The translations under genes were made by a program, and so were the position numbers. The notes under the pieces were generated by a model. That model saw only the letters and a list, made by a program, of their open reading frames with translations. It did no database searches and was not told the origin of the DNA. From positions 1 to 50,132 of the forward strand of contig JAGGSN010000200.1 of assembly GCA_021159005.1 (NCBI GenBank): DNA of 50,132 nt, read 5' to 3'. Source of the stretch: Candidatus Zixiibacteriota bacterium. GTDB taxonomy: Bacteria > Zixibacteria > MSB-5A5 > UBA10806 > 4484-95. Below, piece by piece: positions 1-50,132 of the stretch. Each line of letters opens with the position of its first letter. Position 1 is the stretch's first letter.

Positions 1-556
1 ACACTGCCCACGTCATTCCCAACTTGATTGGAAATCCAGAGATTGATCATGCTAATAGCTCATGTCTGTCGGCGGACAGGCATGAGATATTATGCAAAGC
101 AAAAAAATAGAACATGGGTGCTTATAAAGATATTCTGACGGCCTATTGTTTCATAGGTTATGGTTTAAGCAAGTTTAATTTATCGTATATCAATTGGAGA
201 ATTCTGTTGAAAAGACCGGACAGTAGTGATAATTATTGCAATTTAAAAGCCCCCTCTTGAGAGGGGATTTAGGGGTTTGTTGACGGCTGCAATAATAATA
301 AGACAGCTAACTGATAATTCACTTTTCAGGGCGGTTATTTTTACTAAAATGTGTAATGATATAGATTCATAGCTATTTCTTATATTATAGTTACTGCCAT
401 AATCAAACTCCAACCTGCCTGCCAGCGGGCATGGCTGCAAAGTCCGGGATAAATTATCAGGGCAAAGTTATATTTTATTAAATCAAAACTCACAAAATTG
501 GTAAAAATACCGACTAATATAATAAAAATACAATAAAACAAAAGCTGGAGTTAAGT
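1..556. other. gene-free left edge with short palindromes
   Basis: I see no convincing coding region here. The stretch is AT-rich and carries short GC-rich palindromes typical of this genome's intergenic DNA. These are a near-perfect inverted repeat at 61-84 (CTGTC and GACAG arms), a CCCCTC/GAGGGG hairpin at 251-266, and a CCTGCC-type imperfect palindrome near 410-430. A good ribosome binding site (GGAG) precedes the first gene at 557, so the right part should hold its promoter, but I could not choose a clear -35/-10 pair. Confidence 0.6.
251..266. repeat. CCCCTC/GAGGGG hairpin
   Basis: A perfect 6-bp stem with a TTGA loop, followed by ATTTAGGGG. It looks like the core of a dispersed intergenic repeat. 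No gene is close enough on its left within the window to call it a terminator. Confidence 0.45.
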
Positions 557-2674
557 ATGGTATTGGTGCATCAGAAGCTAATCTGGCTGGTAGCTTTGAT
601 AGCGGTTTTTATAGCCTTCGCAAAAATTAAATCGGGCTATTTTATATATCGTTCCAAGGCTTTGAGGATTATGACTTATGGCTGCGGATTGCTGATATTT
701 GGCAACCTAATCGGTTTGGCAGGTTATATGGGCATATTCGGCGCCGGTTACAGCAAGTCGATTATATTTTTTGTTTTCGAGTCGGTCATCGGCTATATCG
801 GCGGTTGGACAATGCTTATCTGGGGTATGTCGTTATGGCTGCCGTATCTGTTTTCGGTTTCAAGCCGTCTTCAGAAAAAAAATAAAAGCGTTAAATTATA
901 CGAATCGATATCAAGGGTTTCGGCATACGGCGACGCTTCGCCTTCAACATTTAGTAAAATTGCCGCTTCCGTAATTGACACTTATGGTTTCCAAGCTGCA
1001 TCGCTTCATGTTTTGGGTAAGGATAACAGGCTTTCACTTTTTGCCTCGGTTGGCTTAACTGATGAATCCAAGAAATTTATCGGTGCAGTGGAAAACAGCT
1101 TGTATGATAAAGTATTTCAAACCGGCGAGATTTATCAAGCAGATGAAAACATTAAAATTCATAAGGATATAATAATCGAGACAGTAGAAGGTCTTGTTGT
1201 TGACGCTTTGGCTATGCCGGTAGATTTTGGTATTAAAAAAGTTGGTGTATTAACAATATACACTAATCATCCACGCGTATTTTCCCAGGAGGAATTACAG
1301 ATATTTGAAGCTTTCTGCGTTAATCTTGGGTTAGCATTTTACAGGTCTGGTTTGCAGAGGTCTATTAATCTGCATAAATCTTTCAGCGATTTCATATCGG
1401 TTATGCTAAAAACAGCCCGGTCTGAAGATAATCTTAACAGCCGGGTTATCAGATTGGCCAAGTTATTTAAACAGTATATGACTTTCAATACGATTAACCT
1501 TTATCTCTACGGCAACGGCGCCCCGCATCTGCTCGATTTTAATCTTCAAAACGGCGGAAAAGTAATCATAGAAAAAGGTTATTACAGTAAAGATAATTTT
1601 CATCCGGTAAGATGGGTTATGCAAAATAATCGAGGCTTAACTCTGCCCGATAACGAGAAATTGATAAACGCTGAGTATAAAACTCCCGGTATCATGGATA
1701 TGCTTTATACTCCGGTGGTGATTGGCGGGAAAACAATTGGCGTGCTGAGCCTTTCGGTTAACTCCGCTCATAAATTCAACAATAAAGATATGATTGCGCT
1801 TGATGCTTTTGCTTCGGTAATATCAGGCTCCGTATTAGAGGAACTTAATGCTGATCTATCGGCAGAAACATTTAGAAAAATCGGAGCTGTAAAATATTCG
1901 CTGGAAGCTGCGCTTGATCAGGAATATTCCGACGAAATTTATCGTGAAATAGCTAAAATAATTACAGAGAATACACCAAGTACATTCTGCCGAATTATGC
2001 TTTTGGATAATGATAGGAAAACATTTCACACGGCCGCAATTTATCAAAGACGGGAAATGGTGTGGGATGAAAGAACAATCGCCAGTATACCTGCCGCCGA
2101 GCTGTATACTCATAAAAAAGCTATTGCTCAGGGCAAGCCGATAATTGTCGGGCATAAGGAAGATAAGCAAATATTCTCCGAACTCGAATCAAAACTGCTT
2201 CTTCCAGAAGGCATTTCCCAATGTATGATAATCCCGATAATTGTAGACAGCAAATCTGTCGGAGTTGTTACGATAGGGGAGAGCCGCAAAGCCAACCGCA
2301 ATCGTTTCGACTCTGAGACGATGGTATTTGCGGTTATGCTGACTAATATAATATCGATGTATCTCTGGCAAAAAGAGAATATTGCAACAAGAAACATCCT
2401 TGCAAATTCAAATAGAATAGCCAATAAGCGTCTTAATGAAATGCAAAATCAGGCTGATGTATTTAGAATGATTACCGGTTTTAACAGCCGGATTAACGGT
2501 CCCTTAGCGGGTATAATGGCATCCTGTGAATATCTGAAAACGATGCCCCTTGCGAATAAAAAAGAATTGGACAAATACATAAGCTCGATAAACAAAAACG
2601 CTGTTAAAATCCATAAATTATCCAGTCAATTTGCAGAAGCGAAAGAATCGATTGAGACTATTCTGGAACGGTAA
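557..2674 (+). CDS. membrane protein with three GAF domains and a degenerate histidine-kinase dimerisation segment
   Basis: First gene of a three-sensor operon. Hydrophobic segments lie near residues 8-22, 38-60 and 68-95. Three GAF-like domains follow, near 120-262, 285-430 and 455-612. The end (about 636-690) looks like a HisKA helix: ITGFNSRINGPLAGI aligns with the usual AHEINNPLAGI, but the phospho-accepting His is Ser644. The protein stops before any ATP-binding domain, so it should not autophosphorylate. The ATG at 557 has GGAG six bases upstream. Inference: it is a membrane-anchored signal-input partner that dimerises with, or modulates, the two active kinases encoded next. The ligand of the GAF domains cannot be read from the sequence. 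Confidence 0.8.
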   Translation: MVLVHQKLIWLVALIAVFIAFAKIKSGYFIYRSKALRIMTYGCGLLIFGNLIGLAGYMGIFGAGYSKSIIFFVFESVIGYIGGWTMLIWGMSLWLPYLFSVSSRLQKKNKSVKLYESISRVSAYGDASPSTFSKIAASVIDTYGFQAASLHVLGKDNRLSLFASVGLTDESKKFIGAVENSLYDKVFQTGEIYQADENIKIHKDIIIETVEGLVVDALAMPVDFGIKKVGVLTIYTNHPRVFSQEELQIFEAFCVNLGLAFYRSGLQRSINLHKSFSDFISVMLKTARSEDNLNSRVIRLAKLFKQYMTFNTINLYLYGNGAPHLLDFNLQNGGKVIIEKGYYSKDNFHPVRWVMQNNRGLTLPDNEKLINAEYKTPGIMDMLYTPVVIGGKTIGVLSLSVNSAHKFNNKDMIALDAFASVISGSVLEELNADLSAETFRKIGAVKYSLEAALDQEYSDEIYREIAKIITENTPSTFCRIMLLDNDRKTFHTAAIYQRREMVWDERTIASIPAAELYTHKKAIAQGKPIIVGHKEDKQIFSELESKLLLPEGISQCMIIPIIVDSKSVGVVTIGESRKANRNRFDSETMVFAVMLTNIISMYLWQKENIATRNILANSNRIANKRLNEMQNQADVFRMITGFNSRINGPLAGIMASCEYLKTMPLANKKELDKYISSINKNAVKIHKLSSQFAEAKESIETILER

Positions 2675-2685
2675 CATAATATTTT

Positions 2686-4710
2686 ATGACAGCTTTTATA
2701 GAACTATATACTTCCGTAATAATGCAATGGGTATTCGTATCCGACGCAAACCAAATTTTCGCCGGGTTTGATGTCAATGGTATGTTTCCTTTCGATTGTA
2801 TTGGATATATAAAAATGCCAGCCTATATTTTGTTGATGGCGGCAATTTTTGATACATCGGTGATTTTCACTGCGCTAAAAAAAATTAAGATTCCTAACAG
2901 GTCAAGTTCCAAAACAAATTCACAGTCAATTAAAACAAAGTTGACAGAAACAGAAGCATCATCTTTTGGTAAATCTACTGCTAATCAAACGGAAGATTAC
3001 TATGATCGTTTTGAAGATGTCGTTGATAATAACGAAATATTGAAAAACAATAGCTATGCGCCATCATTTTCTATAAACACTCCACAGAATATAGAATTAT
3101 TAGAGCAATTGGAACGAATGAATAAAATTACCCGTATAATAAAATACATATCCTCTACTCTTGATATTGATGAATTGTTTAGCAAATTAATCAGTTCGCT
3201 AACAGAAATTGCCGGATTCCATTGGGCTGCTGTAGTTTTTACTGATGATATGGAGCCTTGGGAAAGCAAATGGAAATTGCCTGATATTAAAAGCATGGAA
3301 AAATATCTTAGGAAATCTATCGGCAAACCTGCTCCTGTTTATTACCGCATAAATAAACTTGAGTTAGCTCCATCTTTAAGGGCGTATTTTAATAAAATGA
3401 ATATAACTAATGCCGCCGTTTCTCCAATTGGCGGCGACATTAAAGCCAGAGGATTCCTGCTTGTAGGCAGTTCTAATCCGGATGGTTTCAATTCACATGA
3501 TGATTTTATGCTTAAGGATATCTTGCAAGTTCTGGATGCTGCCGCAACAAATGCATCAATTCACAGCAACATTAAAAAAGCATATAGAAGCCTTGTGGAG
3601 ACTCGTGAAAGACTAATCCAAGATGAAAAATTTAAAGCTCTTGGAGAAGTAGCTGCCGGTATTGCCCATGATTTTAAAAATATTCTTTCCGCTATTATGG
3701 GGCGGGCGCAGATACTGCTTAAGATAAATGAAGGAGCTAAAAATATTTCTAATGATGTTTTAGTTAAAGGTCTTGAGACTATCGAAAAATCTGCTTTTGA
3801 CGGCATTGAAATTATTTCCCGAATTAACGAATCTACTCATAACAGAATTAAATCACAACTCGTCTATATAAATCTCAGAGAAATAATTAATGATACTATT
3901 GAGATGACAAGGCCCAAGTGGGAGAATAAAGACGCCGGTAAAAACATAACTATCAAAACAAAATTCAAGACAGAACCAATTATTAGAGCTAATCGCCATG
4001 AAATGGTAAGAGTGTTTTCAAATCTTTTGCTAAATGCCGTTGAGGCTATTGAGACAGATGGAGTTATTGAAATAAAAGTTCTGATGGAATCAGATAAGGC
4101 TGTTATTTATTTTAGCGACAACGGGTCGGGAATGAACGAACAAACAGTTAAGATGATATTTGATCCGTATTATACAACTAAAGGGAAAATGGGAACCGGT
4201 CTTGGTTTATCGATTGTGTATACGATAATAACCCGTTATAAAGGCGAGATTATCGTTAATAGCGCTCCTGGCAAGGGAACGACATTTCAAATAACTATTC
4301 CATGTCAGCAGGATGCTCATACTCAAGCCAAAATATCTGTTCTCATAGTAGAGGATGATGTTAATCTTCGGAATGTACTTCATGATATCATTATAGAAAT
4401 AAGCGGGGATGTGTATACTGCAGGAAGTTATAACGAGGCAAATAGAATATTAATGGAACGTCCTTTCGACATGGTTTTAACCGATCTGGGTTTGCCTGAT
4501 GAAGATGGCTGGAAAGTAATCGATAAAGCAAAATATTATTCGCCTGATTCCCTGATAATCCCAATGACAGGATGGCAAAAAGAAATCGATAAAGAAGAAA
4601 TTACATCAAGAGGATTAACAGAAGTGCTGCTAAAGCCATTTAAAATTGAGCAAGTGCAGCAGCTAATTCAAAGAGCAATTATAAGGTATAAAAATGTCCT
4701 TAGAGTTTAA
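2686..4710 (+). CDS. hybrid sensor histidine kinase (GAF-HisKA-HATPase-REC)
   Basis: A 674-residue hybrid kinase starting 11 bp after the previous gene. One hydrophobic segment lies near 44-62, followed by a polar linker and a GAF domain (about 145-295). The HisKA box AAGIAHDFKNILS has the phospho-accepting His328. The HATPase domain (about 425-540) has an N-box (FSNLLLNAVEAI), DNGSGM and GTGLGLSIVYTI. A receiver domain (about 548-670) has acidic EDD, phospho-acceptor Asp600 (LTDLGLPDEDGW) and conserved Lys650. No DNA-binding or enzymatic output domain follows the receiver. The ATG at 2686 has no clear Shine-Dalgarno, so translational coupling is likely. Its last 17 bases overlap the next kinase gene. 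Confidence 0.88.
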   Translation: MTAFIELYTSVIMQWVFVSDANQIFAGFDVNGMFPFDCIGYIKMPAYILLMAAIFDTSVIFTALKKIKIPNRSSSKTNSQSIKTKLTETEASSFGKSTANQTEDYYDRFEDVVDNNEILKNNSYAPSFSINTPQNIELLEQLERMNKITRIIKYISSTLDIDELFSKLISSLTEIAGFHWAAVVFTDDMEPWESKWKLPDIKSMEKYLRKSIGKPAPVYYRINKLELAPSLRAYFNKMNITNAAVSPIGGDIKARGFLLVGSSNPDGFNSHDDFMLKDILQVLDAAATNASIHSNIKKAYRSLVETRERLIQDEKFKALGEVAAGIAHDFKNILSAIMGRAQILLKINEGAKNISNDVLVKGLETIEKSAFDGIEIISRINESTHNRIKSQLVYINLREIINDTIEMTRPKWENKDAGKNITIKTKFKTEPIIRANRHEMVRVFSNLLLNAVEAIETDGVIEIKVLMESDKAVIYFSDNGSGMNEQTVKMIFDPYYTTKGKMGTGLGLSIVYTIITRYKGEIIVNSAPGKGTTFQITIPCQQDAHTQAKISVLIVEDDVNLRNVLHDIIIEISGDVYTAGSYNEANRILMERPFDMVLTDLGLPDEDGWKVIDKAKYYSPDSLIIPMTGWQKEIDKEEITSRGLTEVLLKPFKIEQVQQLIQRAIIRYKNVLRV

Positions 4711-6817
4711 TAGCATTCTTGTTTCGCCTATATTCAAAGCAATAGTATCGAACCCAAATCAAAATTTGGATGCTGATTATTTTGCTCTTATTATTATCGA
4801 TAATAATTTTAATCGATATGAGTTGTTGTTAAGCAAGGAAATCAATAATCTGGCTCAACTTGAAGAAGACATTGAAAAAACAGCACTAAACGCTTGGGAA
4901 TTATGTTGGCAGAACAGCCTAAAATATCTATGCGCAGACGATGATTCTTATAGCAGGAATCCTATCTGCGAAATATTATCCGAAAGCCTGCAATGCCGGA
5001 AAGTTCTAATGGTTCCATACGAGCTTGCGAATATTGGAGGAGGCTTTTTAGTATGGTGCTGGCAAACCCAACCGCCGGATTTTGAAAAAAGCTTTATTGA
5101 AAATGCAACACATATTGTCAAACAGGTATCGATGTCGCTAATGCTTGTTTTTAAAGAACGAAAAAGCCAGGAACTCAACGCCAAATTAGCCGCTTTACTT
5201 GACCTATCTACATCGATTTACTCATCCTTAAACTATACTGATGTCTTAGAAAAAGCCGTTAATTTGTCAATGAAAATTGTCGGGGCTGATGGCGGCACAA
5301 TTTTTACTCTTGATAAAAAAACGGACTTGCTTATGCCGTTAATTACCATCGATACTGAATATGAGGATAAAATATCGCAAATTACTCTGAATATAGGCGA
5401 GGGGATTACTGGTTTGGCGGCGAAAACCGGTAAGGGAATTATATCAAATCATTCCGAAACTGACTCGCGCTCATATCATGTGCCCGGAACTCCTGAGGAT
5501 GAACCCGAATCGCTTATCAGCGTACCGCTAACTTGGTCGGGGGAGGTTTTAGGAGCGATAACGCTGCGCTCAACCAAGTGCAAACAATTCGTTCGGGATG
5601 ATCTTGACATACTTACTATTTTTGCCCGTCAGGTCGCGGACGCCATAAAAAATGCCAAGCTTTACGAGAGTCTCGACAAAGCTTATAAAGAGCTGTCAAA
5701 TACTCAGGAACAATTAATAATGACAGAGAAGCTCAGGGCATTGGGTGAAATGGCTGGCGGTGTGGCTCATGATTTTAATAATGTGCTTGGTACTGTTCTG
5801 GGAAGAACGCAATTATTGATGCGTGAAATTGATAATAGCAGATGGCTAGATCAGCTTAAACAAATCGAAGAAGTTTCTATCAAAGGTGCTGATACTGTTC
5901 AGAAACTGCAAAACTTCACTCGAGTATACAGTACCAGCCAGTTAGAGCAGGTAGAATTGAACGAAGTTGTGGAGGATGCTATTAAGCTAACAAAGCCGCG
6001 ATGGAAAGATGAGAGCCAGCACAAGGAAATAATCATCGACTTGACTTTCAAACACGGCAAGCTTATGCCAATTATGGGAAATCGAGCCGACTTAGTTGAG
6101 GCTATTTCTAATATTATATTGAATGGTGTTGATGCGATAACCGAAAAAGGCGTTATCCAAATCGAAACATTTATGCAAGATGACCGAGCGGTTGTAAAAA
6201 TCAGCGATAATGGCGCAGGCATGTCGGAGAAAACTTTGAACAGAGTATTTTTCCCGTTCTATACAACCAAGGGCAATCAGGGAACCGGTATGGGATTGGC
6301 GGTTGTTTACGGCATTATCAGCCGGCATAAAGGCGAAATCGATGTTGCCTCTAAAGTCAATCGGGGGACAGTTTTTAATATATCGTTTAAAACCATCGAA
6401 GAATTACAAACCAAAACTAAAGTTGAAGATACCAGGGAAGCAATAAGCGATATTAAGGCGAATGTTCTTGTTATTGATGATGATGATAATATCCTTGATG
6501 TGCTTGGCGATATACTTGAATTCCTCGGTCATACTGCGACAAAAGCATCAACAGGCGAAGAAGGAGTTGAATATTTCAAAACCAAAGATTTCGATATCGT
6601 ATTAACCGACCTTGGCATGCCTGGCATCAGCGGATGGGAGGTTACCCGGATATGCAAATCATTGAAACCGGAAGTGCCTGTGGTGATGATATCAGGTTGG
6701 GGTAACCAGATAACCGATGAGATGGTTGCTGAAAGTAAACTTGATGAAGTTATTGCCAAGCCGTTTGAAATGAACAAGATTAAAAATATTATTCAAAGAG
6801 CGCTGGCAAAAAAGTAA
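4694..6817 (+). CDS. hybrid sensor histidine kinase (GAF-HisKA-HATPase-REC), probably soluble
   Basis: A 707-residue kinase without obvious membrane segments. Residues 1-155 look like a diverged GAF-type sensor and 165-325 are a clear GAF domain (DGGTIFTLDKKTDLL, GEGITGLAA). HisKA carries His359 (AGGVAHDFNNVLG). HATPase (about 460-570) has ILNGVDAI, DNGAGMS and GTGMGLAVVYGI. The C-terminal receiver has Asp639 and Lys689 and again no output domain. Its start lies inside the end of the previous kinase gene (17-bp overlap) with AAGG upstream, so the two are co-translated and may phosphorylate in a shared complex. The two hybrid kinases are paralogs of the same architecture, one membrane-tethered and one cytosolic. 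Confidence 0.88.
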   Translation: MSLEFNSILVSPIFKAIVSNPNQNLDADYFALIIIDNNFNRYELLLSKEINNLAQLEEDIEKTALNAWELCWQNSLKYLCADDDSYSRNPICEILSESLQCRKVLMVPYELANIGGGFLVWCWQTQPPDFEKSFIENATHIVKQVSMSLMLVFKERKSQELNAKLAALLDLSTSIYSSLNYTDVLEKAVNLSMKIVGADGGTIFTLDKKTDLLMPLITIDTEYEDKISQITLNIGEGITGLAAKTGKGIISNHSETDSRSYHVPGTPEDEPESLISVPLTWSGEVLGAITLRSTKCKQFVRDDLDILTIFARQVADAIKNAKLYESLDKAYKELSNTQEQLIMTEKLRALGEMAGGVAHDFNNVLGTVLGRTQLLMREIDNSRWLDQLKQIEEVSIKGADTVQKLQNFTRVYSTSQLEQVELNEVVEDAIKLTKPRWKDESQHKEIIIDLTFKHGKLMPIMGNRADLVEAISNIILNGVDAITEKGVIQIETFMQDDRAVVKISDNGAGMSEKTLNRVFFPFYTTKGNQGTGMGLAVVYGIISRHKGEIDVASKVNRGTVFNISFKTIEELQTKTKVEDTREAISDIKANVLVIDDDDNILDVLGDILEFLGHTATKASTGEEGVEYFKTKDFDIVLTDLGMPGISGWEVTRICKSLKPEVPVVMISGWGNQITDEMVAESKLDEVIAKPFEMNKIKNIIQRALAKK

Positions 6818-6906
6818 TCACTTGGGAAATACAGCTTCCAAACGAAATCTATAAGATATAACAGTTTCTCTCAACTATTTCAGATTAAACGTCCTTAATG
6901 CAAAAT

Positions 6907-7803
6907 CTATATTAATGCTAATTCTCCAATAAGATTATCCCACATAAGCTTTATCTCATCTGTCAAGCTGCCCGTTGTGTACTCAGGTATGGTTATGCCT
7001 TTAATCTGAGCCGCTGTAAAAGCATTGTCATAGCGGATATTTCCCAGTATCTTTATCTTTTGTTCGCTGCAGTAGTCGCTTATCTCCTTTGAGACAGATG
7101 GGTTAATATCCCATTTATTAATGCAGACAGTCGCCGGAATATTGAAATGCTTAGCAAGCTTATTTACTCTTTGAAGATCGCTCAATCCGGCAATAGTCGG
7201 CTCAGTAACAATCAAGACAATATCGGCGCCGGTTATCGATGATATTACCGGACAGCCAATACCCGGAGGCCCATCAGAGATGATGTAATCCAGCCCATCT
7301 TTTTTTGCGATTTCTTTAGCATGCTGTCGAATTTGAGAAACTAATTTCCCTGAATTTTCTTCGGCGATACCGAGTTTGGCATGAACCATCGGCCCAAAAC
7401 GAGTATCTGATAAAAATAATTCCCCGTTTTTATGCTGGTTGAATTCTATTGCTAATTCAGGGCAGAAATATGGGCAAACACCACAACCCTCACAGGCAAT
7501 AGGATTAATCTTGTAAACCATTGAATTGGGTTCATCTTGGCGTTTTTGATATGAAATAGCATTATACCGGCAGAGGTCATCGCAGATACCACAACCTGTA
7601 CATAAATCGGGGTCAATCTTAGCTAATTTACCGCCCATGAAATCCTGACTAGTTTTAATTTCAGGATTCAGCACTAAATAAAGATTAGCGGCATCGACAT
7701 CGCAATCGGCTAATACCGATTTTGACGCCAGAAAAGCAAAGGAAGCGGTAATGCTTGTTTTGCCGGTGCCGCCTTTGCCGCTGATAACTACAATCTCTTT
7801 CAT
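6907..7803 (-). CDS. MinD/Mrp-type P-loop ATPase with two inserted 4Fe-4S clusters (ORP-locus type)
   Basis: A 298-residue member of the ParA/MinD/NifH superfamily. The deviant Walker A motif is GKGGTGKTS at residues 9-17. A two-cluster ferredoxin domain is inserted near 65-120, with motifs CTGCGICDDLC and CEGCGVCPYFC. The switch region DGPPGIGCP and TEPTIAGLSD are typical of the Fe-S MinD paralogs found beside NifX-like genes. It is the last gene of a minus-strand run and lies 26 bp after the 112-residue NifX-like gene. In Desulfovibrio ORP loci, paired ATPases of this type are encoded with the orange protein. Likely role (inference): nucleotide-driven assembly, transfer or positioning of a metal cluster. 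It is not nitrogenase reductase, because there are no nifDK-type genes here. Confidence 0.85.
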   Translation of the reverse strand: MKEIVVISGKGGTGKTSITASFAFLASKSVLADCDVDAANLYLVLNPEIKTSQDFMGGKLAKIDPDLCTGCGICDDLCRYNAISYQKRQDEPNSMVYKINPIACEGCGVCPYFCPELAIEFNQHKNGELFLSDTRFGPMVHAKLGIAEENSGKLVSQIRQHAKEIAKKDGLDYIISDGPPGIGCPVISSITGADIVLIVTEPTIAGLSDLQRVNKLAKHFNIPATVCINKWDINPSVSKEISDYCSEQKIKILGNIRYDNAFTAAQIKGITIPEYTTGSLTDEIKLMWDNLIGELALI

Positions 7804-7829
7804 GTATTCAAGGTCTTTCTATATCTGCT

Positions 7830-8168
7830 TTAATGATCGCAAATATTGTCGCCTGTTGTTAGAATACCGCTTAAAAAATCCGCTACAATCTTATCCGGAG
7901 TATCAGGGTTGGCGCCAACTATAACTTTGATATTAAATTGATTGAAAAACTGCTGAGCGCGCATGCCCATACCGCTGGCAATTATCAAAGTTACGCCTTT
8001 CTCCGAAAGCCATTGTGGTAATACTCCCGGTTCATGAGCAGGAGGTGTAAGCTCGGTTTTATTGATTATTTTATTGCTCTCCGAATCAACCTCTATAACG
8101 GTAAAATTCTGACAATGTCCAAAATGAGCGCATAATTTACCATCCGCTACAGGTATTGCAATTTTCAT
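7830..8168 (-). CDS. NifX/NafY-family dinitrogenase cofactor-like protein
   Basis: A 112-residue single-domain protein of the NifB/NifX/NafY-like superfamily (RNase H-like fold that carries metal clusters such as FeMo-co or the Mo-Cu cluster of orange protein). It starts MKIAIPVADGKLCAHFGHC, the family hallmark, with His and Cys residues suited to metal binding, and ends with another Cys/His pair (NICDH). Its ATG overlaps the stop of the upstream MinD-type gene as ATGA, so the two are translationally coupled. Of the three NifX-like proteins here, this one lies between the two ATPases and is the best candidate for their direct client (inference). Confidence 0.85.
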   Translation of the reverse strand: MKIAIPVADGKLCAHFGHCQNFTVIEVDSESNKIINKTELTPPAHEPGVLPQWLSEKGVTLIIASGMGMRAQQFFNQFNIKVIVGANPDTPDKIVADFLSGILTTGDNICDH

Positions 8169-9031
8169 TTAGTAACCCTTTCGATATTTTTCTGCCACTT
8201 AGTTATTTCATTGATAATATTCTCAAAATATATTTTATATTCCGGCAAGGCTTCATAAATAATCTTACCCTTAGAATAAGACTCCGCTATCCTGCGGTCA
8301 TCTGGAATTTCGGCAGTAATCGGGATATTCTCCCGTTGGCAGTATTCCTGCACTTTGTTGTCGCCGCTGCCGGCTCGGTTGATTATCACCGAATAAGGGA
8401 TATCGAGTTTGCGCACCGTTTCAACCGCCAAACTTAAATCATTTAAGCCGAAAGGAGTTGGTTCGGTTACCAAAAACACATAATCGGCATCGCTAACAGT
8501 TTCTACCATCGGACATGCGGTACCCGGCGGAGCATCAATTATAACATCCTGATATTCAGCGAATGCTTTTTTCACATCTCGTATTACCGGCGCTGCCGAT
8601 GGTTCGCCAATATTTAGCTTGCCTGAAACATACTGCAAATTTCCTTTATGACCTATCATAACCACGCCTATTTCACGGGGAGATTCTGTAATGGCTTTGG
8701 GAGGACATACTAACTCGCAGCCTCCGCAGCCATGACACAACTCAGGGAAAACCAGAACCTTATCCACAATTACAGTAATGGCGCTGAATTCGCAAATATC
8801 TTTGCACTTGCCGCAGGCATCACAAAGTTTTTCATCCACTACCGGTATGGGAATGACGGCAGGCCATTGCCTGTCTATAATCGGATTCAGAAATAAATGG
8901 CCATTTGGTTCTTCCACATCACAGTCGGCATAGCAAACCTGCTTAGAATTTTTAACTATCAAGCTGGCTAAATTGACTGCGATAGTTGTTTTCCCTGTGC
9001 CGCCTTTCCCGCTGGCTATTGCTACTTTCAA
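8165..9031 (-). CDS. MinD/Mrp-type P-loop ATPase with two inserted 4Fe-4S clusters, second paralog
   Basis: A 288-residue paralog of the gene at 6907-7803. The deviant Walker A is GKGGTGKTT (residues 8-16), and CDVEEPNGHLFL follows. The inserted two-cluster ferredoxin (about 65-115) has CDACGKCKDIC and CHGCGGCELVC. Then come DAPPGTACP and TEPTPFGLND. The start is TTG at 9031, supported by AAGGA about seven bases upstream and by family alignment from the first residue; there is no in-frame ATG nearby. It begins 3 bp after the zinc-ribbon gene and ends in a 4-bp overlap with the NifX-like gene. Two paralogous ATPases in one operon suggest a heterodimer, as proposed for the ORP system (inference). 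Confidence 0.85.
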   Translation of the reverse strand: MKVAIASGKGGTGKTTIAVNLASLIVKNSKQVCYADCDVEEPNGHLFLNPIIDRQWPAVIPIPVVDEKLCDACGKCKDICEFSAITVIVDKVLVFPELCHGCGGCELVCPPKAITESPREIGVVMIGHKGNLQYVSGKLNIGEPSAAPVIRDVKKAFAEYQDVIIDAPPGTACPMVETVSDADYVFLVTEPTPFGLNDLSLAVETVRKLDIPYSVIINRAGSGDNKVQEYCQRENIPITAEIPDDRRIAESYSKGKIIYEALPEYKIYFENIINEITKWQKNIERVTK

Positions 9032-9034
9032 ACT

Positions 9035-9292
9035 CTATCCTTGCCTGGTCATTAATGCGCCGCATTGAGGGCATTTTTGCTGGGTACAGGGAATGCCGAG
9101 CTGATGCTGAGCAGTGTTCCCGCAACTTGGACATACGCATTGTCCGCCCGGTCCTATCCCTGCTCCACCTTGACGACCGCGGCCGCCCTGACCGCGTCCT
9201 ATGCCGCCGCCTTGGCCGCGACCGGTGCCGCCGCCTTGGCCGCGACCAGTGCCGCCGCCTTGGCCGCGACCACCTCCTCTATTACTTGGCAT
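9035..9292 (-). CDS. glycine-rich protein with C-terminal zinc ribbon
   Basis: An 85-residue protein. Residues 8-39 are four near-perfect copies of an eight-residue unit (GRGQGGGT), encoded by a 24-bp tandem repeat. The remainder holds a compact metal-binding ribbon: CVCPSCGNTAQHQLGIPC followed by KCPQCGALMTR. Cys-rich ribbons of this form occur beside NifX/DUF5320/MinD genes in anaerobes. AAGGAGG precedes the ATG, which strongly supports the start. The low-complexity arm is basic (Arg) and probably disordered. A scaffold or metal-chaperone role is inference only. Local GC is far above the surroundings because of the repeat. Confidence 0.75.
   Translation of the reverse strand: MPSNRGGGRGQGGGTGRGQGGGTGRGQGGGIGRGQGGRGRQGGAGIGPGGQCVCPSCGNTAQHQLGIPCTQQKCPQCGALMTRQG
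9176..9271 (-). repeat. 24-bp tandem repeat, four units, inside the zinc-ribbon gene
   Basis: Four consecutive 24-bp units encode GRGQGGGT, GRGQGGGT, GRGQGGGI and GRGQGGRG. Near-identity at the DNA level points to recent slippage or unequal exchange, so copy number probably varies between strains. The repeat also creates long spurious frames on both strands. Confidence 0.8.
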
Positions 9293-9335
9293 TAAAAATC
9301 CTCCTTAATTAAATGTTTAAATTGTTCTGAAGTCA

Positions 9336-9725
9336 TCATTTTTCGTTTTGGGAACTTTTTTTACTTTCGAGACCTTCAATTCTACTGCGAAGGTCTTTAA
9401 GCATCGTAGAAAAATACTTTTCCTGCGACTTTAATTCTTTGACTTCATCAACAGCCGAAACATGAGGGTAGTAAGGTTGTTCATATGGCTGTACGTATGG
9501 TCCTTCTGCCATAAACGGCATTCTATACCAGCCGCCGCCGCGACCACCACCTCTGAAACCTCTACCTAAGCCTCTGCCGTATCCCATACCAAAGCCGCGG
9601 CCGTATCCGCCGCCGCCGAAACCTCTGTTGGCATAACCGGGCATGCCGCTGCCAGTACAAAAACCAGCTGCACGACCCGTTCGCGGACCAGCTCCTGATG
9701 GTCCTGTTCTATCTCCTCCTGGCAT
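9336..9725 (-). CDS. DUF5320-like glycine/arginine-rich small protein
   Basis: About 129 residues. The N-terminus (MPGGDRTGPSGAGPRTGRAA, then a GFCTGSGMPGY-like stretch) is the signature of DUF5320-type proteins. It is followed by a Gly/Arg/Tyr-rich region with GYGRG-like repeats (about 35-75) and a C-terminal coiled coil (VDEVKELKSQEKYFSTMLKD onward). I start at the ATG at 9725, eight bases after AGGAG, because family members begin MPxGDxTGP; a GTG three codons earlier is too close to the ribosome site. The family is recurrently linked to NifX-like and MinD-like genes in anaerobes. Function is unknown; the coiled coil suggests oligomerisation. Confidence 0.78.
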   Translation of the reverse strand: MPGGDRTGPSGAGPRTGRAAGFCTGSGMPGYANRGFGGGGYGRGFGMGYGRGLGRGFRGGGRGGGWYRMPFMAEGPYVQPYEQPYYPHVSAVDEVKELKSQEKYFSTMLKDLRSRIEGLESKKSSQNEK

Positions 9726-9749
9726 ATTACACACTCCTTTCTGAGTATT

Positions 9750-10112
9750 TTATTCCCAATGCGATTGAACATCAGGTGAATTTGATTTTTTATATTGCCC
9801 TTCCTTGAATTTGTTCACAGCATCTTTAACTTTCCCCTCAACACCGGTAATAACTTTAATTCTGGCGGCCTGAAGAGTCTGAAAGGCTTTTGGCCCGCAA
9901 TGACCGGTTAAAATCGTTTCGACTTTATGATTGGCTAAAAGCTGGGCTGTCTGAATACCGGCTCCTTGAAGCATGTCCAGATTTTGCTTGTTGTCAATAA
10001 CTTTAAGTTCATCGGTTTCCGTATCGACAATATGAAAATACTGCGCTCTACCGAATCGAGTATCAACTTCGCTATCCGGATCATTTGAATTAGCAGTAAT
10101 GGCAATTAACAT
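9750..10112 (-). CDS. NifX/NafY-family cofactor-binding-like protein
   Basis: A 120-residue protein with the family opening (MLIAITANSNDPDSEVDTRF, then GRAQYF) and the core QGAGIQTAQLLANHKVETIL, TGHCGPKAFQTL and IKVITGVEGKVKDAV. TGHCGPKA is the usual Cys-containing loop of the longer NifX-like subfamily often annotated as Mo-Fe cluster-binding. The ATG at 10112 has AAAAGGAG upstream. It sits between the TTG-started NifX-like gene (31 bp upstream) and the DUF5320-like gene. Of the three relatives here it is closest to the typical stand-alone iron-molybdenum cofactor protein. The bound metal is unknown. Confidence 0.85.
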   Translation of the reverse strand: MLIAITANSNDPDSEVDTRFGRAQYFHIVDTETDELKVIDNKQNLDMLQGAGIQTAQLLANHKVETILTGHCGPKAFQTLQAARIKVITGVEGKVKDAVNKFKEGQYKKSNSPDVQSHWE

Positions 10113-10143
10113 AGCTTCTCCTTTTATTTCTCATCTGAAAATT

Positions 10144-10518
10144 TTATAAACCTCGTCTGTGCCTGCGTCTTCGTTGAAACCGCCCACGGCATCCGGGCAT
10201 CATCAGGTTAGGCTCGTTTAAACCATCATTGATGAAAGCCTCGATTATATTATTGATATTTCCGCACAACCATGGAAATACTTTGATACCCTTTGTTGAA
10301 ATCATATTGTTGCAGTATTCCGATAATGCGCCGCATAGAATTATAGTAGTATTTTGGTCTTTAAGATAATCAATTTTTTCGACTAAGGATCTGCCCGATA
10401 GATTAATAGAGCTTTGCTTAGCAATTTGACTATCCCGAATATCGGTAATCAGGAAATTCTCAGCGGTGTCGAGAACTGGCGATACTCTTTGTCTCCAATA
10501 CGGCACAACAACTTTCAA
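10144..10518 (-). CDS. NifX/NafY-like protein, diverged, with basic tail
   Basis: A 124-residue protein starting at TTG (10518) with AGGAG six bases upstream. The opening MKVVVPYWRQRVSPVLDTAE is that of the diverged NifX-like subfamily found at the head of ORP-like operons. The middle has IILCGALSEYC and KVFPWLCGN, giving several conserved-looking cysteines. The extreme C-terminus (GCRGRFQRRRRHRRGL) is unusually arginine-rich and could bind nucleic acid or an acidic partner. It is the promoter-proximal gene of the minus-strand run, 180 bp from the end of the sigma54 activator gene. Function: probable metal-cluster carrier (family knowledge); the tail's purpose is unknown. Confidence 0.78.
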   Translation of the reverse strand: MKVVVPYWRQRVSPVLDTAENFLITDIRDSQIAKQSSINLSGRSLVEKIDYLKDQNTTIILCGALSEYCNNMISTKGIKVFPWLCGNINNIIEAFINDGLNEPNLMMPGCRGRFQRRRRHRRGL

Positions 10519-10546
10519 CTTATTTCTCCTTTCGCATATAAGTTAA

Positions 10547-10561
10547 ACAAAAACAATGCCA
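10547..10561 (-). promoter_or_regulatory. candidate sigma54 (-24/-12) promoter of the ORP-like operon
   Basis: On the minus strand the sequence TGGCATTGTTTTTGT matches the sigma54 consensus TGGCACGNNNNTTGC at -24 (TGGCA) and at the TTG of -12, with correct spacing. The final C is T, which weakens it. Transcription would start about 17 bases before the TTG start at 10518. The adjacent sigma54 activator gene makes the assignment plausible. Confidence 0.4.
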
Positions 10562-10698
10562 AGTCAATAATAAATATCGCAACGCCATGATATAATATGA
10601 GTTATGCAGTTAGGGCGAATTCATTGCAGATGTTAATAAATTATAATCAGTTGCATATTTGCAATAGTATATAAAATATAGGTAGCGTTATTGCAATG

Positions 10699-12069
10699 TC
10701 ATTGATTGTTTTTAATGCGGTTATTAGCGCTTGAGGGTTTTATACCCAGTTTCTGTATTTTTCTATACAGGGTAGTCTTATGTATGCCAATATCTTTGGC
10801 AGTTTTACTGCGATTCCAATTGTTTTTTTCGAGCATGTTTAATATAAACTGCTTTTCAATATTCCCCAATGAATCAAGTTTGATATTGCTTGAAACAGTT
10901 TTCCCCTTGTATGTTTCATCCGGCAAATGATGCGGTTTGATTATACTCTCATTTGATAGAGCGAATACATGTTCAATTATGTTTTCCAACTGACGAACAT
11001 TACCCGGATAGTTTAAGTTCATCAAAATATTCATCGTTTCGGGAGAGGCGCCTATTATTTCTTTTCCTTTTAGTTTATTGAATTTGTTTATAAAATGATC
11101 GACCAAAAGCGGAATATCCTCTTTACGCTGCCTTAATGGGGGAAGCTCGATTTTAACAACATTTAAGCGATAATATAAATCTTGCCGGAATTTGCCTTCC
11201 TCGACTAATTTCGACAAATTTTTATTAGCCGCTGCAATTACTCTGGCCTCCGATTTTTGAGGTTGAACGCTGCCTAAAGGTTCGTAGGTTTTATCTTGAA
11301 GCGTCCTCAGAAGTTTTACCTGCAGAGCGGGGGTTATATCACCGATTTCATCTAAAAAGATTGTTCCTTTATCGGCCAACGCAAATCGTCCCGGTTTATC
11401 TTTTTTAGCGTCCGTGAAAGCGCCAGCCTTATAGCCAAACAGCTCCGATTCCAATAGTGTATCGGGTATTGCCCCGCAATTTACTATTATAAACGGATTT
11501 TTCCGGCGGTCGCTTAAATTATGACAGGCTGCTGCCGCTAATTCTTTGCCGGTGCCGCTTTCGCCTTGAATTAATATAGTACTATCGCTTTTGGCGGCGG
11601 CTGGCAATATATCAAAGATTCGCTTCATTTGAGGGCTTTTGCCGATAATGTCTTCAAATGTGTATTTCCCCTGAAGTTCTTTGCGAAGCTGTTCTACCAT
11701 ACTGAGGTCGCGAAATGTTTCTACGCCGCCAATGATTTTTCCATCATTATCTTTTAGAAGCGCTGTTGAGATGCTGATAGGTATCTTTTCTCCGCTGGAG
11801 TTTATTATAAAAATCAACTTATTAACTATCGGTTTTTCGGTTTCTATCGTTTGACGAAGCGCGCAATCGGTTTCACAGATGCTGGCTTTGAAAACATCAC
11901 AACAGGATGAGCCGATAGCTTCCTCCTCTGAAACGCCGGTTATTTGTTGAGCGGCATTATTAAAGGAGGTTATTTGCCAGTTTTTATCAATAGTGAAAAC
12001 ACCATCCGTGATACTGTTCAGGATTGAAGAGAATTGCTCGCCTTTGAGTCCGGTATTATTTTTCCGCAT
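10699..12069 (-). CDS. sigma54-dependent transcriptional activator (PAS-AAA+-Fis HTH)
   Basis: About 456 residues from the ATG at 12069; a TTG eight codons earlier is an alternative. The PAS domain (about 10-120) contains SSCCDVFKASICETDCALRQ, a four-to-five cysteine motif common in activators of this kind and suited to Fe-S or redox sensing. The AAA+ domain has Walker A GESGTGKE, the sigma54-contact loop as GAFTDA instead of GAFTGA, Walker B GTIFLDEIGD and an arginine-finger region. The C-terminal Fis-type helix-turn-helix includes NRSKTAKDIGIHKTTLYRKI. It lies immediately upstream of, and in the same direction as, the NifX/MinD genes, as the sigma54 regulator does in Desulfovibrio ORP loci. 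It probably activates that operon in response to redox or metal state (inference). Confidence 0.9.
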   Translation of the reverse strand: MRKNNTGLKGEQFSSILNSITDGVFTIDKNWQITSFNNAAQQITGVSEEEAIGSSCCDVFKASICETDCALRQTIETEKPIVNKLIFIINSSGEKIPISISTALLKDNDGKIIGGVETFRDLSMVEQLRKELQGKYTFEDIIGKSPQMKRIFDILPAAAKSDSTILIQGESGTGKELAAAACHNLSDRRKNPFIIVNCGAIPDTLLESELFGYKAGAFTDAKKDKPGRFALADKGTIFLDEIGDITPALQVKLLRTLQDKTYEPLGSVQPQKSEARVIAAANKNLSKLVEEGKFRQDLYYRLNVVKIELPPLRQRKEDIPLLVDHFINKFNKLKGKEIIGASPETMNILMNLNYPGNVRQLENIIEHVFALSNESIIKPHHLPDETYKGKTVSSNIKLDSLGNIEKQFILNMLEKNNWNRSKTAKDIGIHKTTLYRKIQKLGIKPSSANNRIKNNQ

Positions 12070-12216
12070 ATTCTGACCCTGTTTAATCGCCAAAGCTAAA
12101 ACCTAAAACCTTATTTATATAATCTCAAAACGCTAAAAGAACAATAGATTTATTCGTATAAATGTAGTTAATGGCCTTTAAGCCTGGATTTTGTGGTTTG
12201 ATTATTCACACTTTGT

Positions 12217-12241
12217 GCTGTCGGAAATTACTTCCGACAGC
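12217..12241. repeat. GCTGTCGGAA/TTCCGACAGC hairpin
   Basis: A perfect 10-bp inverted repeat with a 5-nt loop between two divergent genes. It is followed by CTCTGGCAAC, and a related hairpin followed by the same kind of tail lies at 44864-44886, so this is a dispersed repeat rather than a terminator of a specific gene. Confidence 0.6.
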
Positions 12242-12365
12242 TCTGGCAACCGAACTTCTAATAAGCTTAGGGGATTATCTCATTCATAATTTAGTTGCGC
12301 TACAATAAAATATATTATAATGATAAGAAGATGATGATATACTTTTTAAGAATACAGGACCAACG

Positions 12366-13100
12366 ATGTACGAATTTGAAAAATATCTGCCCAAAATAAA
12401 ACAGAAATTCCCGAACTATCGCTTCAGCTGGGAAATTTTAACCGACCTGATGCTTGAACATACCGCCCGTAAACCCTACTGGCTCGATATCGGCGCCGGC
12501 GCTAATGTTCTTATCGAGGAACAACCGGGAGCTGAATTTGGAGTAGGACTTGATGTTGAAAAACCGGAGAAATGTTTCACGGATTTAAAAAGCGCTTACT
12601 GTGTAGCCTCAATATATAATATTCCCTTAGCGGACAACACATTCGATTTCATAACCAGCCGCTATACTTTCGAGCATCTGGAATATCCCCAAAAAGCCTT
12701 CACGGAGGTTGTACGGGTGATGAAGCCGGGCGGAACTTTCATCATGCAGACAACGAATGTTTTAAACCCGCTTCTTTTTGCGGCAAGGTTTATCCCGTTC
12801 CCGATTAAAAAAGTTATACTAAAAAAGATATTCAAAGACAACCCCTCCGGCATATTTAAAACTCATTATAAAATCAATACTCCTTCTGCAGTTGTATCAT
12901 TGGCAAATATTAACCGAATTAAAAAGGATTTGATTTTAGAGGAGCTTATCTTAAACGAGGATATACTTTGCCAGAGAAAATTGTTGTTTACTTTGACCTT
13001 CCAAATGTATAAATTGATAAGATTGTTTGGCGCGGATTCGCTTATGGGAAATATAATAGCGGTTTTCAAAAAGAGAATGGTAAAACAAGCTGATGTTTAA
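12366..13100 (+). CDS. class I SAM-dependent methyltransferase
   Basis: A 244-residue protein with the Methyltransf_11 core. Motif I is WLDIGAGANVLIEE, an acidic residue ends the second strand (GVGLDVEKPE), motif II is FDFITSRYTFEHL, and motif III/IV is VRVMKPGGTFIMQTTN. AGGA lies seven bases before the ATG. The C-terminal region has hydrophobic helices (about 140-160 and 195-225) that could contact a lipid or quinone-like substrate, but the substrate cannot be named. Its last eight bases overlap the start of the biotin carboxylase gene, so the two are co-expressed. A link to carboxylase function is not obvious. Confidence 0.8.
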   Translation: MYEFEKYLPKIKQKFPNYRFSWEILTDLMLEHTARKPYWLDIGAGANVLIEEQPGAEFGVGLDVEKPEKCFTDLKSAYCVASIYNIPLADNTFDFITSRYTFEHLEYPQKAFTEVVRVMKPGGTFIMQTTNVLNPLLFAARFIPFPIKKVILKKIFKDNPSGIFKTHYKINTPSAVVSLANINRIKKDLILEELILNEDILCQRKLLFTLTFQMYKLIRLFGADSLMGNIIAVFKKRMVKQADV

Positions 13101-14583
13101 AAAAATACTAATTGCTAACAGGGGAGAAATCGCGGTTCGGATAATCCGAGCCTGCCGCGATCTGGGAATCAAATCGGCGGCAGTATTTTCGGATGCCGAC
13201 AGGTATGCCCAACATGTGCGTTTAGCGGATGAGGCATACAATGCAGGACCTCCGCCGTCTGCCGAATCATATCTTGATATAAAGAAGATTATCGAAATCG
13301 CCAAAAAATCAGGCGCTGAGGCTATTCATCCAGGGTATGGATTTTTAGCTGAGAATTCGGTATTTGCCGCGGCGGTTGTCGATGCCGGTATAGAATTTAT
13401 AGGTCCGCCTTCGGAAGCTATCAAAATGATGGGTGATAAACTTGCCGCTCGGGCAGCTATGATAAAATCCGGCGTGCCTATCGTGCCCGGTACCGAAACT
13501 CTTATCGAGGATGAGGAAGAATCATTGCATACCGCTAAAGAGATTGGCTTCCCAGTGCTTATCAAGGCGGCGGCTGGCGGAGGCGGCAAGGGGATGCGGG
13601 TTGTGAACGACCCCAAGGATATGAAATCTGCCATGCGGGGCGCTGCCAGCGAGGCTAAAACCGCTTTCGGCGATGACAGGATGTATATTGAAAAATACCT
13701 GCCTAAGCCAAGACATATCGAGATACAGATAATAGCCGATAAGCACGGCAATTATGTTTATCTCGGCGAGCGCGAATGTTCGATTCAGCGCCGTCACCAG
13801 AAAGTTATCGAGGAAGCACCGAGTCCGGTAGTCAATAACGAACTTCGCTATAAAATGGGCCAAGCGGCAGTAGCTGCGGCTAAGGCATGCAATTATTCAA
13901 ACGCCGGAACGGTAGAGTTTCTCGTTGATGCCGATATGCAGTATTATTTCCTGGAGATGAATACTCGTCTGCAGGTAGAACATCCGGTAACCGAGATGAT
14001 CACAGGCCGCGATTTGGCGACAGAGCAAATCAGGATTGCGGCGGGGGAGAGGCTGTCATTCAAACAGGATGATATTAGCATATCAGGGCATGCAATCGAA
14101 TGCCGTATTTATGCCGAAGACCCAGTCGATTTTCTACCTGCCGTAGGAACTATCAATCACTACTGTGAGCCGGCAGGGCCGGGAGTAAGAGTCGATTCGG
14201 GTGTATATGAAGGAGTCGAAATATCTGTTTATTACGACCCTCTTATAGCCAAGCTAATCACGTACGGTGAAAACAGACATCAGGCAATCGCCAGAATGAA
14301 GCGCGCTCTGGATGAATATATAATTACCGGTGTTACCACTAATATATCATTCCATCAAAAAATTCTCGACAATACGGCTTTTATTGATGGCAAACTTTCA
14401 ACACATTTTATTGCTGAATACTACGAAAAACCGGATGAAATGACCGACAAAGAGCAGTTGGCAATCGCCGTAGCGGCGGTATTAGAAGACCACACACGGA
14501 AAAATATTGCGGCATCATTTAAGAAGACCGATAACAAAAATTGGAAAATAAGCGGTCGTCCCGGAAGTCCGAAATGTTTTTGA
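13093..14583 (+). CDS. accC: biotin carboxylase subunit of an acyl-CoA carboxylase
   Basis: A 496-residue ATP-grasp enzyme that carboxylates biotin on a carrier protein using ATP and bicarbonate. The N-terminal domain begins MFKKILIANRGEIAVRII. HPGYGFLAEN and the glycine-rich loop KAAAGGGGKGMRVV follow, then ERECSIQRRHQKVIEEAPSP and the catalytic EMNTRLQVEHPVTE. Length and motifs match both acetyl-CoA and propionyl-CoA carboxylase biotin carboxylases. The carrier gene lies 32 bp downstream, and methylmalonyl-CoA epimerase is nearby at 18257. That favours propionyl-CoA/methylmalonyl-CoA metabolism over fatty-acid synthesis (inference). No carboxyltransferase gene is in the window, so the complex must be completed from elsewhere. 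Confidence 0.93.
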   Translation: MFKKILIANRGEIAVRIIRACRDLGIKSAAVFSDADRYAQHVRLADEAYNAGPPPSAESYLDIKKIIEIAKKSGAEAIHPGYGFLAENSVFAAAVVDAGIEFIGPPSEAIKMMGDKLAARAAMIKSGVPIVPGTETLIEDEEESLHTAKEIGFPVLIKAAAGGGGKGMRVVNDPKDMKSAMRGAASEAKTAFGDDRMYIEKYLPKPRHIEIQIIADKHGNYVYLGERECSIQRRHQKVIEEAPSPVVNNELRYKMGQAAVAAAKACNYSNAGTVEFLVDADMQYYFLEMNTRLQVEHPVTEMITGRDLATEQIRIAAGERLSFKQDDISISGHAIECRIYAEDPVDFLPAVGTINHYCEPAGPGVRVDSGVYEGVEISVYYDPLIAKLITYGENRHQAIARMKRALDEYIITGVTTNISFHQKILDNTAFIDGKLSTHFIAEYYEKPDEMTDKEQLAIAVAAVLEDHTRKNIAASFKKTDNKNWKISGRPGSPKCF

Positions 14584-14615
14584 TAGACAAGTATGCAAAC
14601 AGGGATTGTTTATAA

Positions 14616-15122
14616 ATGATTTACAATGTCAAAGTCGATGATAAAGATTTTAAGATTGAGGTAATAGAGGGGCAAAAGAATTTAAAGGTCAAGTTTAACG
14701 GCAGGACTATTAAGCTTGATGATTATAAAGCAAGCTCCGGACGTATGACAACGCTTCTTCAGGATAACCAGCCTTTCGAGTTTGAGATATTTAAAGAAAA
14801 CTCGGCCTATTATTGCTGGCATGGTTCGAGAGTTGCCTATTGCGAGGTGATAAGCGAAAAGACGGCTCGTTATTCGAAGCTTATGGGCAACAGTGTTGGC
14901 GCCGGCAGAACTCATATACTTAAAGCCCCGATGCCTGGTTTGATAGTTAGGATAGAGGTGAAGCCGGGACAGCAGGTCAGGAAGGGGGATGGCTTGATTA
15001 TTGTCGAGGCGATGAAAATGGAAAACGAACTGAAAGCCAGTCATTCGGGCACTATCAAGGATATTAAAATTGAGGTCGGGGCGGCAGTAGATAAAAACCA
15101 GCCATTGATTGAATTCGAATAA
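14616..15122 (+). CDS. biotin carboxyl carrier protein
   Basis: A 168-residue carrier. The C-terminal biotinyl domain (about 100-168) has the canonical EAMKMENEL motif with biotin-accepting Lys134, preceded by KAPMPGLIVRIEVKPGQQV. The N-terminal 90 residues (VKVDDKDFKIEVIEG...) resemble the extra domain of propionyl-CoA carboxylase and oxaloacetate decarboxylase carriers. The usual Pro/Ala hinge is replaced by a short linker. It accepts CO2 from the upstream biotin carboxylase and would present it to an unseen carboxyltransferase. Confidence 0.92.
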   Translation: MIYNVKVDDKDFKIEVIEGQKNLKVKFNGRTIKLDDYKASSGRMTTLLQDNQPFEFEIFKENSAYYCWHGSRVAYCEVISEKTARYSKLMGNSVGAGRTHILKAPMPGLIVRIEVKPGQQVRKGDGLIIVEAMKMENELKASHSGTIKDIKIEVGAAVDKNQPLIEFE

Positions 15123-15180
15123 ATACAAATAAAAACTTCCGAAGAGCTTTAGCAGCTTGCGTTTTTACATATATATATAA

Positions 15181-15209
15181 CGCGTAGGGGCGTATTGCAT
15201 ACGCCCTAT
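15181..15209. repeat. dispersed palindromic repeat, family A, copy 1
   Basis: A CGCGTA leader followed by the core GGGCGTATTGCATACGCCC, whose arms GGGCGTA/TACGCCC can form a hairpin. The same sequence recurs at 20206, 23925, 40174 and 40549, in shortened or diverged form at 44129 and 36409, and in reverse at 44923. It lies between convergent genes. Confidence 0.85.
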
Positions 15210-15247
15210 TTTTATTAAACCGTGTTTAACAGCAAAGAGTTTCTGTG

Positions 15248-15273
15248 GTTGGCATACGTCCATATATGCCAAC
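15248..15273. terminator. hairpin between convergent genes
   Basis: GTTGGCATA and TATGCCAAC form a perfect 9-bp stem with an 8-nt loop in the gap between the carrier gene (+) and the beta-helix gene (-). There is no strong T tract on either side, so the terminator call is tentative. Confidence 0.35.
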
Positions 15274-15283
15274 TTGCATTATA

Positions 15284-17938
15284 CTACTCGCAGGGCGGCC
15301 AGCCCACAGGCGGGTTATCCGGCAGGTCATCTGATGTAAACCAGGCCGGAGGATAAGACGGGCAGTATGAAATGAAGTCTTCACCCTTGAAATACCTAAC
15401 CAGCTTGATTACATCACTACCCATTATTATGCAATCACCGTTAATATCAGCGGAGGCCCAGAAACCATCGAACAAACATGGCTGGCTTGATTGTATGCCT
15501 ACGAAATAATTGACCATGTATGTAACATCACTGCCCATAGTTTGCGGCGGCCAGATTCCCAAATACATATTAGCATCACCCATAAGATACTCATATTTGG
15601 GCCAAATATGCAGACAGGACCAGTTGACAATAAGATTATAACCGGGACCGCCAGTTGAATCTCCGGCATTTGGTTCTTGATAAAGGTCGCGTCCGATATC
15701 TATTGCATCAAAGACCGTTGTATCATTATTAAGTTCAATATCAGCAAAGTGAACTCTAAAAGATAAACCTAATGTAGGCATTTCCCAATGTCCATAATCA
15801 AAATAATCCAGTCCGAAACCTACAAATGACAAACTGCGCCAACCTTCGGAAAGAGGCGGATTACTATTTTCATTACCAAAACTCGCATCATCCCAAGTAG
15901 TGAAGGGATAAAAATACTGGCAATCCGCCGGATTGAAAGAATCGACATAGCTTAAATTAATTCCCATAGGAAAACATAAACTCGCTGCATAAATATCGGG
16001 AGCACCTCCCATAAAGTAAATAGGAATATCGAACCAAGTATTGGGAGCCGTGTGAATAGTATCATACCAGCTGTTTTCGCCGAAATATCCACCTACCCAG
16101 ATATAAAGTGAATCCTCAGCCAATGGTACCATTGCTGCATCGAGAGTTACCGTGTCGTTTGCCTCAACCTCTATACCGGTAATAACAATATCGTTAAAAC
16201 CAGGTTTAGAGAAAAAGATATCATGGATACCTTCACAAACTAAGGGCAGTGTATAGTTACCATTGATATCAGTATAAGCAGTTAATGATGTAATGTCCAA
16301 AGTAGTAATAGTTACGCTGTCAAGCGGACTTGATGATAATAAATTTATTATATTTCCGGTTAATACATTTGTACCAATAGTTAGAACAACATCAATTTCT
16401 AATGTATCACCATAGCTTAAAGAAATATCAGCGATATTTGTATCGCAATAATTGGGGTTGGAATAGAGTATTGTATATGTGCCAGAATCTAAATAATCAA
16501 GCTGATATTCACCATAAATGTTTGTTGTGTCATTAATATCAGGTCTATCTTCAACTTCAACATAAACGCCTTCTATCAATTCCAAATCAGAATTAGTAAT
16601 AACTCCGGAGATTACACAAGGAGTTCTGTAAGTCAAATTATATTCAGTTGTGTCATTTTCTAAAACGAGCACATTAGTAATAGTTGTGTCATAATAGCAC
16701 GGATGTGATAACAGTAAATTATAAGCGGCTGGCGCATTAAGATATTCCAAAAAATATTTGCCGTTTATATCAGTTGTATCGTTAACATCATAGTTAACCG
16801 CTTCAACTTGTACGCCTTCAATAACCTCGCCCAAGGAATTGGTAATAACACCGGAAATATGTCCGGCATCATAGTAGCCTTTATAGTATAAAGCTCCTAT
16901 ATCGGCAATTGTACTGTTAGGGTCTAATGGAGATGATGGATCGCCAGAGTCAATACAGGGAGAGAGCGATGTAAGATTATAGTTATTAACTGAAGTATCT
17001 GCAAACAATGGATCCACATATATATTGCCAACTTCAGGCGCAACATTATGATGAGCGCCCCAGCTATTATTACAAAAACAATTATATGAAAGATGAAAAC
17101 TGTTGCTGCTATTATTAGTGTTAAAACCATATGCGTAGTTGTTAAATATTATGTTATTTCTTATATAAGTGTCAACATGGTTATGAACATAACCCCAAAT
17201 ACCTCCGGAACCATATCCTCCCGAATTATTACATATAGTATTGTTTTCAATAATACTGCCGCTTTGATCGATTCTAATGATGGCTTTAAATCCAGCATGA
17301 TTTTCAAACATAATATTATATCTAATAATAGCTGCGCAGTCAGATAAATATAAAGCCATACCTTTATCGCCTGCCTCATTGTTGTAGAAATAATTCGAAT
17401 CAATCAAAGCCATGTAATCAATATCGCAATTTCTGCCAAATATGCCGGCGCCTTGAGAAGCATAATTATTTCTAAATATATTATTTCTTATAATCAGAGC
17501 CGCATTAGAGCAAAAATAGATTCCTCCTCCCATTCCATTGCTGTTTGAATTATCTTCAAAGATACAATTTATAATTACCGGAGATGAACTGCTGCATTCA
17601 ATTCCACTGCAATCGAAAGCATTTCTAATCGTGAAGCCATCCAAAACAGAGTTTGTATCTTCTTGACTATTGAATGTTGCTAAAGCTAAATTTTCTACAT
17701 CTCTTTCAATTATTGTCATATAAGCGTCTGCGGCGCTTTTTACAACTATAGCTTTACCGTTAAAATTTATATGCTCTGCATAAATCCCCGGCTGAACCAG
17801 CACCGTATCGCCGCTGCTTGAGGCATCAATGCCCGCCTGAATCGCAGCATAATCATCAGGCACATTGATTGTTATCGCCAAAACCGATGATACGGCTATA
17901 ATAGCGACAACCATTGCGTAAATAAATAATTTGCTCAT
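15284..17938 (-). CDS. secreted beta-helix / carboxypeptidase-regulatory-like / dockerin protein
   Basis: An 884-residue exoprotein. It has a signal peptide (about 1-21, ending SSVLA) and a right-handed parallel beta-helix region (about 25-345) with repeated NNxI/NNxF turns. Three carboxypeptidase-regulatory-like domains (about 355-605) each start with a GxV/IxN stretch and end near DxxGxYxLxYL. A cohesin-like beta module (about 610-775) contains FYPFTTWDDASFG and GWRSLSFVGFG. A dockerin-like end has two GSDV repeats; the second (ADINGDCIIMGSDV) keeps the calcium ligands, while the first lacks several. An AGGAGG site precedes the ATG. Probably a cell-surface or polysaccharide-associated protein; the substrate is unknown. 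Its cohesin-like module is shared with the protein at 36563-38668. Confidence 0.85.
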   Translation of the reverse strand: MSKLFIYAMVVAIIAVSSVLAITINVPDDYAAIQAGIDASSSGDTVLVQPGIYAEHINFNGKAIVVKSAADAYMTIIERDVENLALATFNSQEDTNSVLDGFTIRNAFDCSGIECSSSSPVIINCIFEDNSNSNGMGGGIYFCSNAALIIRNNIFRNNYASQGAGIFGRNCDIDYMALIDSNYFYNNEAGDKGMALYLSDCAAIIRYNIMFENHAGFKAIIRIDQSGSIIENNTICNNSGGYGSGGIWGYVHNHVDTYIRNNIIFNNYAYGFNTNNSSNSFHLSYNCFCNNSWGAHHNVAPEVGNIYVDPLFADTSVNNYNLTSLSPCIDSGDPSSPLDPNSTIADIGALYYKGYYDAGHISGVITNSLGEVIEGVQVEAVNYDVNDTTDINGKYFLEYLNAPAAYNLLLSHPCYYDTTITNVLVLENDTTEYNLTYRTPCVISGVITNSDLELIEGVYVEVEDRPDINDTTNIYGEYQLDYLDSGTYTILYSNPNYCDTNIADISLSYGDTLEIDVVLTIGTNVLTGNIINLLSSSPLDSVTITTLDITSLTAYTDINGNYTLPLVCEGIHDIFFSKPGFNDIVITGIEVEANDTVTLDAAMVPLAEDSLYIWVGGYFGENSWYDTIHTAPNTWFDIPIYFMGGAPDIYAASLCFPMGINLSYVDSFNPADCQYFYPFTTWDDASFGNENSNPPLSEGWRSLSFVGFGLDYFDYGHWEMPTLGLSFRVHFADIELNNDTTVFDAIDIGRDLYQEPNAGDSTGGPGYNLIVNWSCLHIWPKYEYLMGDANMYLGIWPPQTMGSDVTYMVNYFVGIQSSQPCLFDGFWASADINGDCIIMGSDVIKLVRYFKGEDFISYCPSYPPAWFTSDDLPDNPPVGWPPCE

Positions 17939-17987
17939 ATTATCCTCCTACTCAATGTAAGTATTTATCAAAAAAGTCAATGTTAAT

Positions 17988-18017
17988 AATATATATCAAA
18001 ATATAATAAACTGTCAA
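17988..18017 (-). promoter_or_regulatory. candidate sigma70-type promoter of the beta-helix gene
   Basis: On the minus strand TTGACA (18012-18017) and TATATT (17988-17993) are separated by 18 bp, about 50 bases before the ATG. The AT-rich setting makes chance -10 matches easy; the perfect -35 is the main support. Confidence 0.4.
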
Positions 18018-18256
18018 GATAAACCTATTTACCAGGCCCAAAATCTCCCCTTGCCCTCCAACCCTCAACCTATTTTTTAGGCATAAAATTTACATTTGTT
18101 ATATTAGATTATTGATTATATTAATATGGCAGGAGCATTTAGTTTTATCTTATGAATTAGCCTTTACATATCATGCAAAATACTGCATCTTAATTGGAAA
18201 AATGGCTGCTTAGGATAGCGCAGTGCGAACGTTAATGATTTGTAAGGGAGAGGGAA

Positions 18257-18664
18257 ATGAAAGTATTGAATATTGACCATATCGGAATTGCCGTCAAGCA
18301 GATTTCTGATTCGATGGAATTTTATAGTAGCGCCTTAGGCTTGAAACTTGGCGGGACAGAGGAAGTTCCCGAAAGACATTTGAAAGTTGGTTTTATAGAA
18401 ATCGGCTCTACGAGAATCGAACTGATTGAATCAACATCGGATGAATCCGCTATTGCCAAATATATTGAAAAGAAAGGCGGCGGACTTCACCATATCTGTC
18501 TAAGCGTGGATAACATAGTTGAAGCCCTGACGCATATGAAAAACAAAGGATTCAAGCTTATAGATAACGAACCTAAAGACGGAGCCGAGGGATCGAAAGT
18601 TGCCTTTGTTCATCCCAAATCCGCCGGCGGGGTTTTAATAGAATTAAAGGAGTTGCCTCAATAA
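18257..18664 (+). CDS. mce: methylmalonyl-CoA epimerase
   Basis: A 135-residue vicinal-oxygen-chelate (glyoxalase fold) protein that interconverts the (R) and (S) forms of methylmalonyl-CoA. Metal ligands are visible: His in NIDHIGIAV, Glu in the IELIE segment, His in GGGLHHICLSV and the C-terminal Glu in GGVLIELKE. Length and motifs are exactly those of the family. A GGAGAGGG site precedes the ATG. It lies 3 kb from the biotin carboxylase/carrier genes, separated by an oppositely oriented exoprotein gene. The neighbours suggest a role in the propionyl-CoA to succinyl-CoA route, with succinyl-CoA synthetase at the end of the window. Confidence 0.93.
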   Translation: MKVLNIDHIGIAVKQISDSMEFYSSALGLKLGGTEEVPERHLKVGFIEIGSTRIELIESTSDESAIAKYIEKKGGGLHHICLSVDNIVEALTHMKNKGFKLIDNEPKDGAEGSKVAFVHPKSAGGVLIELKELPQ

Positions 18665-18677
18665 AAGGAGTTTTGCT

Positions 18678-20177
18678 ATGAAACGGTATATAGTAATAAG
18701 TTTTATATTGTGTATGATTATCAATGCCAGCGTTTTTAGTCAATCTTTATTCGATGGCTGTTCATCGGCAGGCGCTATCGGTCAGAATGTAATATTTAAC
18801 TGCGATTTCTACGACCCGATAGGATTGCCCGATGTAGAGGTTGCTGTGCGCTACCGGCCGCAAGCTGATGAGGAGTTTATCGACAGCAGAATGGAGATTA
18901 TAGGCGAGTTCCCATATTATGCTTTTACCTATGAGACCGAAGCAGCTTTTAATGGCAATCCCGGCATAGTTGAATACTACTTCTCAGGCGGCACCGATTC
19001 AATCATGGTAACGCAATCGCCTAAGAATACTAACGATCAATTTCCGCCGCCGTCCTATAAGTATGGCGAATTTCCGCCGGATGCAGTTGGGGATACTTCC
19101 GATGGTTCGCTTGGTGGTTGGCTCGATTTAACAGGCAGCGGCGTAACATATTCCGATTCGCGTGTATATGGCTATCTTAACAATGTTGATGATACCTGGC
19201 CCACAAGTCAGGGAGCTAATGTATTTGCTTACGCTTTGGGTTTTGTTTCTTTGAGTGGTTTCGATTCGACGCTTTATGCCATGATGTATATTAATGTGCC
19301 ATTCGTTTACTCGCCGGGTTTATATAAACTAAGCATGGCAGACACCTCGATAACACGGTTGGGCGATATCGATTATACTATCGATGACGGCATTTTGCAT
19401 ATGGCTTGTGATATCGAAACATTCGAAAATGACCCCGACTGGCCCGGTTGGCCGCCGCCTTATGGATTCTTGATTACGCTGGGAATATCAATGACCATTG
19501 GCTTCTCTGACGTGAGCATAAATGATATAACCTATCCGACTTTTTATGAGCCAACCACATACTTTCTAGATTTTGATAATAACCATCCGCCTGAACTATC
19601 GGGATATAGCTTTACAACCGTACCGGGTGTAACACTTACAGCTAATGTCGATTATTATGATCCCGACAGCAATCTACCGGTTGTTCGATTGCTGTTTTTT
19701 GATTGGGGCTTTTATGATATGGGAAGCTTAGACCATATTTATTCGGATACATCCGAGTTTGAAAAAATCCTGCCCTGGCCAGGTGAGGGTTGGCATTATT
19801 ATCATTTTAAATTCTCCGATGGTGTAGATACTATATCCACGCCGCAAGATTCCATATACTTATCATTCACAGGCGTTGATGAACCCGCATCAGTGCCGGG
19901 TCAATTCAGTTTAGAGCAGAATTACCCCAATCCCTTTAATGCGAACACGGTAATTGGTTTTAGTATCGAACAATCCGCTCGGGTGAATATTACAGTTTAC
20001 AACCTGACCGGAGGCAAAATCGCCGAGATATTAAACTGTCAGATGAATGCCGGCAAACATTCGGTAATCTGGAATGGCATCAATAAAGAAGGGGAGACCC
20101 TGCCATCGGGAGTGTATTTCTATCGGTTAACAGTTGATGACAACACCATCACGCGCAAGATGACATATCTGAAATAG
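18678..20177 (+). CDS. secreted protein with C-terminal FlgD/Por-type sorting domain
   Basis: A 499-residue protein starting 13 bp after mce behind AAAGGAG. A signal peptide occupies about 1-22 (ending ASVFSQ). The middle has beta-rich, aromatic-rich segments without a family I recognise. The last 85 residues are a T9SS-like type A sorting domain: FSLEQNYPNPFNANTVIGFS, then VYNLTGGKI, AGKHSVIWNG and PSGVYFYRL, ending ITRKMTYLK. In the FCB group this domain directs secretion or surface attachment. Co-transcription with mce is likely from spacing, but I see no functional tie. Confidence 0.82.
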   Translation: MKRYIVISFILCMIINASVFSQSLFDGCSSAGAIGQNVIFNCDFYDPIGLPDVEVAVRYRPQADEEFIDSRMEIIGEFPYYAFTYETEAAFNGNPGIVEYYFSGGTDSIMVTQSPKNTNDQFPPPSYKYGEFPPDAVGDTSDGSLGGWLDLTGSGVTYSDSRVYGYLNNVDDTWPTSQGANVFAYALGFVSLSGFDSTLYAMMYINVPFVYSPGLYKLSMADTSITRLGDIDYTIDDGILHMACDIETFENDPDWPGWPPPYGFLITLGISMTIGFSDVSINDITYPTFYEPTTYFLDFDNNHPPELSGYSFTTVPGVTLTANVDYYDPDSNLPVVRLLFFDWGFYDMGSLDHIYSDTSEFEKILPWPGEGWHYYHFKFSDGVDTISTPQDSIYLSFTGVDEPASVPGQFSLEQNYPNPFNANTVIGFSIEQSARVNITVYNLTGGKIAEILNCQMNAGKHSVIWNGINKEGETLPSGVYFYRLTVDDNTITRKMTYLK

Positions 20178-20205
20178 GATTTATTGCTATTAAGTTTCAG
20201 GCTGT

Positions 20206-20234
20206 ACGCGTAGGGTCGTATTGCATACGCCCCC
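20206..20234. repeat. dispersed palindromic repeat, family A, copy 2
   Basis: ACGCGTAGGGTCGTATTGCA followed by TACGCCCC. It runs straight into a second palindrome (family B, 20233-20267), the same order seen in the truncated copy at 44129-44206. Confidence 0.8.
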
Positions 20235-20267
20235 TCTTGTTGCCGAGCAGCGCTTGGTAACAAGAGG
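20233..20267. repeat. dispersed palindromic repeat, family B, copy 1
   Basis: Arms CCTCTTGTTGCCGAGC and GCTTGGTAACAAGAGG pair at 14 of 16 positions around a 3-nt loop. A related copy lies at 44172-44206. Confidence 0.75.
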
Positions 20268-20300
20268 AAACACTCCCATTAGGGTTTGTTCCTAATAGCA

Positions 20301-20337
20301 GTCATTGCGAGTCCGCCTTAGGCGAACTCGCAATGAC
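20301..20337. terminator. 17-bp hairpin between convergent genes (repeat acting as possible bidirectional terminator)
   Basis: GTCATTGCGAGTCCGCC and GGCGAACTCGCAATGAC form a long stem with one mismatch and a TTA loop, followed on the plus strand by TCTTTTATCTTTT. It separates the sorting-domain gene (+) from the XTP pyrophosphatase gene (-). Palindromes beginning GTCATTGCGAG are common dispersed repeats, so termination may be secondary. Confidence 0.55.
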
Positions 20338-20370
20338 TCTCTTTTATCTTTTGTGAATAATACGGGCTTA

Positions 20371-20973
20371 TTATTTAAACTTCTCAATAATAATCGGCAG
20401 GATATTCACCAGCGCATTATGACGATGACTTATCTTGTTCTTTTCAGTGGCATCCAGTTCGGCTAAGGTCTTTCCTCTTAATGGCTCTAAAAATAGCGGG
20501 TCATAGCCAAAGCCATTATCGCCCCGTTTGGTGTCGATAATCTCGCCCTCAATGGTTCCATCAGCGGTATGAGGCACTCCCTCGCTGTCGATGAATGCCA
20601 TCACCGTGCGGAAACGAGCAGCTCTGTTGGCTGATAATGCCTTGCTGACCTCGCTTAGCAGCTTTCGGCAATTATCATCATAGGTGGCATTTTCGCCGGC
20701 ATAACGCGAGGAAAATACACCGGGCGCGCCGTCAAGGCAGTCGACCTCCAAGCCGGTATCATCGGCAGCACACGGCAGATGATATTTATCCCAGACCGCT
20801 TGGGCTTTAAGCAGGGCATTTTCTTCGAGAGTTGCTCCGGTTTCCTCAACATCCGGGAAATCGTCAAAATCGGCAGCGGATAGAATTTCAATATCGGTGC
20901 GCTTTAAAATATCTTTTATCTCGGCGAGTTTGTCGCGATTGTTGGTGGCGATTATTAGTGTGTGTTTAGTCAT
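20371..20973 (-). CDS. rdgB: XTP/dITP diphosphatase (Ham1/RdgB family)
   Basis: A 200-residue house-cleaning enzyme that hydrolyses non-canonical purine triphosphates to monophosphates. The opening IIATNNRDKLAEIKDIL is the family signature. ADDTGLEVDCLDGAPGVFSSRYAG carries the catalytic/metal Asp residues, and GDNGFGYDPLFL and SHRHNAL are the later motifs. Full length. It is the last gene of a minus-strand run with murI (65 bp upstream), the amidase and smpB, an ordinary housekeeping grouping. Confidence 0.95.
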   Translation of the reverse strand: MTKHTLIIATNNRDKLAEIKDILKRTDIEILSAADFDDFPDVEETGATLEENALLKAQAVWDKYHLPCAADDTGLEVDCLDGAPGVFSSRYAGENATYDDNCRKLLSEVSKALSANRAARFRTVMAFIDSEGVPHTADGTIEGEIIDTKRGDNGFGYDPLFLEPLRGKTLAELDATEKNKISHRHNALVNILPIIIEKFK

Positions 20974-21038
20974 AATAATTTAATGCGTCAAGATGGAAGT
21001 CAGCCTTAGCGGACGACAGCCTGACGCTCGCAGTATTA

Positions 21039-21866
21039 TCAATACATATTAATATCAATCTTCATTGCCTTATTAATCTGCTTGCCGACAAAATATTTGC
21101 TCATCCGCTTTAGTTTATCCGGTGTATCCGAAACATAATATCTATGTGCTTTTACCCTTTTCAAGGTATTATACAAATTCAAATCTCCCAGCATCTCATT
21201 AACCGACCGCGCTGTCTCATCGGCAGAATCGACCAACCTCACCTGACGCCCCATAACTTTGCTGATAACTTTCTTCAAAGGCGGATAATGAGTACAGCCC
21301 AGCACTAATGTATCGATATTTTTCTTTTTCATAAATTTAAGATAGTCCTCTGCTATCAAGTAAGCGGCTTTCTTATCAATATAGCCATTCTCGGCTAAGG
21401 CTACAAACAACGGGCAAGCTAAACCGAACACTTTAAGCTTGGGGTTTATTTTAAGAAGGGCTTTTGTGTATGATAATGATTCGATAGTGCCCTCAGTGCC
21501 AATGACTCCAATTCTGCCGCTTGTAGTATATTCGGATGCCGCTTTGGCGCCCGGTTCAATCACCCCAATCATAGGGATATTATAAATATTTCGGATATAG
21601 TCCAGCGCCTGGGCGGAAGCGGTATTGCAAGCAACAACAATAAACTTAACCTGCTGTTCCAGAAGAAAATTAACATTCTGCCGCGAGAATTTCTTAATTA
21701 TCTCAGCCGAGCGGATGCCATAAGGGAAACGTCCGGTATCGCCGAAATAAACCACTTGTTCATCGGGCAGTTGACTGAATAGCTGTTTTACAACAGTTAG
21801 GCCGCCCACTCCCGAGTCGAAAACGCCGATAGGTTTATTGGAGCTTGATTTATCGAAACTGTTCAT
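21039..21866 (-). CDS. murI: glutamate racemase
   Basis: A 275-residue cofactor-independent racemase supplying D-glutamate for peptidoglycan. IGVFDSGVGGLTVV holds the substrate-binding Asp/Ser, VVACNTASAQ has the first catalytic Cys, and LVLGCTHYPPLK has the second Cys and the His. Its ATG overlaps the amidase stop as ATGA, so it is translationally coupled to another peptidoglycan gene. Confidence 0.95.
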   Translation of the reverse strand: MNSFDKSSSNKPIGVFDSGVGGLTVVKQLFSQLPDEQVVYFGDTGRFPYGIRSAEIIKKFSRQNVNFLLEQQVKFIVVACNTASAQALDYIRNIYNIPMIGVIEPGAKAASEYTTSGRIGVIGTEGTIESLSYTKALLKINPKLKVFGLACPLFVALAENGYIDKKAAYLIAEDYLKFMKKKNIDTLVLGCTHYPPLKKVISKVMGRQVRLVDSADETARSVNEMLGDLNLYNTLKRVKAHRYYVSDTPDKLKRMSKYFVGKQINKAMKIDINMY

Positions 21867-23371
21867 TTCATAGCTTCATATTTTTTCTTAAATTGAACAA
21901 CGGATTGAGTTATTGCCTTAGCGATATTCTCACGAGTTTTGGCGCTTTTTAAAAGTTTCTCATCCTTTTTATTTGAAATAAAGGCGGCTTCAACAAGCAC
22001 CGCCGGCATATAAGCCTTATTAAGCACAAAAAAACCAGCTTGGTCAACACCTCGACTTTTTATCTTGGTAGCCTTCTGTATATTTTGCTCAATCAATGCC
22101 GCTAAATCAGCAGATTCCTTTAAAAATTCGCTTTGAACCATATCGAGAAGGATAAAATCGAGGTCGGATACATACTCTTTTTGACTTTCGGGAGTCTCAA
22201 ACTGGATAGAGGCATTTTCTAAAGCCGCCGCCGCCCGCGCTTGGTCGGTTTTGGCATCAGATAAGAAAAACGACAAAAAACCGCGTGCCTTCTTGTTTGT
22301 AGAGGCATTAGCATGGATACTTATAAACATATCAGCGCCCGCTTCATTGGCGATTTTTGTCCGGTCGCTTAAGGCTATAAAATTATCATAGTCGCGAGTC
22401 AGAATTACTTGGAAGCCTTCATTTTCGAGCATATTACTTAAAGTTTTACTTAAAGCAAGGTTAAACTCTTTTTCCTTAAATCCGGATGAACCAATAGCGC
22501 CATTATCCTCACCGCCATGCCCGGGATCGACAACGATGACATTAATAAGATTGTTTCGCATTTTGGCGGTCGAATTAGGCGTATATGAAAGCACGGTATC
22601 GGCAAATCCTTCCCCCTTTATCATTATCTGGATTCGCAGAGGGTTGCTTTTAAGCTTGCTCACAAAGGTGAATTCACGCGGCCTGAGCCGGATTGATAAC
22701 TGAGCCGAGTTGTCAAACTGATAGGCCTTAGTATCGTATATAGCCTTATCCGGCCTCTTGTTTTTAAACATCATAGTATCGATTTTGCCCTGATACATAG
22801 TTAATATGACCCAATTATCGTTAGTTTTGACTACATCATACTTGAGTTCCTCGGTGATAAATACCTCAATCAGTAAGCCATTTATCTTTTGCTGAGCCGT
22901 AAGGCCAACAATATTATACAATGCCGGAAACAGCCCTATCGATTTATCTTTTACTGAATATATCAGGTCATCCGGCATCAACTTGTCGATAACCGGTATG
23001 AGATATTCCACAGGCGCGAAAAAATCCCCGTTATAGAGAATGATATTCTTATGGATATTGTAGCTTTTATCGCCGACTGTGATATACTGCGAAAAAAGAG
23101 TATAGCTTAAGACGCCGTTCTCTAAATAGAGAGAGCCGACACCCTTTCTTAAATCAGCCTTGTTGGTGATTTCTAAGAATTTTGCCAGGTCTCTTATCGA
23201 AATATACTTTACATAACCATAATCGGTTGAGGCGATATCTGTCTTTATGTCTTTCTCGACCCAGACCGCCTTAATACCCGCCATAGCAGGCAAGGAAATA
23301 AAAAGCACCATGATGCATGTCGCAAGCTTCAACATTGCTGTGTTATACGATGAAATCAGATTGCGGTTCAT
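21863..23371 (-). CDS. N-acetylmuramoyl-L-alanine amidase (Amidase_3) with N-terminal beta domains
   Basis: A 502-residue exported amidase. A hydrophobic signal lies at about 13-32. Residues 33-270 form AMIN-like/copper-amine-oxidase-N-like beta regions that probably bind the envelope. The catalytic domain (about 276-500) begins VIVVDPGHGGEDNGAIG. Zinc ligands are visible as His in DPGHGG, Glu in KEKEFNLAL and His in SIHANA; the catalytic Glu is in VLVEAAF. It cleaves the amide between MurNAc and L-Ala, typically at division. It is coupled by ATGA overlaps both to smpB upstream and murI downstream. Confidence 0.9.
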   Translation of the reverse strand: MNRNLISSYNTAMLKLATCIMVLFISLPAMAGIKAVWVEKDIKTDIASTDYGYVKYISIRDLAKFLEITNKADLRKGVGSLYLENGVLSYTLFSQYITVGDKSYNIHKNIILYNGDFFAPVEYLIPVIDKLMPDDLIYSVKDKSIGLFPALYNIVGLTAQQKINGLLIEVFITEELKYDVVKTNDNWVILTMYQGKIDTMMFKNKRPDKAIYDTKAYQFDNSAQLSIRLRPREFTFVSKLKSNPLRIQIMIKGEGFADTVLSYTPNSTAKMRNNLINVIVVDPGHGGEDNGAIGSSGFKEKEFNLALSKTLSNMLENEGFQVILTRDYDNFIALSDRTKIANEAGADMFISIHANASTNKKARGFLSFFLSDAKTDQARAAAALENASIQFETPESQKEYVSDLDFILLDMVQSEFLKESADLAALIEQNIQKATKIKSRGVDQAGFFVLNKAYMPAVLVEAAFISNKKDEKLLKSAKTRENIAKAITQSVVQFKKKYEAMK

Positions 23372-23868
23372 TGGTTATACTTAGCCGCCCTTCTTAAGTC
23401 TCTGTCGGCATCGCGCTTGGCGATTGCCTGACGTTTATCATATTTACGTTTACCTCTGGCTAAGGCGATTTCAATTTTAGCGTATCGCCCGCTGAAATAC
23501 ATTCGCAGCGGCACTAAGGTAAGCCCTTGCTCTTCGGTTTTTGCCTTAAGTTTGCGAATCTCTTTTTTATGAAGCAGAAGCCGGCGAGGGCGTTCCGGGT
23601 CATGTCCAAAATGCGAGGTTTTATCATAGGGGGATATATGAAAATTATACAGTATAACCTGCCCATTTTTCAGGGCGGCAAAGGAATCCTTAAACGATAT
23701 TTTGGAGGCTCTCACCGATTTGACCTCGCTGCCAATCAGCTCGATTCCGGCCTCGTATTTATCTATAATCTCATAGTTATGCCAGGCTTTGCGATTGGTA
23801 GCCACGGTTTTTATTTTAACATCATCATCCACGAGGGCGAATATAGGATGGTTTGGGTTATGTTTCAA
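23368..23868 (-). CDS. smpB: SsrA-binding protein SmpB
   Basis: A 166-residue tmRNA-binding protein used in ribosome rescue. KTVATNRKAWHNYEIIDKYE, GIELIGSEVKSVR, NGQVILYNFHISPY, then DPERPRRLLLHKKEI and ARGKRKYDKRQAIAKRDADR are all canonical. The N-terminus is about 15 residues longer than usual if the TTG at 23868 is used. A GTG at 23832 gives a more typical length, and neither has a clear ribosome binding site, so the start is uncertain. tmRNA itself is not next to it within the window. Confidence 0.93.
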   Translation of the reverse strand: MKHNPNHPIFALVDDDVKIKTVATNRKAWHNYEIIDKYEAGIELIGSEVKSVRASKISFKDSFAALKNGQVILYNFHISPYDKTSHFGHDPERPRRLLLHKKEIRKLKAKTEEQGLTLVPLRMYFSGRYAKIEIALARGKRKYDKRQAIAKRDADRDLRRAAKYNQ

Positions 23869-23924
23869 GGAAATATTTAGCGGGGGAGTGATTTAGTTTG
23901 CGAGTTATTGGAGATATATGGCAT

Positions 23925-23953
23925 CGCGTAGGGGCGTATTGCATACGCCCTAT
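23925..23953. repeat. dispersed palindromic repeat, family A, copy 3
   Basis: Identical in leader and core to copy 1 at 15181-15209. It lies between divergent smpB and the first arylsulfotransferase-like gene, so it is not confined to gene ends. Confidence 0.85.
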
Positions 23954-23997
23954 TTACCATCGAGATACATCAGCTGCCACATACGCCTATAATCCCC

Positions 23998-24027
23998 TTG
24001 ACATGATAACGCAATAACTTATATTAT
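23998..24027 (+). promoter_or_regulatory. candidate sigma70-type promoter of the first arylsulfotransferase-like gene
   Basis: TTGACA at 23998-24003 and TATTAT at 24022-24027, 18-bp spacer, about 80 bases before the TTG start. The paralogous gene at 26468 also has TTGACATG upstream. Confidence 0.45.
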
Positions 24028-24104
24028 AAAAGTACTTCTGGAATTTCCCGGAATAAGAAAACCGGGCTGATGATTAAGTACGAAACTAAACAGGAGCATT
24101 CTAT

Positions 24105-26195
24105 TTGATTAAATTAAGCATCCTATTTACTATAGCTTGTATCTTAATTGCTTCGATTGGAACCGTACAAGCTCAACATATAGAAGATTCATTTCAGTAT
24201 ATCTGTCCTATTCCCGGGTCTGAATTAATTACCAAAGAGATAACAATCGCTTTACGGCATGGGGATACTCTTGATACCGATCATTTTAATTTAGATTCAG
24301 TAGCTATAATCGAGGGAGATACAAGCGGCTTACATGAATATAATACGGTAATCGCCGATGATCAAACAACATTGATTATTAAACCGCGATCCGGGTTTAG
24401 ACCTAATGAGATAGTAACAGTTACAATTAGAGAACAAATCGCTACAATTACAGGGATTTTATGCGATACCGGTTCGTTTAGTTTTACTATCTCTGCTGTA
24501 ACTGAGATACCGCCGGAAAGCAATTATTTTTGGAAAGAACACTTGAAGGAATTAAATAGCAGCATAAAAACTAAAACTGAAATAAAACCGCGAGAAAACA
24601 TGTATACAGGTAAAAATATTTCACTGCCGCTTGATTTCCCCAACCGAACAGTTACTACTAATGTCTGCCCTGACCCCGGATATATATTTCTTGGCAATCT
24701 GTATGGAGATAATGTTTCTAAATACATTATGATTCTTGATAATAATGGATATCCAATTTACTATAAGAAAATGCCATCCCATGGATTGAATTTTACAAAA
24801 CATCCAAACGGCTTGTTGTCATATTTTCTGTATTATGATCATACTATTCATATTATTGATTCTACATATACGGAAGTTAACACCTATCAATGCGAAAATG
24901 GCTATGGTCCCGATACCGATATGCATGATTTCCAGATGCTTGACAATGGTCATGTATTAATCGCAGCTTATGACCCCCAGCCTATCGATATGAGCCAAAT
25001 AGTACCTGGCGGCAGTCCTAATGCTATAGTTACGGGTTTAGTTTTTCAGGAGTTAGATAACGATAGAAACGTAGTATTTCAATGGCGCAGTTGGGATCAT
25101 TTTGAAATTACCGATGCTGCATCAGATATAGCCTTATACAGCAATCGAATTGATTATTGTCATGGAAATACGCTTGAACTTGATTATGACGGCAATATCT
25201 TAATCTCCTGCCGCAACATGGATGAATGCACAAAAATCAACCGTCAAACAGGCGATATTATCTGGCGTTTGGGTGGTGAAAACAATGAATTTACATTTAT
25301 CAACGATACGCGCGGTTTCTCGCATCAGCATGACCTAAGAAGACAGCCAAACGGAAATATTACTCTTTTTGATAATGGCAATCTTCATTCGCAGCAGTAT
25401 TCACGAGCTATAGAATATGAAATAGATGAGATAAATAAAACTGTTACTTTAGTCTGGGAATTTCGCAATCAACCTGATGAATACGCTTCAGTTATGGGCA
25501 ACCAGCAGAGACTTCCTAGCGGTAAAATACTAATAGGCTGGGGCGCGGATAATCCAAATGTTACAGAAATTCTTCCCAATGGTGATAAAACATGGGAGAT
25601 GACATTTGATATTAATACTATTAGCTACCGGGCTTTTCGTTTCCCCTGGCATGGCGTTGCCGAAATACCTTATCTTATTGCAGAAAACTCAAAATATGGT
25701 TTGTATTTAACATTTAACAAATTTGGCGATTCAAGCATAGTAAAATACAATATCTATGTAGATGAACATCCCGAACCAACCACGCTAATCGATTCGACAT
25801 CGAACACATATTTGAATTTTTATAATGTACTTTCTGGTCATATTTATTATATCAGAGTAACCGCAGTAGATAGTCAATCGGTTGAGAGCGATTATTCCAA
25901 TGAAGCTGCGATTAAAGCGAACAACGAAAACATCTACCTTCCGGGCGATGTAAATGGCGACAATAATATTAACGGTAGTGATGTTACTTTCGGTGTTAAT
26001 TACTTCAAGGGAGGGTCTCAGCCGCCCGATTCCTGTTGGAACGATTCAACCTCAAACTGGCATTATTGTGCCGCTGATGTCAACGGCGACTGCTTATTCA
26101 TCGGCTCGGATATTACCTATTATGTAGCTTATTTCCATGGTCAGAACGTGGGACCTACATATTGCCCTCAAACATCGCCGTTTTATGAAGAATAG
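24105..26195 (+). CDS. secreted arylsulfotransferase-like protein with FN3 and dockerin ends, copy 1
   Basis: A 696-residue exoprotein. The TTG start at 24105 has CAGGAG eight bases upstream. A signal peptide ends near AQA (about 23). An Ig-like N-terminal domain (about 28-130) precedes an arylsulfotransferase-type beta-propeller (about 185-520). The propeller has MHDFQMLDNGHVLIAAYD, DYCHGNTLELDYDGN, NRQTGDIIWRLGG and FSHQHDLRRQPNGN, whose His and Arg residues resemble the ASST active-site set. An FN3-like domain (about 525-605) and a dockerin-like pair (GDVNGDNNINGSDV and ADVNGDCLFIGSDI) follow. Whether it transfers sulfate is unproven. It is a tandem paralog of the next gene. Confidence 0.85.
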   Translation: MIKLSILFTIACILIASIGTVQAQHIEDSFQYICPIPGSELITKEITIALRHGDTLDTDHFNLDSVAIIEGDTSGLHEYNTVIADDQTTLIIKPRSGFRPNEIVTVTIREQIATITGILCDTGSFSFTISAVTEIPPESNYFWKEHLKELNSSIKTKTEIKPRENMYTGKNISLPLDFPNRTVTTNVCPDPGYIFLGNLYGDNVSKYIMILDNNGYPIYYKKMPSHGLNFTKHPNGLLSYFLYYDHTIHIIDSTYTEVNTYQCENGYGPDTDMHDFQMLDNGHVLIAAYDPQPIDMSQIVPGGSPNAIVTGLVFQELDNDRNVVFQWRSWDHFEITDAASDIALYSNRIDYCHGNTLELDYDGNILISCRNMDECTKINRQTGDIIWRLGGENNEFTFINDTRGFSHQHDLRRQPNGNITLFDNGNLHSQQYSRAIEYEIDEINKTVTLVWEFRNQPDEYASVMGNQQRLPSGKILIGWGADNPNVTEILPNGDKTWEMTFDINTISYRAFRFPWHGVAEIPYLIAENSKYGLYLTFNKFGDSSIVKYNIYVDEHPEPTTLIDSTSNTYLNFYNVLSGHIYYIRVTAVDSQSVESDYSNEAAIKANNENIYLPGDVNGDNNINGSDVTFGVNYFKGGSQPPDSCWNDSTSNWHYCAADVNGDCLFIGSDITYYVAYFHGQNVGPTYCPQTSPFYEE

Positions 26196-26291
26196 CGCTT
26201 GAGGGAGTGATAATAAAGCCAGCCTATTAAAAAGTTGTGTCAGCTTATATTTCATAGACAGAAAACGCTTATAAACCACCTAATAATCTAC

Positions 26292-26320
26292 TTGACATGT
26301 TTATGTGATTTATATATTTT
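26292..26320 (+). promoter_or_regulatory. candidate sigma70-type promoter of the second arylsulfotransferase-like gene
   Basis: TTGACA at 26292-26297 and TATTTT at 26315-26320 with the ideal 17-bp spacer. The transcript would have a leader of about 140 bases before the ATG at 26468. It implies the second copy has its own promoter. Confidence 0.45.
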
Positions 26321-26467
26321 ATATAATGATTCTTCTATGAATCTCTGTTGCCAATCAGGGATTTTGCCGCAGAGTGTTTCTGTGGGCTGGATTGTAATTA
26401 AGGGAGATTGTAAGATTAACAGAATAAGTATTTATAGCAGTATATTTCATCCGGAGGGATAGTCTAT

Positions 26468-28552
26468 ATGAAAAAGCTACGGATTTTTAGCGCAGTGATA
26501 TTTCTATTAATCGTTTTAATAGGGACGCTTAATGCCGGGTATTTTAACGATACATTTCAATATATTTCTCCCAAACCAGGGGCAGAGCTGGTTTCAAAAA
26601 GCTCTAATATTATAATCCGCGCCGGCAGTATTTTGCCTGCGAGTAATTTCAATTTATCAGCCATTGCCGTAATCGAAGGCTCATCAAGCGGTAATCACAA
26701 TTATAATGCAGTTATTGCCGATGATCAGCAGACTATTATTATAAAGCCAATAGCTCCTTTCCAGCCGGGTGAGACTGTTAATGTTATTCTTAATGCCCGT
26801 TTGATTACAGCTAAAACCAATCGAATACAATCGTCGACTTTCAGCTTCACGATTTCTCCTAAAACCGAAAGGCTATTGGATGATTCATTTTATTGGGATG
26901 AATATTTCGATATATCTTCTGATTTGACTGCAGGGTCCGAAAGTGAACCCAATCCGAAACTTAATAGCAATAGGGATGTTTCTTTGCCGTATAGTTTTCC
27001 GAATATAACAGTAAATTGTATAGATAATCCTGGGCAGGGTTTCATTTTCCTTGGCAATATATTCCCCAACACCGCTCATTATTTAATGATTCTTGATAAT
27101 ACCGGATACCCTGTTTATTATAAGGAAATGCCGACTGCCGGTATGGATTTTAAAAAGCATGATAATGGTTTATTGAGCTATTTTTTATACCACACTCGCT
27201 ATTTTTATGTAATGGATTCAACATACACTGTGGTTGATTCTTTTCGATGCGGCAATGGTTATGAGGATTATACCGATATGCACGATTTTCAGATTCTCGA
27301 TAATGGACATGTGCTGTTGGCGGCTTATGACCCCCAGACTATTGATATGAGCGATATAGTGCCCGGCGGCAATACTGCGGCTTGCGTGATAGGTTATATT
27401 GTTCAAGAGCTGGATAATTTTAAAAATGTGGTGTTTCAATGGCGAAGCTGGGATCATTTCGAAATTACCGATGCTGCGCCGGATATAAATTTACAGCACT
27501 ATAGAATCGATTATTGTCATGGCAACACCTTAGAGCCGGATTATGACGGCAACCTGTTAATTTCATGCCGCAACATGGATGAATGCACGAAAATAAACCG
27601 TCAGACAGGAGAAATTATATGGCGTCTGGGCGGCTCAAATAACGAATTTGTCTTCATAAACGACTCGCGAGGCTTTTCTCATCAGCATGATATCCGCAGG
27701 CTGTCAAATGGTAATATCACATTGTATGATAATGGCAACTTCCATGAACCGCGGTATTCGAGAGCGATTGAATATGAAATCGATGAGGACAATAAAACCA
27801 TTGCGCAGGTATGGGAATTTAGCAATACACCTGATGAATTCGGGGTAGTTATGGGAAATACTCAGAGGCTTGCCGGCGGCAATACTTTTATAGGCTGGGG
27901 TTCTGACCAGCCGATTGCCACAGAGGTTAAACCGGATGGTTCGAAGGCTTTCGAACTGTCTTTTGATGATGGCGTCAAATGCTACCGCTCGTTTCGATTC
28001 CCGTGGCGCGGCATTGCCGCCAGTCCTTATCTGATTGCCGAAAATATCGATGCCGGCTTCCATTTGGTTTTTAACAAGTTTGGTGATAACAGAATTGTTA
28101 AGTATTATATCTATATGGGCAAATCACCGGAACCGACTACAATTGTCGATTCAACATCGAATACTTATATGAATATTTATGGCGTTAGAGATGATACCAC
28201 ATACTATTTCAGGGTTACAGCTGTGGATAGCTATTCAAACGAGAGCATTTTTTCTAATGAGGTAGAGATTATAGCCGATCTCAATCCCATTTATATACCC
28301 GGCGATATAAATGGCGATGGGAATATAATTAATAGCGATATTACTTTTGGCATTTGGTATTTCAAAGGAACAACTACTCCTCCTGATTCCTGCTGGAATG
28401 ATTCAACAAATGCCTGGCTGTATTCTGCGGCGGATGTTAATGGCGATTGTCAATTTTCCGGCTCTGATATTATCTATATCTTGCGATTTTTAGTCGGTTT
28501 TGGAAACCCGCCTAAATATTGCCCGCAAACTCCTCCTTTTAATGAGGAATAA
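26468..28552 (+). CDS. secreted arylsulfotransferase-like protein with FN3 and dockerin ends, copy 2
   Basis: A 694-residue paralog of the preceding gene with the same order: signal peptide (about 1-24), Ig-like domain, arylsulfotransferase-type propeller, FN3 and a two-repeat dockerin-like end. The propeller core is almost unchanged between copies (for example ISCRNMDECTKINRQTG and WRSWDHFEITDAA). The N-terminal domain and the dockerin linker have drifted more. CCGGAGGG precedes the ATG. Cysteines flank the dockerin linker in both copies. Duplication with retained propeller residues suggests both are active on related substrates or acceptors (inference). Confidence 0.85.
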   Translation: MKKLRIFSAVIFLLIVLIGTLNAGYFNDTFQYISPKPGAELVSKSSNIIIRAGSILPASNFNLSAIAVIEGSSSGNHNYNAVIADDQQTIIIKPIAPFQPGETVNVILNARLITAKTNRIQSSTFSFTISPKTERLLDDSFYWDEYFDISSDLTAGSESEPNPKLNSNRDVSLPYSFPNITVNCIDNPGQGFIFLGNIFPNTAHYLMILDNTGYPVYYKEMPTAGMDFKKHDNGLLSYFLYHTRYFYVMDSTYTVVDSFRCGNGYEDYTDMHDFQILDNGHVLLAAYDPQTIDMSDIVPGGNTAACVIGYIVQELDNFKNVVFQWRSWDHFEITDAAPDINLQHYRIDYCHGNTLEPDYDGNLLISCRNMDECTKINRQTGEIIWRLGGSNNEFVFINDSRGFSHQHDIRRLSNGNITLYDNGNFHEPRYSRAIEYEIDEDNKTIAQVWEFSNTPDEFGVVMGNTQRLAGGNTFIGWGSDQPIATEVKPDGSKAFELSFDDGVKCYRSFRFPWRGIAASPYLIAENIDAGFHLVFNKFGDNRIVKYYIYMGKSPEPTTIVDSTSNTYMNIYGVRDDTTYYFRVTAVDSYSNESIFSNEVEIIADLNPIYIPGDINGDGNIINSDITFGIWYFKGTTTPPDSCWNDSTNAWLYSAADVNGDCQFSGSDIIYILRFLVGFGNPPKYCPQTPPFNEE

Positions 28553-28706
28553 AAAAATTACTTCCAAAGAAGGGGCTTTAAAATTCATACATTCCGTAGG
28601 GCACATCCATCTCAGGCAGATAACATGGTGGGCTGTACTGCTAAACATATCACAAATTCATAACTGATAACGCAGTTGGAAAATCATAGATAAAAATAAC
28701 AATTAG

Positions 28707-28735
28707 TTGAAAAATTACTTGAACTATATTGTATT
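28707..28735 (+). promoter_or_regulatory. candidate promoter of the Mla-type operon
   Basis: TTGAAA (28707-28712) and TGTATT (28730-28735) with a 17-bp spacer, about 55 bases upstream of the MlaE start. Moderate match in AT-rich DNA. Confidence 0.3.
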
Positions 28736-28790
28736 AATTGAGTAATCTATACCGACAATGATAATAATGTAATGAGGATGTTTTTATCAG

Positions 28791-29555
28791 ATGAAAAAAA
28801 TAGGCCTGCTTTTAGTTCATATTTATAAATTCTCGGAATTTTTAAAAGTTATATTGCGTTCAGCTTTCCGAAAACCCATTTATTTTAATGAAATAGTGGA
28901 GCAGTTGTTTCAACTTGGCTATAAATCGCTTCCTATTGTTACTCTCACATCTCTGTTTACCGGTATGGTGATGGCTTTTCAGACCGGAGTTGAGATGAGC
29001 AGGTTTGGGGCGAAAGCATATATCGGTTCGGTGCTGACTATTACATTAGTTAGAGAGCTTGGTCCGGTACTAACAGCGCTTGTTGTGGCTGGTCGCGTCG
29101 GAGCCGGGATTACAGCCGAGCTTGGCTCAATGAAAGTTACCGATCAAATTGATGCAATGAGGGCGATGGCAACCGACCCGTATAAAAAACTAGTTCTAAC
29201 CCGGATTATCGCTCTTTTGATAATAGTCCCGATTTTAGTGGTTGTTGCCGATATTCTGGGGCTAATCGGCGGCGCAATTATAGCTATAACCAACCTTAAT
29301 ATTGGCATTGAAATGTATAAATCCACCATAATTGATGCTCTTTATATTGAAGACTTGGTTTCCGGATTAGCCAAACCATTTATATTTGCTTTTATTATCG
29401 GCACAATAGGTTGTTATTTGGGTATAAACGCTTCCGGTGGAACCAAAGGAGTAGGCAACTCGACTACGCTTTCGGTTGTTGTATCATCGGTACTGATATT
29501 TATGTTCGATTTTATCTTAACAAAAATATTTTTCATGTTCGGCAGGCCGGTATGA
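28791..29555 (+). CDS. mlaE: MlaE-type ABC transporter permease
   Basis: A 254-residue inner-membrane permease of the phospholipid/MCE ABC family. Family segments seen are LTSLFTGMVMAFQTG, RELGPVLTALVVAGRVGAGI, AELGSMKVTDQIDAMRAM and the C-terminal GCYLGINASGGTKGVG. About five or six membrane helices. First gene of a compact three-gene operon (permease, ATPase, MCE protein) with an ATGA overlap to the ATPase. It moves lipids between inner and outer membranes; direction and lipid are not visible. The auxiliary genes mlaB and mlaC are absent here. Confidence 0.93.
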   Translation: MKKIGLLLVHIYKFSEFLKVILRSAFRKPIYFNEIVEQLFQLGYKSLPIVTLTSLFTGMVMAFQTGVEMSRFGAKAYIGSVLTITLVRELGPVLTALVVAGRVGAGITAELGSMKVTDQIDAMRAMATDPYKKLVLTRIIALLIIVPILVVVADILGLIGGAIIAITNLNIGIEMYKSTIIDALYIEDLVSGLAKPFIFAFIIGTIGCYLGINASGGTKGVGNSTTLSVVVSSVLIFMFDFILTKIFFMFGRPV

Positions 29556-30283
29556 TTAAAGTTGTTAATCTGTGCAAGGATTTTGGTTCCAATAAGGTAT
29601 TACGCGGTTTATCTGTCGAATTTGAAAATGGGCAAACGACAGTCGTTCTGGGCAGGTCGGGATGTGGTAAAAGTGTTCTGTTGAAAATGATTCTCCGCTT
29701 GTTGTTGATAGATTCCGGTAATATTATTATCGATGATATTGATACGACAAATTTTTCAGAACATAAAATGATGGCTTTCCGAAAGAGGATGGGGATGCTG
29801 TTTCAGGGTTCGGCATTGTTCGATTCGATGAATGTCTATGAAAATGTTGCTTACACGTTGAGAGAACATACCCGAATGAAAGAGAAAGAGATACGTTTAA
29901 GAGTATGGGAAAAGCTTAATTTTGTTGAAATGGACGGCACTGAAAATCTCATGCCCTCCGAGCTTTCCGGCGGAATGCAGAAAAGAATAGCCTTAGCCCG
30001 CGCGCTGGCCAACAATCCCGATTATGTATTCTTCGATGAACCAACTACTGGCTTGGATCCAATTACCGCTCATACTATCAATGAACTGATAGTAAGGGTT
30101 CAGCTGCATACTAAAAGCACTGTAATTGTAGTAACCCATGATCTGGAAAGCGCGGCTTTTATTGCCCAGAAAACAGTTTTATTAAAAGAAGGCGAACTTA
30201 TATTCGAGGGCGATTTTGAATCGTTTACAAAAAGCGATATTGAATTTGTAAAATTGTTTAGGTCAGGAGGAAAGGCTGGTTAA
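29552..30283 (+). CDS. mlaF: MlaF-type ABC transporter ATP-binding protein
   Basis: About 243 residues from the ATG at 29552, which overlaps the permease stop as ATGA; longer readings upstream would run through the permease gene. Walker A is GRSGCGKS (34-41), the Q-loop lies in MLFQGSALFDSM, the signature is LSGGMQKRIALARAL, Walker B is YVFFDEPTTGLDP and the switch His is in VVTHDLESA. It energises lipid transport with the adjacent permease and MCE protein. Confidence 0.95.
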   Translation: MIKVVNLCKDFGSNKVLRGLSVEFENGQTTVVLGRSGCGKSVLLKMILRLLLIDSGNIIIDDIDTTNFSEHKMMAFRKRMGMLFQGSALFDSMNVYENVAYTLREHTRMKEKEIRLRVWEKLNFVEMDGTENLMPSELSGGMQKRIALARALANNPDYVFFDEPTTGLDPITAHTINELIVRVQLHTKSTVIVVTHDLESAAFIAQKTVLLKEGELIFEGDFESFTKSDIEFVKLFRSGGKAG

Positions 30284-30287
30284 ATAG

Positions 30288-31214
30288 ATGAGTGAGAAAA
30301 TGATTAAAGAAATAAAAGTCGGTGCATTAATAGCTTTTGGCCTATTTGTGGTGTTTTCAACATTTTTTATTATAGGCGGCCAGGAAGGAATTTTTTCATC
30401 AAAATATGAGCTTTATGCCAGGTTTAACAATATTGAGGGATTAGCTGTCGGGGCGCCTGTTCGTTTAGGCGGGATGAAAGTTGGAACCATCGGCGATATC
30501 TGGTTTTCGGGAATAGCTGATAAGAAAGCTATTTCTGTAAAAATGATGATTAAATCATCAAGCTTCGATAGAATTCGCTCCGATTCAAAAGCAAAACTCG
30601 GCAATATGGGACTTCTCGGCGATAGAACAATCGAAATATCACTTGGCTCATTTGATGCTGAACCTGTTGAACCTGGACAGTTTATTGTCTCGGAAGGCGG
30701 GCATGTCTTAGAAGATATTATGGATCTTACCGGTAATGCCAAGGAGATAACAAGTAAAATAAATGAGGGCGAAGGCAGCTTGGCGCAAATTATCAACGAC
30801 CCGCGGCTTTATTCAAACCTCGATTCGCTGCTGATAATCTGGTCGGAAATAAGTAGCAAAATAAATGAGGGCGAAGGTAATTTAGCGGCTCTTATGAACG
30901 ACCCCGCCCTATATAATAACCTTACTAAGTTCTTTAAAGAATCCTCAGCTTTTATGGAGAAAGTTAATGCTGGTGAGGGAGAACTCGGCAAGCTGGCAAC
31001 TGGCAAAGGCAACCTTTATAACCGTACCGACAGTGCTTTAGTCGCCTTAAATAAAACGCTCGAAACGATAAATAACGGCGAGGGGACACTCGGTCAACTC
31101 ATATATAACGCCGAATTGTACGAGAGGCTATCATCAACGCTGACATCACTCGACAGTCTGCTGGTTGATATCAAAGAAAACCCTAAAAAGTATGTGAAAC
31201 TGTCATTATTCTAA
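30288..31214 (+). CDS. mlaD: MCE/MlaD-family substrate-binding protein with EGEG repeats
   Basis: A 308-residue single-pass protein: membrane helix about 11-31, MCE domain about 38-118 (YARFNNIEGLAVGAPVRLGG, GLLGDRTIEISLG), then an alpha-helical tail. The tail carries four repeats near 157, 191, 225 and 260, each with the pattern NxGEGxLxxL and, in the first two, DPxLYxNL. Such helical tails form hexameric tubes or needles in MCE proteins. An alternative ATG lies at 30300. AGGAGG occurs 17 bases upstream inside the ATPase gene, so coupling is likely. Confidence 0.9.
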   Translation: MSEKMIKEIKVGALIAFGLFVVFSTFFIIGGQEGIFSSKYELYARFNNIEGLAVGAPVRLGGMKVGTIGDIWFSGIADKKAISVKMMIKSSSFDRIRSDSKAKLGNMGLLGDRTIEISLGSFDAEPVEPGQFIVSEGGHVLEDIMDLTGNAKEITSKINEGEGSLAQIINDPRLYSNLDSLLIIWSEISSKINEGEGNLAALMNDPALYNNLTKFFKESSAFMEKVNAGEGELGKLATGKGNLYNRTDSALVALNKTLETINNGEGTLGQLIYNAELYERLSSTLTSLDSLLVDIKENPKKYVKLSLF

Positions 31215-31298
31215 GCGCTAATATTGATAGTAACATGCCGGCAATGACAGAATCTGCTCTATTCTAAAACCATTAATAGTATTTTCCGACAAAAAAGC

Positions 31299-31326
31299 TT
31301 GACAAACTTACTGTTTGTGATAAATT
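31299..31326 (+). promoter_or_regulatory. candidate promoter of the kinase/transporter operon
   Basis: TTGACA (31299-31304) with TAAATT (31321-31326) at 16 bp. The proposed -10 lies inside the CRP-type palindrome at 31316-31331, so a bound regulator would probably repress or reposition RNA polymerase. Confidence 0.35.
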
Positions 31327-31331
31327 TCACA
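31316..31331. promoter_or_regulatory. CRP/FNR-superfamily-type operator (perfect TGTGA-N6-TCACA)
   Basis: TGTGATAAATTTCACA matches the E. coli CRP half-site consensus at all ten defined bases with a 6-bp centre. It is in the 291-bp gap upstream of the Cache-domain kinase gene and overlaps a candidate promoter. The regulator is not encoded in this window. Confidence 0.55.
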
Positions 31332-31368
31332 TAATATTTGATTTCGGGTTTGTATTTGTCAAATAAAC

Positions 31369-31390
31369 ACAAACCTGACGCGAGGTTTGT
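31369..31390. repeat. ACAAACCT/AGGTTTGT hairpin in the kinase leader
   Basis: Perfect 8-bp stem with a GACGCG loop, in the untranslated region before the kinase gene. No T tract follows directly. It may end upstream transcription or be another dispersed palindrome. Confidence 0.4.
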
Positions 31391-31425
31391 TGTGATTAAA
31401 ACAATTTCTGCGGCTTTGCTTAGCA

Positions 31426-31448
31426 AGCAATCCACCAGGTGGGTTGCT
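31426..31448. repeat. AGCAATCCACC/GGTGGGTTGCT hairpin in the kinase leader
   Basis: An 11-bp stem (one G-T pair) around a single central base, so effectively a palindrome; TTAGCAA/TTGCTAA extends it partly. It resembles the other short intergenic palindromes of this genome. Confidence 0.5.
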
Positions 31449-31506
31449 AATCAGTTGATGAATTCACCGACTTCAAGAATCTATATCTTCTAATTTTGGA
31501 AATATA

Positions 31507-33198
31507 ATGGCAGAACATGCTGGAAATAAATTACAATCCCAACTCGAATATTTGCCTTTTGATGAGAAACATTATAATGAGATAAAGCGAAAAAATGTTA
31601 TTCGGCTTCTGCTTACTTATCTTACTCCATTAATTCTGCTAATAGTATATTTTTATTTCCAGTATAATAGTCTTATTTCCGAAAGCCAGCGTTTTCATCT
31701 CAAGGCAATCGCCGAAAGCCAGGCGAACACGCTTGACCTGTTTTTAACCGAACGACTTGTTAACCTCAGCAATCTAATCGATGACCCAAGGTTTGAATTT
31801 CCTCCATCAGGGAAAGCTATGCAAATTTACCTTGAAAGGTTGAAAAAAGACAGCGAAACATTTGTCGATATTGGCTATTTCGATTCATCTGGTGTTCAAA
31901 CAGCTTATGAAGGACCTTATCCGTCTCTGGAAAAACGCAACTACAGCTCTGAATCATGGTATATTGCACTCAGAGAAGGTAGTGATAATTATATTATTAC
32001 AGATATCTATCTCGGTTTCCGTCAAAAACCGCATTTTACTATTGCAATCAGCCGCATTGTCAACAATCAATTCATTGTATTGCGAGCTACTTTAGGTCCC
32101 GAAAAGATATATGAATATATCAGTTCTTTGGAAGGTTCCAATGAGGTTTTTACTTCGATAGTCAACAGGGACGGCAAATATCAGGTTGTTACCCAGAATA
32201 TTGCAGCGCTTTTAGAGACATCATCATTTGTTCCGCCGGATGAACCCGGACATGGCACTGAAAAAGTAGATATTAATAGTTCGGAGATAACTTATGCTTA
32301 CTCATGGCTAAAAACAGCCGATTGGGCATTAATTGTTATGCGTCCTATATCTGAAAGTTCGGAATTATTGCCTGATTTTTTAGTGAAGTTGTTTGGTGTG
32401 TCAGTTGTAATTATTCTTTTAATTGTATTCGTAATATTCGATAGGGCTAAAAAGTTAGTATATCTTCAAAAAGAATCAGACCGGACAAGGTCACAATTGG
32501 AACATGCCGCTAAGCTGGCTTCTATTGGCGAACTGGCCTCTGGTATTGCGCATGAGATTAACAACCCGCTGGCAATTATTACCGAGGAAGCCGGACTTAT
32601 CAAAGACCTAATGAATCCCGAATTTCAAGAATCGGCAAGCAGTGAGGAAATAGGAGAACATCTGGATAGTATTCATGAAGCGGCGTTTCGATGTCGCGAT
32701 ATTACCCGCAAACTGCTTAAGTTTGTCCGTAAAACCGACCTTAATTTGAAATCTCAAGATATACATCAGATTATTGATGAAGTTTTGGATGGCCTTCTGG
32801 GCCAGGAGATTTCAGTATCGAATATTAAAATTGTTCGCAATTACAACCGCAGCTTGCCCCAATTGATTACGGATGCCAACCAGCTCCAGCAAGTGTTGTT
32901 GAATATAATTAATAATGGCATCGATGCTTTTGAAGGCAAGCCGGGTAAAATAACAATTGCCACGTCGCAATCAGGGAAAAAACTGAATATTTCAATTTCC
33001 GACAATGGCAAAGGTATCGCTCCCGACCAAAAAGAAAAACTTTTCATGCCATTTTATACAACCAAGGGAGTCGGTGAAGGCACCGGTTTGGGTTTGTCGG
33101 TTAGCTATGGAATTATTAAAAGCTTTGGTGGTACAATCGAGGTTAACAGCAGCATAGGAGAAGGAAGTACTTTTGTACTGATATTGCCGATTAAGTAA
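31507..33198 (+). CDS. membrane sensor histidine kinase with extracytoplasmic Cache domain
   Basis: A 563-residue kinase. Helix 1 is about 33-52, a double-Cache-like periplasmic sensor spans about 60-285 (DIGYFDSSGVQTAYEGPYP, SSESWYIALREG, GFRQKPHFTIAISR), and helix 2 is about 292-314. HisKA has His349 (ASGIAHEINNPLAII). HATPase includes LLNIINNGIDAF, DNGKGIAP, FMPFYTTKGVGEGTGLGLSV. There is no receiver domain; receivers are supplied by the two downstream genes. Cache domains commonly bind carboxylates or amino acids. With an SLC13 carrier in the same operon, sensing the transported anion is a reasonable inference. Confidence 0.9.
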   Translation: MAEHAGNKLQSQLEYLPFDEKHYNEIKRKNVIRLLLTYLTPLILLIVYFYFQYNSLISESQRFHLKAIAESQANTLDLFLTERLVNLSNLIDDPRFEFPPSGKAMQIYLERLKKDSETFVDIGYFDSSGVQTAYEGPYPSLEKRNYSSESWYIALREGSDNYIITDIYLGFRQKPHFTIAISRIVNNQFIVLRATLGPEKIYEYISSLEGSNEVFTSIVNRDGKYQVVTQNIAALLETSSFVPPDEPGHGTEKVDINSSEITYAYSWLKTADWALIVMRPISESSELLPDFLVKLFGVSVVIILLIVFVIFDRAKKLVYLQKESDRTRSQLEHAAKLASIGELASGIAHEINNPLAIITEEAGLIKDLMNPEFQESASSEEIGEHLDSIHEAAFRCRDITRKLLKFVRKTDLNLKSQDIHQIIDEVLDGLLGQEISVSNIKIVRNYNRSLPQLITDANQLQQVLLNIINNGIDAFEGKPGKITIATSQSGKKLNISISDNGKGIAPDQKEKLFMPFYTTKGVGEGTGLGLSVSYGIIKSFGGTIEVNSSIGEGSTFVLILPIK

Positions 33199-33244
33199 TA
33201 TTTGTTATTTTTAGATAAGAATCGTTGATAAGAAGGACATCTCT

Positions 33245-33793
33245 ATGGATAATAAATGTGTAAAGGACCTAATGGTACCGCTTGATGAGTATGCGGTAAT
33301 ACATCAAGATGCTCCTTTACTGGATGCAATACTGGCTCTTGATAAGGCTCAGCTTAAATTAACACCCGGAAAATTTAAACATCGAGCCGTACTGGTTGTT
33401 GATGATAACAACAAAGTGATAGGCAAAATCGGGCAGTTTTCTTTTTTAAAGGCTTTAGAGCCAAAATATAATGTCATGAGCGACTTGGCCAATCTTGATA
33501 TTGCCGGTGTTGATTCTCAATATTTATCTAAGGTGATGGAACATTACCAGTTGTTCCAAGATAGCTTATCAAACCTGGCGGCAAGTGCTCATGCAATTAA
33601 AGCTAAGGAAGTCATGCAGACGGTTGCCGAGAGTATTGATGAGGATGCTCCTTTGAGCGAAGCTATACATAAGATTATTATGGGCCAGAGGCTTTCGATA
33701 TTGGTATCGCAAAAAAGTAAAATTGTCGGCGTGCTGAGATTATCCGACCTTTTCGAGGAGATGTCAGTTCAAATGAAAAAGCTTGCAAAATAG
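33245..33793 (+). CDS. CBS-pair protein
   Basis: A 182-residue cytosolic protein with two CBS domains, about 5-75 (VKDLMVPLDEYAVIHQDAPLLDAI, HRAVLVVDDNNKVIGKI) and about 118-180 (AKEVMQTVAESIDEDAPL, SILVSQKSKIVGVLRLSD). CBS pairs usually bind adenine nucleotides and report energy state. AAGGA lies eight bases before the ATG. It lies 46 bp after the kinase gene and 25 bp before the receiver-transporter gene, so it is an operon member and a candidate allosteric regulator of the transporter (inference). Confidence 0.85.
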   Translation: MDNKCVKDLMVPLDEYAVIHQDAPLLDAILALDKAQLKLTPGKFKHRAVLVVDDNNKVIGKIGQFSFLKALEPKYNVMSDLANLDIAGVDSQYLSKVMEHYQLFQDSLSNLAASAHAIKAKEVMQTVAESIDEDAPLSEAIHKIIMGQRLSILVSQKSKIVGVLRLSDLFEEMSVQMKKLAK

Positions 33794-33818
33794 TTGATGC
33801 TGACTGATTTGAGTTATT

Positions 33819-35852
33819 ATGCCCAAAGTATTATTAGTTGATGATGAAAATAAACTTCGAATATCTTTAGCAAAACGTTTAAACCTAAGGGGACTTGACA
33901 CTATCGGCTTGGATAATGGCGAGGATGCTATAAAGATAATTCGCAGCGATAGTGATATAGATGTAATTGTGCTGGACAGGAAAATGCCGGGGATGAGCGG
34001 CGAACAGACGCTCAAGGAAATGAAATTGTTTAGGCCGGAACTTCAGGTAATTGTATTAACCGGTCACGCTTCTATGGAATCAGCAGTGGAAACAGGCAAG
34101 TTGGATGCTTATTCATACATTCAAAAACCATGCGATCTGGATGAGTTAATTAAAATAATAGAGAAAGCCCGCGAAGATAAAGTTCATGTTATGGCGCGGC
34201 ATGAAGTGCCCCATGTCAAGAAGGGTTCGGTATTGAAATGGCTGAAAGGTTCGCATAATTCTCGACCGGGAGTTATAATACTTGGCTTACTTCTATTTTC
34301 TTTGATTGTATTAACTCCGACAACCGACCGCTTGATGGAACTGTTGTCATTTCAGAAAACCGGCCAGATAACTGATTATAATATGGGTTACGCCAATTAT
34401 ATGAAAATGAAAGATGGCGAGAATATTGCAGATTATTACAGCCGTAATTATAAAATCGGTGATAAAATCCTACTAAATCAGGGCGAATCGCCACGATATG
34501 CGATGTCTCCCAGCAAGGCAGCGACAAAAGCTAAGGTTATGCTTGGTATTTTAGTGGTTGCTGCCTTATTTTGGGCTACCGGTGCTGTGCCAATTGGAAT
34601 AACAGCTCTGCTGGTTGGTGTATTCATGTATTTTTTCGGTGTTCTTAAACCTGATGATATCGCCAAAGCCTATGCCAAGGATGCTGTAATTTTTATATTT
34701 GGCGTGCTGGCAATCTCTACCGCAATTAGCAGCACCGGACTCGACCGTCGAATAGGATTACTGCTTCTGGCTCCGGCCACTAATTTAAAACGAATGATGT
34801 TTATTTTCCTGCCGCTTTTTGCGGTAGCTTGTTCGTTTGTGTCGGAGCATGCTTTAATAGCGTTTATTCTGCCGCTTATTATGATTGTTTATGTTTCCTC
34901 TATTAGAGCAGTTGGTCTCAAGCAAGATAAAGCACTGGCAACTATGTTTATTTTGTCGCTTTGTTTTGCAGCTAACTCGGGGGGGCCTGGTTCGCCAGCC
35001 GCTGGCGGCCGTAATGCCGTTATGCTTGGCATACTTTCCGATTACGGAGTGGCTCCTTCTTTCGGTCAATGGGTACAGTATGGATTGCCATTTGTGCCGG
35101 TTATGGCGCTTGTGATAGGATTATATTTCTATATTACTTTTCATCGCAAGATAGCCGTAAAATCGCTAAATATATCATCGTTAGTAAAACAAGCTTCGGA
35201 TAAAATCGGACCTATGACTAAAAAAGAATATATAACTGCAATAGCGCTAATTGTTCTGATTCTATTATGGGTTACTGTCAGCGATAAGTTTGGCATGGGC
35301 GGCCCTGTGATACTGATAATAGTAATTCTCAATTTTCTAAGGATTATCCGATGGCGCAATATCGTTTCGATACCGTGGGATGTAGTCGCATTGTATGCCA
35401 GCGCTTGTGCTCTGGGAAAGGGTTTGGCTGTTACCGGTGCAGCTTTATATATAGCAGACGGTTTTGTTAGTATCCTGCCAAGTTTTATGCAAAGCGGGGA
35501 GGGTTTAGCAGTTGCAGCCAGCTTGTTTACCGGTATCGCCACCAATTTTATGAGTGATGGCGCTACTGTTTCCGCCATAGGGCCTATAACTATTCCAATG
35601 GCTGCTATATCCGGTACGCATCCGTGGATGATAGGTTTTGCCACAGCTTTTGCTTCATCATTTGCCCATATGCTGATAATCGGCACGCCCAATAATGCTA
35701 TTGCTTATGCATTAGCCAAAGACCCTGTAACAGGCGAACAATTGGTAACTCTTTCCGATTTTCTCAAGCACGGATCTGTTATATTGGTTCTTTCTTTTGC
35801 GGTTTTGTGGGCATGGGTATTTTTTGGATATTGGAGATTAATTGGTTTTTAA
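33819..35852 (+). CDS. response-regulator receiver domain fused to an SLC13/DASS-type anion transporter
   Basis: A 677-residue fusion in one uninterrupted frame. The N-terminal receiver (1-122) is intact: Asp8/Asp9, phospho-acceptor Asp53 (VLDRKMPGMSG), Thr81 and Lys103 (QKPCDLDEL). After a basic linker, a first helix lies at about 150-167, then a 70-residue polar loop (168-238), then about ten further helices with SLC13 landmarks: ALFWATGAVPIGITALL, AYAKDAVIFIFGVLAIS, FAANSGGPGSPAAGGRNA and ATNFMSDGATVSAIGP. The two SNT motifs of characterised DASS carriers read SEH (342-344) and SDG (579-581), so the substrate may not be an ordinary dicarboxylate. Inference: phosphorylation of the receiver gates transport directly. 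Confidence 0.85.
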   Translation: MPKVLLVDDENKLRISLAKRLNLRGLDTIGLDNGEDAIKIIRSDSDIDVIVLDRKMPGMSGEQTLKEMKLFRPELQVIVLTGHASMESAVETGKLDAYSYIQKPCDLDELIKIIEKAREDKVHVMARHEVPHVKKGSVLKWLKGSHNSRPGVIILGLLLFSLIVLTPTTDRLMELLSFQKTGQITDYNMGYANYMKMKDGENIADYYSRNYKIGDKILLNQGESPRYAMSPSKAATKAKVMLGILVVAALFWATGAVPIGITALLVGVFMYFFGVLKPDDIAKAYAKDAVIFIFGVLAISTAISSTGLDRRIGLLLLAPATNLKRMMFIFLPLFAVACSFVSEHALIAFILPLIMIVYVSSIRAVGLKQDKALATMFILSLCFAANSGGPGSPAAGGRNAVMLGILSDYGVAPSFGQWVQYGLPFVPVMALVIGLYFYITFHRKIAVKSLNISSLVKQASDKIGPMTKKEYITAIALIVLILLWVTVSDKFGMGGPVILIIVILNFLRIIRWRNIVSIPWDVVALYASACALGKGLAVTGAALYIADGFVSILPSFMQSGEGLAVAASLFTGIATNFMSDGATVSAIGPITIPMAAISGTHPWMIGFATAFASSFAHMLIIGTPNNAIAYALAKDPVTGEQLVTLSDFLKHGSVILVLSFAVLWAWVFFGYWRLIGF

Positions 35853-35867
35853 ATAAGGATGGGTATT

Positions 35868-36356
35868 ATGTCTGACAAAATTAAGCTATTAATAGTAGAT
35901 GATGAGATAAAATTTCTGGAGTCTGTCGCTCGCCGACTTGAAATGAGGGATTTTGATGTAACCAAAGCCTCCAGCGGCGAAGTAGCTGTTGAAGCCGCCA
36001 GTTCTGGTAAATTCGACTTGGCTTTGTTAGACCTGAAAATGCCGGGTATGGATGGCAAACAGGTGCTCGAAATTTTGAAAAAGGAGCATAAGTACCTGGA
36101 GGTTATCATTCTTACCGGTCGCGGCTCAATGGATTCAGCTGTGGAATGCACCAAACTTGGTGCTTTTAGCTACCTGCCCAAACCTTATGAACTGAACAAT
36201 CTTCTTGAAATTCTCAATAAGGCATATCAAGCAAGATTGAAAAAGAAATTTGAATCAGACCAGGACCGGATGCAGAAAATCTTAGATATGGCGGCTGATT
36301 CAAGCCCTCTGGCGATTTTACGTGAACTGCGCAAACTTGATGATGAAGAAAAATAG
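35868..36356 (+). CDS. stand-alone response-regulator receiver protein
   Basis: About 162 residues from the ATG at 35868, placed eight bases after AAGGA; the ATG at 35859 overlaps that site and is less likely. The receiver is intact with Asp11/Asp12, Asp55 (LLDLKMPGMDG), Thr83 and Lys105. A short helical tail (about 120-162, rich in charged residues) replaces a DNA-binding domain. It lies 15 bp after the receiver-transporter gene. The receiver resembles that of the fusion (both have LTGxxSMxSAVE), suggesting local duplication. It could be a phosphate sink, or the diffusible partner of the same kinase. Confidence 0.88.
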   Translation: MSDKIKLLIVDDEIKFLESVARRLEMRDFDVTKASSGEVAVEAASSGKFDLALLDLKMPGMDGKQVLEILKKEHKYLEVIILTGRGSMDSAVECTKLGAFSYLPKPYELNNLLEILNKAYQARLKKKFESDQDRMQKILDMAADSSPLAILRELRKLDDEEK

Positions 36357-36408
36357 ATAAATATAGATTATATCAGAAACCCGCAAGCTAGTCTAAAAAA
36401 TAAATCGT

Positions 36409-36452
36409 AGCGCATAGGGGTGTCCGCCATTGGCGGATACGTCCCTACGCGC
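36409..36452. repeat. dispersed palindromic repeat, family A-like, diverged copy
   Basis: An imperfect 44-bp hairpin. Outer arms GCGCATAGGG and CCCTACGCGC, inner perfect stem TCCGCCA/TGGCGGA. The outer part matches the GCGTAGGGG edge of family A, while the centre is replaced. Confidence 0.6.
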
Positions 36453-36501
36453 GGATTTATATATCACCCTAAAATATAAGATATATTTTTGTCGACAGTC
36501 T

Positions 36502-36535
36502 AAAGGGCGTCCAGCAACTCTGCCGGACGCTCTTT
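36502..36535. terminator. hairpin terminator between convergent genes
   Basis: AAAGGGCGTCC and GGACGCTCTTT form an 11-bp stem (one G-T pair) with a 12-nt loop, followed by GGTTT. It lies between the receiver gene (+) and the sorting-domain gene (-). Confidence 0.55.
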
Positions 36536-36562
36536 GGTTTACAATTTTCGTGATGTCTGTAA

Positions 36563-38668
36563 TTACTTCAAAAGCATCATGGACTTTCTTTCGGTGAAAT
36601 TATCAGCCTGAATTCTATAAAAATACAAGCCGGATGTTTCGTTATTGGCTGTCCATATCGTCTGATGATACCCTGCCGGCATATTGCCGTTTATAAGCGT
36701 CTCAACTTTTCGACCAAGCAAATTATAAACATCGATTATAACAAAAGCGTCTTTCGGCAAACCATAATTAATAGTCGTTGATGCGTTAAACGGATTAGGA
36801 TAATTCTGGTTTATGAAATAATCCTCAGGTATTCTAGCGAAGCCATCATCGATGTTATCATAATCCCATCTTAAATAAACATCTGTTGAAGTAGTGTCAC
36901 CATAAGTCAATTCAATAAAAATAGTAGTATCCTCATAATTTCCATGGGAAAATCTTACTGAAAAAGAGCCTTCTTGTATTATGGCAAAATAAAACGCTCC
37001 GTTAGCATCCGAATAACCTTCTTGCTCAGCGTCTACTATATAGATGTTTACACTGTCAATTGGTACAAGCGTCGAATCATCATAAACAAAGCCTTCAAAG
37101 TAACTGAGGCGATGGTCCAGACAGATAGGAGCATGAGAAGAGCTATCGTATGCTGTCTCGATACCGGTAAGAGAGTCGGTGAAATAATCGTGATGCTCGA
37201 ATGTGATTGTGTAGATTCCGTTTTCAAGAGACATGAATCTATATCCGCCGGCATTACTGGTTGTGTCAATTCTAACAGGATCGGTATTTATACTAACGAC
37301 AACCCCTTCGATACGAGTGTCTGTATCGCAATCGGTAACAATGCCCAAAATATTGCCATACTGGCTTAGTACAATAGTTGTGTCCAGCGGGTCATCGGCG
37401 GGAATATTAATACTGACTAATGCAGGAACGTAATCGTTGTGAGTTATAGACACATCATAGGTATTTGGCTGGATATGGTCAAACGCAAATGCGCCATTGC
37501 CGCCGGTTGTATATTCATTGCCATCGAATGCCACTAGAGCGCCTGTAATTGGCTGGTTATGAGTATCTTTTATATAACCGGTAAAAACGCCGAGCCTAAG
37601 AATTACAAAATCTTGCGTGGTTGTCTGATTGGGTTCAACAATTATATTTGTTGCTTCCGTATCCACATAATCAGGATGATGTGTAGTGATGCTGTAAGTT
37701 TCTGATTCTAATCCGGGGAATTCATAGAAACCATCAGCGTTAGTGGTATCGCTGGCTCCGGTGTTCAACTGAATGACTGCATTTTCAACCGGTTGTGTGT
37801 CCGAGTCATAAACATTGCCGTTAATCCCGCCTGCCTGACTGAGAAACATTGTTTCCAAGACTACTGTTTCATTCTCAATAATATTTACGGTTATAGTTGT
37901 ATCAAGGTAATGAGTGTGAGAATAAGTAAGATTATGCTCGCCCACAGTAAGACCTAAGTGGAAAAAGCCATCTGTATCGGTTGTATCTGTTTTGCCCCAT
38001 CTGCTGTCTGTTATACAGACATTCTCAATTGGAACTCCGGAATTAAGATCGCTAGCAATACCCTCAACATATCCGCCGCCTAAAAAGTGAAACATGGCAA
38101 ATGTTTCAACTGGGAAAAAACCTGCGTAGCCAAGCGTATCGCCGATATTAGTTGGACCTTGAGGATAGTTCAGGCCTGGCCCAATAGCCATTACATCGTC
38201 GCCAATTAGAGATGAATCATTGACGGTTTTCAACATAAATTTCATCCCAACGGTATAGGCTAACGAATAAAACCAGGGAGCTTCGCTTTGGGGATTAAGC
38301 TGAGCAAATCCTATGAATGATTGGTTTGACCAACCCTCGGGATTAGGCGGCGAACCTTCAGGCGGTAAAAAACCGGCATCATCCCATTCTGTGAAAGGAT
38401 AAAACAATTCGCCTTCTTCGACGCTTAGAAGGCTGTCGATATATCTATTGTCAGTGCCAAGGCAAATAAGAGCGTCGCCCACATAGCCGCCATACTGGCA
38501 CTTAAGAGCAACATTGATTTCGACCCTCTCATTTATGTTGACGTACATTCCGGAAGGAGAGCCATAAACAACAAACACGCTATCTGTCATCTGAGCAAAA
38601 ACTACCCCCGGTAATAAAGTTAATATAGATATTATTAAAAAATATCTAAATGTTTTAGTTGAAAACAT
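36563..38668 (-). CDS. secreted protein with cohesin-like module, five carboxypeptidase-regulatory-like repeats and a sorting domain
   Basis: About 701 residues from the ATG at 38668, which follows GAGGG and places a signal peptide at the start (ending GVVFAQ, about 26). Residues 30-195 form a cohesin-like beta module with FYPFTEWDDAGF and GWSNQSFIGFAQL, closely matching the module in the 15284-17938 protein. Five repeats of about 80-90 residues follow (about 200-610), each of the type G.V.D......I..V.V......T.T...G.Y.F..L. The end is a T9SS-like sorting domain (FINQNYPNPFNASTTINYGL, VYNLLGRKV, ETSGLYFYRIQA). Likely surface-attached; no catalytic residues seen. Confidence 0.83.
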   Translation of the reverse strand: MFSTKTFRYFLIISILTLLPGVVFAQMTDSVFVVYGSPSGMYVNINERVEINVALKCQYGGYVGDALICLGTDNRYIDSLLSVEEGELFYPFTEWDDAGFLPPEGSPPNPEGWSNQSFIGFAQLNPQSEAPWFYSLAYTVGMKFMLKTVNDSSLIGDDVMAIGPGLNYPQGPTNIGDTLGYAGFFPVETFAMFHFLGGGYVEGIASDLNSGVPIENVCITDSRWGKTDTTDTDGFFHLGLTVGEHNLTYSHTHYLDTTITVNIIENETVVLETMFLSQAGGINGNVYDSDTQPVENAVIQLNTGASDTTNADGFYEFPGLESETYSITTHHPDYVDTEATNIIVEPNQTTTQDFVILRLGVFTGYIKDTHNQPITGALVAFDGNEYTTGGNGAFAFDHIQPNTYDVSITHNDYVPALVSINIPADDPLDTTIVLSQYGNILGIVTDCDTDTRIEGVVVSINTDPVRIDTTSNAGGYRFMSLENGIYTITFEHHDYFTDSLTGIETAYDSSSHAPICLDHRLSYFEGFVYDDSTLVPIDSVNIYIVDAEQEGYSDANGAFYFAIIQEGSFSVRFSHGNYEDTTIFIELTYGDTTSTDVYLRWDYDNIDDGFARIPEDYFINQNYPNPFNASTTINYGLPKDAFVIIDVYNLLGRKVETLINGNMPAGYHQTIWTANNETSGLYFYRIQADNFTERKSMMLLK

Positions 38669-39352
38669 AATTTCCCTCAAAATATTTTGTAAATACCTTT
38701 CAATACTCATGGTTTATAGAACCCTGAGATTGATATTTCTTCTTTTTTATTTATCTGAACTTTAATTGGATAGCTGCTGAACAAATTAATTTTCAGCAAT
38801 TAGTTTGTTCAACATCGGTTCTACTAATAAATCTTATATCTCCGTCCAGATAAAAGCAATTATTATATTGCTAAACGAAACCGCCTTATTGTTTCCTCCA
38901 TAGCTAAAAGGTTTTTATGCTTGCTTTAATAAATGAACTGTATTGAATACATCCTCCTTTTTTTTAATTGAACCGAATATTATAATATATGCCTGCAATC
39001 TACACTCCAATTAAATTTATAATATTTTGCAGATTTACGCAAGCTTAAAATACAATTTATTAAAAATTATAGCTATCCTAAAAAAATACTATAATCAGAT
39101 TATCATTTATCGTCTAAGGATATTTCTGGCAACATTTTCCGATAGTTAATACTACTTATAAAAATTAACAATATGCTCCGAGAGGGATTGAATCGAGTCC
39201 ATTGTCAAAATATACCTTCGGGATTTGTAAAAATCCCTTGTAATTGCCAACTTTTCGGATTATAATTTCTTTAACGGTATGTATGTTTTTCTATTGAAAA
39301 ATATCTGATGATGACGATAGTTAAATAATATAAAATAGCAAGAGGAAATAAC
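38669..39352. other. long AT-rich divergent intergenic region
   Basis: Nearly 700 bp between the divergent genes at 38668 (-) and 39353 (+). It is strongly AT-rich with runs of T and A. I see no ORF worth calling and no strong hairpin. Imperfect repeats containing CTGAACAAA/TTTGTTCAAC and TTTTCAGCAA occur near 38775-38815. Promoters for both secreted proteins are expected here. A small RNA cannot be excluded. Confidence 0.5.
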
Positions 39353-40147
39353 ATGAACACTAAGTTTATCTGTCGATTATTGATTCTGTCTATACTGATA
39401 ATATTTCCGATAGAATTAGCTATAGGCCAGCTTATCAAAGACAAAGCCGATGATATCTTCACGGAAATGGATGCCGATCAGCTTACTCTAAGGTTTTTCA
39501 ACGCCCTTAATGGCGAGCCTATAACCGGAGCGGTTGTGGGAATTGAAGGTATAGGCAGTTATAGTTCCGATCATGAGGGCAAAGTACTATTTCCCGCGCC
39601 GGAAGAGGATGGATTCTATACAGTGAGATTTTCAAAAAATGGTTTTATTGAATCTGTATTTAATATCGAAATTCAGGTTGGTTCATTGTTTTTCAACAGG
39701 TTCTCCATCTCGCCCGATATGCCGCTGGGAACGATAAGAGTCGCTTTAGATTGGGACAAGAAACCGCGCGACCTGGATGCTCATATGCGCAAGCTGGGAA
39801 GTTTTCACATTTCTTATCGCAACAAGAAGGTAGCTGAGGATGGCAAAGCCAAACTCGACCGCGATGATACGAACGGCTACGGACCTGAGACTATCACAAT
39901 AAGTAAAGTGGATGAACAGGCGACTTACTATTATTATGTGCATAATTATTCCAATAGAAATAAGTCATCCGATAAAAATCTCTCCAAATCGAAGGCAAGC
40001 GTAAAGCTGTACGGCGGCAATAATCAGCTATTGCAGGTATTCCAAGCGCCGCAAAAAGTGAAAGGTACTTACTGGCACGTTTTCACAATAAACAATGGAG
40101 AGATAATCCCCGTGAACAAGGTTGTCAAGACAGAGCCGGGGAGTTGA
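39353..40147 (+). CDS. exported protein with carboxypeptidase-regulatory-like domain and YfaP/DUF2135-like domain
   Basis: A 264-residue protein with AAGAGG before the ATG. A signal peptide lies at 1-26 (ending LAIGQ). A carboxypeptidase-regulatory-like beta domain follows at about 43-105 (GEPITGAVVGIEGIGSYSSD, GFYTVRFSKNGF). A YfaP/DUF2135-like domain at about 125-255 has IRVALDWDKKPRDLDAHMRK, HISYRNKKV, DDTNGYGPETITI and YYYYVHNYSN. YfaP-like domains are found in bacterial surface and periplasmic proteins of unknown function. It stands alone with its own upstream region. Confidence 0.8.
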   Translation: MNTKFICRLLILSILIIFPIELAIGQLIKDKADDIFTEMDADQLTLRFFNALNGEPITGAVVGIEGIGSYSSDHEGKVLFPAPEEDGFYTVRFSKNGFIESVFNIEIQVGSLFFNRFSISPDMPLGTIRVALDWDKKPRDLDAHMRKLGSFHISYRNKKVAEDGKAKLDRDDTNGYGPETITISKVDEQATYYYYVHNYSNRNKSSDKNLSKSKASVKLYGGNNQLLQVFQAPQKVKGTYWHVFTINNGEIIPVNKVVKTEPGS

Positions 40148-40173
40148 CATACAAGCTTATAATCCAAGCAAAT

Positions 40174-40200
40174 AGTAGGGGTGTATTGCATACGCCCTAT
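40174..40200. repeat. dispersed palindromic repeat, family A, copy 4
   Basis: AGTAGGGGTGTATTGCATAC followed by GCCCTAT, then TTAATGCCGCAG-type sequence. That flank is shared with the copy at 40549-40577. Confidence 0.8.
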
Positions 40201-40286
40201 TAATGCCGCAGCTTCATAGGTCGGGTTTTCCGCCTAATGCGAACCGAAGTGGGGGACAAATCTTATACTTTGGTTTAGTTCGATAA

Positions 40287-40471
40287 TTAGGGTTTGCTGA
40301 ATAATAAGGAACTGATTGCTAAACGCCGTTTGGTAGCCAGAGAAAAATATTGCCATACGGTATGTGCAGGCTTTTTGCTTATTTATTAGAAAACCCTTTC
40401 ACTTGCAGGACTATAGAATGAATCTATCTTATGATAAACAAAGAGGTTAGTGTTTATTCAGCAAGCCCTAA
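40287..40471. mobile_element. 185-bp MITE-like element with 18-bp terminal inverted repeats
   Basis: The left end TTAGGGTTTGCTGAATAA (40287-40304) and the inverted right end at 40454-40471 match at 17 of 18 bases. There is no ORF between them. The size and perfect-looking ends suggest a non-autonomous derivative of an insertion sequence. A clear target duplication is not visible beyond TAA/TTA. The matching transposase is not in the window. Confidence 0.6.
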
Positions 40472-40496
40472 TTAATATGCAAATAAAACTATCAAC

Positions 40497-40535
40497 CTCA
40501 GGATGTCGCCCGTTAAGGCGTGCTTCCATCCTGAG
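40497..40535. repeat. CTCAGGATG/CATCCTGAG hairpin
   Basis: A 9-bp perfect stem with a 21-nt loop, just right of the MITE-like element and left of repeat copy 40549-40577. Part of a nested cluster of palindromes between 40148 and 40630. Confidence 0.5.
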
Positions 40536-40548
40536 ATACAACAAAATA

Positions 40549-40577
40549 GCGCGTAGGGGCGTATTGCATGCGCCTAT
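40549..40577. repeat. dispersed palindromic repeat, family A, copy 5
   Basis: GCGCGTAGGGGCGTATTGCA followed by TGCGCCTAT, one base different from the core in the right arm, then TTAATGCCGCAG as in copy 4. Confidence 0.8.
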
Positions 40578-40630
40578 TAATGCCGCAGTCTATTAGGGCA
40601 GTCCGCTTCGGTGGACGGCACCTGCCTATT

Positions 40631-41053
40631 TTAACACTCGCCCACAAGCTGAACAATCACTCGTCTATGGCGCGATTTATTATCGAAATCTGCAAGGACA
40701 ATCTGCTGCCAGGTTCCAAGCATCAATTTGCCCTCAGTAAATGGCAGGCAATGCGATGTTTTTAACAAAAACGACCGCATGTGCGAAAAACCGTTGCCAT
40801 CATGCCAGGTTTCATCATGATGATATGGCTTATTTGATGGGAGCAGTTTTTCTAAAAACTCCGGGATGTCTTTTAGAAGCCCCGGTTCATACTCAATTGT
40901 GCTGATGGCCGCGGTTGAACCGGCAACCGCCACACAGGCTATACCATCATTTAAACCGGATTGCTTGAGAAAACCGGCAACCTCCGAGGTAATATCTTCG
41001 AGATGACACCAGCCTTTTGTTTTAATTTCAAAATCGAATGTTTTTACAGCCAT
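40631..41053 (-). CDS. YjbQ/UPF0047 family protein
   Basis: About 140 residues from the ATG at 41053, preceded by AGAGAGG. The family pattern is clear: GLNDGIACVAVAGSTAAIST, ETWHDGNGFSHMRSFLL, GKLMLGTWQQIVLADFDNKS and RHRRVIVQLVGE. Members have a compact trimeric beta fold, and some show weak thiamine-phosphate synthase activity; the physiological role is unsettled. In this copy the usual HTTA box reads GSTA. The upstream membrane-protein gene ends one base before this start, so translation is probably coupled. Confidence 0.88.
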   Translation of the reverse strand: MAVKTFDFEIKTKGWCHLEDITSEVAGFLKQSGLNDGIACVAVAGSTAAISTIEYEPGLLKDIPEFLEKLLPSNKPYHHDETWHDGNGFSHMRSFLLKTSHCLPFTEGKLMLGTWQQIVLADFDNKSRHRRVIVQLVGEC

Positions 41054-41054
41054 A

Positions 41055-42191
41055 TCAAACCCTCTCTGATTTACTTGCCATGTTATTAATAAATTCCACA
41101 ACGCTATGCATGCATAGAAGGTAAACCACCGGCAAAGCGGCATAATAAGACCTGAGTTCGTCTATATGTCCCATAAAAATACACATTATTAACAATAGCG
41201 CCGCATATATTAATGATTTTTTAAGGAAAACCGGTTTTTCTCTCCATTTGTAAAATAAACCGAGAGCTATAAAAATAAACATTAATAAATTCAATCCTCG
41301 CGGCAGTGGAATATTGGGATACAATGGCAATATTTTGTTTGTATTAATATGTTCAAAATTAAAATAGCTGGAGAGCTTTGACAGATGTTCCAAGTTCCTT
41401 ATTAAATGCCATTCTACTAATCCGCCGGGATTATTTTTGAAAACGATATATAATGAAAATTTGACGGCAATAAAAATCAAGGCTTGCAGGCTAAGCAGTT
41501 TTACAAACTTACTCCTTGGGAGTTCCGAATAATAGTTGACTGCAAACACAATTATAAGCATCACCGATGTTTCCTTATTCAGCAGAGCAAATAGAAAAGC
41601 AATCAAATAGCATTGCCATTGTTTTTTATACAGCAATAATAAAGCCAGAGTAAATAAACATAGATGAGCAAAATCATACATGAAGTTGCCATAGTTGAAA
41701 TATATCGGGATAGCAACCGCCATTCCAAGGGGAAGCAGGTCGCAGGTTCTTTCGGAAAACATGCCGAGCGCCAATGCCAATTGCCGCAGTATGAATAAAA
41801 ACATCAGCAAAGCTAAGGCGTTTAGAATCAGATATACAATAATTCTATAGCCATTTTGAGAGAGCATGTTTGTTTTAGAATCAAAGGATTCGTTTTCAGA
41901 ATGCTTAAATTTGTTGTGTATAAGAATGCTGACCTTACTGTCAATTTTGTTCTTTATTGGTTCCGGCGTCATGAATTCAATGGTTCTAATCAGGCAGGGC
42001 AATAGTATCCGGTACTGAAACGGCTTATATGCTTTGAAATCGGTCATATTTATCATACCGGCGCGCTCATTAACAAGACCGGGGCTTTTTATCAGGGAGA
42101 GTATAAAGATCGTAGTAAAAAGATATAGAGCTAAAAGAATGATTGCTTTTTTCTTAGCCTGAAATTGATATTTTAAATTATTGCTTTTCAT
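41055..42191 (-). CDS. polytopic membrane protein of unknown function
   Basis: About 378 residues from the ATG at 42191; another ATG at 42209 is possible and neither has a clear ribosome site. It has nine or so hydrophobic helices. Segments such as YKPFQYRILLPCLIR, NYGNFMYDFAHLCLF and ALLNKETSVMLII recall membrane glycosyltransferase-like (GT-C type) families, but I cannot name one. There is a soluble stretch of about 50 residues near 90-130. It is followed one base later by the yjbQ-like gene. Two repeat palindromes lie upstream. Confidence 0.7.
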   Translation of the reverse strand: MKSNNLKYQFQAKKKAIILLALYLFTTIFILSLIKSPGLVNERAGMINMTDFKAYKPFQYRILLPCLIRTIEFMTPEPIKNKIDSKVSILIHNKFKHSENESFDSKTNMLSQNGYRIIVYLILNALALLMFLFILRQLALALGMFSERTCDLLPLGMAVAIPIYFNYGNFMYDFAHLCLFTLALLLLYKKQWQCYLIAFLFALLNKETSVMLIIVFAVNYYSELPRSKFVKLLSLQALIFIAVKFSLYIVFKNNPGGLVEWHLIRNLEHLSKLSSYFNFEHINTNKILPLYPNIPLPRGLNLLMFIFIALGLFYKWREKPVFLKKSLIYAALLLIMCIFMGHIDELRSYYAALPVVYLLCMHSVVEFINNMASKSERV

Positions 42192-42292
42192 TATATCATA
42201 ATAATACATCAATATACTTAATATTATCAAATGATTAATCTCATAATTTGCGGGGGATTGCCCGGAAGATAGGTGTCGGGTTGAATAAAGCA

Positions 42293-42336
42293 GCAGGTCG
42301 GGTTCCGACCCCACCGCGGCGGGGAGAAACCCGACA
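42293..42336. repeat. dispersed palindromic repeat, family D, copy 1
   Basis: GCAGGTCGGGTTCCGAC, a GGCGGGGAG core, and AAACCCGACA. Arms GTCGGGTTT and AAACCCGAC are inverted relative to each other. Nearly the same sequence lies at 44956-45006, and a rearranged version at 42392-42435. Confidence 0.65.
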
Positions 42337-42391
42337 TTTTTGCCTTTGATAAAGGATTTACTAAGGGAAAAAGCCTTATATTACTGTGAGA

Positions 42392-42435
42392 GGTGTCGGG
42401 TATTTCCTCGCCTTCGGCGAGTCAGAAACCGACCT
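42392..42435. repeat. dispersed palindromic repeat, family D, rearranged copy
   Basis: GGTGTCGGGTATTTCCTCGC, then CTTCGGCGAG and TCAGAAACCGACCT. Contains the perfect inner stem CTCGCC/GGCGAG around TTC and outer GTCGG/CCGAC arms. Confidence 0.55.
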
Positions 42436-42544
42436 AAAATGTTTTGGAAAAAAATGGGGAAACTCCAAAAACTCATAAATATTGACAGGGAAACCATCAC
42501 AATATATAATACCCACTGAAAACAATAAAGAGGGTTGTACTCTG

Positions 42545-43225
42545 ATGATAAACAAAGACGAATGGCAAGCAAATATCAAACCCCTGACAATACTTCTCTA
42601 CACATCCATTGCCTTAACTGTATTTAGATATTACGGCTCGGCGAAATTTTATGCAGATAAATTTATAGCCGAGAATAGTCCGGCAAGCCAGTACTATTAT
42701 TTCCTGAGCAGTTTTGTCCTTCTGGGATTAATTCCGGTTCTTATTTGGAAAGTCGGTTTTAAGCATAGCCTGAAAGACATGGGGCTTTCATTTGGAGACA
42801 CAAAGAAGAGTTTGCTTATAATAGCAGTCGGTCTGCCATTAATGGCGGTGATGGCTTATTTCTCCTCGAAAGACCCGTCATTCCTTGCGGAATATCCCCT
42901 TTATCGAGGCCTTGCGGCTAATCAGGGCATATTGCCGATTTATATACTTATGTATAGCCTATATTACATCGGCTGGGAGTTTTATTTTAGGGGCTTCATG
43001 CTTTTCGGCTTGCGGGAAAGTTATGGAGAACCAGCCAGCATCCTAATTCAGACAATCCCTTCCTGCTTGCTGCATATCGGCAAACCCGATGCTGAGATAT
43101 TCGCTTCTATAGTTGCCGGAATAGCATTCGGCTGGCTTGTCTTGCGATGCCGTTCAATCTGGCCGATATTTATCTTTCACTTTGGGCTTGGCGTATTCCT
43201 CGATTTATTTATTATCTATGGCTGA
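42545..43225 (+). CDS. CPBP-family intramembrane protease-like protein
   Basis: About 226 residues from the ATG at 42545 with AAGAGGG ten bases upstream. Six or more hydrophobic helices. The CPBP (Abi/CAAX-protease-like) motifs are recognisable: WEFYFRGFML with Glu145 and Arg149 (the first Glu of the usual EE pair is Trp), CLLHIGK with His177 and FHFGLGVFLD with His212. The family includes glutamate intramembrane endopeptidases that process prenylated or signal-like peptides, and membrane proteins of unknown role. Its last eight bases overlap the start of the PAP2 gene. Confidence 0.8.
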   Translation: MINKDEWQANIKPLTILLYTSIALTVFRYYGSAKFYADKFIAENSPASQYYYFLSSFVLLGLIPVLIWKVGFKHSLKDMGLSFGDTKKSLLIIAVGLPLMAVMAYFSSKDPSFLAEYPLYRGLAANQGILPIYILMYSLYYIGWEFYFRGFMLFGLRESYGEPASILIQTIPSCLLHIGKPDAEIFASIVAGIAFGWLVLRCRSIWPIFIFHFGLGVFLDLFIIYG

Positions 43226-44105
43226 AATCAAGAGATTCATAGCCAAGATTCGCGCTATTGATGCTATATGTTTATCGTATATTATCTTGATGATAATCAT
43301 AATATCCCTTTTTGGATATAAGCTTGATGATCAGTTGTATATTATAACTGTTTATATAAGTTGTTTTGCCGGTAGTTTGATGTTTATTTTTCTGAGAAGA
43401 TTTAGCAATAAGATACTAAACTTTTTTACCGATAACTATCCATTAATATTGCTCATCCCGTTTTATGAAATATCCGGCCATCAGGTGCATATGATTTTCG
43501 ATGGTTTTTTTGATGATTATATCCTGATGATAGAGAATGCGGTTTTCCCTGTCCATCCGGTAACCTGGTTCGAGCAATTTTATAATCCGATTTTAACCGA
43601 ATGGATGATGATGGGATACTCGGTATATCTTCTTCTCATACCGATAACAACCGGCTGGTTTTATTTCACCGATCAAAAAGAGGCGGCGGAACATAATCTT
43701 GGATCATTGCTTCTATCCCTGATTTCGTGCTATATGGTGTTCTTTCTTCTGCCGGTTGAGGGACCGCGTTTTGCTATGGCAAATCAATATACAGGTGAGC
43801 TGACGGGATTTCTATTTAGAGCAATAACCAACCTGCTCGAATCGGGCGCGATGCTTCATGGCGGCGCTTTTCCCTCGGCGCATTGCTCAGCGGCAACTGT
43901 GATGCTTCTGCTGTCGTATAAATATGACAGGAAATTATTCAAGTGGATTATTGTAATCCTGATTACATTGTATATCTCGACTGTCTACGGCAGATACCAT
44001 TATCCGTTGGATGTTTTAGCCGGCATGCTTTTTGGTATTGCCGGCGTAAAGCTGTATCATCCTATAAAGAGATTATGGGATAGGATTGCCGGGCGGGATG
44101 GCTGA
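43218..44105 (+). CDS. PAP2-superfamily membrane phosphatase/phosphotransferase (Aur1-like subtype)
   Basis: About 295 residues from the ATG at 43218; the start overlaps the CPBP stop. It has eight or so hydrophobic segments. Motifs: VEGPRFAMA in place of KxxxxxxRP, GGAFPSAHCSAA with His222, and STVYGRYHYPLDVLAG with Arg259, His261 and Asp265. The TxYxRYHYxxD form and GPRF are those of the Aur1/inositol-phosphoryl-transferase-like PAP2 subgroup rather than undecaprenyl-PP phosphatases. Probable lipid head-group phosphatase or transferase in the inner membrane; substrate unknown. Confidence 0.82.
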   Translation: MAEIKRFIAKIRAIDAICLSYIILMIIIISLFGYKLDDQLYIITVYISCFAGSLMFIFLRRFSNKILNFFTDNYPLILLIPFYEISGHQVHMIFDGFFDDYILMIENAVFPVHPVTWFEQFYNPILTEWMMMGYSVYLLLIPITTGWFYFTDQKEAAEHNLGSLLLSLISCYMVFFLLPVEGPRFAMANQYTGELTGFLFRAITNLLESGAMLHGGAFPSAHCSAATVMLLLSYKYDRKLFKWIIVILITLYISTVYGRYHYPLDVLAGMLFGIAGVKLYHPIKRLWDRIAGRDG

Positions 44106-44128
44106 TATATATTCCCATTCCTCAAACT

Positions 44129-44145
44129 CGTAGGGGCGTATTGCA
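44129..44145. repeat. dispersed palindromic repeat, family A, truncated copy
   Basis: CGTAGGGGCGTATTGCA only; the right arm TACGCCC is missing and replaced by GATCCGTATGG. A family B palindrome follows at 44172, as at 20206-20267. Confidence 0.7.
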
Positions 44146-44171
44146 GATCCGTATGGATATTGAATATGCCC

Positions 44172-44206
44172 ACTCTGATTACCGAGCGGAGCTTGATAAC
44201 CAGAGT
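44172..44206. repeat. dispersed palindromic repeat, family B, copy 2
   Basis: Arms ACTCTGATTACCGAGC and GCTTGATAACCAGAGT pair at 13 of 16 positions. Recognisable transposase sequence on the minus strand ends exactly at its right edge. Confidence 0.7.
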
Positions 44207-44417
44207 TAAACGACAACACTTTCTCGTATATGCCGCCGCTGTTGTTAGAGGTCTCCTTTATCGGAATTGATGACTCTGTCCACTCTCGAAATTCTATCCT
44301 CTCTAAAAATTGGGCAATTAATGAGCCAATACCTCCCCAGGCTGTTATCGGTTTATTCGTAAAGGCAATTTTAACTTGCTTTACTCGATGCGATTTGTTA
44401 AGCTTTTTATGTTTCAT
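44207..44417 (-). pseudogene. truncated IS1380-like transposase, N-terminal fragment
   Basis: A 70-residue fragment beginning MKHKKLNKSHRVKQVKIAFT, then KPITAWGGIGSLIAQFLERI and IPIKETSNNSGGIYEKVL. It resembles the N-terminus of IS1380-type DDE transposases (start plus PLTxxGGL..FLxRL pattern). After residue 70 the frame runs into repeat family B and loses similarity, so the catalytic core is gone. The ATG has AAGGAG nine bases upstream, located in an inverted repeat. The family assignment is from memory of the motif and not certain. Confidence 0.55.
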
Positions 44418-44422
44418 TTTTT

Positions 44423-44468
44423 AGTGCTCCTTTTTCTGTTATCTAAACATTAATCTAAAAGGAGCACT
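44423..44468. repeat. 12-bp perfect inverted repeat over the transposase ribosome site
   Basis: AGTGCTCCTTTT (44423-44434) and AAAAGGAGCACT (44457-44468) with a 22-nt spacer. The left arm contains the complement of the transposase-fragment Shine-Dalgarno. It may be the end region of the former IS, which would block translation from read-through transcripts, or a simple terminator. Confidence 0.5.
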
Positions 44469-44529
44469 ATCTTTGTTTTATATGAAAATATCAACCTGAT
44501 TTTCTGTTTCTAATGCAAAAACTGGGATA

Positions 44530-44851
44530 ATGCCGATGTTCAGAACCGGCCGCAAATCCGACCAACCGCTGCCGACCATGACAGAGCTGTTTCAGGCTTA
44601 TCCCAATCCGTTCAACTCATCTACTTCGATTAAGATATATCTGACAAAATCACAGCGAACGAAACTTGAGATTTTCGATGTGCGGCAGGCAGGTAAAAAT
44701 TCTCGCCGATAGAACGCTAAATATCGGCGAGCATTCATTTATGTGGAACGGCAGAAATAGCAATGGCAGAAAGGTATCATCGGGTTCGTATTTCTATCGT
44801 CTGTCTGCCGGCGAGGATGTCATGATACGGCGTATGATATTAATTAAGTAA
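44530..44851 (+). pseudogene. frameshifted fragment of a sorting-domain exoprotein
   Basis: The plus strand encodes the two halves of one T9SS-like C-terminal sorting domain in different frames. LFQAYPNPFNSSTSIKIYLT through KLEIFDVR is in the first frame. GRQVKILADRTLNIGEHSFM through GSYFYRLSAGEDVMIRRMIL is in the second. The switch is near 44688-44694 and corresponds to loss of one base. No signal peptide or body of the protein precedes it. It is a gene remnant next to a transposase remnant. Confidence 0.75.
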
Positions 44852-44863
44852 TTGGAATTGTTG

Positions 44864-44886
44864 TTGTCAGAAGCAACTTCTGGCAA
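44864..44886. repeat. TTGTCAGAAG/CTTCTGGCAA hairpin
   Basis: A 10-bp stem with one G-T pair and a CAA loop directly after the sorting-domain fragment. It is related in layout and tail (CTGGCAAC) to the hairpin at 12217-12241. Confidence 0.5.
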
Positions 44887-44922
44887 CACTTCGATTTTTA
44901 ATGGATACACGTAAGATAATAT

Positions 44923-44940
44923 TGCAATACGACCTTACGC
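44923..44940 (-). repeat. dispersed repeat family A, reversed partial copy
   Basis: On the minus strand GCGTAAGGTCGTATTGCA matches the left half of family A with two differences. Confidence 0.5.
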
Positions 44941-44955
44941 ATGGTTTTATACCTT

Positions 44956-45006
44956 AGCAGCAGGTCGGATTCCGACTCGCCGAAGGCGCGGAGAAACCCG
45001 ACACCC
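44956..45006. repeat. dispersed palindromic repeat, family D, copy 2
   Basis: Contains GCAGGTCGGATTCCGAC, CTCGCCGAAGGCGCGGAG and AAACCCGACACC, matching 42293-42336 over most of its length. It lies just past the stop of the tryptophanase gene and could serve as its terminator. Confidence 0.65.
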
Positions 45007-45014
45007 TTGACAGC

Positions 45015-46385
45015 TTACTCAGCCTCCTCCAACTTGACAGTAAAATGACGCAATACAGGGGCATTCCAGGTAATTTTCAGTGGCTTAACCAGCTTTTTAT
45101 TTTCCCCGATTTTCTTGAATACATTAGCAGCATACTGCAGATGCGCCATCGAATATACCCGTCTCGGAATAGCCAGCCGTACTAACTCCATGTCAGGGAA
45201 CTTTTCGGTGCCGTCGGGTTGAAGTCCCAGCATGATGCCGCCTATCTCTACCGCCCTTATGCCGCCCTCGCGGTATAACGCCACAGTAACCGCCCAGGCG
45301 GGATATTTCTCACGCGGGAAATCCGGTAGGAATGAATCGATATCCACGAAAATCGCATGACCGCCCGCCGGCTTGACAATAGGCACACCGGCATCCTCAA
45401 GCATATTGCCGAAACACCGGACCTGCTCGGTGCGGTATTTCAGATAGTCCTCGTCTAATGCCTCATCAAGTCCGCGGGCAACCGCCTCAAGGTCGCGTCC
45501 AGCCATGCCGCCATAAGTAGGGAAGCCCTCAATCAATATCAGCATGTTGGTTATTTTAGCGGCCAGCTTATCGTCGTTGGTGGCCAAAAACCCGCCGATA
45601 TTTGCCAGCCCGTCTTTTTTGGCCGACATCGTGCAGCCATCGGCGAATTTGAACATCTCACGGGCGATTTGCTTAATCGACCAATCCCGATACTCTATTT
45701 CTCTTTGCTTGATAAAATAGCAGTTCTCAGCATAGCGGCAGGCATCGATATATAACGGAATACCATGCTTATGTAAAAGCTTGCTGTATGCCTTTATATT
45801 CTCCATAGAAACAGGCTGACCGCCGCCGGCATTGTTGGTAACGGTAATCATTCCCACCGGAATTTTATCAGCGCCTACTATCTTGATTAAATTCTCAACT
45901 TTATTCAGGTCGATATTGCCTTTGAACGGATACTCCGATTTAGGCTCTTTACCCTCATTGATAACCAAATCGACAGCGCTTGCTTTTTGATGTTCGATAT
46001 TAGCGCGGGTAGTGTCAAAATGAGTGTTTGAGGGAACATGCTGGCCTTCTTTTAGGATACTGGTGAAAAGCAGGTTTTCTGCTACTCGTCCCTGATGAGC
46101 GGGGATGATATTTTTGTAGCCGGTAATATTTTTTATGGCTGCCTCGAAATTGTAATAGTTGCGGCAGCCGGCGTATGATTCATCGCCGGTCATGATGCCT
46201 GCCCATTGGGTATCGCTCATTGCTGAGGTGCCCGAGTCGGTCAGCAGGTCGATGAAAATGTTCTCGGCGGCGATTTTAAACACATTAAAATGCGCGGCGG
46301 CAAGCGTCTTTTCACGTTCTTCTCTGGGCAGGATTTTTATTCGTTCGACTGTTTTAGTTTTGTATGGTTCCGGTAGAAATTCCAT
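45015..46385 (-). CDS. tnaA: tryptophanase (beta-eliminating lyase)
   Basis: About 456 residues from the ATG at 46385 (AGGAG seven bases upstream; the TTG six bases earlier touches that site). A PLP enzyme that splits L-tryptophan into indole, pyruvate and ammonia. FIDLLTDSGTSAMSDTQWAG, PAHQGRVAENLL, YIDACRYAENCYFIKQREIE and TMSAKKDGLANIGG (PLP Lys257) are canonical. I choose tryptophanase over tyrosine phenol-lyase because the segment IRAVEIGGIMLG lacks the phenol-binding Arg of tyrosine phenol-lyase (MERG there, VEIG here), and the end VLRHFTVKL is that of tryptophanase. The start overlaps the preceding membrane-protein gene by 32 bp. Confidence 0.9.
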   Translation of the reverse strand: MEFLPEPYKTKTVERIKILPREEREKTLAAAHFNVFKIAAENIFIDLLTDSGTSAMSDTQWAGIMTGDESYAGCRNYYNFEAAIKNITGYKNIIPAHQGRVAENLLFTSILKEGQHVPSNTHFDTTRANIEHQKASAVDLVINEGKEPKSEYPFKGNIDLNKVENLIKIVGADKIPVGMITVTNNAGGGQPVSMENIKAYSKLLHKHGIPLYIDACRYAENCYFIKQREIEYRDWSIKQIAREMFKFADGCTMSAKKDGLANIGGFLATNDDKLAAKITNMLILIEGFPTYGGMAGRDLEAVARGLDEALDEDYLKYRTEQVRCFGNMLEDAGVPIVKPAGGHAIFVDIDSFLPDFPREKYPAWAVTVALYREGGIRAVEIGGIMLGLQPDGTEKFPDMELVRLAIPRRVYSMAHLQYAANVFKKIGENKKLVKPLKITWNAPVLRHFTVKLEEAE

Positions 46386-46800
46386 TCTCAAATCTCCTGA
46401 TAAGTTTGCTGAAAATTATAAATATCACAAGAAAAAGCCCCGTGAAAAATATGTTCTGGCTAATCCAGAAAAACAGATAGCTGTCAAATGAGCCTTTAAA
46501 TACCATTGATAACAACGACAGCAATTGTCCATCAAACTCAGCCGAAAGCGGTTTCAATCTCTCTGTCTGCTTGGCGACAGCAAGGGGGATATTGCCCAAT
46601 GCTATGTTCATTACGGAGAACCAGACAGCCAGCCTGATAATTCTGCCGTTTACGAAAGCCTTGCCCATTATCCTTACCGATAGAAATACAATAACCAGCG
46701 CCGCAAAAATACTGAACAGCGAGGTCCCCTTACCCAAGCCGAGGAAGATAATCTCGATGATGCCGGCTAAGCATGAAAGTATGATGTATTTCGCTAACAT
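46354..46800 (-). CDS. small membrane protein of unknown function
   Basis: A 148-residue protein with about four hydrophobic helices (about 5-25, 28-45, 55-75 and 108-130) and a basic end. No motif I recognise. It is encoded between asparaginase (43 bp upstream) and tryptophanase (32-bp overlap), in the same direction. It may be an amino-acid or indole-related membrane component, or simply travel with the operon. It is too short for a typical tryptophan permease (TnaB/Mtr are more than twice as long). Confidence 0.65.
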   Translation of the reverse strand: MLAKYIILSCLAGIIEIIFLGLGKGTSLFSIFAALVIVFLSVRIMGKAFVNGRIIRLAVWFSVMNIALGNIPLAVAKQTERLKPLSAEFDGQLLSLLSMVFKGSFDSYLFFWISQNIFFTGLFLVIFIIFSKLIRRFENGISTGTIQN

Positions 46801-46843
46801 AATTTGCCTTTATCTGCAGAATCTATTGTAAATTTAATCATAT

Positions 46844-47854
46844 TCAAATGTTCTTCTCTATACTAAATTCGGCTTTTATATAACCGATTTCTTTATCTGC
46901 CCAGTTTTTAATTGTCTTAATGTGAAAATTTGATAGCTTCTCAAGTTCGCCGCCGGTTATTATCCCAAGCTGTCTTAGTATCTCTACGCTGAATGGATAT
47001 AAAGCGCGAGTGGCGCCATCGGCAATCTTTACCGTCATGCCCCAACCTCTTTCGGCAAAACCTATGCAGTGAAGTCCCTCGGCGCCGGCTTTGGCTATCA
47101 TCTTTTCCTTGCAATGCTTCATCAGTTCCGTATCATAACGCATATCGCCGGCGACAATATTGGGATAATCCATCATAGCCCGATATATTGTCGAATATAT
47201 CTTAGCCTTAGTAGATGGCACGGAATGCGGCGAGATGAAGCGGGCGAATCCATAAGCCATATTATACAACGGCATAGCATGTACCGGTGCCGAACAACCG
47301 TCAATGCCGATACCGATATCCTCTTCGGGATAATCGCAAATATAAGATATGGCTTCGGTAATCAACTTTTGAACCGGATGAGAAGGATTCAAGTAATCAT
47401 CAATAGGTAAATTCTTAAATACGCATAATGCCAGCATACCCGCATGCTTGCCCGAGCAGTTATGTTGAAGGGCTGTAAACTTTTCGTCAGGCTCCGGCGT
47501 TAGATTTTTCGCCGCGTAGAAATGAGGTATATGAGTTCCGCATTGAAGGTGTTCCGGTTTTAAGCCGATTTTATCGAGTATCCCGCTGATAATCTCCACA
47601 TGCTCGGGTTCGCCCGAATGAGAGCTCGAAATTATGGCGATTTCTTTAGTTGATAATTTGAACCGGTGTGCTGCTCCAGACTCGATAAGCGGTATGGTTT
47701 GAAATGGTTTGGCGGATGAACGCATATATGTTATCAACTGAGGGTTGCCGAACTGATAAATAATCTTGCCCTCGGAGTTAACAACAACAAAATGCCCCGA
47801 ATGGATTGATTCAACAACATCGCCCCGATAAATATTTACTGCATTCGGTGACAA
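46844..47854 (-). CDS. L-asparaginase of the AnsA-type II-like (PF06089) family
   Basis: A 336-residue enzyme converting asparagine to aspartate and ammonia. Segments of the rhizobial-type asparaginase family are visible: RSSAKPFQTIPLIESGAA, SSSHSGEPEHVEIISGIL, LQCGTHIPH, HNCSGKHAGMLALC, GIGIDGCSAPVHAMPLYNMA and FAERGWGMTVKIADGATRA. The family is unrelated to the E. coli AnsA/AnsB fold. The start is TTG at 47854 with AGGA seven bases upstream, immediately after the sucD stop. Co-transcription with sucCD suggests asparagine catabolism feeding aspartate, fumarate and succinate (inference). Confidence 0.88.
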   Translation of the reverse strand: MSPNAVNIYRGDVVESIHSGHFVVVNSEGKIIYQFGNPQLITYMRSSAKPFQTIPLIESGAAHRFKLSTKEIAIISSSHSGEPEHVEIISGILDKIGLKPEHLQCGTHIPHFYAAKNLTPEPDEKFTALQHNCSGKHAGMLALCVFKNLPIDDYLNPSHPVQKLITEAISYICDYPEEDIGIGIDGCSAPVHAMPLYNMAYGFARFISPHSVPSTKAKIYSTIYRAMMDYPNIVAGDMRYDTELMKHCKEKMIAKAGAEGLHCIGFAERGWGMTVKIADGATRALYPFSVEILRQLGIITGGELEKLSNFHIKTIKNWADKEIGYIKAEFSIEKNI

Positions 47855-48721
47855 TTAAATTTCCTGTTCCTTCAAAATTTCGGGTATATCCATAAATGTT
47901 TTTGCATGATGAGCGCCGGCTTCCTTTAAAGCCGCCACCTTGCTTTTGGCAGTACCAACATTGCCCTCGACAATAGCGCCGGCATGACCCATCCGCTTGC
48001 CCGGAGGCGCCGACAATCCGCCTATCATGAACAGTACCGGTTTAGACATAGCGGCAATTTGCTTGGTCGCTTTTTCCTCATAAACGCCGCCAATCTCGCC
48101 GACCATCACAACCGCTTTCGTGTCATCGTCTTTATCGAAAATTTGCAGGATTTCATCGAAGGTAGAACCAAGCACCGGGTCGCCGCCAAGCCCGACACAG
48201 GTGGTTTCACCATAGCCGGTGCGAGTGAGTGTATCAGCTACATAATAAGTTAGTGAACCGGAACGCGAAACGGTGCCGATTTTGCCAGCCGTAAAAGCGA
48301 TATCCGGGATGATACCGACATTAGCCTGCCCCGGTGTGATAATGCCGGCGGTGTTGCCGCCTATCACGGTTGTGCCGTGTTCCAAAGCCGCCTTGCGGAC
48401 ATACATCATATCAGCTATCGGGATATGTTCCGGCACCACCACCACAAAGGGGATGCTGGCATAGATAGATTCCAAAGCCGCGCCTTTGGCATATTTCGCC
48501 GGTAGAAATATTACCGAGACATTGGCGCCGGTTTCAGCCGCGCATTCCTCGACTGTGTCGAATACCGGGATACTGTCGACGCTCTGGCCGCCTTTGCCCG
48601 GCGAGGTGCCGCCGACTATGTTGGTGCCGTAGGCTTTCATACGCTTGGCATGAAATGAACCGCCGGCGCCGGTTATACCCTGCACGAGCACCTTGGAGTT
48701 TTTATCTATTAATATTGCCAT
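47855..48721 (-). CDS. sucD: succinate-CoA ligase, alpha subunit
   Basis: A 288-residue subunit carrying the CoA-binding Rossmann domain (ILIDKNSKVLVQGITGAGGS, GTSPGKGG) and the phospho-histidine loop (GKRMGHAGAIVEG). Also GNTAGIITPGQANVGIIPD and GTVSRSGSLTYYVAD. Interconverts succinyl-CoA and succinate with nucleoside triphosphate formation. It lies 84 bp after sucC and its stop touches the asparaginase start. Confidence 0.96.
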   Translation of the reverse strand: MAILIDKNSKVLVQGITGAGGSFHAKRMKAYGTNIVGGTSPGKGGQSVDSIPVFDTVEECAAETGANVSVIFLPAKYAKGAALESIYASIPFVVVVPEHIPIADMMYVRKAALEHGTTVIGGNTAGIITPGQANVGIIPDIAFTAGKIGTVSRSGSLTYYVADTLTRTGYGETTCVGLGGDPVLGSTFDEILQIFDKDDDTKAVVMVGEIGGVYEEKATKQIAAMSKPVLFMIGGLSAPPGKRMGHAGAIVEGNVGTAKSKVAALKEAGAHHAKTFMDIPEILKEQEI

Positions 48722-48805
48722 TAGTTTTTTACCTCGTCTATTTACTTTAAATAACTAACATTCATTTTTATAAATTAAAATCTGACTCTTCATATTTATT
48801 TCAGC

Positions 48806-49993
48806 TTATGCCTCTTTCGCAAGTTGGACTGCGCGTTTAGCGATATTTTCAATTGGCTCCTCGATGCCATGGAATTCAATTTTGGCAAACAGCTCCGGCG
48901 ATTCTTTCTTCGCCTCCTCGAACAGCCGTACGCCTTCCTCCCACATATTGCCGGTCATTCGCATGACTATCGGTTTGGAAAGGCCATGCTCTTTGAGGAA
49001 TATAATCACGCCCTTGGCGAAATCATCGCAGCGGGATATGCCGCCGAAACGGGCGCCGAAAATCGCTTTAACGTTTGGATTCTCATCTAAAAGCACCAGC
49101 ATCTTGGCGATGCGTTCGGGCGAGGGACCGCCGCCGGAATCCATGAAATTTGCAGGCTTGCCGCCAAAGTAAGTGATAAAATCGTTGCCCATGATGCCAT
49201 AACCGGCGCCGCCGGGAAACATGCCGATATCGCCGTCAAGATCTAGATAGGGGATGCCCCATTCGCGCGCTTGTTTTTCGCGCGGAGTTAGCTCGCCCTC
49301 CTCGTGACGTTTCTCGATACCGCGTTCGGCTAAATCAGGATGACGGAATAGCGCATCATCATCAAGACTGACACGGGCATCGGCGCAAATAAGCTCTTTA
49401 TTAGCGGTGAGAACCAGCGGGTTGATTTCAGCCAGCTTGCAGTCATAGGCTTTATAGAATCTAAATAACCCTAAAGCTATCGCGGCAAACTGTCGAATAT
49501 TTTTTGATGGCAAGCCGATATTCTTAGCCAATTGCATAGCCTGAAAATCATGTAATTGCTCGTCGATATCGAATTCCAGCTTGAAAATCTTTTCCGGTGT
49601 CTTTTGCGCAATTTCCTCAATATCGATACCGCCTTCGCCGCAGGCAATGATAGTAATTTTATAATCAATGCGGTTAAGCGTAATGCCGAGATAGATTTCC
49701 TGTTTGATATCGAGCGCTTTTTCGACTAAAATCTTTTCCACCGGGAAGTCTTTGATTTTCAAATTGAAGATATCATTTGCCAAGGACTTAACTTGCCCTT
49801 CAACGTCTGCAAGTTTTATACCGCCGACTTTGCCTCGTCCGCCGGTTAGTACCTGAGCTTTCAACACAACAGGTAATCCTATATTAGCCGATGCGCTGCC
49901 GGCCTCATCGATGTTTGCCGTGATAATGGATTCCGGTACAGGGAGTTTGAATTCCTTGTAGAGTTGTTTCGCCTCATATTCGTAAAGTCTCAA
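48806..49993 (-). CDS. sucC: succinate-CoA ligase, beta subunit
   Basis: A 395-residue ATP-grasp subunit. MRLYEYEAKQLYKEF, KAQVLTGGRGKVGGIKLA, EINPLVLTANKELICADARV and the glycine-rich phosphate loop MDSGGGPSPERIAKML are diagnostic. The start is TTG at 49993 with a strong AGGAGG five bases upstream and a family-typical first residue; no ATG is near. First gene of the minus-strand operon sucC-sucD-asparaginase-membrane protein-tnaA, behind a near-consensus promoter. Confidence 0.96.
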   Translation of the reverse strand: MRLYEYEAKQLYKEFKLPVPESIITANIDEAGSASANIGLPVVLKAQVLTGGRGKVGGIKLADVEGQVKSLANDIFNLKIKDFPVEKILVEKALDIKQEIYLGITLNRIDYKITIIACGEGGIDIEEIAQKTPEKIFKLEFDIDEQLHDFQAMQLAKNIGLPSKNIRQFAAIALGLFRFYKAYDCKLAEINPLVLTANKELICADARVSLDDDALFRHPDLAERGIEKRHEEGELTPREKQAREWGIPYLDLDGDIGMFPGGAGYGIMGNDFITYFGGKPANFMDSGGGPSPERIAKMLVLLDENPNVKAIFGARFGGISRCDDFAKGVIIFLKEHGLSKPIVMRMTGNMWEEGVRLFEEAKKESPELFAKIEFHGIEEPIENIAKRAVQLAKEA

Positions 49994-50037
49994 AGTTCCT
50001 CCTGATTAAACAGCAAATTCAAAATTATTTAACATTA

Positions 50038-50066
50038 ATTTTATTAAATAAGTCTTGTGAAGTCAA
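50038..50066 (-). promoter_or_regulatory. candidate sigma70-type promoter of the sucCD operon
   Basis: On the minus strand TTGACT (50061-50066) and TAAAAT (50038-50043) with the ideal 17-bp spacer. Transcription would begin about 37 bases before the sucC TTG start, leaving a short leader with AGGAGG. Confidence 0.5.
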
Positions 50067-50132
50067 TGGAAAAGAGACTTGGAGTGTAATGCCTCAGTAA
50101 TTGGGGGCAGTCACCGGGCTTGCTAAGATATT

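Follow-up and report, generated by a model that had tools for sequence, protein, structure and literature searches.

A receiver domain fused to a DASS-fold carrier in a conserved histidine kinase operon of Candidatus Zixiibacteriota

Results

Organization of the locus

The window, a 50,132-nucleotide stretch of one contig from a Candidatus Zixiibacteriota genome (3.66 Mb in 241 contigs), contains four forward-strand genes in series, separated by gaps of 46, 25 and 6 bases (Table 1). According to Pfam, their order is a kinase with dCache_1, HisKA and HATPase domains, a CBS-pair protein, a protein joining a receiver to a carrier (REC·carrier) and a stand-alone receiver, REC2. An initial annotation, made from the sequence alone, had described the neighbours of the fusion as a Cache-domain kinase, a CBS pair and a free receiver, and Pfam agrees with it on all three. 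A gap of 292 bases lies 5' of the kinase gene. The promoter-like site listed upstream of the kinase should be regarded as weak; a scan of the region for such consensus matches returned 28 sites against 16.4 expected by chance.

The genes preceding the kinase encode MlaE, an ABC-type ATPase (assigned by sequence) and MlaD (Pfam). We place them outside the conserved unit because the neighbours differ in relatives: apart from the kinase, CBS and REC2 genes, nothing is conserved around the fusion loci. Further upstream (24105-28552) lie two arylsulfotransferase-like (ASST) genes, one with a weak dockerin match, which are followed by these MlaE, ABC-type and MlaD genes. A separate 707-residue open reading frame of the window (4694-6817) has a receiver match in its C-terminal part (6461-6814) and is possibly a hybrid kinase.

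Table 1. Features of the four-gene operon and its upstream region (positions in the window)
Feature	Position	Strand	Details and basis
Promoter-like site 5' of the kinase	31299..31326	+	TTGACA-16-TAAATT; weak, consensus match only
Sensor histidine kinase, 563 aa	31507..33198	+	TM 31-49, periplasmic dCache_1 57-277, TM 292-310, HisKA with H349 (H-E-I-N-N), HATPase_c
CBS-pair protein, 182 aa	33245..33793	+	Pfam CBS, two stretches
REC·carrier fusion, 677 aa	33819..35852	+	Open frame, Pfam, orthologues, AlphaFold2
Receiver domain, residues 4-114	33828..34160	+	D8/D9 acidic pocket, D53 phospho-acceptor (codon 33975-33977), T81, K103
Conserved basic linker, about residues 127-150 (...KGSVLKWLKGSHNSRPG), predicted cytoplasmic	34197..34268	+	Invariant S137, W141, G144, R149, P150
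First transmembrane helix, about residues 151-169	34269..34325	+	Hydropathy; model helix 150-165
Extended TM1-TM2 loop, about 62 aa, predicted periplasmic	34326..34511	+	Model and hydropathy; the DASS fold gives the inferred topology
SLC13/DASS-fold carrier, Pfam residues 233-673	34515..35837	+	S342-E343-H344 and S579-D580-G581 replace SNT; GGRN loop with R398
REC2, stand-alone receiver, 165 aa, intact pocket	35859..36356	+	Conserved C-terminal tail of about 45 aa ending ILRELRKLDDEEK

The fusion is intact and recurs across the phylum

The third gene is a single unbroken frame of 677 residues with an ATG start, and both of its domains exceed the Pfam cut-offs: Response_reg (PF00072) covers residues 4-114 with 83.3 bits (cut-off 30.2) and Na_sulph_symp (PF00939) residues 233-673 with 118.4 bits (cut-off 27), while CitMHS is also matched with 79.7 bits (cut-off 31.9). 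An AlphaFold2 model built from 28 sequences shows a receiver fold and a DASS fold (mean pLDDT 76, pTM 0.67), the relative placement of the two domains being unreliable. In Foldseek comparisons the model retrieves VcINDY, NaCT and Pho90 and, as a separate set of matches, receiver structures including that of Spo0F. The carrier part reaches TM-scores of 0.78-0.80 by target length with VcINDY and NaCT, and E values of 1e-13 to 1e-15 with VcINDY, NaCT and NaS1 assign it to the DASS fold.

Relatives were searched in 39 genomes and then in a 132-genome survey of the phylum. Full-length fusions, 64-74% identical to the window protein, were found 33 times, in 30 genomes or records of which most belong to Candidatus Zixiibacteriota: 32 loci in 29 phylum genomes, with open frames of 677-728 residues, and one more in an unclassified MAG (L011). 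The carrier is present in 34 genomes, those beyond the 29 having partial, contig-edge or split copies, and its spread is patchy but broad (families f1, f2, f5, f7, f9, f12, f15, f16 and f18 in the numbering of the search). A contig scan with an exact peptide pattern gave 4 loci (3 labelled Zixiibacteriota and 1 unclassified MAG) and missed most members of the phylum. Plasmid-borne relatives yielded no REC-carrier fusion, their coverage of the query reaching 68% at most.

The initial annotation had proposed one intact frame joining receiver to carrier, to be given up if the fusion proved absent from all relatives or caused by an assembly or frameshift error; the claim survived this search. That the fusion is an artefact of assembly, frameshift or annotation has, in our judgement, a negligible chance of being true. 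The window is indeed one contig of a fragmented genome, and the closed genome G005 has its fusion split between two distant places beside masked bases, but the 33 intact fusions share an identical junction and a conserved linker; with 32 full-length loci in the phylum and one in an unclassified MAG, we consider frameshift and misassembly excluded. The two parts in G005:C1 (L087, near 3366133, and L071, near 2682664) lie about 683 kb apart, one of them beside a masked run, and a copy in G007 (L089) has masked bases within the carrier. These irregularities may reflect rearrangement or a masking artefact.

The fused receiver keeps its phosphorylation site

The receiver of the fusion has all the elements of a phosphorylatable domain, namely the acidic pocket, the phospho-accepting Asp, the Thr/Ser and the Lys. 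The residues named in the initial annotation (Asp8/9, Asp53, Thr81 and Lys103) are present, and across 28 aligned fusion orthologues D8, D53, T81 and K103 show no variation, while 27 have D9. In six close pairs (NG86), dN/dS is 0.03-0.13 for the receiver, 0.04-0.06 for the carrier and 0-0.14 for the linker between them. Judged from these alignments, the REC·carrier fusion is conserved and under purifying selection.

Receiver specificity was judged from the order of search matches and from a tree built on selected receivers. All fused receivers group in a single clade (100/98) whose sister is the REC2 clade (96/91 for the pair), and REC2 is also the closest to the fused receiver among about 55 receiver matches in the same genome. 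This sister relationship, together with the ranking in the genome of origin, suggests that the two receivers share a kinase. We infer a tandem duplication followed by fusion, after which one kinase would serve both receivers.

Conservation of the operon and a kinase-less clade

Gene neighbourhoods were surveyed by tblastn with widened flanks, some loci showing only the C-terminal part of the kinase. In all 30 loci whose fusion has an intact pocket, the kinase gene precedes the fusion and REC2 follows it; the CBS gene accompanies 27 of the 30, two of these with a second CBS gene in tandem, and is absent from L045/L091, L047/L092 and L053/L093.

Three second copies, all in one genus (L074, L075 and L090, on G087:C46, G088:C3 and G089:C6), consist of the CBS gene and the fusion; neither kinase nor REC2 was found in the stretch of 10-11 kb examined at each. 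All three carry Q in place of D9 and retain D53, T81 and K103. In the receiver tree they form a single clade nested among the fused receivers, and the loss of D9 and of the kinase was therefore one event and not three. Every fusion adjacent to a kinase keeps D8, D9, D53, T81 and K103, and damage to the pocket occurs only where the kinase is missing. The D9Q copies offer a natural kinase-independent variant for comparison.

Kinase, CBS protein and REC2

Both HisKA and HATPase_c exceed their cut-offs in the first gene, which thus encodes a dedicated kinase, and H349, E350 and N353 are invariant in 12 kinase orthologues. The model of its dCache domain (pLDDT 82.7), which has no sequence relative in the PDB, finds the KinD sensor as its best structural match there; DctB, further down, and amino-acid receptors are also matched. 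The likeness of the model to KinD and DctB is compatible with a small-carboxylate or amino-acid signal.

The CBS protein scores 27.3 bits against NF041630, the model of the cyclic-di-AMP CBS protein CbpB (cut-off 125), reaches no named CBS family and has only weak PDB matches, to uncharacterised proteins. Calling it a nucleotide-sensing accessory, as had been done at first, was a guess from CBS homology that these comparisons do not bear out, for a gene missing from 3 of 30 intact operons. REC2 shows no Pfam match to an output domain, nor does its C-terminal tail match any Pfam model. The tail of about 45 residues is conserved across orthologues, which makes it a candidate docking element.

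No DNA-binding (HTH) or enzymatic output domain was recognised in the four-gene operon with Pfam and NCBI models, leaving the carrier as the only recognisable effector. Likewise, Pfam recognised no HPt or hybrid-kinase intermediate in the operon, and the term "two-component system" therefore fits better than the "phosphorelay" of the initial annotation.

The carrier departs from canonical DASS proteins

In VcINDY, two SNT motifs bind the substrate and contribute to the Na1 and Na2 sites (PMC9098524, PMC7553777). By alignment, the carrier of the fusion has the same two-hairpin layout as VcINDY, LaINDY and NaCT, but its SNT motifs are replaced by SEH (342-344) and SDG (579-581), both invariant in the 28 orthologues, and its first glycine-rich loop ends in GGRN, with R398. 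It remains below the NCBI model TIGR00785 (dass), with 162.2 bits against a curated cut-off of 198.6. The earlier description as a full SLC13-type carrier thus holds for the fold and the Pfam assignment and fails for the substrate and Na+ motifs.

Among 15 DASS proteins sampled from the phylum, all carriers linked to receivers or CBS proteins (groups A-D) have altered motifs. Two without receiver or CBS neighbours in the stretches examined (C206 of the source genome and G020:C73) keep SNT and TPPN; in the G010 protein one motif is altered and the neighbour is of a different kind. LaINDY, where Arg and His side chains stand in for the Na+ ions, provides a different solution: such basic surrogates were not seen at the two motifs of the window carrier, which has acidic residues there instead. 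These acidic residues at both Asn positions suggest a different ion coupling or substrate. By analogy with Ks-Amt5 (PMC5764959), the altered substrate site could also mean a repurposed, non-transporting receptor.

Discussion

Proposed mechanism and alternatives

We propose that the operon forms a two-component system complete in itself, with a secondary transporter, gated through its fused receiver, as the direct output; we consider this reading somewhat better than an even bet. Kinase control of the carrier through the fused receiver is the simplest interpretation because the operon has no DNA-binding or enzymatic output. Mechanistically, a periplasmic signal would be read by the dCache kinase, which would autophosphorylate on H349 and donate its phosphoryl group to D53 in the receiver that the carrier bears at its cytoplasmic N-terminus. 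For the DASS family an N-terminus in the cytoplasm is established, and this topology together with the basic linker puts the receiver within reach of the cytoplasmic kinase domain. Phosphorylation of D53 would alter the packing of the receiver on the carrier, or on its dimer, and so shift carrier activity. REC2 would compete for, or buffer, the kinase of the fused receiver and may bind the carrier or the CBS protein via its conserved tail, while the CBS-pair protein would supply a cytoplasmic metabolite input. Phosphotransfer, gating and its sign, and these roles of REC2 and the CBS protein are what we infer.

The main rival is a transceptor working in the reverse direction, where occupancy of the carrier, or flux through it, would alter the phosphorylation or dephosphorylation of the fused receiver and tune the kinase and REC2, with REC2 acting elsewhere in the cell. 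Kinases linked to transporters do exist, as in the SLC5-STAC kinases (PMC9100948, PMC7096432), and in Ks-Amt5 a repurposed carrier has lost transport (PMC5764959); here the substrate site of the carrier is altered, and REC2 with its conserved tail is present in every intact operon. A sensor carrier feeding back on the kinase would, moreover, equally predict a conserved operon with intact receivers. Nevertheless, no output domain was recognised in REC2 and no partner was found for it, the kinase already possesses a sensor of its own in the dCache domain, and receivers normally accept a signal rather than serve as inputs, so that we hold this reversal to be unlikely.

A further proposal, to which we give clearly less credence, is that the fused receiver acts as a membrane-tethered phosphate sink or kinase anchor that times REC2 signalling and leaves transport unaffected. 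One kinase with two sister receivers in every intact operon is what such a sink would look like, and CheY1/CheY2 of Sinorhizobium are a known example of the arrangement. A sink, however, has no need of fusion to a carrier, the linker to TM1 is conserved, and related modules tie REC and CBS domains to carriers in other arrangements. Very improbable, finally, is a receiver that serves mainly as a structural or dimerisation module in which phosphorylation is no longer relevant: the clade with the damaged pocket does retain an otherwise conserved fusion, and the C-terminal receiver of another carrier (L076) has Asn at the acceptor position, but D8, D9, D53, T81 and K103 are kept wherever a kinase adjoins, the damage being confined to copies without one.

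Comparison with known systems

Gating of the carrier by its receiver, as we propose, has its best-documented parallel, by analogy, in the SPX domain of the yeast carriers Pho87 and Pho90, where removal of SPX raises Pi uptake up to eightfold (PMC7381174). Like the fusion, Pho87, Pho90 and Pho91 (Pho90 structures 8R33-8R35) combine a DASS-fold carrier and an N-terminal cytoplasmic regulatory domain in one polypeptide. In contrast to the phosphorylatable receiver and dedicated kinase of the window, their SPX domain binds inositol pyrophosphates; these proteins are eukaryotic, and the substrate of Pho90 is phosphate.

The SLC5-STAC kinases (CbrA, CrbS and RpuS) also bring a secondary-carrier fold and two-component signalling together in one polypeptide. 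There, however, the carrier is joined to the kinase, on the input side, whereas in the window it is joined to the receiver, on the output side; the carrier family differs, no STAC domain was found in the window system, and the window kinase, unlike that of a carrier-kinase transceptor, is encoded apart from the carrier and has a dCache sensor of its own. Ks-Amt5 (PMC5764959) likewise joins a transporter fold to two-component machinery, in an environmental phylum, but it carries an Amt fold on a kinase and works as a non-transporting ammonium sensor whose response regulator has not been identified. VcINDY, LaINDY and NaCT, which share the carrier fold, have no receiver and show SNT where the window protein has SEH and SDG.

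DctB and KinD are, like the window kinase, dCache sensor kinases, a pyruvate complex being known for KinD. DctB acts via a sigma54 transcription factor and KinD via the Spo0 phosphorelay, while the window operon, unlike these systems, encodes no DNA-binding partner.

Two-component systems are taught as sensors that change transcription or second messengers. Carriers fused to kinases are already known (CbrA, CrbS, RpuS and Ks-Amt5), and for a receiver fused to a carrier we found no description in the open-licence papers searched; the parts of the system are familiar and the wiring is new. If true, kinase gating of the carrier would give bacteria a direct, fast and reversible phospho-control of nutrient or ion flux. 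The fusion would be a compact, testable construct for receiver gating of an elevator-type transporter and a bacterial parallel to SPX/Pho90, and it draws attention to a set of DASS-fold carriers whose substrate site has been rebuilt.

Related modules in the phylum

Receivers and CBS domains are tied to DASS-fold carriers of the phylum as N-terminal fusions, as C-terminal fusions, as separate genes and through a REC·CBS fusion. The last belongs to a second module, found in seven or more genomes (G005, G071, G107, G112, G106, G013, G047, where it is truncated by the contig, and in part G007), which consists of a histidine kinase, a REC·REC protein, a DASS-fold carrier with a longer first loop and the REC·CBS protein. 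Its kinase is 31-33% identical to the window kinase and also has a dCache domain. Carriers beside a CBS gene and without receivers were found in G037:C39, G094, G022:C121, G033 and C15 of the source genome. That these parts have been recombined repeatedly argues strongly, if indirectly, for joint action of receiver, CBS protein and carrier.

Taken globally, the multiple REC/CBS-DASS arrangements, together with SulP/SLC26 carriers accompanied by dCache kinases and receivers, would make phospho-controlled uptake general in the phylum. We put forward tentatively, at a little under even chances, a class of bacterial systems in which histidine kinases directly gate carriers.

Several individual loci complete this survey. 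In G013:C148 (L096, 2962-15764) the second module and a window-type operon are about 2.5 kb apart and divergently oriented. In G001:C273 (L076, 3974-6469) a DASS-fold carrier bears at its C-terminus a receiver (Pfam 53.8 bits) in which Asn occupies the phospho-Asp position, and not every fused receiver is therefore phosphorylatable; this carrier adjoins a CBS-pair gene, with no kinase gene nearby. On C9 of the source genome (L100:325-7098), a cluster encodes in order a cytidylate-kinase-like·REC protein, a dCache kinase 32% identical to the window kinase, a receiver, a DHp-like protein, another receiver and a SulP-STAS carrier of 714 residues. SulP carriers related to the latter (50-66% identity) were found in 26 further genomes of the phylum; among 20 SulP loci, that of the source genome included, 14 have a receiver beside the SulP gene and 3 more show a kinase-like part running to the end of the flank.
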